33,066 nt of DNA from an uncultured Saprospiraceae bacterium (lineage in GTDB: Bacteria > Bacteroidota > Bacteroidia > Chitinophagales > Saprospiraceae), in NCBI GenBank assembly GCA_937921825.1, contig CAKZVK010000092.1, positions 1 to 33,066 of the forward strand, written 5' to 3'. The notes under the pieces were generated by a model that was given only the letters and a program-made list of their open reading frames with translations, did not search any database and had not been told where the DNA came from. The translations under genes were made by a program, and so were the position numbers. Numbering within the stretch: position 1 is the first letter of the stretch; every line of letters starts with the position of its first letter. Positions 1 through 33,066 of the stretch are shown piece after piece.

Positions 1-1
1 A

Positions 2-448
2 GCGATGACGATGAGTATGGCGAGCACAGAAGCAGTTACAGGGGAGTTATTCACACTGACACTGACAGCTAAGGAAGCAGGAAAGGTAAGTGAGTTACTA
101 GGTATGAATAGCAGCATCACGAAGGCAGAAGCTTATGTAGGCAAGAACCTAGAGCAGGTAGACCTACAGTTAGGCGGAGCGCAAGATGCGGGTTATAGCT
201 TAGGACAGAATGAGCCGAATCCATTCAAGGAGCAGACAAGAATCAGCTATACTTTACCGGAATCGGCAAAGGTACAGATGACCTTGTACGATGTAACAGG
301 AAAAGTACTGGAAGTAATAAGAGCAGAAGGAGAGAAGGGAGAGAATGTACTGACAGTAAGTAACGAGAAGTTAACAACAGGCGTAGTATACTACAAGCTC
401 GAGACAGGCGAGTATACTGCAACTAAACATATGATTGTGATTGAGTAA
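2..448 (+). CDS. C-terminal part of a secreted protein with a T9SS type A sorting domain (5' partial)
   Basis: The reading frame is open to the left edge of the window, so only the last 148 or so codons are present. The final 85 residues form a type A T9SS C-terminal sorting domain: a QNEPNPF motif starts it, followed by beta-strand segments, MTLYDVTGKVLEV, a TGVVYYKL strand and the terminal KHMIVIE. This domain is known to direct cargo through the outer membrane and is then removed or anchored. The part before it (residues 1-60) resembles the end of an extracellular beta-sandwich or repeat, but I cannot name it. The codons are A/G-rich and repetitive compared with neighbours, as is common in large surface proteins. 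The stop at 446-448 is followed by a strong terminator. Confidence 0.85.
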   Translation, partial: AMTMSMASTEAVTGELFTLTLTAKEAGKVSELLGMNSSITKAEAYVGKNLEQVDLQLGGAQDAGYSLGQNEPNPFKEQTRISYTLPESAKVQMTLYDVTGKVLEVIRAEGEKGENVLTVSNEKLTTGVVYYKLETGEYTATKHMIVIE

Positions 449-470
449 TCATTTTGGTTTATGAAACTGA

Positions 471-499
471 GGGGATGCATTTATGTATCCCCTTTTTTT
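471..499 (+). terminator. Rho-independent terminator after the T9SS cargo gene
   Basis: A GGGGAT/ATCCCC stem extends by further pairs into the loop and is followed directly by seven T residues. It lies 22 bp after the stop of the upstream gene and separates it from the convergent methyltransferase gene. Confidence 0.85.
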
Positions 500-558
500 A
501 TGTTAGAACTTCACAACGAGGCGAAAAGCTCTAAAGAGCTTAGATGGTTCTAATCTAC

Positions 559-1260
559 TTACTTACCAATTATAAAGATCGTCGGCAGTTTGACGGTGGG
601 GTTGTCAGAGGACTTCCACTCTTTTACAGTCTTTGTTTTGATATATTGATTTTCCCCAGTAATATCTACAGCAAGACAAAGCTTAGTATTATTTTCTAAC
701 TTGCTGATTAGGGTTTTAAACAACCTTTCATTTCTATAAGGAGTCTCAATAAATATTTGTGTTTCGCCAGACTTTTGTAATCTTCTCTCTAGAGATTTTA
801 TGCTTTCAGAAAGTGCTGGTTCTTTGATTGGAATATAGCCCTTGAACGCAAAAGACTGCCCGTTAAATCCGCTAGCAGCCAGCGCCAGAAAAATAGAAGA
901 AGGTCCCACCAAAGGGATAATTTCATAGCCAGCCTTATGGCAAAGTGAAACAACTTCAGAACCTGGGTCAGCAAGTGCAGGCATTCCAGATTCACTAATC
1001 AATCCAAAAGATGTCTGCTGATTAATGAGCTCTAGTATTGGAGGAGTAGGGGCTTTAGAGTTTTTATCCAGCTCATTGATTGTAAGAGATGAGATTTCAT
1101 ACGGAGGTTTAGTCTGACTGATATAGCGTCTGGCTGTTCGAGCCCTTTCTACTACAAAATGATTAAGAGAATGTATAACCCGAATCGTGGATATAGGTAT
1201 AGTGTCAATATTTTGTTCAGAAATAAAAGTTGGTATCAGATATAATCTAGCAGCGATAAT
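559..1260 (-). CDS. RsmI-family SAM-dependent methyltransferase (tetrapyrrole methylase fold), non-canonical start
   Basis: This is the Bacteroidota paralogue of the 16S rRNA 2'-O-methyltransferase RsmI. The frame reads LYLIPTFISEQ at the N-terminus, then LISESGMPALADPGS (the tetrapyrrole-methylase glycine/proline motif) and VGPSSIFLAL, and ends TIFIIGK. About 233 residues fits the family. No ATG, GTG or TTG precedes LYLIPT in frame: an in-frame TAA lies at 1276-1278, and the only near-canonical codons are ATA (1263), ATT (1260) and ATC (1257). I placed the start at ATT 1260. The first in-frame TTG, at 1002, would delete the N-terminal third and is implausible as a start. The gene is divergent from scpA, with only about 30 bp between them. 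A frameshift near 1262-1272 that joins the frame to an ATG is the alternative. The substrate is unproven; rRNA is likely by family. Confidence 0.8.
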   Translation of the reverse strand: MIAARLYLIPTFISEQNIDTIPISTIRVIHSLNHFVVERARTARRYISQTKPPYEISSLTINELDKNSKAPTPPILELINQQTSFGLISESGMPALADPGSEVVSLCHKAGYEIIPLVGPSSIFLALAASGFNGQSFAFKGYIPIKEPALSESIKSLERRLQKSGETQIFIETPYRNERLFKTLISKLENNTKLCLAVDITGENQYIKTKTVKEWKSSDNPTVKLPTIFIIGK

Positions 1261-1290
1261 TATACATTTATCATATTAAGAAAATACATC

Positions 1291-2052
1291 ATGGTAAACT
1301 CAACTTATAAGGTAAAGCTCCAACACTTTGAAGGACCTTTCGATTTATTACTCTACTTCATTCAAAGAGATGAGCTTGACATCCATGACATAGATATATC
1401 AAAGCTAACACAAGATTTTCTAGAGTATATCAGAAAGCTAGAAGAATTAGATCTGGATGTCGCTTCAGAATTTATTTTGGTAGCTGCCACACTTATGCGG
1501 ATTAAGGCTAAAATGTTGATTCCACGTAAAGAGGTAGATGTAGAAGGAAACGAGATAGACCCTAGAGAGGAACTTGTCAAGCGATTATTAGAGTATAAGC
1601 AGTATAAAGATGTCATAGACGACTTCAAGGGAATGGAAAGGGATAGAGCACAGAAGGTGCTGAGAGGAAACACCAAGTCTGAAATCAAAGCTCTAGCAGA
1701 AAAAGCACTTATAGATGTAGAGCTAGAAACACTAACGACCTATAAGCTCTTCAAGGCATTTAGATCGGTACTAGAAAGATATAAGAACGTCCAAGATAGA
1801 TATGTACACCAAATCGTAAAGTATCCCTATACGATGAAAGATCAGCAAGCATTCTTACGAAGCACTCTTGCGGATGGTCAAGAACGTAGTTTTGAGCAAA
1901 TATTTTCTCAATTAGATAACAGGATGCATGCGATAGTCACTTTCCTTTCTCTTTTGGAACTTGTAAATGACCAAGTTATTAAACTCGTAGATCGTATAGG
2001 ATCTAACAACTTTTTTATAAGAATAGCCAATAGAGATCAAGAAGAAGAGTGA
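1291..2052 (+). CDS. scpA: Segregation and condensation protein A (kleisin of the SMC complex)
   Basis: The protein has 253 residues, normal for ScpA. The N-terminus YKVKLQHFEGPFDLLLYFIQ is the family signature of the SMC-binding region. It is followed by DIHDIDISKLTQDFLEYI, the helical segment ending KAKMLIPR, an acidic and charged linker, and a C-terminal winged-helix-like region (residues 185-245). ScpA bridges the SMC heads with ScpB and acts in chromosome compaction and segregation in the cytoplasm. scpB is not in the window; in Bacteroidota the two genes are often apart. The start ATG at 1291 follows an A-rich stretch with no Shine-Dalgarno sequence, usual for this phylum. The gene stands alone, divergent from the RsmI-like gene. 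Confidence 0.95.
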   Translation: MVNSTYKVKLQHFEGPFDLLLYFIQRDELDIHDIDISKLTQDFLEYIRKLEELDLDVASEFILVAATLMRIKAKMLIPRKEVDVEGNEIDPREELVKRLLEYKQYKDVIDDFKGMERDRAQKVLRGNTKSEIKALAEKALIDVELETLTTYKLFKAFRSVLERYKNVQDRYVHQIVKYPYTMKDQQAFLRSTLADGQERSFEQIFSQLDNRMHAIVTFLSLLELVNDQVIKLVDRIGSNNFFIRIANRDQEEE

Positions 2053-2218
2053 AATTTGAGTTTCCAAAGCGTAACCCAAACTACCTTTCCTAGTCGTAAT
2101 AAAGTTCAAAATTTATTACATGCTTGAGAAGTGTTTTGCCAAACTAATAAAAGTAATAAAGTATTAGTTATTTTATAAAAAATGAATAGCTACTTCCCTA
2201 ATATTCACGCCTTTAAGT

Positions 2219-2226
2219 TATCTTTG
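2219..2226 (+). promoter_or_regulatory. Bacteroidota -7 promoter element for atpDC
   Basis: TATCTTTG is an exact match to TAnnTTTG and is followed by GCAGC, a common context. It lies 35 bp before the atpD ATG. I see no convincing -33 TTTG. The 209-bp gap from scpA otherwise holds only AT-rich sequence. Confidence 0.7.
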
Positions 2227-2261
2227 CAGCAATTTTTACACCAACAATAATTCAATCATAA

Positions 2262-3779
<1,518 letters not shown>

Positions 3780-3782
3780 GAT

Positions 3783-4031
3783 ATGGAGCTCATAGCACTT
3801 ACTCCTGAGAAGGAACTCTTTAATGGTAAAATTTCATCTGTAAAGGTGCCTGGTATTAATGGCCAGTTCGAAATACTGAACGGTCATGCTCCTATAGTTG
3901 CAGCACTAACCACTGGTCAAGTAAGAATTATAGATGAAGGAGGGACACGTACAACTTTTGATATCAACAAAGGTTTTATAGAAGTAATAAATAACGAAGT
4001 CTCTTTACTTATACAATCTATGCAGGAATAG
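3783..4031 (+). CDS. atpC: F1Fo ATP synthase subunit epsilon, short form
   Basis: The product has 82 residues covering only the N-terminal beta-sandwich domain: LTPEKELFNGKISSVKVPG, then GQFEILNGHAPIVAAL, GQVRI and GFIEVINNEVSLLI. The C-terminal helical hairpin of longer epsilon subunits (total about 130-140 residues), which can insert into F1 and inhibit ATP hydrolysis, is absent. The stop is clean and followed by a terminator, so this is a naturally short protein and not a broken gene. Short epsilons are common in Bacteroidota. The subunit should still link gamma to the c-ring. It is co-transcribed with atpD. Confidence 0.95.
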   Translation: MELIALTPEKELFNGKISSVKVPGINGQFEILNGHAPIVAALTTGQVRIIDEGGTRTTFDINKGFIEVINNEVSLLIQSMQE

Positions 4032-4063
4032 AAATAGCTAGTTCCTAAGATATAATATATGAT

Positions 4064-4095
4064 AAGCCCTTTGTTTCTGACAAGGCTTTTCTTTT
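4064..4095 (+). terminator. Terminator of the atpDC operon
   Basis: AAGCC and TTGT on one side pair with ACAAGGCTT on the other, with a two-base bulge. The stem is followed by a TTTTCTTTT tract, 32 bp after the atpC stop. Confidence 0.75.
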
Positions 4096-4142
4096 ATCCA
4101 ATTCTTTATATCTTAGAATAGCTGCTTAATATTCTGTGTATT

Positions 4143-4712
4143 TTGGAAAGTGAAAATCATAAAACAATAGAACAAGAGTATGAACTCTTATTGAGTCAGT
4201 ATTCTAACAATAAGGACGCTAATAGTTATACTGGTGCTTTGATGCTACTAGGAGGACTAGTTGTGATCGCTGTCATTCTTACCTATATTCGAGATGGTGT
4301 CTCATCCAGAATGGTTTTCATGTTAGGGTTAGTCATGGTGATGTTTATCTACTATCGCTTCCGCATAAATAAGGAGTTCTCAAAAGTAAAGGCCAGTGAG
4401 CTGCTGTTAAACTCAGCTGAAACTGAAAACAACCTTCCACCTAAACTCTCTTATCTGAATACTGGACTAGATCAAAAAATTACACGTGTAAGAATGGTCA
4501 GACTTTTTTATGCTGTAATATTTCCTGTTTTTCTATATGCGGCTAAAGACCTTGTACATAAAGACTTGACAACAGCTTTTATACTGAAGACGGTACCGTT
4601 TGTTTTTCTTATCAGCTATGTCGTGTGGTCTAAGTTTTATTCTTCTGAGATAAAGAAGCTTGAGAATGCACAAACCAAGATTATCAGAATGAATAAAAGT
4701 CTAAATTCATAA
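4143..4712 (+). CDS. Uncharacterised four-helix membrane protein
   Basis: I do not recognise a family. The 189-residue product has a charged cytosolic-looking N-terminus (SENHKTIEQEYELLLSQ). Two closely spaced hydrophobic helices follow (about residues 30-48 and 57-71), then a charged loop with KASELLLNSAETENN, two more helices (about 118-135 and 145-162), and a basic, coiled-coil-like tail. The start used is TTG at 4143 because no ATG exists before residue 49, which lies inside the first helix pair. The 3' end overlaps the convergent YkvA-like gene by 6 bp (4707-4712). There is no operon partner on this strand. Confidence 0.6.
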   Translation: MESENHKTIEQEYELLLSQYSNNKDANSYTGALMLLGGLVVIAVILTYIRDGVSSRMVFMLGLVMVMFIYYRFRINKEFSKVKASELLLNSAETENNLPPKLSYLNTGLDQKITRVRMVRLFYAVIFPVFLYAAKDLVHKDLTTAFILKTVPFVFLISYVVWSKFYSSEIKKLENAQTKIIRMNKSLNS

Positions 4713-5072
4713 CCAAGAATGGACTTGATTGATGATGGATTGATCGATATCTTTTTTCAATATTTTCCTTAATTTTTCCTGAGCGAGCAGTCTTATGTCA
4801 TCAGTCACATAGCAAGCGATAGTGACAAGACCAAAAGCTAATACCCCAAGATCATCTGTCATACCTAGCACTGGTGTCAAATCAGGTATAGAGTCTATCG
4901 GACTGAGGAAGTAGGCAAAGGAACCGACGATAACTCTTTTAGCCCATGGAGGAACTTCGCCAAGTTTGTATGCAGTATACAGCAAGAGTATGATGTAGAG
5001 ACCTTTAGTAGTCAGCTGGCCAAAAAACTTTTTGGAGTAACTGAGCAAGCTGTCCTGCATATTCTTTTTCAT
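4707..5072 (-). CDS. YkvA family (DUF1232) small membrane protein
   Basis: The central motif FAYFLSPIDSIPDLTPVLG with MTDDLGVLAF is the DUF1232 signature (x-SPIDxIPDxxPxxGxxDD). A preceding helix (GLYIILLLYTAYKLG, residues 24-38) and a following hydrophobic helix (LVTIACYV) suggest membrane association. The biochemical function of the family is unknown. The product has 121 residues, normal for the family. It is the last gene of a three-gene minus-strand operon, 7 bp after the deacetylase gene, and its stop overlaps the convergent gene by 6 bp. Confidence 0.85.
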   Translation of the reverse strand: MKKNMQDSLLSYSKKFFGQLTTKGLYIILLLYTAYKLGEVPPWAKRVIVGSFAYFLSPIDSIPDLTPVLGMTDDLGVLAFGLVTIACYVTDDIRLLAQEKLRKILKKDIDQSIINQVHSWL

Positions 5073-5079
5073 TACTTAC

Positions 5080-5700
5080 TTAAAGGCTATTTAGCTGAAG
5101 ATAGTTTCTCTGATTAGTTTTTTCTGAACTGAGTATCGATAAAGCGTATGAGATTTTCGATAAGCATGAGGGTTTATCATGTAATACGATAACGGAATCT
5201 TTTTGATCCCAGCCTTTATGAAGATGCCAATGAAAATCCTTTTGGCTGACCCTTGGATCAAAATCTCCTGGCATATGAGACCAAAAAACAAGGTCTAAGT
5301 TTAACTGGTTTAGTATGTGATAGTATTGCCTAGGTGTAATTCTTCCATAAGGTGGTCTGAAGATATCAGACTTTAGGATATCTTGGGATTTTTTAATATC
5401 TGAAAGGTACTGATCGAGGCCAGTATTCCATCCCGATAAGTGACTATATCCATGCAGTCCTATCTGGTGTCCTTCAGTTTTTATCTCTTCAATTAGAGAT
5501 GGAAAATTTTCAGCGTTCTTTCCTAAGCAGAAAAATGATGCTTTTATGTTTAGTGTACTCAGTAGCTCAAGAATAGCAGGAGTAGATTGAGGATGAGGAC
5601 CATCATCAAAAGTTAGAAATAATCTTGAATCCTCTTTAGATGACCAAGTGGCCCTTGGGTATAATGACTTTAAAAACCTTGGCGTCTGCTTGAAATACAT
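5080..5700 (-). CDS. Polysaccharide deacetylase (NodB homology domain)
   Basis: This is a carbohydrate esterase family 4-type metal-dependent deacetylase of N-acetylated glycans. All NodB motifs are visible: LTFDDGPHP (D32 and D33, residues 29-37), HGYSH with metal ligands H83 and H87, RPPYGR (115-120) and IVLHDK (H174, D175). The product has 206 residues, essentially a lone catalytic domain. There is no signal peptide or lipobox, so either the enzyme acts in the cytoplasm or export is not evident. The substrate cannot be told from sequence. It lies in an operon between a TPR membrane protein (9 bp upstream) and the YkvA gene. Confidence 0.92.
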   Translation of the reverse strand: MYFKQTPRFLKSLYPRATWSSKEDSRLFLTFDDGPHPQSTPAILELLSTLNIKASFFCLGKNAENFPSLIEEIKTEGHQIGLHGYSHLSGWNTGLDQYLSDIKKSQDILKSDIFRPPYGRITPRQYYHILNQLNLDLVFWSHMPGDFDPRVSQKDFHWHLHKGWDQKDSVIVLHDKPSCLSKISYALSILSSEKTNQRNYLQLNSL

Positions 5701-5709
5701 ATCAAGCGT

Positions 5710-6333
5710 TTATCTCATTTTAGGTCTTCTTCTTTTTCCTTTGCCACCACCTTGTCTCATCATGCTCATACCTTGCTTTCCCATAGAACGAGCCGTCTTC
5801 ATTTGAGCTTTGTTATTGGTGATTGCTTTGTCGAAATAGTCCAACTGATTTTTGATATCGGGTTGAGTAATATTTAAAGCTTTCGCTTGCTTAAAGTAGT
5901 TCGTTGCAGCAGTGTAATTTCCTTTTGTGGCTTTAATGTTGGCTAGTTGCATTAAGACCATCGCTTTCTCATTATCTGAAGGCAGCTTAAGAGAGAGAGC
6001 AGTATTGAAATGATCTTCAGCACCTTTGTTATCTCCCTTCTGAGCAGATATCGTCCCATTCATGATGTAATAGAAAGCTCTATTGGTTACATACAGGAAC
6101 TTTGGAAATTTAGTTAGCTTCAATCTAGCTTCAGCTCCAGCAAAATCTTCGTCTTGAATAAGTTGTGCTGACGACTGTACAGTACCCAGAAAGATGTAGC
6201 TCGCTAGCATTATAAATCCCAATAACCAAAATGGAAAAGCATACCAAAACCCAAGTGTAGTGGTCAAAATAGCTCCCAATAGAAAACCACCAATTATCAG
6301 TAAGAACTTCAGATATATATTAATTGTAAACAT
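5710..6333 (-). CDS. Membrane-anchored TPR protein
   Basis: Two N-terminal transmembrane helices (about residues 7-26 and 30-50) form a hairpin. Helical repeats follow that match tetratricopeptide spacing: DFAGAEARLKL, the GDNKGAEDHFNTALSL repeat, and GNYTAATNYFKQAKAL. The tail is very basic (MMRQGGGKGKRRRPKMR), suggesting contact with phospholipid or nucleic acid. The 207-residue protein is presumably a scaffold at the inner membrane. It is the first gene of the operon with the NodB deacetylase and YkvA genes. An exact TAnnTTTG element lies 26 bp upstream. Confidence 0.75.
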   Translation of the reverse strand: MFTINIYLKFLLIIGGFLLGAILTTTLGFWYAFPFWLLGFIMLASYIFLGTVQSSAQLIQDEDFAGAEARLKLTKFPKFLYVTNRAFYYIMNGTISAQKGDNKGAEDHFNTALSLKLPSDNEKAMVLMQLANIKATKGNYTAATNYFKQAKALNITQPDIKNQLDYFDKAITNNKAQMKTARSMGKQGMSMMRQGGGKGKRRRPKMR

Positions 6334-6358
6334 GTGCTATTGCTTGAGTTGTGATAAC

Positions 6359-6366
6359 CAAAAATA
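6359..6366 (-). promoter_or_regulatory. -7 promoter element for the TPR-deacetylase-YkvA operon
   Basis: CAAAAATA on the plus strand reads TATTTTTG on the minus strand, an exact TAnnTTTG. It is 26 bp upstream of the ATG at 6333. Confidence 0.6.
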
Positions 6367-6384
6367 CTAAAATACTACGCTAGG

Positions 6385-7062
6385 CTATGATTCTAGGAAC
6401 GCTTTATCATTGATATAGACTAGATTATTTTTCACTTGTATGGCTTCCGTGTTAGGGAAGACTTCTTCCATTATAGAATCGAATAATTTGTTTTCTAGTT
6501 TGTCTTCTTCAGTGATGTTCATTCTGTTGTAAAGTAAGACGCCTTTGCTATTTAGTTTGCCACTAAGCATCTGCAGATATTCTTTTGATTGGAATTTCTG
6601 TGGGATGATAGCACTTTGAAAAATATCCATAATAATCATATCGTACTTTTCATCATTGACTGAGAGGAAAGAATGAGCCTCAGCTTGAATGACTTCTACA
6701 TATGATTTTAGATTTTTCAAAGTATAGGAATGTGCCATGCGGCATATTTCCGGATCTATTTCTACTGCTGTATAGTCGAATGTCTTATTGAGTATTTTTT
6801 CTAAGATGAGAATGACAGAACCTAAGCCTAACCCCAAGACTAATACTCTGTTGCCTTTTAATGGCTTCCAATTTACTTTTCTAAAAGCAGAACTAAAGTT
6901 CTCATACTTGTCGTCATAAGAATATATGGCATCTCTTGTAGTGAGCTGATGCCTGCCTTTGACAAGTAGGACTTCTAAGAAAGGATTATATAATGAACTG
7001 GTTTGCTCTAAGGATACATCTGTGATATAGCTGACTGCCTTTTTCCACCAAGGATGATCCAT
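6385..7062 (-). CDS. Spermidine synthase-like SAM-dependent methyltransferase
   Basis: This Rossmann-fold protein is of the SpeE/PABMT type. Motif I VLVLGLGLGS lies at residues 74-82 and the acidic ribose-binding motif VEIDPEICRMA at 100-110. MIIMDIFQSAIIP (142-154) stands where spermidine synthases have the catalytic VDSSDP. The lack of SSDP argues against a true polyamine synthase, so the substrate is unknown. The 225-residue protein has no signal. Its ATG directly abuts the TAA of the upstream GlmU-like gene with no base between, so the two are probably translationally coupled. This pairing is the best functional hint, but the link to sugar-nucleotide synthesis is inference. Confidence 0.8.
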   Translation of the reverse strand: MDHPWWKKAVSYITDVSLEQTSSLYNPFLEVLLVKGRHQLTTRDAIYSYDDKYENFSSAFRKVNWKPLKGNRVLVLGLGLGSVILILEKILNKTFDYTAVEIDPEICRMAHSYTLKNLKSYVEVIQAEAHSFLSVNDEKYDMIIMDIFQSAIIPQKFQSKEYLQMLSGKLNSKGVLLYNRMNITEEDKLENKLFDSIMEEVFPNTEAIQVKNNLVYINDKAFLES

Positions 7063-8268
7063 TTATTCCCAGTTTCTATAAATAGCAGTCTCATGGAATA
7101 TATGTTCTAGAATAATTTTGTCAGAATCTGTGAGACTTTTCTTTCTTCTAGACATTACTTTTTCTGCTGTTTCGAAGACCTTTTCCATTTTATAGGTCTT
7201 GTATCCAGAAGCCCCTCCCCAAGAATAAGAAGGAATAAAGTTACGCGGGAATCCCGCACCATAGACATTGGCACTGACACCTACGACTGTACCGGTATTG
7301 AACATAGTGTTTATCCCCGCCTTAGAGTGATCACCCATAATGAGTCCACAGAACTGCTGACCAGTGGTCGCAAAGTTATTAGAGTTGTAATCCCAGATTT
7401 TTATATTACCGTAATTGTTCTTCAGGTTACTGCTATTAGTACCTGCTCCCAGATTACACCATTCTCCTAGTACTGCATTCCCTAGGTAGCCATCATGACC
7501 TTTGTTAGAATAGCCTTGGATCATCACATTGCTGAGCTCTCCACCGACTTTACTATATGGACCGATAGTCGTACCACCATAGATCTTTGCACCCATTTTC
7601 ACTACTGCATTGTCACAGAGTGCAAAAGGGCCTCTAATGTTGGAGCCTTCCATCACCTTGGCATTCTTACCTATATAGATGGGTCCATCAGTGGCATTGA
7701 GTGAACTAAAAGTTACTTCCGCTCCTTCGGCTATGAAAATTCTATCGGGGTTTATTGGATAGTTGTGATAAGAAATCTGTTGAGAGCTTTTTCTATAAGT
7801 CAGCAACTTGTAGTCCTTAGCTATTTCTTTTCCATTCTGTAGGAAGATGTCATAAGGACGTTCTATAAAGTGGAGATACTTTTCATGCTTAGAAATATCC
7901 ACTCCCTTTAGCTCCTCTATTTCCTTTTCTTCTACTAGATTGTCAAACTGAGTTTTGTTGAGACGTGCAGCGATTAATGTATCATTGACAAGAAGAGCTT
8001 CATTTATCTCTAGCTGTTCTATAAGATCAGTTATATTATCATTGGGCAACAGCCTAGCATTGATGACTAGGTTATTGTCAGAAATATTAATAGAGAACTT
8101 GTCTGCTAGATGGTCTTGTGTAATATAACTCACTTGTCCACCTAGACGATGTTCCCACTTCTCAGCGATAGTGAGTATGCCTATTCTTAGCTGGGCAATA
8201 GGACGGGTATAGGTGAGTGGGAGAAGTGATCTCCAATGATCATCATCAAATAAAATTATGTTTTCCAA
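7063..8268 (-). CDS. GlmU-like sugar nucleotidyltransferase/acetyltransferase (alternative Bacteroidota type)
   Basis: The 401-residue protein combines an N-terminal nucleotidyltransferase-like region with a C-terminal left-handed beta-helix. The N-terminus reads ENIILFDDDHWRSLLPLTYT, then RPIAQLRIGILTI. The beta-helix (about residues 175-345) has hexapeptides such as IGKNAK, GPFALC and IGPYSK, and an LGAGTNSSNLKNNYG loop. This is the architecture of the family annotated as UDP-GlcNAc diphosphorylase/glucosamine-1-phosphate N-acetyltransferase, which replaces classical GlmU in many Bacteroidota and supplies UDP-GlcNAc for peptidoglycan and LPS. The start is TTG at 8268, because a TAG lies two codons upstream and the conserved N-terminus begins there. 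The gene starts 25 bp after the rpmE terminator. Confidence 0.85.
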   Translation of the reverse strand: MENIILFDDDHWRSLLPLTYTRPIAQLRIGILTIAEKWEHRLGGQVSYITQDHLADKFSINISDNNLVINARLLPNDNITDLIEQLEINEALLVNDTLIAARLNKTQFDNLVEEKEIEELKGVDISKHEKYLHFIERPYDIFLQNGKEIAKDYKLLTYRKSSQQISYHNYPINPDRIFIAEGAEVTFSSLNATDGPIYIGKNAKVMEGSNIRGPFALCDNAVVKMGAKIYGGTTIGPYSKVGGELSNVMIQGYSNKGHDGYLGNAVLGEWCNLGAGTNSSNLKNNYGNIKIWDYNSNNFATTGQQFCGLIMGDHSKAGINTMFNTGTVVGVSANVYGAGFPRNFIPSYSWGGASGYKTYKMEKVFETAEKVMSRRKKSLTDSDKIILEHIFHETAIYRNWE

Positions 8269-8292
8269 AGACTATAATTGTATATGATATTC

Positions 8293-8320
8293 AAAAAAAA
8301 AGCCCCTAAAATAAGGGGCT
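8293..8320 (-). terminator. Terminator of rpmE
   Basis: On the minus strand a perfect 7-bp AGCCCCT/AGGGGCT stem with a 6-nt loop is followed by a run of nine T. It lies between rpmE and the GlmU-like gene, so read-through or another promoter is needed for the latter. Confidence 0.9.
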
Positions 8321-8327
8321 AAGTAAT

Positions 8328-8636
8328 TTATGATTCTTCATTCTCTGCCTCAGGTTTTGGCTCCTCAGCAGATGTTTTATTGTTACTTGCGAACTTGGCG
8401 AATTTCTTATTGAATTTATCAATTCTACCAGCTGTATCTACAAAGGTCATCTTCCCTGTAAAGAATGGGTGCGATGCTGATGAAATCTCTAGCTTGATAA
8501 GTGGATATTCATTTCCATCTTCCCACACTATTGTATCTTTAGTATCTGCAGCTGATTGTCCTAACCAAGATTTGTCTACGGAGAAATCCTGGAATACTAC
8601 TTTTCTATAAGCTTCTGGATGAATGCCTTTTTTCAT
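8328..8636 (-). CDS. rpmE2: 50S ribosomal protein L31, type B
   Basis: The N-terminus [20 protein letters not shown] and the [20 protein letters not shown] motif, followed by a basic FNKKFAKF segment, identify bacterial L31. The CxxC zinc pairs of the A-type (C+) protein are absent, which makes it the B-type. The last 20 or so residues form an acidic extension ([13 protein letters not shown]). The 102-residue length is longer than the usual 80-90 because of this tail. The gene is monocistronic by appearance, with a promoter-like element 44 bp upstream and a strong terminator downstream. Confidence 0.95.
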
Positions 8637-8679
8637 CTTATTGTCTATTTAAATTACGATTCAGTTTACTTTCGGGCTG

Positions 8680-8687
8680 CGAAATTA
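8680..8687 (-). promoter_or_regulatory. -7 promoter-like element for rpmE2
   Basis: The minus strand reads TAATTTCG then CAGCCCG. It matches TAnnTTTG at seven of eight positions and has the GCAGCCC context often seen in this phylum. It lies 44 bp before the rpmE2 start. Confidence 0.5.
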
Positions 8688-8740
8688 CATCATTTTCCCT
8701 TATAAATAAAGGTATTACGGCAGTATTGATAGCGATATGC

Positions 8741-9100
8741 CTAAAAAAATGCGTCTCTAAAGTGCTCTAATTGTTGCTTTTCCCCTTTGGAGTCTATAAT
8801 TACCGAAATGATGTCGAATCTAATCTCCCAATCATGCCCTATTTTTTCCATATATCGCTGGGCTGCATCCATAATTAGCGCCTCTTTTGCTGGTGTTACA
8901 GCCTCTTCTGGCTCTCCAAAGTAGTTATAGCTCCTAGTTTTGACTTCAATGAAGATCAGAGCCTCATCTTTTCTAGCGATAAGGTCTAGTTCAGCTCTGC
9001 TGTACCTCCAATTTCTCTCTAGAATCTCATATCCTTCCGAAATCAGGTGATTCTCTGCTAAAGATTCCCCAATATCTCCTATTTCTCTATTAGATAACAT
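8741..9100 (-). CDS. YraN family (UPF0102) endonuclease-like protein
   Basis: The 119-residue protein begins REIGDIGESLAENHLISEGY and has NWRYSRAELDLIARK with IFIEVKTR. These carry the D and ExK residues of the restriction-endonuclease-like (PD-(D/E)XK) core shared by the Holliday-junction-resolvase-like YraN family. The exact cellular role is unknown. The length is typical. The ATG at 9100 faces the plus-strand isomerase gene 53 bp away, so the two share a divergent promoter region. The 104 bp between it and rpmE2 means it is probably not in an operon with rpmE2. Confidence 0.92.
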   Translation of the reverse strand: MLSNREIGDIGESLAENHLISEGYEILERNWRYSRAELDLIARKDEALIFIEVKTRSYNYFGEPEEAVTPAKEALIMDAAQRYMEKIGHDWEIRFDIISVIIDSKGEKQQLEHFRDAFF

Positions 9101-9119
9101 GTGGCTCTTCTATATGTAT

Positions 9120-9127
9120 TACTTTTG
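9120..9127 (+). promoter_or_regulatory. -7 promoter element for the isomerase gene
   Basis: TACTTTTG is an exact TAnnTTTG, 26 bp before the first ATG at 9154. Confidence 0.65.
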
Positions 9128-9153
9128 AAATTAGAAAAAATAAGATACGAATT

Positions 9154-10143
9154 ATGATGGATCAATTAATTTCTCGATTTCCTGAGCAGCTTATCGAGGC
9201 ACTAGAAATCGGGGAGAATGCAAAGATAAATGCTCACACTACAGACATTAACAAAGTTTATGTTGCAGGATTGGGTGGATCTGGAATCGGTGCTGATTTT
9301 GTCAAAGAATTTATAAGAAAAGATAGCCCTATTCCCTACACAATAGGAAAGGGTTACAGCATACCACACTATGTGGATGAGAATACTTTGGCCATTTGTT
9401 CTTCATACTCTGGTAATACCGAGGAGACCCTGAATTCCTTTAATCAAATGCTGAATACAGGAGCTAAAATAGTCATCATCTCTTCTGGTGGTAAGCTCAT
9501 AGAAGCTGCCAAAGAGAAAGGACTAGATTATATCCAAGTGCCAGGTAATTGGCCTTCGCCTAGAGCTTGTCTGGGGTACTCTATAGTTCAACAGCTTTTT
9601 ATAATGCATAAGTTGGGTTTTATAGATGGTTCATTCAAGCAAGAATTCAGAGTAGCCATAGACCTTATCAAATTCGATAATGAGGCAATACAAAAAGCAG
9701 CCAAGCAAGTCGCTGATAGAATACAAGATAAGTTACCGATCATCTATGTGACAGATAGAATGGAAGCTGTAGCCGTAAGACTCCGTCAGCAGATAAATGA
9801 AAATGCTAAGATGCTCTGTTGGCATCATGTGATACCAGAAATGAATCATAATGAACTAGTCGGATGGACAGAAAAACAACCAGACAAGGCCGTAATCTAT
9901 CTCAGAAATAGAGATGACTTTAAGCGTAACCAAGTCAGAATGGATATCAATCAGGAAATAATTTCGAAGTACTCTGATACCATCATAGATATCTATTCCA
10001 AAGGAAATACTTTGATCGAGAAAGCCATTTACTTAGTGCACCTTGGAGATTGGATCTCATGGTATCTTTCAGAATTGAAAGGGGCTGATGCGGTAGAAAT
10101 TAAAGTCATAGATTTTCTCAAATCTGAATTGGCAAAAGTTTAA
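9154..10143 (+). CDS. Bifunctional phosphoglucose/phosphomannose isomerase (SIS family)
   Basis: Two SIS folds are visible. The first has VYVAGLGGSGIGADFV (residues 35-50) and ICSSYSGNTEET (81-92), the sugar-phosphate-binding serine/threonine loops. The second has a C-terminal PGI/PMI domain with IPEMNHNELVGW (228-238), which carries the candidate catalytic glutamate, and YLVHLGDWISWYL near the end. At 329 residues it matches the bifunctional family first defined in archaea, not the much larger classical PGI. It interconverts glucose-6-P or mannose-6-P with fructose-6-P in the cytoplasm. Two ATG codons start the frame (9154 and 9157); either may be used. Confidence 0.9.
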   Translation: MMDQLISRFPEQLIEALEIGENAKINAHTTDINKVYVAGLGGSGIGADFVKEFIRKDSPIPYTIGKGYSIPHYVDENTLAICSSYSGNTEETLNSFNQMLNTGAKIVIISSGGKLIEAAKEKGLDYIQVPGNWPSPRACLGYSIVQQLFIMHKLGFIDGSFKQEFRVAIDLIKFDNEAIQKAAKQVADRIQDKLPIIYVTDRMEAVAVRLRQQINENAKMLCWHHVIPEMNHNELVGWTEKQPDKAVIYLRNRDDFKRNQVRMDINQEIISKYSDTIIDIYSKGNTLIEKAIYLVHLGDWISWYLSELKGADAVEIKVIDFLKSELAKV

Positions 10144-10200
10144 TCTGACTTTCTTACAAATCGAAGACAACATATTAAGCTTTTTCTAATTTGAATTGGT

Positions 10201-10224
10201 AATTTCATTCATAGCAATGAAATT
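10201..10224 (+). repeat. Perfect 9-bp inverted repeat just before a start codon
   Basis: AATTTCATT (10201-10209) and AATGAAATT (10216-10224) flank a 6-nt loop and end 3 bp before the ATG at 10228. In the mRNA this hairpin would cover the ribosome-binding region. It could equally be a protein operator. Confidence 0.7.
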
Positions 10225-10227
10225 ATC

Positions 10228-12681
10228 ATGAGAATACTAATCTTAGTTGTCACAGTTTTACTTTGTTCATGTACTCAAGTCGAACAGCCTGAGGAAAGGC
10301 TTTATCCTTCTGATTATCTTTTTGCTCAGCGTTCATTTCCTCACGGAAAAGTGGATCTACAAGCTTATAGACAAGCTGTATCTGACAGGCAAGACTTTCA
10401 AAATTTTCTCAAGGGTCCCTTTGATCTCGAATGGCATTCTGCAGGCCCCACTAATATTAATGGAAGAATATCAGATCTGGAATTGTCGCCAGATGAGGAT
10501 AATGTGCTGTATGTAGGTACAGCCTCAGGGGGAATATTCAAGTCGGAAGATTTGGGGTCTAGCTATACGTCTATTTTTGATGACGCGGAAAGCTTGTCTA
10601 TAGGTGACATGGCGATTTCTAAAAACAATCCTGATCTCATCTATGTAGGCACAGGAGAGTCTAATGCTGGAGGAGGGTCTATTGCCTATGACGGATTAGG
10701 GATGTATTACTCTGATGATGCTGGCGCTAGTTGGGAAAGAATGGGGCTAGAGAAAGCAGGCTCTATCGGTAAGGTGGTTATAGATCCTAATGATGATAAT
10801 AAAGTATTAGTCGCTGCTATGGGTGCCCTCTTTGCTAATTCATCGGATAGAGGTATCTATAGAACAAAAGACCAAGGACAAGTGTGGGAGCAAGTGCTCT
10901 TCCTTTCAGATTCTACAGGAGGCATAGATCTAGCGATACATCCTCAGAACGGAGAGATAGTATATGCTGCAATGTGGGAGAGAATCAGAAGGCCCTATAA
11001 TAGACAATATGGAGGGGCTACCACCGGCATATACAAGACTACTGACGGTGGGGATAACTGGAGTGAGCTTACGGTAGGCTTGCCCTCTTTGCCGGAGGAT
11101 AAGGGCAGAATAGGTCTCGCTATTTCAGAGTCCAATCCTAATATCTTGTATGCCTACTATGCAAATGCCACGGGAATCCTCAATGGAATATACCGATCAG
11201 AAGATGGCGGAGACAGCTGGACTTTAGTTAATTCTGACGTAGTGACAACTACTTTCAATTGGTGGTTTGGAAAAATATTTGTGCATCCTACTGATCCTGA
11301 TGATGTTTATCTCACTAACATAAATATGTTTAGGTCTAGAGATGGTGGCGCTTCTTGGTATCAGGTATTTGAGGAGGCACATGTGGATCATCATGCTATG
11401 GCCATTCATCCTAGCAAAACTGAAATTGTATTCAATGGAAATGATGGAGGCGTCTATTTGGGTCTGGGTGAAGATTATATAGAAAGCGATTATAAAAATG
11501 GATTGAACAATTTTCAGTTCTATACTTGTGAGATAGATCCTTCTGAACCAAGCAGACTTTATGGAGGTGCTCAAGACAATGGAACTGTAAGAACTTTTGG
11601 AAATGTAGATGCTTGGTCACCTATAGGAGGTGGTGATGGCTTCAGGGTGATCGTGAGTCCTGATGATAGTGATGTTGTCTACTTTGAATTTCAGTATGGT
11701 AATATTAGAAAGACAGAAGATGGCGGCGCTACTGTAGAGTGGGGTAGTAATGGTCTAGATGGTCGATTCAACTGGAATACACCTATCGTCATGGATCCAA
11801 ATAATAGTAGAGTTCTCTATACTGGCAGTCAGCAATTATATCGAACTATAAATGGTGCGGATAGTTGGCAAGCAATTTCACCCGTTCTTGTTAATGAATC
11901 TAACCCTCAAGGTAATCTGACTTTCGGAAGTATTACAGCTATAGATGTCTCATCGCATGATAGTCAAGTGATCTACATAGGAACGGATGACGGCAACCTG
12001 TGGGTCACTAAGGATGGTGGCGCTACATATAATAGTATTAAAGGAGCAATTCCGGATAGATGGATTACAGCCGTGACGCATGATCCGCATAGACCTGCAG
12101 GTGTCTATGTGACGGTTTCTGGGTTCCGCTTTGGCGAAGCTGAAGGACAGGTGTATTATTCCTCCGACTTTGGAGAGAATTGGGCATCTATTGGAGCAGG
12201 GCTTCCGGATGTCCCGTGTAATGATATTGTTGCTGATGGAATTATAGACGAGCTGATTTATGTCGCCACTGATATAGGAGTTTTCACTAGTGTCAGTAGA
12301 GGAGACCACTGGTCATTATTGGGCACTAATCTGCCGGTTGTTCCAGTAACTGATCTAGACATCCATGATGAAACACGTTTGCTGGCAGCGGCTACTTTTG
12401 GGAAAGGTATGTACACTTATGACTTACCGTTATCAGTAGCTAATGAAGAACTTGTTAGTGAATCTAAAATCTTATTATATCCCAATCCAGTAATAGAGTA
12501 CTTAACCGTAGAAACAGAAATAAATGTTTTAGGCGTAGAGATATACAACCTTGCTGGAATTCTTCTTAAGAAAGAAGCCAAGAGTAAAAGAATTTATTGC
12601 GGTGATTTAGTGTCTGGAACTTATACGGCTGTAATTAGAACGGAGTCAGGTGTGGAGGTCAAGAAATTTATCAAAAACTAG
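10228..12681 (+). CDS. Asp-box (BNR/sialidase-like) beta-propeller lipoprotein with a T9SS type A sorting domain
   Basis: The 817-residue protein starts with a lipoprotein signal (hydrophobic stretch ending LLCSC, lipid cysteine C15). Most of the rest is made of beta-propeller blades with about ten Asp-box motifs (S/T-x-D-x-G-x-x-W), for example SDDAGASW, TTDGGDNW, SEDGGDSW and SRDGGASW. The last 85 residues (KILLYPNPVIEYLTVE to EVKKFIKN) are a T9SS sorting domain. Similar propellers occur in GH74-like and VPS10-like proteins; no catalytic residues can be assigned. It is probably surface exposed. The gene overlaps the convergent TerB-like gene by 4 bp and has a hairpin over its translation start region. 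Confidence 0.85.
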   Translation: MRILILVVTVLLCSCTQVEQPEERLYPSDYLFAQRSFPHGKVDLQAYRQAVSDRQDFQNFLKGPFDLEWHSAGPTNINGRISDLELSPDEDNVLYVGTASGGIFKSEDLGSSYTSIFDDAESLSIGDMAISKNNPDLIYVGTGESNAGGGSIAYDGLGMYYSDDAGASWERMGLEKAGSIGKVVIDPNDDNKVLVAAMGALFANSSDRGIYRTKDQGQVWEQVLFLSDSTGGIDLAIHPQNGEIVYAAMWERIRRPYNRQYGGATTGIYKTTDGGDNWSELTVGLPSLPEDKGRIGLAISESNPNILYAYYANATGILNGIYRSEDGGDSWTLVNSDVVTTTFNWWFGKIFVHPTDPDDVYLTNINMFRSRDGGASWYQVFEEAHVDHHAMAIHPSKTEIVFNGNDGGVYLGLGEDYIESDYKNGLNNFQFYTCEIDPSEPSRLYGGAQDNGTVRTFGNVDAWSPIGGGDGFRVIVSPDDSDVVYFEFQYGNIRKTEDGGATVEWGSNGLDGRFNWNTPIVMDPNNSRVLYTGSQQLYRTINGADSWQAISPVLVNESNPQGNLTFGSITAIDVSSHDSQVIYIGTDDGNLWVTKDGGATYNSIKGAIPDRWITAVTHDPHRPAGVYVTVSGFRFGEAEGQVYYSSDFGENWASIGAGLPDVPCNDIVADGIIDELIYVATDIGVFTSVSRGDHWSLLGTNLPVVPVTDLDIHDETRLLAAATFGKGMYTYDLPLSVANEELVSESKILLYPNPVIEYLTVETEINVLGVEIYNLAGILLKKEAKSKRIYCGDLVSGTYTAVIRTESGVEVKKFIKN

Positions 12682-13073
12682 TTTTGATATTTTCTGATAA
12701 CATTGAGCATGTCTTCTGTCTTGACATTTTCGTAAGTGTTTTTCTCCATGACTCTGATGAAGTCATCTATCATATTAGCTGAGAAACCGAGCTTGAAACC
12801 ATAGTGGTGGATCAGTTCTTTTTCCTCATCATTGATGACTTCATTTACCTTCATTAGAAAGAGCATGTAGTAGATGACTGTCATTCTTTCTTCCTCATTT
12901 TTCGGTATAGTCAGAGGAATCTTTTTTGTTTCCTTTATCATTGATTCTACGACTTCATCTTTCATGCCGATGTGTCTACCTACTTTTAGTAGATAGGTAA
13001 ACTCGAATTCGTCAAAGTAATTATCAATTCTAGAAAGTTGTATAAGTGCTGATAGGAGTTCTTCTGATTTCAT
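12678..13073 (-). CDS. TerB-like acidic helical protein
   Basis: The 131-residue all-helical protein resembles the TerB/tellurite-resistance co-chaperone fold: ELLSALIQLSRIDNYFDEFE in helix 1, then EERMTVIYYMLFLMKV and NEVINDEEKELIHHYGFKLG. The repeated acidic D/N-x-E/D-x-E segments (RIDNYFDEFE, INDEEKEL) fit the metal-binding pattern of TerB. I chose ATG 13073 (MKSEELL). A TTG at 13100 would add nine residues and overlap the upstream PspC-like gene. It follows that gene by 7 bp, so both are probably co-expressed and may act in envelope stress. That role is inference. Confidence 0.65.
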   Translation of the reverse strand: MKSEELLSALIQLSRIDNYFDEFEFTYLLKVGRHIGMKDEVVESMIKETKKIPLTIPKNEEERMTVIYYMLFLMKVNEVINDEEKELIHHYGFKLGFSANMIDDFIRVMEKNTYENVKTEDMLNVIRKYQN

Positions 13074-13080
13074 ATCCTTC

Positions 13081-13299
13081 TTACTGCATGATAAGATCAA
13101 ATCCTCTTCGGAGATACTTTCTGATATTAACCCAGAAGGCTAGTATCAGATAGATGATAAGTGTAGACCCTAGAGTCACAAAGGAAATATAGACGAAGTA
13201 TAGGCGTACTCTGGCTATAGATAGACCCATTTTATGGCCTAAATAACTGCAAACTCCAAAAAAGGATCTTTCTACTGTATCTCTAAAGAAATATGACAT
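13081..13299 (-). CDS. PspC domain protein
   Basis: The 72-residue protein is a single PspC domain: FFGVCSYLGHKMGLSIARVR, then the hydrophobic helix LYFVYISFVTLGSTLIIYLI continuing into LAFWVNIRKYLRR. PspC proteins are membrane sensors of envelope (phage-shock) stress in Proteobacteria, and lone domains are widespread in Bacteroidota with unknown partners. The gene is directly followed by the TerB-like gene. Confidence 0.85.
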   Translation of the reverse strand: MSYFFRDTVERSFFGVCSYLGHKMGLSIARVRLYFVYISFVTLGSTLIIYLILAFWVNIRKYLRRGFDLIMQ

Positions 13300-13349
13300 T
13301 TACTCTAAATATACTCAAGAGCCCTATTTTTTGCAAGTGACTGTCCTCT

Positions 13350-13604
13350 CTAGTGAAAATATAGGCCATTTTGAGGCCTAGGAGTGAGTAATTCTGTAGA
13401 AACTCGGTTATCATGTACTGTTATGCTCTTGATACCTCTATCTGAGGAGACAGAGTAAATCTTATCTACACATACGGTAAATCCACAAAAACCTATAAAA
13501 AGGATGAAGGCAAGGAATAGTAATTCTTTGAGGCCGAGTCTGAAAGTATCCTCTTTTTCAAAGGAATGCTCTAGCGGCCTAGACATAACATCTGTAGCTG
13601 ACAT
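13350..13604 (-). CDS. Small single-pass membrane protein, unknown
   Basis: The 84-residue product has no family I recognise. A polar N-terminus (MSATDVMSRPLEHSFEKED) precedes one strong transmembrane helix (about residues 28-47, LLFLAFILFIGFCGFTVCV). A short extracytoplasmic tail with ITVHDNRVSTELLTPRPQ follows. The orientation is not determined. An exact TAnnTTTG promoter element lies 32 bp upstream and overlaps a palindrome, which supports a real gene. The distance to the PspC gene downstream is 50 bp, so the two may be co-transcribed. Confidence 0.6.
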   Translation of the reverse strand: MSATDVMSRPLEHSFEKEDTFRLGLKELLFLAFILFIGFCGFTVCVDKIYSVSSDRGIKSITVHDNRVSTELLTPRPQNGLYFH

Positions 13605-13635
13605 ATAAATCGAAATTTGGGTTTAAATCGGAAAC

Positions 13636-13643
13636 CAAATTTA
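13636..13643 (-). promoter_or_regulatory. -7 promoter element overlapped by a palindrome
   Basis: The plus strand CAAATTTA reads TAAATTTG on the minus strand, an exact TAnnTTTG, 32 bp before the ATG at 13604. The near-perfect palindrome ATTTAGACTAAAT (13639-13651) overlaps it and could be an operator. Confidence 0.55.
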
Positions 13644-13660
13644 GACTAAATATTAGTGGT

Positions 13661-13699
13661 ATGAAATACATAGGGGTTTTCCCTTATGTGTATTTTCAT
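13661..13699. repeat. Imperfect long inverted repeat between genes
   Basis: ATGAAATACATAGGG pairs with CCCTTATGTGTATTTTCAT around a short loop, giving about 15 pairs with small bulges on one side. It lies 42 bp past the stop of the methyltransferase gene (minus strand) and upstream of the small membrane protein gene. No T-run follows on either strand, so it is not a standard terminator. Confidence 0.6.
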
Positions 13700-13740
13700 A
13701 ATTAGTATGATGTATATATCATTTAAGATTATGTAAGCTT

Positions 13741-14544
13741 CTAGACCTTAGTGCCTTTGATGCTGAAGACTAGTGGTAGAGGGATATCATTCATCCTGAA
13801 TAAATATTCTTGATCCGCTCTTTTTTCTTCTTTCCCAAAGATCTGATAAGGAGAATAATCATATTCTCTGAAGCTATCTATCCTAAGGCCATATTTAATT
13901 AAAGCCATAAATATATCCTCCAGAGAATGCTGCCAGAAGTACTCCCCCAGCTTGATATCTGAAGCTCTATCGGCATAGGTACCTTGTTCTTCTTCATAGC
14001 TAGGAGTACCTGAATTGAAATAGGTATAACTGACCTTAAAATTATCCCAGTCAAACATATACATCGTTGGATGAAATTCTGCCATGTAGAAAACACCACC
14101 TGGTTTTAGTCTACTCATAAGTTGATGCGCCCATCTGTCTAGATCTGGCAACCAACCGATAACTCCGTAGGATGTAAAAACGATATCAAATAATTTCCCG
14201 ATATGCTTATCTATGTCATAAACATTACAAGCCTGGAACTCTGCAGATAGCTTCAGCTGGGTATTCAGTTCTTGGGCTTGGGCGATGGCTACTTCGGATA
14301 GATCTATACCTGTGCAGTGGGCACCCATACGCTGTAGAGATAGGGTATCTTGTCCAAAATGACATTGGCTATGTAAGAGGGTCTTACCTTCCAGAGGTGG
14401 TAGTTCTTGCAATTCTATTTTTCTAAGAGAACTTTCTCCTTTTATAAAGTTTTCGAGATTGTAGAAGTCACTCTTGATATGAATTCTAGTTTTTTCATCC
14501 CAAAGTCTTTGGTTGGTCTTAAAGTATTCTTTTTCCTTATTCAT
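13741..14544 (-). CDS. Class I SAM-dependent methyltransferase
   Basis: This is a small-molecule-type methyltransferase. LLHSQCHFGQDTLSLQRMGA replaces the usual GxGxG motif I (with H and Q, as in a known subgroup). It is followed by TGIDLSEVAIAQA (the acidic D binds SAM ribose), FDIVFTSYGVIGWLPDLDRW and LKPGGVFYMAEFHP. The C-terminal part (YADRASDIKLGEYFWQHSLE) covers the substrate side. The ATG at 14544 (MNKEKEYFKTN) is preferred over a TTG at 14598, because the TTG frame would run through the promoter of the divergent gene. It has 267 residues; the substrate is unknown. Confidence 0.85.
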   Translation of the reverse strand: MNKEKEYFKTNQRLWDEKTRIHIKSDFYNLENFIKGESSLRKIELQELPPLEGKTLLHSQCHFGQDTLSLQRMGAHCTGIDLSEVAIAQAQELNTQLKLSAEFQACNVYDIDKHIGKLFDIVFTSYGVIGWLPDLDRWAHQLMSRLKPGGVFYMAEFHPTMYMFDWDNFKVSYTYFNSGTPSYEEEQGTYADRASDIKLGEYFWQHSLEDIFMALIKYGLRIDSFREYDYSPYQIFGKEEKRADQEYLFRMNDIPLPLVFSIKGTKV

Positions 14545-14551
14545 CTTGGTG

Positions 14552-14559
14552 TACCTTTG
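14552..14559 (+). promoter_or_regulatory. -7 promoter element for the DUF3467 gene
   Basis: TACCTTTG is an exact TAnnTTTG, 55 bp before the ATG at 14615. Two GATATC palindromes (14566-14571 and 14576-14581) lie at the expected transcription start. Confidence 0.65.
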
Positions 14560-14614
14560 TGATACGATATCAGGTGATATCACAGTTTCTAATATCAAAG
14601 ATTAAAAAATAATC

Positions 14615-14929
14615 ATGGCTGGAGAAAAGCAAAAAAAGAATCAAGTAAATATAGAGTTACCGGAAGAGATCGCTGAAGGGGTATATGCTAACCTAGCAAT
14701 CATCTCTCATTCTCAATCAGAGTTCGTCGTAGACTTTGTCAGACTAGTCCCTAATGTGCCTAAGGCTAAAGTAAAATCAAGAGTGATTCTTACGCCTCAG
14801 CATGCTAAGAGATTATTAGGAGCACTGCAAGATAATGTTGTCAAATTCGAAAAGCAGTTTGGACCTATTACTGTAGGAAAACAGAATCCTTATCCTCCGA
14901 TGAATTTTACGCCTACAGCTCAAGCGTAG
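14615..14929 (+). CDS. DUF3467 protein
   Basis: The 104-residue protein matches DUF3467: INIELPEEI-like start (VNIELPEEIAEGVYANLAII), HSQSEFVVDFVRLVP, then VKSRVILTPQHAKRLLGALQDNV, and a short proline-rich tail ending FTPTAQA. The family is a small beta-rich protein of unknown function, common in Bacteroidota and often encoded next to rpoC. Here it is monocistronic and divergent from a methyltransferase gene. It has its own promoter element and possible operator. Confidence 0.85.
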   Translation: MAGEKQKKNQVNIELPEEIAEGVYANLAIISHSQSEFVVDFVRLVPNVPKAKVKSRVILTPQHAKRLLGALQDNVVKFEKQFGPITVGKQNPYPPMNFTPTAQA

Positions 14930-14947
14930 TAAGGTTATAAAAGAATA

Positions 14948-14973
14948 AACCCCCGAACAAGTGTTCGAGGGTT
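14948..14973 (-). terminator. Hairpin terminator of the large lipoprotein gene, perhaps bidirectional
   Basis: AACCCCCGAAC and GTTCGAGGGTT pair around an AAGT loop with one mismatch. On the minus strand it is followed by TTTATTCTTTT, so it best serves the minus gene ending at 15036. It may also stop the DUF3467 transcript 19 bp after its stop. Confidence 0.75.
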
Positions 14974-15035
14974 GATGTCTCAATTATTTTGGAGTTTTTA
15001 TTATCGTATAGACTTGATCTTAGATCAGTACTGTT

Positions 15036-16211
15036 CTAGATATTCGCATACATTAGTGCTTTCATAAATCTGTCCTTTAGTTTTTCCGTGGCATCAGTCA
15101 TGATTTCAAAATCATGTGGGAATGGTCTCGGATTCGTTTTCAGTCTCTTTCTATCTGTGCTAGAAAGAGCTCGTCTGTCTCCTCTAAAGGTGCTTGCATA
15201 GTCTTTGAAGAAAGCTTCTACTGATAGAGGTTCTGAAGATATCATTGCTTCTGTCTCTATGTTATAAATCTTCATGTTGCCACTGACGTAAGCTGCTTTT
15301 TCTCTATAGATCTCAGTCACATCAGCATATACGATCTTGAACTTTTCTTCCTTTAGTTTCTTCCCTGTACTATCCTTTCGGATGTTGCCCTTTTTATCTC
15401 TCAGATATCGAAATCCATCTTTTACTCTTTTCTCGTCAGTATGATGGTTTATGCTTTCTCTTTCTGGACTCACACTTATCTCTAGTAATTCTAGGACTGC
15501 TAGATTGTCATATATTATTCCTGGAACTTCTTCTAGGTAGTACTCTTTCCAGCTGTCTCTTAAGTTATTTACATTTAATCCTTCCAGATGCATATTGACT
15601 TCTGCAGGTACATAAGAGCGACTGTTGTTTACTATGTCTACAAGGATATGAACGGTACCTGCTTCTTTGGCTTTATTGAGAGCAGTATGTATGTTTTCAT
15701 AATCATGCATTCTGTTCATCACCCTTTGGAAATCGATATAGGCTTCTCTAGCGTATTTCTTGTCACCTGTCTTCTCGGCCTGAGCGAGTAGCATGAGACC
15801 ATGCTCGTAGAAATAATCTGCTGCTCCTTTCCTTGCTTTAGTAGTTATGGCGTAGGTGTCTACAAAGTCGAAATGGGCTTCGTATCCTTCCTTACTGATT
15901 AGAGGTACTAAAGGCAGTATGTGGCGCTGTCTTCTTTCTATTTTGTTGCTGATTAATTCTATGCTCTCCCAGTTTTCTGGGTTGGATTCTCCATCTAAGA
16001 AAGTTATCTCATCTAGGTCTCTAGCATTTATCTTAGCAAATGCTTCTTCTAGACCCTGGACATGTTTGGTTTTCTTGTTTTTCTTGCCAGCTAATTTTTC
16101 AGTAGCATAGATGATGGCACTGTCGTAATCGCCTCTCTCCACCATCTTGTCTAAAGTGCGGCATGAAGTGATCATAATGATCGCGGTCAAAGTGTAAAGT
16201 AACTTTTTCAT
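15036..16211 (-). CDS. Large uncharacterised lipoprotein
   Basis: I do not recognise the family. The 391-residue protein has a clear lipoprotein signal (TLTAIIMITSC, lipid cysteine C17) and is therefore membrane anchored. The N-terminal half is helical and repeat-like: DKMVERGDYDSAIIYATEKLAG and KYAREAYIDFQRVMNRMHDYE are TPR-like. The C-terminal half contains a beta-rich region with VHILVDIVNNSRSYVPAE and YADVTEIYREKAAYVSGNMKIYN. The helix-rich N-terminus suggests a scaffolding role in the envelope, but this is a guess. The start codon lies inside a long inverted repeat (16208-16265). The gene is followed by a terminator. Confidence 0.75.
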   Translation of the reverse strand: MKKLLYTLTAIIMITSCRTLDKMVERGDYDSAIIYATEKLAGKKNKKTKHVQGLEEAFAKINARDLDEITFLDGESNPENWESIELISNKIERRQRHILPLVPLISKEGYEAHFDFVDTYAITTKARKGAADYFYEHGLMLLAQAEKTGDKKYAREAYIDFQRVMNRMHDYENIHTALNKAKEAGTVHILVDIVNNSRSYVPAEVNMHLEGLNVNNLRDSWKEYYLEEVPGIIYDNLAVLELLEISVSPERESINHHTDEKRVKDGFRYLRDKKGNIRKDSTGKKLKEEKFKIVYADVTEIYREKAAYVSGNMKIYNIETEAMISSEPLSVEAFFKDYASTFRGDRRALSSTDRKRLKTNPRPFPHDFEIMTDATEKLKDRFMKALMYANI

Positions 16212-16265
16212 AGGCCATAATTTAGGTGGTTAAGTAATCAGATCTTTAACCTATGATGCCTATGA
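16208..16265 (-). promoter_or_regulatory. Nested inverted repeat enclosing the lipoprotein start codon
   Basis: The outer arms TCATAGGC (16208-16215) and GCCTATGA (16258-16265) are perfect, and the inner arms GGTTAA (16228-16233) and TTAACC (16246-16251) are too. In the minus-strand mRNA the AUG of the lipoprotein gene is part of the outer stem. This is a candidate translational control structure. Confidence 0.6.
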
Positions 16266-16381
16266 CTGAGGAGTTGTTACCAAAAGAGTTCCAGTTTACA
16301 TAGAATTAACTAGTGGTGTTAAGGGCACATTAAATTATAATGCTGCTGAGCCAGATGTAGTTTTTTGCGGAGTAGGGGAGT

Positions 16382-16633
16382 CTACTTCTCTGCTATTTTG
16401 AGCATCCCTAAGATCTTAGAGGCATGCTTAGTGTCTTTAGGTTTGAGCTCTATCTTGTACTCTTTGTAGCTGCCTGTAATGAGGACTTCTATAGGAGAGG
16501 CGATTTTGAGTTTCTGCACTCTGGTAATCTTCTTTCTGAGTCTTCCTTGTAGCTCTGTACTCTTTATGAATTCCTTGTCCATTGCTCCTTTAGACTTTGC
16601 AATGAAGATCACTTTGTTTTTCACTTTAACCAT
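16382..16633 (-). CDS. Small basic protein, unknown
   Basis: The 83-residue product begins MVKVKNKVIFIAKSKGAMDK and is rich in lysine. It has a beta-strand-like pattern (KIASPIEVLITGSYKEYKIELKPK) and no signal peptide or membrane helix. No family is recognised. It lies alone between the lptC and lipoprotein genes, 79 bp from lptC and 170 bp from the lipoprotein gene. The 170-bp gap (16212-16381) contains the nested repeat and nothing else that I can identify. Codon use is like the neighbours, so I think it is a real gene, with moderate confidence. Confidence 0.55.
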   Translation of the reverse strand: MVKVKNKVIFIAKSKGAMDKEFIKSTELQGRLRKKITRVQKLKIASPIEVLITGSYKEYKIELKPKDTKHASKILGMLKIAEK

Positions 16634-16712
16634 GGGCCTAAATTAGATAAACTATCAGTACATAACAAACTTCAGGAACAAGGACCTAGTCCAGTAGTTA
16701 CTAATAGAGCTA

Positions 16713-17267
16713 TTAAAAGTCTTTAGTAAGTTCTTCTACATTTTTTATAGCAGAAAATTTCTTCTTGATTTCGAATCTTGTAAACTCTTGATTGGCTCTG
16801 AAGCCATGCCCGTAGGAGGTGTCTCCTCTGCTGGGTTGAGAAATTTTCACAGGACGACTGGTGTAGATCTCCTCTAGTTCTTCATCCCAGACTAGGGCTT
16901 CTGTCTCTAGCTTGTCATTCCGCTTATTATAAAGCACGACATTGTTTTCGACATAGATTTTTTTCTCTCTATCTTTTCTTACGGCATAATCTGCTTCTAG
17001 CCAGCTCTTCACTCTTTTTTGTTCATCTAGAAACTCTACTAGGAGCCCTTCTGGAAACTCGTCGTAGGAACTACCATTGACTTTGTATCGCTTCATGGTA
17101 GGGCTGACTATTTTGACTTTGACTATTGCGGAATCGCTATAGAGAATTTCTACTTCTGTGGCGACTTCTGAGAGGGCATCTTTAGTGGGGATTACCTTGC
17201 TGACATCTTTGACCTCATTGGTACAGCTTATAATTAGGAGGACAGAAAGTGCAAGTAGAATTCTCAC
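16713..17267 (-). CDS. lptC: LPS export system periplasmic protein LptC
   Basis: The 184-residue protein starts with a lipoprotein-like signal (LLALSVLLIISC, cysteine C15). A LptC/OstA-type beta-jellyroll follows: SDSAIVKVKIVSPTMKRYKV, GLLVEFLDEQKRVKSWLEAD, KIYVENNVVLYNKRNDKLET and EEIYTSRPVKISQPS. This order of strands and the pattern of EAD.A and ENNV..YN is typical of Bacteroidota LptC. It should pass LPS from LptBFG to LptA. The start codon is GTG at 17267. It follows the type B T9SS gene by 5 bp, so both are in one operon. Confidence 0.85.
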   Translation of the reverse strand: MRILLALSVLLIISCTNEVKDVSKVIPTKDALSEVATEVEILYSDSAIVKVKIVSPTMKRYKVNGSSYDEFPEGLLVEFLDEQKRVKSWLEADYAVRKDREKKIYVENNVVLYNKRNDKLETEALVWDEELEEIYTSRPVKISQPSRGDTSYGHGFRANQEFTRFEIKKKFSAIKNVEELTKDF

Positions 17268-17272
17268 GAAAG

Positions 17273-19414
17273 CTATTTAATGATAGTGACGTCTCCTGCA
17301 AAAGATAGGCTGACACCATCAATAAATCTTACGCGGGCGAGCCATACATAGACGCCAGGGTTTACTTGTTTAGATCCAGAACTGCCATTGCCAATCCCAA
17401 ATCTTCCATTCCAGCCACTGACCATTTCATTATTTTCATCTAGCTCTATATCTGTTCCTACATATATCTGGCTGCCCCATCTGTCATAGATACTGAATTC
17501 TTCTATGAGTTCTGCCTGACGGCCAAAGCCTAACTTGAATACACTATTCTCATCGTTTGTATCTGGGGTGATGGCATTAGGAGCATAGAAGGGTCTGACG
17601 ATGATGGTCCTCACCGTAACCTGATCTGTAGCTGTGCAGCCTGCTGCATCGGTAACGGTGACAGTATATGTTGTCGTTCCTGGAGAGACGACTATTGGGT
17701 CAGGACAATCTACAAGATCTGAGTCAGCACAATCTAGTCCTTCCTCAGGACTCCACATGTAGCTCACATCTGTACCCGCTGGTGTAATAGACGCATCTAA
17801 AGTATCTTGAAAGCCAAGCTCTATTTCCAAATTAAGGCCAGCATCTACAACTAGAGGATCTGGCTCTGTAATAGTAATTATAGCACCTGACTCACAACCT
17901 TTGGTGTCTACAATGTCCACCACATACTCTCCTGGAGGTAAGTTGTTATATATGTTATTAGGAAGAAACTCTCCTCCATTGACACTATAATTATATTCTG
18001 GCGAACCACTAAGTCCTACCAGTTCTAGTTGTCCACTATCATCACCTGCACAGATAATCGGTGTAGGTATGATATCGAGTCCAAGTGTAGAGGTGTCTTG
18101 ACAGCAAGGCTCTACAAAAATGTCTAGGATTTCCGTAACGACGCAGCCTCTTGAACTTTCTACTGTTAGGGCTACCGATTTAGGACCGAAAGAAAGATAC
18201 GTTGTCTCATGTGGACCTTGACCAAATTCTGTCTGCGGGAATGCACCTTCTCCAAAATTCCAAGACCATGAGGAAATAGGATCCGTAGCAGAATCCGAAG
18301 CATCAGTATATTCTACTGATTTATCACATTCTATGAAATTTCCTAGTATCTCGGTAAAGTCAGGTTTAGGACCTAAGAAGGTCCCTGTTCCCCCAAAATC
18401 TATTTTAAATCCTTTGCCAGAATTCGTAAAGTTCATTACGACTAATGCATAAGATTTATTAGCTTCCATAATAAGTGGCGCAATAAAATTATCATCATCA
18501 CCACCTTGGCATCTATTACAACCAGGAAACTCTTCTGTATCTCCAGCGCCGTCACCTAGCCCTGTAGGTCCATTACAGTTAGGCCACCAGATGTTAGGAT
18601 CACAGCCATTTGTTTCTCCACTAGCCATACATCTCACCAGTTCTTTGCTGTCACAATCATCCAATCCACCAGGCAGCTCAAATACTGCAAAATCAATATC
18701 ATCTGATTCTGTACCAGCTTCAAAATTATTTGGTGTCAGGGTGAACGTAAGACTGCCTGGAGTTTCACAGGTCCATTTGTACCATGCTGAAACGAGTTCT
18801 ACATCTAGGCATGCGCCTGGAAATCCATCCAGCTCATTAGGATCATTTCCATTAGAATTGATGCTTTCTACTTGGAATGAAGATTTATCACAGAGGACTA
18901 CAGCTTCTGAGCAATCAGACTCTGGAGAGGGTGGAGCGATAAAATCATTGATACATAACTGGAAGCTTCCTTCGAACATTGCATCTGACTCTATGTATAG
19001 ATAGTATCTCTGTCCTACGGTAAGACCAGTCACTGTCATTTCTAATACAGAAGCATTACCAGGAGAGCAGGTTATATAATTAAGTCCTGTCGTACAGCTA
19101 CCGGAATAGAGTACAGCTTTGGGTCTTCCTATGGTGCCCTTAGGTGCTCCAGAATTGACCTCTATAAGTACAGCGGGTTCTGTCGGTCTAAAGCTGAACC
19201 AGATACCATTTTGAAAATTAATAGAGACACATTGGTTTATTGCCTCCTGAGTCACAGGATCAGGGGTGGCACCTGCATTACTAAAAGCCATATCACCAGA
19301 GCAAAAATTATCCACAGATGGAATAGCAATAGCACTGACACAGTTATCATTGGTAGGCTGACCGAATAGTCCAGTGAGAATAAATATGAATATGCATGTA
19401 AGTATATGACGCAT
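17273..19414 (-). CDS. Secreted multidomain protein with a T9SS type B (gliding-motility-associated) C-terminal domain
   Basis: The 713-residue protein has a Sec signal peptide (cut after GLFGQ). Two PPC-like beta domains follow (about residues 20-155 and 165-345), each with paired cysteines. A PKD domain comes next (about 350-435, with SSWSWNFGEG), then a SprB-type repeat (about 450-517, YNYSVNGGEFLPNNIYNNLP and GEYVVDIVDTKGC), and a further Ig-like domain with MWSPEEGLDC and TYTVTVTDAAGC. The type B sorting domain (about 613-713) begins FYAPNAITPDTNDENS and contains EFSIYDRWGSQIY. It is presumably an adhesin or surface protein exported by the T9SS. lptC follows 5 bp downstream. Confidence 0.9.
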   Translation of the reverse strand: MRHILTCIFIFILTGLFGQPTNDNCVSAIAIPSVDNFCSGDMAFSNAGATPDPVTQEAINQCVSINFQNGIWFSFRPTEPAVLIEVNSGAPKGTIGRPKAVLYSGSCTTGLNYITCSPGNASVLEMTVTGLTVGQRYYLYIESDAMFEGSFQLCINDFIAPPSPESDCSEAVVLCDKSSFQVESINSNGNDPNELDGFPGACLDVELVSAWYKWTCETPGSLTFTLTPNNFEAGTESDDIDFAVFELPGGLDDCDSKELVRCMASGETNGCDPNIWWPNCNGPTGLGDGAGDTEEFPGCNRCQGGDDDNFIAPLIMEANKSYALVVMNFTNSGKGFKIDFGGTGTFLGPKPDFTEILGNFIECDKSVEYTDASDSATDPISSWSWNFGEGAFPQTEFGQGPHETTYLSFGPKSVALTVESSRGCVVTEILDIFVEPCCQDTSTLGLDIIPTPIICAGDDSGQLELVGLSGSPEYNYSVNGGEFLPNNIYNNLPPGEYVVDIVDTKGCESGAIITITEPDPLVVDAGLNLEIELGFQDTLDASITPAGTDVSYMWSPEEGLDCADSDLVDCPDPIVVSPGTTTYTVTVTDAAGCTATDQVTVRTIIVRPFYAPNAITPDTNDENSVFKLGFGRQAELIEEFSIYDRWGSQIYVGTDIELDENNEMVSGWNGRFGIGNGSSGSKQVNPGVYVWLARVRFIDGVSLSFAGDVTIIK

Positions 19415-19578
19415 ATGGAGTTATAGCTTTTATTTAGAAGGCTAAATATAATACCCTTTAAAATTATGCAACGATGCCTGAGCAACAATTAAAGAACATC
19501 TTTACTACTAATGAAATTTGATTGTTGAATGTTCAGCTATCAATTTTAGGAATTATTTAAGGCTTTGCTGCAATAATC

Positions 19579-19586
19579 TATCTTTA
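19579..19586 (+). promoter_or_regulatory. Possible -7 element immediately before rsmI
   Basis: TATCTTTA matches TAnnTTTG at seven of eight positions. It ends only 5 bp before the ATG at 19592, so use of this element would give a leaderless or nearly leaderless mRNA. The assignment is weak. Confidence 0.3.
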
Positions 19587-19591
19587 TTGTC

Positions 19592-20269
19592 ATGTTATAC
19601 CTTGTTCCTACACCAATAGGCAATTTAGAAGACTTCACCTTTAGGGCTGTAAGGATACTAAATGAAGTCTCTACAGTGCTCGCTGAAGATACTAGAACAA
19701 GTAAGAGATTACTAGATAAATACGAGATATCTACACGATTAGAGTCATTTCATGCCCACAATGAACATAAAAAGATAGAGGCGCTCATAAGTAGATTAGA
19801 GTCTGGAGAAGATATGGCACTTATTTCTGATGCGGGCACGCCTGGTATTTCAGACCCTGGATTCCTCATCGTACGAGCAGCTATAGAGGCCGATGTGGAG
19901 CTGACTTGTCTTCCTGGTCCTACGGCATTGATTCCGGCAGTAGTTATGTCTGGTCTGCCTTGTGATCGTTTTCATTACGAGGGATTCTTGCCTCAGAAGA
20001 AAGGAAAACTAACAAGACTGAATTATCTCCTCTCACTACCTAATCCATTTATCATCTATGAATCACCCTATAGAGTAGTCAAAAGCCTGAAGAAGATGTC
20101 AGAGCTGATGGAAGAAGATAGAAAGGTCTCAGTGAGTAGAGAAATATCGAAGCTGCATGAAGAAACCCTAAGAGGAACGATATCAGAAGTTATTGCAGAG
20201 CTAGAAAAGCGACCTTCTATAAAAGGAGAGATAGTCATAGTCGTGGATGGAAAATCAGATAAGAAATAA
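19592..20269 (+). CDS. rsmI: 16S rRNA (cytidine(1402)-2'-O)-methyltransferase
   Basis: This is the canonical RsmI, 225 residues. It starts MLYLVPTPIGNLEDFTFRA, has VLAEDTRTSKRLL (the AEDTR signature), HAHNE, then LISDAGTPGISDPGF, CLPGPTALIPAVVMSGLP, and FIIYESPYRV with VSREISKLHEE. RsmI methylates C1402 of 16S rRNA at the ribose and acts in decoding accuracy. It is about the length expected for a short-form RsmI lacking the C-terminal extension of E. coli. The thioesterase gene follows 11 bp later on the same strand. Confidence 0.95.
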   Translation: MLYLVPTPIGNLEDFTFRAVRILNEVSTVLAEDTRTSKRLLDKYEISTRLESFHAHNEHKKIEALISRLESGEDMALISDAGTPGISDPGFLIVRAAIEADVELTCLPGPTALIPAVVMSGLPCDRFHYEGFLPQKKGKLTRLNYLLSLPNPFIIYESPYRVVKSLKKMSELMEEDRKVSVSREISKLHEETLRGTISEVIAELEKRPSIKGEIVIVVDGKSDKK

Positions 20270-20280
20270 AGCATTTTCAG

Positions 20281-20826
20281 ATGGAAAAGAAATACAAGAA
20301 AAGCGAAGAATCCCAAATGATTTTTACAGAATTAATGTTGCCCTCCCATAGAAACTTCAGTGGAAAGATACATGGCGGCCACATATTAAATCTGATGGAT
20401 CAAGTGGCTTTTGCCTGTGGGTCAAAGCATTCGGGTAATTATTGTGTCACTGCCTCCGTCAATAAAGTAGATTTTCTGAATCCTATAGAAGTAGGAGAGC
20501 TGCTGACCATAAAAGCTACAATCAATTATACAGGCAAAACCTCTATGGTAGTAGGTATGAGAGTAGAGTCAGAAAACATCAAAACAGGTGTTGTGAAACA
20601 CTGTAACTCGTCCTACTTTACCATGGTCGCTAAAGATGAAGATGGTAATAATGCTAAGGTGCCGGGCTTGATATTAGATAGCGTAGAGGATGTCAGAAGA
20701 TTTACAAGATCTATCAGGAGGATGCAGCAAGCTAAGAAACGTGTAAAACGTTTTCAAGATTCTGAATTTGTCGTCCAAGAACATATAGGTCTACTCGAAG
20801 GCAGAAATGCCAAGCTTTTATTATAG
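20281..20826 (+). CDS. Acyl-CoA thioesterase, hotdog fold (YciA/ACOT type)
   Basis: The 181-residue protein holds a single hotdog domain. It has NFSGKIHGGHILNLMDQVAF, with the glycine pair and the catalytic aspartate D40 at the start of the central helix. VTASVNKVDFLNPIEVGELL and GKTSMVVGMRVESEN are the matching beta strands. This pattern belongs to medium- and long-chain acyl-CoA thioesterases that act in the cytoplasm. The C-terminal 45 residues are basic and helical (RRMQQAKKRVKRFQDSE) and are unusual for the simple YciA type. It is co-directional with rsmI and probably co-transcribed. Confidence 0.88.
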   Translation: MEKKYKKSEESQMIFTELMLPSHRNFSGKIHGGHILNLMDQVAFACGSKHSGNYCVTASVNKVDFLNPIEVGELLTIKATINYTGKTSMVVGMRVESENIKTGVVKHCNSSYFTMVAKDEDGNNAKVPGLILDSVEDVRRFTRSIRRMQQAKKRVKRFQDSEFVVQEHIGLLEGRNAKLLL

Positions 20827-20909
20827 TTACGGCATAATACTGCTATGGTCTAACGGAATTGACTATCTTCCTAGTTGATATAGATTCTTTTGAGCCTTTT
20901 CTGCTAGAT

Positions 20910-21740
20910 TTATTTTGTGATTTGAATCCGCTCAGTATAGCTTCCTTCTTTTGATCTAAAGCTTATAGTATAGAATCCTGCGGCCCAGTCGGAGCTGTCC
21001 ATAGTAAGTGACGAAGTGGCGTTGGAGACTTGTCTAGTGGCTATAACTTTTCCGACACTATTGGAGACTAAAACTTCAAGCTGTGCTGAATCTGTATAAG
21101 TAAAATCTAGACGAAAGAAATCTATAGCAGGGTTAGGACTAACAGTGACAGAGCTGAGCACTTCTGATAAATTATCATTAGAGACACTACCCTTAAAACC
21201 AACCTGTATGCCTTCATCATTAATGTCGGCCACTTCTAAGTAGGCATATTCTAAGATGATGAGTTCATTTTTTTGTAGATCTAATTTGATTTTCATCCAG
21301 CCGTTCAGCAATCGGCCAGTTTCTAAGAAAACCGCATACCCGATATATTGAGGTTCGTCATCTGTCCAATTTTTGGCTGTGCCATGTACTATGTTATGGA
21401 GTCCTGCAGATTCATTTTCAATATAGGTCTCCATGTTTTCATATCTAATCCCAATAACTTCACCTTCCTCATGGATTGAAAGTTTCATAGCTCCCCATGA
21501 GGTCCTATCATTTTTTATGTCGCTGGTAAAACAGCTTCTGTCCAGTATGGGAGTAAAACCCAATTCATTGGATTTGGAATTGATATGAAAGTCTATGGAT
21601 CCGTTATCGTCGATATCCAATCCATAATTTGAATTTATGGCAATAGCCTTACCCTCACCAAGGTCATGGAAGACCACTTGTGAAAAACCAACTTGGAGGA
21701 TGGAAAATAGAAACGATGTAAGCAATAGAGTTCTATACAT
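20910..21740 (-). CDS. Secreted protein with a T9SS type A sorting domain
   Basis: The 276-residue protein has a signal peptide (cut after QVGFSQ). A beta-rich domain of about 170 residues follows, with VFHDLGEGKAIAINSNYGLD, IDDNGSIDFHINS, GYAVFLETGRLLNGWMKIKL and ILEYAYLEV. The last 80 residues are a sorting domain (SSVTVSPNPAIDFFRLDFTY to GSYTERIQITK). The DIDDNGSIDF stretch could bind calcium. The middle domain resembles the unnamed beta domain common in small Bacteroidota surface proteins, so function is unknown. It is monocistronic and convergent with the thioesterase gene. Confidence 0.85.
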   Translation of the reverse strand: MYRTLLLTSFLFSILQVGFSQVVFHDLGEGKAIAINSNYGLDIDDNGSIDFHINSKSNELGFTPILDRSCFTSDIKNDRTSWGAMKLSIHEEGEVIGIRYENMETYIENESAGLHNIVHGTAKNWTDDEPQYIGYAVFLETGRLLNGWMKIKLDLQKNELIILEYAYLEVADINDEGIQVGFKGSVSNDNLSEVLSSVTVSPNPAIDFFRLDFTYTDSAQLEVLVSNSVGKVIATRQVSNATSSLTMDSSDWAAGFYTISFRSKEGSYTERIQITK

Positions 21741-21950
21741 AGCAATTTATTTTTCTGTCTAAAATAGCAGAACAATAAGAATAACTAGCAAGTAAATCAG
21801 GGAAAATCAGTAGAATGTCTTCTTCTCTACTGAAAAGCAGGGTATTTCTATTGATTTTCGGCAATATTCAAAATAAATGCACTGCCATTTATCCACTAGC
21901 TGATAGTATTGATGCTTTTGTGATAGTGCATACTCTGTCCTTAGAGACTT

Positions 21951-23351
21951 CTAGATATGTATGTATCTATTTCCAGTTGCTCCTAGAGCCGCTTCTTTTA
22001 CGGCTTCAGTATAGGTCGGATGAGGGTGAGAGATTCTCGCCATATCCTCTGCGGAGGCTCTGAATTCCATCAGCGCGACCGCTTCCATAATGACATCTGC
22101 TACACGAGCGCCACACATATGTACACCTAAGATCTCATCAGTCTCTTTGTGAGAGATTACTTTGACAAGGCCTGCGATATCCATACTGGCTCTAGCCCTA
22201 CCTAGAGCTTTCATAGGAAACTTACCGACTTTGAATTCGATACCGGCTTCCTTAAGTTGCTCCTCAGTCTGACCGACTCCTGCGAGCTCTGGCCAAGTGT
22301 ATACGACGCCAGGTATAAGGTTGTAATTGATATGTGGTTTCTGGCCAGTCATGTATTCTGCTACAAGTACTCCTTCCTCTTCTGCTTTGTGAGCGAGCAT
22401 AGCCCCTTTGATGACATCTCCGATAGCAAAGACACCTGCAGCCGCAGTCTCTAGATGATCGTCTACGACTATGCGACCTCTATCATCTAATTCTACACCT
22501 ATATTTTCTAATCCAAGATTATCAGTATATGGTCTTCTTCCGATTGCTATGAGGCAATAGTCAGCTTTGCTTGATATTTCTTCTTCAGTATCCTTCTTTT
22601 TGTATTTGACAGTGACAGAATTGCCTTTGGCTTCTACAGTAGTGACTGCATGACCTAAGTGAAATTTGACACCAAGCTTCTTCATGGACCTCTGTAGTTC
22701 CTTGGCAGTATCTTTATCCATACCTGGAAGGATTCTATTTTGGAACTCTATGAATTCTACCTCTGTTCCCAGTCTGGCATAAACTGAGCCCATTTCTAGA
22801 CCGATGACACCAGCACCGATTATCACCATCTTCTTAGGAACCTTTTCTATATTCAGCGCCTCAGTAGAAGTTATGATTCTTTTCTTGTCATAATTAAATG
22901 AGGCAGGAGTCACAGGTTTAGAACCCGTCGCTATGATAGCTTTATCGAACTCTAGCTCTATTGTTTCTTTCTCGCCTTTGACAGCCAATTTGTTTTTAGA
23001 GATAAATGAGCCATGACCATGATGAACATCTATTTTGTTCTTATTCATCAGGTACACGATACCGCCACAAGTTTGTTCTACGACGCCATTTTTACGAGCG
23101 ATCATCTGCTTGAGATCAGCTTTTACTCCAGTTGCTTTTATACCGTGCTCCTCAAAGGTATGGGTCGCATTGTGGTAGTGCTCAGAGCTATCTAGTAAGG
23201 CCTTAGATGGAATACATCCTACATTGAGGCAGGTACCCCCTAAGGTATTATATCTTTCTACTATTGCAGTTTTCATTCCTAACTGCGCACATCGTATGGC
23301 AGCTACATATCCACCAGGACCTGAACCTATTACGACTACATCATATTTCAT
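21951..23351 (-). CDS. lpdA: Dihydrolipoyl dehydrogenase (E3)
   Basis: The 466-residue flavoprotein reoxidises dihydrolipoamide in 2-oxoacid dehydrogenase complexes and the glycine cleavage system. It has the FAD-binding GSGPGGYVAA at 9-18 and the redox disulfide in LGGTCLNVGCIPSK (C41 and C46). VIIGAGVIGLEMGSVYARLG (about 176-195) binds NAD. The FAD motif GVFAIGDV follows, and the catalytic dyad H444 and E449 sits in HPHPTYTE. Length is normal. It starts 9 bp after the ricT stop, so it is in an operon with ricT. Bacteroidota often have more than one E3, so the partner complex is not known. Confidence 0.97.
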   Translation of the reverse strand: MKYDVVVIGSGPGGYVAAIRCAQLGMKTAIVERYNTLGGTCLNVGCIPSKALLDSSEHYHNATHTFEEHGIKATGVKADLKQMIARKNGVVEQTCGGIVYLMNKNKIDVHHGHGSFISKNKLAVKGEKETIELEFDKAIIATGSKPVTPASFNYDKKRIITSTEALNIEKVPKKMVIIGAGVIGLEMGSVYARLGTEVEFIEFQNRILPGMDKDTAKELQRSMKKLGVKFHLGHAVTTVEAKGNSVTVKYKKKDTEEEISSKADYCLIAIGRRPYTDNLGLENIGVELDDRGRIVVDDHLETAAAGVFAIGDVIKGAMLAHKAEEEGVLVAEYMTGQKPHINYNLIPGVVYTWPELAGVGQTEEQLKEAGIEFKVGKFPMKALGRARASMDIAGLVKVISHKETDEILGVHMCGARVADVIMEAVALMEFRASAEDMARISHPHPTYTEAVKEAALGATGNRYIHI

Positions 23352-23360
23352 AGCTAATCG

Positions 23361-24725
23361 TTAAGCTTTGTTATCTGTATTGTTATTCCCTTTATTGTCG
23401 GGCTTATTGTTATCACCTTTTCTGAATGGTTTCTTTGGACCTCTCTTTTTATTTCTATTGTTAGGTCTCTTTTTGTTTTTAGCACCCTCGGATTTGGCAC
23501 CTCCTTTCTCAGGCTTTGCTCCTGATTTTTGGCTGCTGCCTCCCTTACTATTTTTAGGGCCGCCTTTTCTATCTTGGTTTCTATTTCTATTCTTCTTTGA
23601 CTTAGGTTTTCTCTTTTGTCTAGGGAGTTCTATTTCTCCTGTACCATCATCAAAATCAAGCTCGATATTATCTTCGTTGATCTCTTCTTTTTCCTTAGCA
23701 GGCATATAAGCTACTGAAGTGATATCCTTGATATGCACTCCTTGCTTGTTGAGTTCTATTAGTTTTTTGACCTTATCTTTATCTAGCGCTACTAGTGGTC
23801 CTCTGATGTTATCCTTGGATACAGAGTAGAACATGATGCCTTTGAAGATATCTGTCTTGACCAGATTGGCATAGCCGCCTTCTAGTTTTATGGTGTCTGC
23901 CTTTTTAGGAAAGTCCCCTAAGGCATCCATGTAAGTATCTAGTTCATAATTCAGGCAGCATTTCAGTCTACCGCATTGTCCAGTGAGTTTCGTCTGATTG
24001 ATCGCTAGATTTTGATACCGCGCTGCTGTAGTTGTCACTGTCTCGAAAGTGGATTTCCAAGTAGAACAACATAGTTCTCGACCACAAGTCCCTATACCAC
24101 CGATAAGAGAAGATTCTTGCCTAGAGCCAATTTGCTTCATCTCTATCTTTACTCGGAATTCCTTGGCATACATCCTGACGAGCTCACGGAAATCTACTCT
24201 ACCATTAGCGGTATAGTAGAAAGTGGCTTTTTTCTTATCTCCCTGATATTCTACATCGCCCACCTTCATTTCTAGATCTAGTGTCCTAGTGATGGCTCTA
24301 GCTCTAATCATTGCATCTTTCTCTAGGGATCGTGCTTCTTTCAGTTTTTCTTGATCTCTATAGTTCGCTATTCTGATGACTTTGTGGATGACTTTCTCTT
24401 CATCGACTTTTTTCTTTTTCATCTGTAGCCTTACTAGATCACCAGAAAGGCCTATTCTGCCGACATCATAGCCAGAGGTAGACTCTACGACGACGAGATC
24501 CCCCGTGATCGCTTTAGAATGTTTGGGATTAAAGTAAAATCCTTTTCTATTCCCTTTTTTGAATGAAACTTCGACCACATTGTAAGCGAGTGGATCATTG
24601 ATTTCCAAGGTCGCTAGCCAATCGAAAGCATTTTTCTTGTTACAAGAGCCACTAGAACAGTGCCCTTTGTCGCCACATCCTGTGGGGACTCCTTTTGCTG
24701 AAACAGCACACGTAGAACAACCCAT
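23361..24725 (-). CDS. ricT: PSP1-domain protein, RicT/YaaT family, with a lysine-rich tail
   Basis: The 454-residue protein has a cysteine-rich N-terminus (MGCSTCAVSAKGVPTGCGDK, then CSSGSC) and a PSP1 core. The core contains ITGDLVVVESTSGYDVGRIG, FYYTANGRVDFRELVR, the cysteine clusters GGIGTCGRELCCSTWKS and GQCGRLKCCLNYE, and AYMPAKEKEE. In Bacillus the homologue forms an Fe-S-containing complex (RicAFT) that affects RNase Y; here the partners are unknown. The last 85 residues are a basic, low-complexity K/N/G/R tail absent from the Bacillus protein, suggesting nucleic-acid contact. It lies between holB and lpdA, and holB-ricT adjacency also occurs in Firmicutes. Confidence 0.92.
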   Translation of the reverse strand: MGCSTCAVSAKGVPTGCGDKGHCSSGSCNKKNAFDWLATLEINDPLAYNVVEVSFKKGNRKGFYFNPKHSKAITGDLVVVESTSGYDVGRIGLSGDLVRLQMKKKKVDEEKVIHKVIRIANYRDQEKLKEARSLEKDAMIRARAITRTLDLEMKVGDVEYQGDKKKATFYYTANGRVDFRELVRMYAKEFRVKIEMKQIGSRQESSLIGGIGTCGRELCCSTWKSTFETVTTTAARYQNLAINQTKLTGQCGRLKCCLNYELDTYMDALGDFPKKADTIKLEGGYANLVKTDIFKGIMFYSVSKDNIRGPLVALDKDKVKKLIELNKQGVHIKDITSVAYMPAKEKEEINEDNIELDFDDGTGEIELPRQKRKPKSKKNRNRNQDRKGGPKNSKGGSSQKSGAKPEKGGAKSEGAKNKKRPNNRNKKRGPKKPFRKGDNNKPDNKGNNNTDNKA

Positions 24726-24846
24726 CTTATCTTTATATATTGATATTCAGCTAGTTAGATGCATTTTGACACCTGTTCAGCGGAATAGATTTATTAATGT
24801 TTTCCGAGTTTTCACTCAGATTCCAATCCATAGGACTGAATAAACT

Positions 24847-25992
24847 TTACGACACTAAGTTATTGACTTCTGACCTTAAAGTTGTATTAATTTCCAAAGA
24901 CATGTGCATGAGCAGAGACTTAAGGTTAAGATTCCTTTGTACATAGCCAATACCGACCTCTAGAATCCTTTGAATCTCCTCTGTCTTTCTATGATCGATG
25001 ATTTTGCTCATTTTACTAGCCACCTCTTTTTCTACCGAAGTCAATCGCATGAGAGTAGGATCTTCAGTGTTAAGAAAAAGGAAGTATTCTCTCAAGAAAT
25101 GCAGTCCATACTCGAGAAAATTGATGATTTCCTGGCGGCCAGCGCTTACTATTTTTTCTGATATCTGCACCAGTCCTTCAGGATCACCAGAATAGCAGAC
25201 TCTGAGCCAATCGAGAAGGTCTTCTGAGTAATTCATCTCAAGATTAGAACCGAGGACCTGAGCTTTTCTTATGTTTCCAGCAGAAAGAAAGGATAGTTCT
25301 TGGCTATCTTCTTCGGATAGATCGTGATGCTGAGTTATAAATTCCAGTAAAGCTTCATCACTTATCGGGGGTACATTTATAATCTGACACCGAGATCTTA
25401 GGGTATTCAATACCTGAGACCTATTGTTGGCGAGCATGATGATAATAGTATTGTCTGTAGGCTCTTCTATGAGTTTGAGCAGCCTGTTGCCTTCCTTTCC
25501 TAGTCGCTCTGCATTCCATATAATCTGAATCTTATAATCACCTTCATAAGTCATGAGACTTAGATTCTTGATGATTTCATTGCATTCAGCAACATTGATA
25601 TTTGCATTCTTATCAGCTGCACCTAGATGCAGGAGCCATTGATTTAGGTCTCCATAGATGTACTCAGATAAGAAGGTCCTCCATTCTGGAAGAAAATCTT
25701 TACTGGTCGTTTCTGCTCTTGTGAGCTTATCTTTTTTGATGACAGGAAAGGCATAGTGAATATCTGGATGGATATACTGCAATGCTTTCTTGCAGCTAGA
25801 GCATTCGCCACAGGCATCTGTCTCAGTCCTGTTTTTACATTGTAGATAAGTTGCTAAAGCTGTGGCTAGTGCAAGCTTTCCATATCCCTCTCCACCAGTC
25901 AGGAGCAGCGCATGGGGCATTCTGTTTTCAGAGATAATTTTGGTGAAATAACTCTTTAATTTATTCTGTCCTGGTAGATCCTTAAAAAACAT
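24847..25992 (-). CDS. holB: DNA polymerase III subunit delta'
   Basis: The 381-residue clamp-loader subunit begins MFFKDLPGQNKLKSYFTKII. A degenerate P-loop GGEGYGKLAL lies at 33-42, and the zinc ligands C52, C61, C64 and C67 sit in the CGECSSCK region. The HPDIHYAFPV motif follows. NRLLKLIEEP (the sensor-like helix) and NTLRSRCQIINVPP (the SRC motif) are also present. This is the delta' protein, which opens and loads the sliding clamp without hydrolysing ATP itself. Length and layout are normal for Bacteroidota. ricT follows after 121 bp. The 104-bp gap to the plus-strand pterin synthase gene is a divergent promoter region. Confidence 0.95.
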   Translation of the reverse strand: MFFKDLPGQNKLKSYFTKIISENRMPHALLLTGGEGYGKLALATALATYLQCKNRTETDACGECSSCKKALQYIHPDIHYAFPVIKKDKLTRAETTSKDFLPEWRTFLSEYIYGDLNQWLLHLGAADKNANINVAECNEIIKNLSLMTYEGDYKIQIIWNAERLGKEGNRLLKLIEEPTDNTIIIMLANNRSQVLNTLRSRCQIINVPPISDEALLEFITQHHDLSEEDSQELSFLSAGNIRKAQVLGSNLEMNYSEDLLDWLRVCYSGDPEGLVQISEKIVSAGRQEIINFLEYGLHFLREYFLFLNTEDPTLMRLTSVEKEVASKMSKIIDHRKTEEIQRILEVGIGYVQRNLNLKSLLMHMSLEINTTLRSEVNNLVS

Positions 25993-26074
25993 AGGCTGCT
26001 AAGATAAGATTAGAACTGTAATATGAGACGATAACTAATAGTCTCGGATAAACTATTTGGACCTATAATGTTTA

Positions 26075-26082
26075 TACCTTTG
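26075..26082 (+). promoter_or_regulatory. -7 promoter element for the pterin synthase gene
   Basis: TACCTTTG followed by GCAAC is an exact TAnnTTTG. It ends 17 bp before the ATG at 26100, so the leader would be short. TTTG at 26056-26059 may act as the -33 element, although the 15-bp gap is shorter than usual. Confidence 0.7.
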
Positions 26083-26099
26083 CAACATATTTAATTGTG

Positions 26100-26507
26100 A
26101 TGAGAGTATCTATTTTTAGGAAAGCCCACTTTAATGCAGCGCACAGATTGCATAATGATCACTGGAGTGATGAAAAGAACAAGCGCATCTTCGGTAAGTG
26201 TAATAATCCACACTATCATGGACACAACTATGATGTCGAAGTCCGACTGACAGGAGAGATAGATCCAGAAACAGGTTACCTATTCGACCTCGGCGAACTA
26301 AAGCATATCATCAAGGAAAAAATAGAAGATAGATATGATCACAAGAACTTGAATTTGGAATGTCCAGAATTTGAGAATGTCAATCCCTCTGCAGAACTCA
26401 TCTGCTATAATATCTTCCTCATCCTACGTGAGGCTATTGATGAAAAATTTGAAATCGGCGTCAAGTTATGGGAGACACCAAGAAACTATGTCATGTATCC
26501 TGCCTAG
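26100..26507 (+). CDS. 6-pyruvoyl-tetrahydropterin synthase family protein (PTPS-II-type motif)
   Basis: The 135-residue T-fold protein carries the zinc ligands H15 (in AHFNAAHRL), H40 and H42 (HYHGHNY). The catalytic cysteine C34 stands in FGKCNNPHYHGHNYDV. The spacing C-x5-H-G-H is that described for true 6-pyruvoyl-tetrahydropterin synthases (PTPS-II), whereas the queuosine enzyme QueD has C-x3-HGH. LFDLGELK and the acidic YDHKNLNLE with the glutamate in KLWETPRNYV complete the active site. It acts on dihydroneopterin triphosphate. Start is ATG 26100; GTG 26097 directly before it is less likely. No other pterin or queuosine gene is adjacent. Confidence 0.88.
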   Translation: MRVSIFRKAHFNAAHRLHNDHWSDEKNKRIFGKCNNPHYHGHNYDVEVRLTGEIDPETGYLFDLGELKHIIKEKIEDRYDHKNLNLECPEFENVNPSAELICYNIFLILREAIDEKFEIGVKLWETPRNYVMYPA

Positions 26508-27024
26508 GATAGGAGGTTATAGATCTCGTATAAGTTGTATCATATTCTTTATGATTTCTTAAAAGAAAATTAACACTAATGGTGTTTTAATTTTTGAGGA
26601 TAAGCCTTTATTTTGAGCTCAATATTTATTGTTTAATCTTAACTAGATTCAAATGTTACCAGTACTAAAAATACTGTTTCCACTTGTCTCGAAATTTTTT
26701 GACGACGATTGGAATACCTCCTTTAATTGGTCTCAGCTTTTGAGCTCTTCTGACCAAGCAAAACCTTCTTCGCGAACCTTGTCGACCTTACTTGCCCTCT
26801 TGCGGCTACATCTAGATCGTCTTACAAGGCTATTGCAATTCTACACTAAGAAGTTAAACATTCAGAATAGGGTCTTCGTCCAGATTGCCTGAAATAGACC
26901 AGTTCTAAATATAACTTATAGAGTATGTGTCTATTCATAGGCGCATGCTGTCTACTATGAATAGTATTGTCGATTTCATTAGACATGTATACCTAATATT
27001 TATTAACCATAAATTATTCAAAAG
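26508..27024. other. 517-bp intergenic region without a convincing gene
   Basis: The stretch contains a weak hairpin after the pterin synthase gene (26572-26595, AACAC/GTGTT, then a T-rich run). A 79-codon open frame at 26653-26892 starts with ATG and has a helical-looking product, but I find no family, no promoter and no clear ribosome context. The rest is AT-rich leader for the secreted protein at 27025. Confidence 0.5.
26572..26595 (+). terminator. Possible weak terminator of the pterin synthase gene
   Basis: A 5-bp AACAC/GTGTT stem with a 5-nt loop is followed by TTAATTTTT. The stem is short, so the call is tentative. Confidence 0.35.
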
Positions 27025-27384
27025 ATGAAAAACAAGTTTTTTATTTCAGTGATGATGCTTGCATTTTGTTTTAATCTCCAGTCAGTAGTTGCACAGGAAG
27101 TGGCAGCTGATAAAGCTGAAGCTTCTAAAGGAGATCCCAAGAAAGATGAACTAATAAAGACCTACGCCTGGACTAAACCACATTTCGAGAATACCGCTAC
27201 TCCTGTCTTAGCTATTAAGCAAATGCAATCTGCAGAAGGACACGAGTTTGTTCTTATTGAGTCTGAAGACTCTAAGACTCTTTATGATACTTCAGGAAAA
27301 CAATACTGTGCTGATCATGCGCAATTAGATTGTGTCGATTTTTATAAACTTAGTCCTAGTGACCTAACTTGGAAGCGGTCATAA
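27025..27384 (+). CDS. Small secreted protein, unknown
   Basis: The 119-residue product has a Sec signal peptide (KNKFFISVMMLAFCFNL, cut near VVAQ). About 95 mature residues follow: a lysine/aspartate-rich stretch (ADKAEASKGDPKKDEL), then a compact part with HEFVLIESEDSKTLYDTSGK and two cysteines (YCADHAQLDC) that could form a disulfide. I recognise no family. A strong terminator follows, so the gene is monocistronic. Confidence 0.7.
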   Translation: MKNKFFISVMMLAFCFNLQSVVAQEVAADKAEASKGDPKKDELIKTYAWTKPHFENTATPVLAIKQMQSAEGHEFVLIESEDSKTLYDTSGKQYCADHAQLDCVDFYKLSPSDLTWKRS

Positions 27385-27399
27385 CTTATGCCCACTATA

Positions 27400-27435
27400 G
27401 AAACAACACCAATCAAAGGTGTTGTTTCTTTTTTT
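27400..27435 (+). terminator. Strong rho-independent terminator
   Basis: A perfect 11-bp stem GAAACAACACC/GGTGTTGTTTC with a 7-nt loop is followed by seven T. It ends the small secreted protein gene. Confidence 0.93.
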
Positions 27436-27452
27436 AATTTTCTTTCTACTTA

Positions 27453-27795
27453 TTGAAGACGAATCATGAACGGATGAGATCTGTTTTGTCCAATTTGTAT
27501 GACGAACTAAAGAAGAGTTCTCCGCTATCCAATTTTTTATTTATCAGCACCATTGTGCTACTGACATGGTATTCTTTTTCTCCAGCACTTGATAATAATT
27601 TTTTGTTCTGGGATGATCAGTTTTATGTAACTGCTAATCCCGATATCACATAACTTATATCTTGATCGAGCGATCTCTTATGAAAATAATGGCGATAAAT
27701 TAGAAGCCGTTGTTGATTACAAGAAAGTATTAGCGTTAGATCCAAGCAATACTTATGCCGCTCAGAGATTGGCTCAGCTTACAAATGCAGATTAA
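27453..27795 (+). pseudogene. Remnant of a TPR-containing membrane glycosyltransferase-like protein, internally deleted and frameshifted
   Basis: The first 66 codons (TTG 27453, or ATG 27474) encode a cytosolic stretch, one transmembrane helix (SNFLFISTIVLLTWYSF) and LDNNFLFWDDQFYVTANPDI. That is the start of membrane proteins of the TMTC/PMT-like family (W-D-D and YV-x-NP-x-I). The frame stops at 27651. In the next frame, 27655-27795 reads LYLDRAISYENNGDKLEAVV then DYKKVLALDPSNTYAAQRLA, a C-terminal tetratricopeptide repeat that ends with its own stop. Such proteins are usually 600-800 residues with many helices and repeats, so the middle is missing. The stop lies 3 bp before the stop of the convergent channel gene. 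No mobile element is seen at the junction. Confidence 0.8.
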
Positions 27796-27798
27796 GGA

Positions 27799-29250
27799 TT
27801 ACTGACCATTCAGCTTCTCTAGTTTTGTTCTCCGAGCATCCATCATCTGGTCCAGATGTTCTGCTAGTGTCGGGTTTCGCTCTACCATATCCAGAACCTC
27901 ATCTTGGAATACGGCGATTAATTTCATGTCTTCTAGAGCGGTTACAGAGAATGTGCTGAACCTACTTGTAAATAGGGTGATCTCTCCAAAGAAGTCTCCA
28001 GCCATTAATTGACCCAAGGATATAGTTTTATTATCAGAAGTCCTTGTTTCCATGATGGCTTTTCCTTCGAGGATAACAAAGAGGTTTCCAGTTTCGTCGC
28101 CTTGTTTGATAATCAGCTCGCCCTTCCCAAAATTTTGAATTTCCGATCCATCTATTAATTCATTGACATTGCTTTTGTTTATCGGAAGAATATTAGGCAA
28201 AGTACTTAAGGACTGTTCTAATTGAGAGTGCATACGTTGTTCATAATTTTCTACCTCACTCGCATTGTGGATCATCATCTGAGATTTAGGCATTATGAGT
28301 CGGTATCTACGAGTAGTATACCATACTCGTGACATAAAGTCATCCATTACATCTTCATGGTCTTTGAAGTCTCTTATCGCAAATTCCACTTCATAGACAA
28401 TCTTTGATTCTGTGTAGGCATTAGTTTTCACTTCTGGCTCAGGATCTAGAAGGATACCTGGTGTAGCATGACAGGTTTCCATTAGAGCTTCTTTTACTTT
28501 ATTGGGTGGATTGTCATGAGAAAACCCGATCTCAGTTTTCATGATATGGATTTTCGTCGGACGGCTGAAGTTCTTTATTGCACCCTGACCTATAATAAGA
28601 TGCGGGATTACTATAAGTTCTTTTTCTCTGGTTTCTAGTCTTATGGCACGCCAGTTCATTTCTATTACTCTTCCTCTTTGCTCCTCCACTTCAATGTAGT
28701 CTCCCTCCGAAAAAGGTTTTTCATATACTAAAGCTATTCCAGAAAATAGGTTACCTAACGTATCTTGTAAGGCAAGACCTATAACGAAGGACCCTAGCCC
28801 TAATGCTGTAACCAGTCCTCCGAGATCAGCACCCCAGACCATAGATAATACTATGGCAGCTCCAAGTAATACCATCATCACTCTGAAGATGTCTAGAAAG
28901 AGTTGTGGTATCTTGGTTTTTCTCTTGGTTCCGAACTCTGAAAAGAACACCACATTGACGATGGCTATAAGTGCATTCACTATTAGAATCCAGATGAATG
29001 TCTCCAGTAGTTTCATTACTGTAGAGCTACGAGGGAACTCTAGTATCTGAGTCAGGACAATGCTTATGGCTGCAAGGGGAAGGACAATGTTCTTGAATGT
29101 ATTGATAGGGGAGACTAGAGACTTGTTCTTTCTTCTTGCGAAATAGGTTATTTCGTTAATGAGGACGACAATGAGAGGGACACATACGATAAGGAGGATG
29201 CCGTAGAGAAACCAATTGTTATCAAATATGTCTAGTGAGAAAAAATCCAT
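27799..29250 (-). CDS. MscS-family channel with a C-terminal cyclic-nucleotide-binding domain
   Basis: The 483-residue protein has about four helices (near residues 13-33, 52-70, 82-103 and 119-139), then the MscS pore and beta region: GLVTALGLGSFVIGLALQDT, LGNLFSGIALVYEKPFSEGD and GRVIEMNWRAIRLET. A cyclic-nucleotide-binding domain occupies about 360-460 (GELIIKQGDETGNLFVILEG, MAGDFFGEITLFTSRFST). This layout is that of the bacterial cyclic-nucleotide-gated (bCNG) branch of MscS, in which gating by ligand can replace tension. The phosphate-binding cassette has the conserved glutamate (E423), but the canonical arginine position is serine (S432), with R430 two residues earlier. The start is 2 bp after the cyclase stop, so the two genes form one transcript. 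Confidence 0.92.
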   Translation of the reverse strand: MDFFSLDIFDNNWFLYGILLIVCVPLIVVLINEITYFARRKNKSLVSPINTFKNIVLPLAAISIVLTQILEFPRSSTVMKLLETFIWILIVNALIAIVNVVFFSEFGTKRKTKIPQLFLDIFRVMMVLLGAAIVLSMVWGADLGGLVTALGLGSFVIGLALQDTLGNLFSGIALVYEKPFSEGDYIEVEEQRGRVIEMNWRAIRLETREKELIVIPHLIIGQGAIKNFSRPTKIHIMKTEIGFSHDNPPNKVKEALMETCHATPGILLDPEPEVKTNAYTESKIVYEVEFAIRDFKDHEDVMDDFMSRVWYTTRRYRLIMPKSQMMIHNASEVENYEQRMHSQLEQSLSTLPNILPINKSNVNELIDGSEIQNFGKGELIIKQGDETGNLFVILEGKAIMETRTSDNKTISLGQLMAGDFFGEITLFTSRFSTFSVTALEDMKLIAVFQDEVLDMVERNPTLAEHLDQMMDARRTKLEKLNGQ

Positions 29251-29252
29251 CT

Positions 29253-31373
29253 TTAGGCCTTTTTACGTTCTTCGACAAATTTCCAAGCATCGACATTTAC
29301 TCGTGAGGATTTTGGCAGTTCAGTTTTCTTAAAGACAAAATATCCTTCAGTCTTGTTATGTATTTCTGTAGAGACTAGAATCTCATGGTCGTCAGCTGCA
29401 TCCCTAAGCATAAAGACTTCGTTTATGGTTTTGCCCCAGAGGTCATAACTAAATTTTTCATTACCCACGATACCAGCTATGACTTCGCCACTATGGATAC
29501 CTATGTTTAGTGACAATTTGATGTTGTAGTTTATGTTGAACTGAATAATAAGTTGCCGCAGTTCTAAACCAAATTCTAATATTCTTTTGGCATGATCTAA
29601 TCGTGGGTAGAACATGCCACAGGCCGCAAAGTAACTATCTCCTACAGTTCTTATTTTTTCTACATGATGCTTATGGGCTGCGATGTCAAAGGCCTCTACG
29701 ATGCTATTAAGTAGATTAATAGATTCTGAGGGACCTAGTGAGGAGGTTAGTTCTGAAAATCCTGTAATGTCGATAGCAACTAAAGAGACATTTGGATAAG
29801 TCTCTACGATGTTTTTTTCACCTTGCTGTAGACGTTTGGCTATGGTCTCGGGAATAAAATTTAAAAGTAGTTTTTCATTCTCCAAGCTATGTTGTTCCAG
29901 TAATTGTTGTTGCTCATCTATATTGTGAGTCATTTCATTAAAGGAATGCGCTAGTTCTCCGATCTCATCATTTGTATGGATGTCAATTTCTTGGCTATAG
30001 TCACCATTGCTTATTCTATGTACTCCCTCAGAGAGCAGCTCTATAGGTCTTACAAATTTGCCGGCAAGGTACATCGCAAAGAAAGTAACTAAGAGAATGA
30101 TAATACACAGCGCTATGAAAACTTTCTTCTGGAATTTATAGATGGGGATATTAGCTTCTGCTTCATCTAGCTCCGAAAGTATAGCCCAGTTTAGATCTCG
30201 TAGATGTAGAGGTGCATAAGAACTTAATACAGGTATGTGGCGATAGTCCTCTATGATTCTCGTTTCATTTTTTCCTGCAAGCGCTGCGGCAACACCTTCG
30301 GTCTTTACCCGTTGATTTAGTATTGTGGTACCGATTCGGTACATTCTTTCTATTGCTTCCTTTTCTATTCCCAAAGTCATCAGTGCCTCAGTATAACCGA
30401 CTGTATCTTGTAAGTAGAAACGGGAAATAGATCTCATCAGATAGTCTTCCCCTACCAAATAGGTTTCTCCAGACTGACCCAAGCCATCAGCTTCCCAATT
30501 GTTGCTGCCAGTCATTATTCTATTGATCTCATCCACGGGCAATTGTAATACTAGAGCACCTATGACTTCAGCGCCTTCCGTGACCGGCATGCCGACAAAG
30601 GCTGCTGGAGCTCCGTAAGATGGTCGATAAGCCTCAAAATCAATAAACTTAGCTTTGCTAAGGTCACTGTTAGATCTGAGTATTCTAGATAGATCGGCTA
30701 GATTACTTTCCCTATACGGTCCGGTGTAGAGATTCGTAGCAAAGTCCGTTTCTTTATAAGCAGTGTAGACGATATCTCCTCTTTCTAGGTCTATCAGGAA
30801 GATATCATAGAATCCGAACTTACTTGTCAGTTCTGAGAGGTAGGTGTGATACTTCTGATGTGCTTGTCCATAAGCGCTATAATCTTCAGAATTGAGATAC
30901 TTCTGTTTTTCGCCTAAGGGGTGAGGGTTAGTGACTATATAGTTGTACTGCAAGTGACAGGCCTCCAGAGACTTAGGGTAGTAAATATCAATATCTGATT
31001 TGACATCTATATTTTGGGACATCCGATCTATAAAATCATTATAGTGGTTACTCAACTGTTGGTTGCACTCTGGTGGTATTTCCTGTTTGCTGATTTCTTT
31101 GTATCCTTTTTTGAAGTCTCTCAGGGCTGATACGATCATTTCATTGGTTCCCAAGACTTCTGTAAGGTTAGCTATCTCGTCAAAATAGCTTTCTATCTGA
31201 TATTTTTTAGAAGCTTTTACACTGGTAAGTTGATTGAAAATACTCTCACTGATGGATTCCTTACCCGAGATGTAGCCAATATATATGAGAACTATACCAG
31301 AAATGGCACTGACAAGAATAAGCATAAGGATCAGTCGTGATCTTATGCTTAAGGAATTGATTTTAAGAGGCAT
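29253..31373 (-). CDS. Receptor-type class III adenylate/guanylate cyclase (dCache-like sensor, HAMP, cyclase domain)
   Basis: The 706-residue inner-membrane protein has TM1 (about 13-35) and a large periplasmic sensor (about 36-412). The sensor has dCache-like segments such as FGFYDIFLIDLERGDIVY and GAPAAFVGMPVTEGAEVIGA. TM2 (about 418-438), HAMP (about 440-492, with NDEIGELAHSFNEMT) and a class III cyclase domain (about 525-700) follow. Metal aspartates D535 (AIDITGF) and D579 (TVGD) are present, as are D644 and N651 (YDLWGKTIN). R575 replaces the usual lysine or glutamate base-specifying residue. M655 stands where the transition-state arginine is expected (N+4). The channel gene follows 2 bp later. 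The ligand sensed is unknown; activity is predicted by family but uncertain. Confidence 0.92.
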   Translation of the reverse strand: MPLKINSLSIRSRLILMLILVSAISGIVLIYIGYISGKESISESIFNQLTSVKASKKYQIESYFDEIANLTEVLGTNEMIVSALRDFKKGYKEISKQEIPPECNQQLSNHYNDFIDRMSQNIDVKSDIDIYYPKSLEACHLQYNYIVTNPHPLGEKQKYLNSEDYSAYGQAHQKYHTYLSELTSKFGFYDIFLIDLERGDIVYTAYKETDFATNLYTGPYRESNLADLSRILRSNSDLSKAKFIDFEAYRPSYGAPAAFVGMPVTEGAEVIGALVLQLPVDEINRIMTGSNNWEADGLGQSGETYLVGEDYLMRSISRFYLQDTVGYTEALMTLGIEKEAIERMYRIGTTILNQRVKTEGVAAALAGKNETRIIEDYRHIPVLSSYAPLHLRDLNWAILSELDEAEANIPIYKFQKKVFIALCIIILLVTFFAMYLAGKFVRPIELLSEGVHRISNGDYSQEIDIHTNDEIGELAHSFNEMTHNIDEQQQLLEQHSLENEKLLLNFIPETIAKRLQQGEKNIVETYPNVSLVAIDITGFSELTSSLGPSESINLLNSIVEAFDIAAHKHHVEKIRTVGDSYFAACGMFYPRLDHAKRILEFGLELRQLIIQFNINYNIKLSLNIGIHSGEVIAGIVGNEKFSYDLWGKTINEVFMLRDAADDHEILVSTEIHNKTEGYFVFKKTELPKSSRVNVDAWKFVEERKKA

Positions 31374-31618
31374 AATAGCTGTTACTTGTAGTCAAGATAT
31401 CATTTTAAAATAAACAACAGCTAGCAAATAAAGAAATTATTTGTGCTAAGGCTGATAAACCAAATAAGATTCTAATTCTTGAAGTTTTGGCTAATTTTTA
31501 GCTTCTAACCGTATCTTTATCACTTGAATTTACTCATCTTGTCACCCATAAATTCGCATATTGGTTACAACCAATTCATAGCTTTTTAAATTCAGAGGCA
31601 TTTTAATACCCCCTTATA
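31374..31618. promoter_or_regulatory. Divergent regulatory region between the cyclase operon and the LytTR gene
   Basis: This 245-bp AT-rich gap contains a -7-like TATCTTTA (31512-31519, plus strand), TTTG 22 bp earlier at 31486-31489 as a possible -33 element, and a 16-bp palindrome ATTGGTTACAACCAAT (31560-31575). I see no TAnnTTTG facing the cyclase operon. No gene is apparent. Confidence 0.5.
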
Positions 31619-32347
31619 ATGTTGCAAACGATAATTCTGAATGACGATATTCTCTCATCGTTAGAATATAAATTAGTCCTAAATGAATTAGGCATTACGC
31701 TTAACGGTACTTACAAATCTTGGAAGCAAGCAATTCCTCAGATAAAAAGAGAACAGCCAGATTTTATGATTGTTGACTTCAATCTATCTGAGAAAGAAAC
31801 TGCTCTAGATTTCCTAGACGAGATGGATGATTGTTTTGTTCCTAGTATATTAGTATCTGACTTCTCTGATCCCACTCTGGTGGACTCTATCCTTAGTAGG
31901 AATGTAGTTGCTATCATCCCTAAACCATTGGATAAAACGCTGTTTAATTTTCATCTCAAAAAGTTAGTGGTTGAGTTGAAGTCAAAACAGACCTGCTCTA
32001 GTTATCTAGTGATAAAGGATAAAAAAAGATTAATCAGAATTCCTGATAGTAAAATTGTTATGATAAAGATTGATGGAAATTATTCTGTCATTGTATTAGA
32101 ATCAGGTAAGAAGTTTGTGATCAAAATGTCCTTGGTAAAACTAATAGAAAAGCTTAACCAAGATAAGTTCTTACGATGCCATAGGTCGAGTCTTATAAAT
32201 GTAGATAAAGTGCGAGAGTTAGATTTAGATGCTAATGTCATAACCCTAGTTAATAATATAGAAATAAAAATAGGGTCGAAGTATAGGTATGAAATAAAGA
32301 AGCAATTGCAAGGGAAGCAGTATTGTGGTAATGTAGTTAATCGTTAG
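31619..32347 (+). CDS. LytTR-type response regulator
   Basis: The 242-residue protein has an N-terminal receiver: acidic N9/D10 pair region (IILNDDILSS), phosphoacceptor D53 (FMIVDFNL), S80 (ILVSDFSD) and K102 (IIPKPLDK). A C-terminal LytTR DNA-binding domain spans about 130-235, with IVMIKIDGNYSVIVLESGKK, RCHRSSLINVDKVREL and IKIGSKYRYEIK. It should bind short direct repeats upstream of target genes when phosphorylated. No histidine kinase is next to it. The palindrome 44 bp upstream could be an autoregulatory site, but LytTR sites are usually direct repeats. It is divergent from the receptor cyclase operon. Confidence 0.92.
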   Translation: MLQTIILNDDILSSLEYKLVLNELGITLNGTYKSWKQAIPQIKREQPDFMIVDFNLSEKETALDFLDEMDDCFVPSILVSDFSDPTLVDSILSRNVVAIIPKPLDKTLFNFHLKKLVVELKSKQTCSSYLVIKDKKRLIRIPDSKIVMIKIDGNYSVIVLESGKKFVIKMSLVKLIEKLNQDKFLRCHRSSLINVDKVRELDLDANVITLVNNIEIKIGSKYRYEIKKQLQGKQYCGNVVNR

Positions 32348-32446
32348 TATAACTTGATTTAAGCTAAATGAGCGATTGTTTTGAGTCTATCAGGTTAGTC
32401 AAGTGCAAGTACTAATCTCGCTTCATAACCGGCACTTTCAAATTTT

Positions 32447-32980
32447 CTAAACTATATAATTCTCCTTCTCTAAGCGATACCAATTGTGTTCGACACCTTC
32501 ATGCTCAAAGGTCTCTGTAAGTTCTAGTCCAACTCTTTTAAGAATTTTGTTAGAGCCTACATTACCAATGTCAGCCATTCCATAGATTTTCTCTGCCTTT
32601 AAAGTATTGAAAGCAAAATCAACTGAGGCTCTGGCAGATTCTGTTGCATAACCTTGTCTCCAGAAGCTTTTTAGTAATCGATAACCTAGGTCGTAAAAGT
32701 TTTTGTGTTTGTTGATTTCCTTAGTCACATATTGTAATCCCGTCCAGCCTATAAATTCGTTTGTGTCTTTGCTGATCATCGCCCATCGCCCGACACCGTA
32801 GTCACTATACTGTTGTATAAGGGATTCTATAGCTTCCTCTATTTTATCTAAGCTTGTTATTGTATTATTCCCTAAATAGATATGGACTTCTGGGTCTGAA
32901 TGCAGTTCTAGCATGACTTGGCTATCAGCCCTAGTTATTTCTCTTATAATCAGTCTTTCTGTTTCGAAAATGACTTTCAT
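32447..32980 (-). CDS. GNAT family N-acetyltransferase (RimJ/RimL type)
   Basis: The 177-residue protein starts with FETERLIIREITRADSQVML, the usual start of RimJ/RimL/Acetyltransf_3 proteins. GRWAMISKDTNEFIGWTGLQ and YDLGYRLLKSFWRQGYATES follow, the latter containing motif A (R/Q-x-x-G-x-A) that binds acetyl-CoA. VDFAFNTLKAEKIYGMADI and GNVGSNKILKRVGLEL are motif B, which usually contacts the peptide or amine substrate. The substrate (ribosomal protein N-terminus, drug or small molecule) is not evident. It is monocistronic. The 86-bp tail to the window end (32981-33066) shows no gene. Confidence 0.9.
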   Translation of the reverse strand: MKVIFETERLIIREITRADSQVMLELHSDPEVHIYLGNNTITSLDKIEEAIESLIQQYSDYGVGRWAMISKDTNEFIGWTGLQYVTKEINKHKNFYDLGYRLLKSFWRQGYATESARASVDFAFNTLKAEKIYGMADIGNVGSNKILKRVGLELTETFEHEGVEHNWYRLEKENYIV

Positions 32981-33066
32981 AAAATTCGACTTATAAGTTA
33001 GATTTTATGTTCTGAAAAAAAGCAAAGCTGCCATATTCTTTCAGTTGTCTATTTCCACTTCGGTTA

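Follow-up and report, generated by a model that had tools for sequence, protein, structure and literature searches.

The window, a stretch of 33,066 nucleotides (contig CAKZVK010000092.1) from an uncultured Saprospiraceae bacterium, carries two adjacent genes on its minus strand. The upstream gene (29,253–31,373; 706 residues) encodes a transmembrane receptor with three parts: a dCache-type sensor, a HAMP domain, and a class III cyclase-like domain. The downstream gene (27,799–29,250; 483 residues) encodes an MscS-type channel with N-terminal helices and a C-terminal cyclic-nucleotide-binding (CNB) domain. Only 2 bp (29,251–29,252) separate the receptor stop codon from the channel ATG. This arrangement had been read from the letters alone (the original prediction), and open reading frames, Pfam matches, AlphaFold models, and Foldseek searches all agree with it.

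Two receptor domains on the minus strand match Pfam above cut-off: HAMP (29,916–30,068; residues 436–486; 1.1e-15) and the cyclase-like domain (29,346–29,804; residues 524–676; Guanylate_cyc, E 1.4e-36), which has the class III fold. The extracytoplasmic sensor (30,150–31,283, minus strand) spans residues from about 31 to 408, limits estimated from the predicted model; its dCache_1 match, residues 182–314, falls under the cut-off (E 1.9e-7). The best Foldseek matches to the receptor model (mean pLDDT 78.6, pTM 0.54) are class III cyclases, including the Rv1625c domain (7yz9_A, TMt 0.89). Sensor, HAMP, and cyclase domain together form a receptor-cyclase architecture, with the dCache assignment below cut-off. 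The receptor is the sole PF00211 match in the window's genome.

The channel likewise matches Pfam above cut-off: MS_channel_2nd (PF00924, 1.6e-17), the MscS beta domain (28,561–28,764, minus strand); MS_channel_3rd (PF21082, 1.3e-6); and cNMP_binding (PF00027, 1.1e-18), the CNB domain (27,874–28,137, minus strand). Its model (mean pLDDT 77.6, pTM 0.46) has MscS and YnaI as best Foldseek matches. In bCNG channels, reportedly the subject of papers by Caldwell (2010) and Malcolm (2012), a C-terminal CNB domain likewise comes after the MscS pore and beta domain. Besides this channel, the genome has seven MscS-domain matches and five CNB matches; a by-eye reading places Arg at the cassette position in three of the latter.

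Counting the window, 47 copies of the pair from Bacteroidota and Cyanobacteria were compared, every one on a single strand with the receptor first. The window's gene arrangement exceeds chance, as 46 further pairs share its order and strand; the two genes form one unit, as proposed, and their adjacency, which might have been peculiar to this strain, recurs in two phyla. The distribution is patchy, yet extends well beyond one strain. One of the searches used two exact peptide patterns and is no census. A genome search with the receptor alone found the channel next to 30 of 31 sensor-plus-cyclase genes: 27 of 28 in 386 genomes from the phylum of genome G150, and all 3 of those in 395 genomes from the window's phylum. 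The 31 include two genes known beforehand (the window's and that of G150), and two candidates were scored per genome, so that second copies can escape. Receptor absence is unproven at several non-operon channel loci (for example L105, L109, and L110), which have less than 1 kb of upstream sequence.

Receptor and channel identities correlate at 0.975 over 44 pairs, a value that common descent alone could produce. Residues also distinguish the paired proteins. Channel E33 and P58 occur in 44 of 44 operon channels, whereas among 16 non-operon channels with the CNB Arg, chosen by the author from 39, E33 occurs in none and P58 in 2; receptor R514 occurs in 44 of 44 operon receptors but in only 1 of 25 control cyclases. 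There is no sign of a shared third gene: the most widespread gene cluster, a PBP_like_2 gene, occurs in 8 of 48 loci, although flank lengths vary and rare partners could escape. The neighboring LytTR regulator gene (31,619–32,347) was considered as a partner and rejected: at E 1e-20 it has no match in G066 or in the same-genus genomes G032 and G135, and its two matches in G019 both lie off the pair's contig. Natural receptor–channel fusions were not noticed in passing among the 47 pairs.

The channel's CNB domain retains Gly-Glu (residues 422–423), but at the position of the phosphate-binding Arg it has S432 (27,955–27,957). The window channel therefore lacks the Arg-bearing CNB cassette that is expected of a bCNG channel. 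So do all the others: none of the 47 operon channels has Arg, and Ser occupies the site in 41 (L080, L084, L086, L087, L097, and L098 were left out as second copies of loci already included). Loss of the Arg is, on alignment, not confined to operon channels, since 17 of the 35 MscS-CNB sequences from outside the operon that could be read lack it as well. All 16 Bacteroidota operon channels in the table have Lys or Arg two positions before the lost Arg, and this basic residue might stand in for it. The earlier sequence reading missed the Ser at this site, as well as the Arg and Met replacements in the cyclase.

Class III cyclases have six positions with set roles (metal, specificity, transition state), as named in published work. 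The window domain keeps D535 and D579 (metal), D644 (the second specificity Asp), and N651 (the transition-state Asn), and has R575 at the purine-specifying Lys position and M655 at the transition-state Arg position: D,R,D,D,N,M, or four of six canonical residues. With both metal Asps in place, it may be active. All six residues are present in 5 of 44 operon receptors, leaving at least one replaced in 39. Both metal Asps are present in 28; one or both are replaced in 16, and both in 10. Glu is the substitute in 3 of the 16, where metal binding is perhaps still possible, and 11 of the 16 form a single clade. On the tree of 44 receptors, the metal-Asp state changed at least 5 times, or 4 times by the author's count without the Glu pair L183/L185. 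Table and tree exclude L070 (no cyclase domain), L207 (interrupted), and L081, whose receptor is cut by a contig end; its visible residues are D,R,D,D,N,G. The control set, made up of the 25 non-operon loci for class III cyclases that scored best in genomes carrying the pair, behaves differently: all 25 keep the metal Asps, the second specificity Asp, the Asn, and the Arg, with Lys in 23 and Glu in 2 at the Lys position.

The degenerate cyclase domain is under purifying selection. In a cyanobacterial clade lacking both metal Asps, its dN/dS is 0.09–0.26 across 5 (overlapping) pairs. The channel pore in this clade is under weaker constraint than that domain (0.28–0.72), and several intact pairs have a more constrained cyclase domain (0.02–0.04), so that some decay in the metal-less clade is possible.

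The original prediction described a cascade in which the cyclase makes a messenger that the neighboring CNB domain reads. The unit survives, but the messenger step is weakened: with the CNB Arg absent from every operon channel and metal Asps so often replaced, canonical cyclic-nucleotide signaling is unlikely as a family-wide mechanism. It may still apply to the window's own pair, given the four residues kept there and the precedent of Xanthomonas XC_0250, an active guanylate cyclase despite replaced transition-state Asn and Arg (PMC3770947). Across the family, Arg-less CNB domains and repeated loss of cyclase residues from intact pairs make local coupling the likeliest shared mechanism. Our best reading, tentative and with almost even prospects of being right, is a receptor–channel unit coupled locally without canonical cAMP or cGMP recognition, perhaps with the cyclase-like domain touching the CNB-like one.

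In such a unit, the dCache sensor would detect a periplasmic signal, and the HAMP helices would relay it to a cyclase-like dimer at the inner membrane face. This dimer would alter gating of the MscS channel through its C-terminal CNB-like domain, which it would touch directly. Nucleotide turnover would be optional, perhaps modulatory, in members such as the window's. We infer both that the receptor gates the channel and that contact is the route. Several observations count against this reading: the four canonical residues kept by the window's cyclase, the five receptors with complete canonical sets, the frequent loss of the CNB Arg outside the operon, the nearby basic residue in Bacteroidota channels, the concentration of metal-Asp replacements in one clade, and the signs of some decay there.

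A messenger could also act in a non-standard way, a doubtful but serious contender: the window cyclase would convert ATP or a different nucleotide, and the CNB domain would read the product weakly or unusually, sensing its high local concentration beside the enzyme. The retained metal Asps and Asn favor this, as does the receptor's standing as sole PF00211 match, and the Gly-Glu motif and nearby basic residue would suit an unusual reader. A linked class III cyclase and CNB effector with demonstrated cGMP coupling exist in Xanthomonas campestris (XC_0250/XC_0249), where the cyclase is attached to TPRs and the effector CNB binds cGMP at 0.29 uM; that effector, however, is a diguanylate cyclase and no channel (PMC3770947). 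Against a non-standard cascade stand the missing CNB Arg, the 16 receptors that lack a metal Asp yet keep their channel, and the window's own Lys-to-Arg and Arg-to-Met changes. It is improbable that the CNB domain instead binds a nucleoside or different small molecule, supplied or tuned by the receptor. The prevalence of Ser, in 41 of 47 channels, suggests retained function rather than decay, and trypanosomatid PKA regulatory subunits, eukaryotic kinase regulators, provide a documented CNB that binds nucleosides in place of cAMP and has polar residues for the Arg (R209 in PKA numbering); that cassette also has Glu for A202 (PMC10959531). A by-eye alignment reading gives Thr, Ala, Ser, or (L188) Val at the latter site in operon channels, never Glu, and a CNB domain of the trypanosome type was thus rejected.

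The genes might merely be co-expressed, the cyclase serving other CNB proteins and the channel acting as an ordinary osmotic valve. The genome's additional CNB and MscS-domain proteins would allow this, but it is unlikely in view of strict pairing across two phyla with no third gene common to most loci, retention of the channel beside receptors without metal Asps, and the identity correlation, for which common descent could suffice. Membrane-directed defence, also raised by the original prediction, fares worst. Pycsar pairs (PycC with PycTM or PycTIR) likewise join a class III cyclase to a CNB effector, which in some cases is a membrane protein, and R575 lies four residues before a metal Asp, as R142 lies before D146 in the cytidylate cyclase EaPycC; the EaPycC CTP residues F100 and Q144, however, are unmatched (A533 and V577 by position), leaving one of three substrate positions matched, and PsPycTIR retains the CNB Arg (PMC11224242). 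PADLOC gave the window proteins no strong defence-family match, PycTIR/PycC matches reaching 6.9e-7 for the channel and 1.4e-6 (26 bits) for the receptor; cyanobacterial receptor L192 matched PycC at 5.3e-13. Common class III and CNB ancestry accounts for the weak matches. The receptor, moreover, bears an extracytoplasmic sensor, and a Pycsar-like pair of pyrimidine cyclase and membrane effector is very improbable indeed.

Receptor class III cyclases, the sensor-HAMP-cyclase group, share the operon receptor's architecture, but 39 of the 44 operon receptors have a replaced canonical residue and they nearly always sit beside one channel family. Operon channels are built like bCNG channels, from which they differ in the missing phosphate-binding Arg and in the dedicated receptor gene next door. 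A search of open-licence papers by title, opening of the abstract, and selected passages brought up no published account of the pair.

MscS channels are viewed chiefly as tension valves, and the extent to which bacterial MscS-CNB channels respond to cyclic nucleotides is unsettled. That a receptor accompanies one such channel in both phyla points to where the upstream signal arises, and the existence of pairs with and without metal Asps provides a natural test of the need for a messenger. A wider proposition, held with somewhat less confidence than local coupling itself, is that both phyla possess a receptor-operated channel in which a cyclase-derived, often catalytically dead domain binds a CNB-derived domain to gate an MscS channel; what had been a cyclic-nucleotide pathway would then persist as a protein–protein interface after loss of its messenger, more than once independently. 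The contact route, if true, would be a new means of channel opening and would cleanly exemplify the conversion of an enzyme domain into a signaling interface. The persistence of the pairing in distant bacteria, despite worn parts for making and reading a messenger, suggests that the sensor may control its channel in an unusual way.

As the original prediction had it, the window carries adjoining receptor and channel genes, which lie only 2 bp apart on the minus strand. In Pfam, the receptor (29253-31373) has HAMP and Guanylate_cyc domains and a sub-threshold dCache_1 match; the channel (27799-29250) has the MscS beta domain, the MscS C-terminal domain, and cNMP_binding. The predicted models (mean pLDDT 78.6 for the receptor and 77.6 for the channel) find their best structural matches in class III cyclases and MscS/YnaI, respectively. 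The window's genome (172 contigs totalling 4.0 Mb, with 96.5% completeness) contains a single class III cyclase match, the window's receptor, along with six CNB and eight MscS-domain matches, the window's channel being counted in each. Just past the channel 3' end is a short TPR-like frame (27652-27795, plus strand) that lacks an evident start and may be a gene remnant. Judged from translations, two further reading frames (559-1002, minus strand; 19592-20269, plus strand) are RsmI-like methyltransferases.

A channel search of 150 genomes of the Saprospiraceae gave matches in 20 at E 1e-20. In five, counting the window, the match covers nearly the full channel length at ≥57% identity, and the same five have the receptor directly upstream; in G035 the receptor is missing its cyclase domain. 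(At this locus, L070, about 680 bp are absent near 1560-1660 relative to L071, through a real deletion or an assembly fault; the receptor frame shifts within HAMP, and the channel frame is still open.) In this family search, no channel match was found in the two other genomes of the window's genus, whose receptor matches are confined to the cyclase domain. Probing a named genome collection with two peptide patterns identified 51 loci encoding a channel relative. The receptor is upstream at 15/15 Bacteroidota loci with channels at 51-74% identity (14 labelled Saprospiraceae) and at both cyanobacterial loci (Cyanobacteria bacterium SBLK and Nostoc sp. FACHB-973); the pair is not specific to this strain and recurs in two phyla. 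No receptor was found at the remaining 34, some of which have little upstream sequence; two of these (L092 and L093) show a weak match to a different class III cyclase gene lying farther along the locus, CHASE2-type in L092.

The receptor alone leads to the same pair. With two candidates scored per genome and a threshold of E 1e-70, 7/395 genomes match in the window's phylum, and 29/386 (31 genes) in the phylum of the Nostoc genome. Sensor and cyclase domain occur together in 28 of those 31 genes, and the channel adjoins 27 of the 28, spread over 25 genomes; L204 is the sole exception. Of the other three, two have matches that cover sensor and HAMP and leave out the cyclase domain (L209, L210), and one is matched solely in the cyclase domain (L211). 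In the window's phylum, the window, G428, and G436 have both domains, all with the channel; L177, L178, and L212 match by the sensor side, and L181 solely in its cyclase domain. Chemoreceptor-like proteins also carry this type of sensor (MCPsignal by Pfam in L177 and L209; suggested by match range in L178, L210, and L212). Over both phyla, the channel adjoins 30/31 sensor-plus-cyclase genes, or 28/29 excluding the previously known window and Nostoc genome. Given this adjacency and the low genome frequencies (3/395, 5/150, and 25/386), the pair is patchy yet tightly linked.

Strand and order are the same in the window and 46 further pairs. In 34 of the 46, the channel's open frame overlaps the receptor stop or starts no more than 75 bp from it; the widest genuine gap measures 948 bp (L202). 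The 1647-bp distance in L207 arises from an insertion inside the receptor gene: a segment at 6103-7057 interrupts the cyclase domain and holds an opposite-strand 304-residue reading frame, transposase-like by eye. No common third gene was found around the compared loci. A PBP_like_2 (periplasmic-binding-protein-like) gene is near the pair in eight cyanobacterial loci (L176, L180, L201-L203, L205, L206, and L208; of these copies, Pfam covered those of L176 and L180).

At the cyclase site, 28 of 44 receptors retain metal Asp 1 and 34 retain metal Asp 2; 28 have both and 10 neither. Asp 1 is replaced in 16, by Glu in three (L176, L183, and L185). The Lys position holds Lys in 24, Arg in 13, and other residues in seven; the second specificity Asp is present in 35, the transition-state Asn in 30, and the transition-state Arg in eight. 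All six canonical sites are present in five (L089, L192, L193, L196, and L197). By comparison, the best-scoring 25 of a longer list of non-operon class III loci each retain the two metal Asps, the second specificity Asp, and the transition-state residues; their Lys position holds Lys in 23 and Glu in two. The two-metal state changed at least five times on the receptor tree, and 11 of the 16 metal-replaced rows form one clade; this is a quick tree with SH-aLRT support only and several long branches, and it does not give the direction of change. The window's sites read D, R, D, D, N, M. Such replacements are not proof of inactivity, since Xanthomonas XC_0250 makes cGMP with its Asn position occupied by Leu and its Arg position by Ala (PMC3770947), and Ma1120 is active with Ala replacing Asn (PMC4215837). 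Of the members run through Pfam, two metal-less cyanobacterial receptors (L202:4135-6798 and L203:4099-6753) carry a C-terminal globin after the cyclase-like domain (1.1e-13 and 4.4e-14).

The degenerate domain is still under purifying selection in a six-row cyanobacterial clade without metal Asps: five overlapping pairs give cyclase-domain dN/dS of 0.093, 0.258, 0.227, 0.144, and 0.242. Set against 0.28-0.72 for the channel pore in this clade and 0.02 to 0.21 for the cyclase domain in intact groups, these values make some relaxation possible.

Across 47 operon channels, the phosphate-binding Arg position, whose assignment agrees with a gap-free alignment to solved PKG CNBs, holds Ser (41), Gly (4), Asn (1), or Cys (1), and never Arg. 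Two residues earlier is Lys or Arg in 16/16 Bacteroidota pairs of the residue table, and Glu in most cyanobacterial operon channels. In the 39 non-operon channels, Arg is present in 18 and absent from 17; the position could not be read in four. Arg loss is therefore universal among operon channels yet wider than the operon. The 17, labelled as alphaproteobacteria or as Burkholderia and kin (L105, L106, L108-L110, L112-L115, L117-L121, L123, L124, and L127), have no receptor match within the available flanking sequence. Elsewhere, a periplasmic binding protein domain is fused to the MscS channel (L111:954-4559, L116:559-4044, and L125:3829-6834), making single-chain sensor channels; those of L111 and L116 have a CNB.

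The original prediction was a cascade, in which the cyclase makes a messenger that the CNB of the adjoining channel reads. Co-inheritance strongly supports its view of receptor and channel as a functional unit; the canonical messenger step is weakened as a family-wide mechanism, as metal-less receptors keep the channel and its CNB lacks the Arg throughout. Retention of the channel beside such receptors, and a CNB without the standard phosphate contact even where the cyclase is intact, argue for a coupling, shared by all pairs, that can do without canonical cyclic nucleotide reading. Close behind is a rival reading, in which a local, unusual messenger would act in the members with metal Asps.

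The component parts are of known kinds. In the literature searched, mostly without subscription papers, we found no account of a receptor that is co-inherited with an Arg-less MscS-CNB channel and has repeatedly lost its cyclase site. Direct receptor-channel contact would be the simplest form of the shared coupling. Three residues are invariant and operon-specific, E33 and P58 in the channel and R514 in the receptor; as sequence features, they fit a candidate interface between the two proteins.
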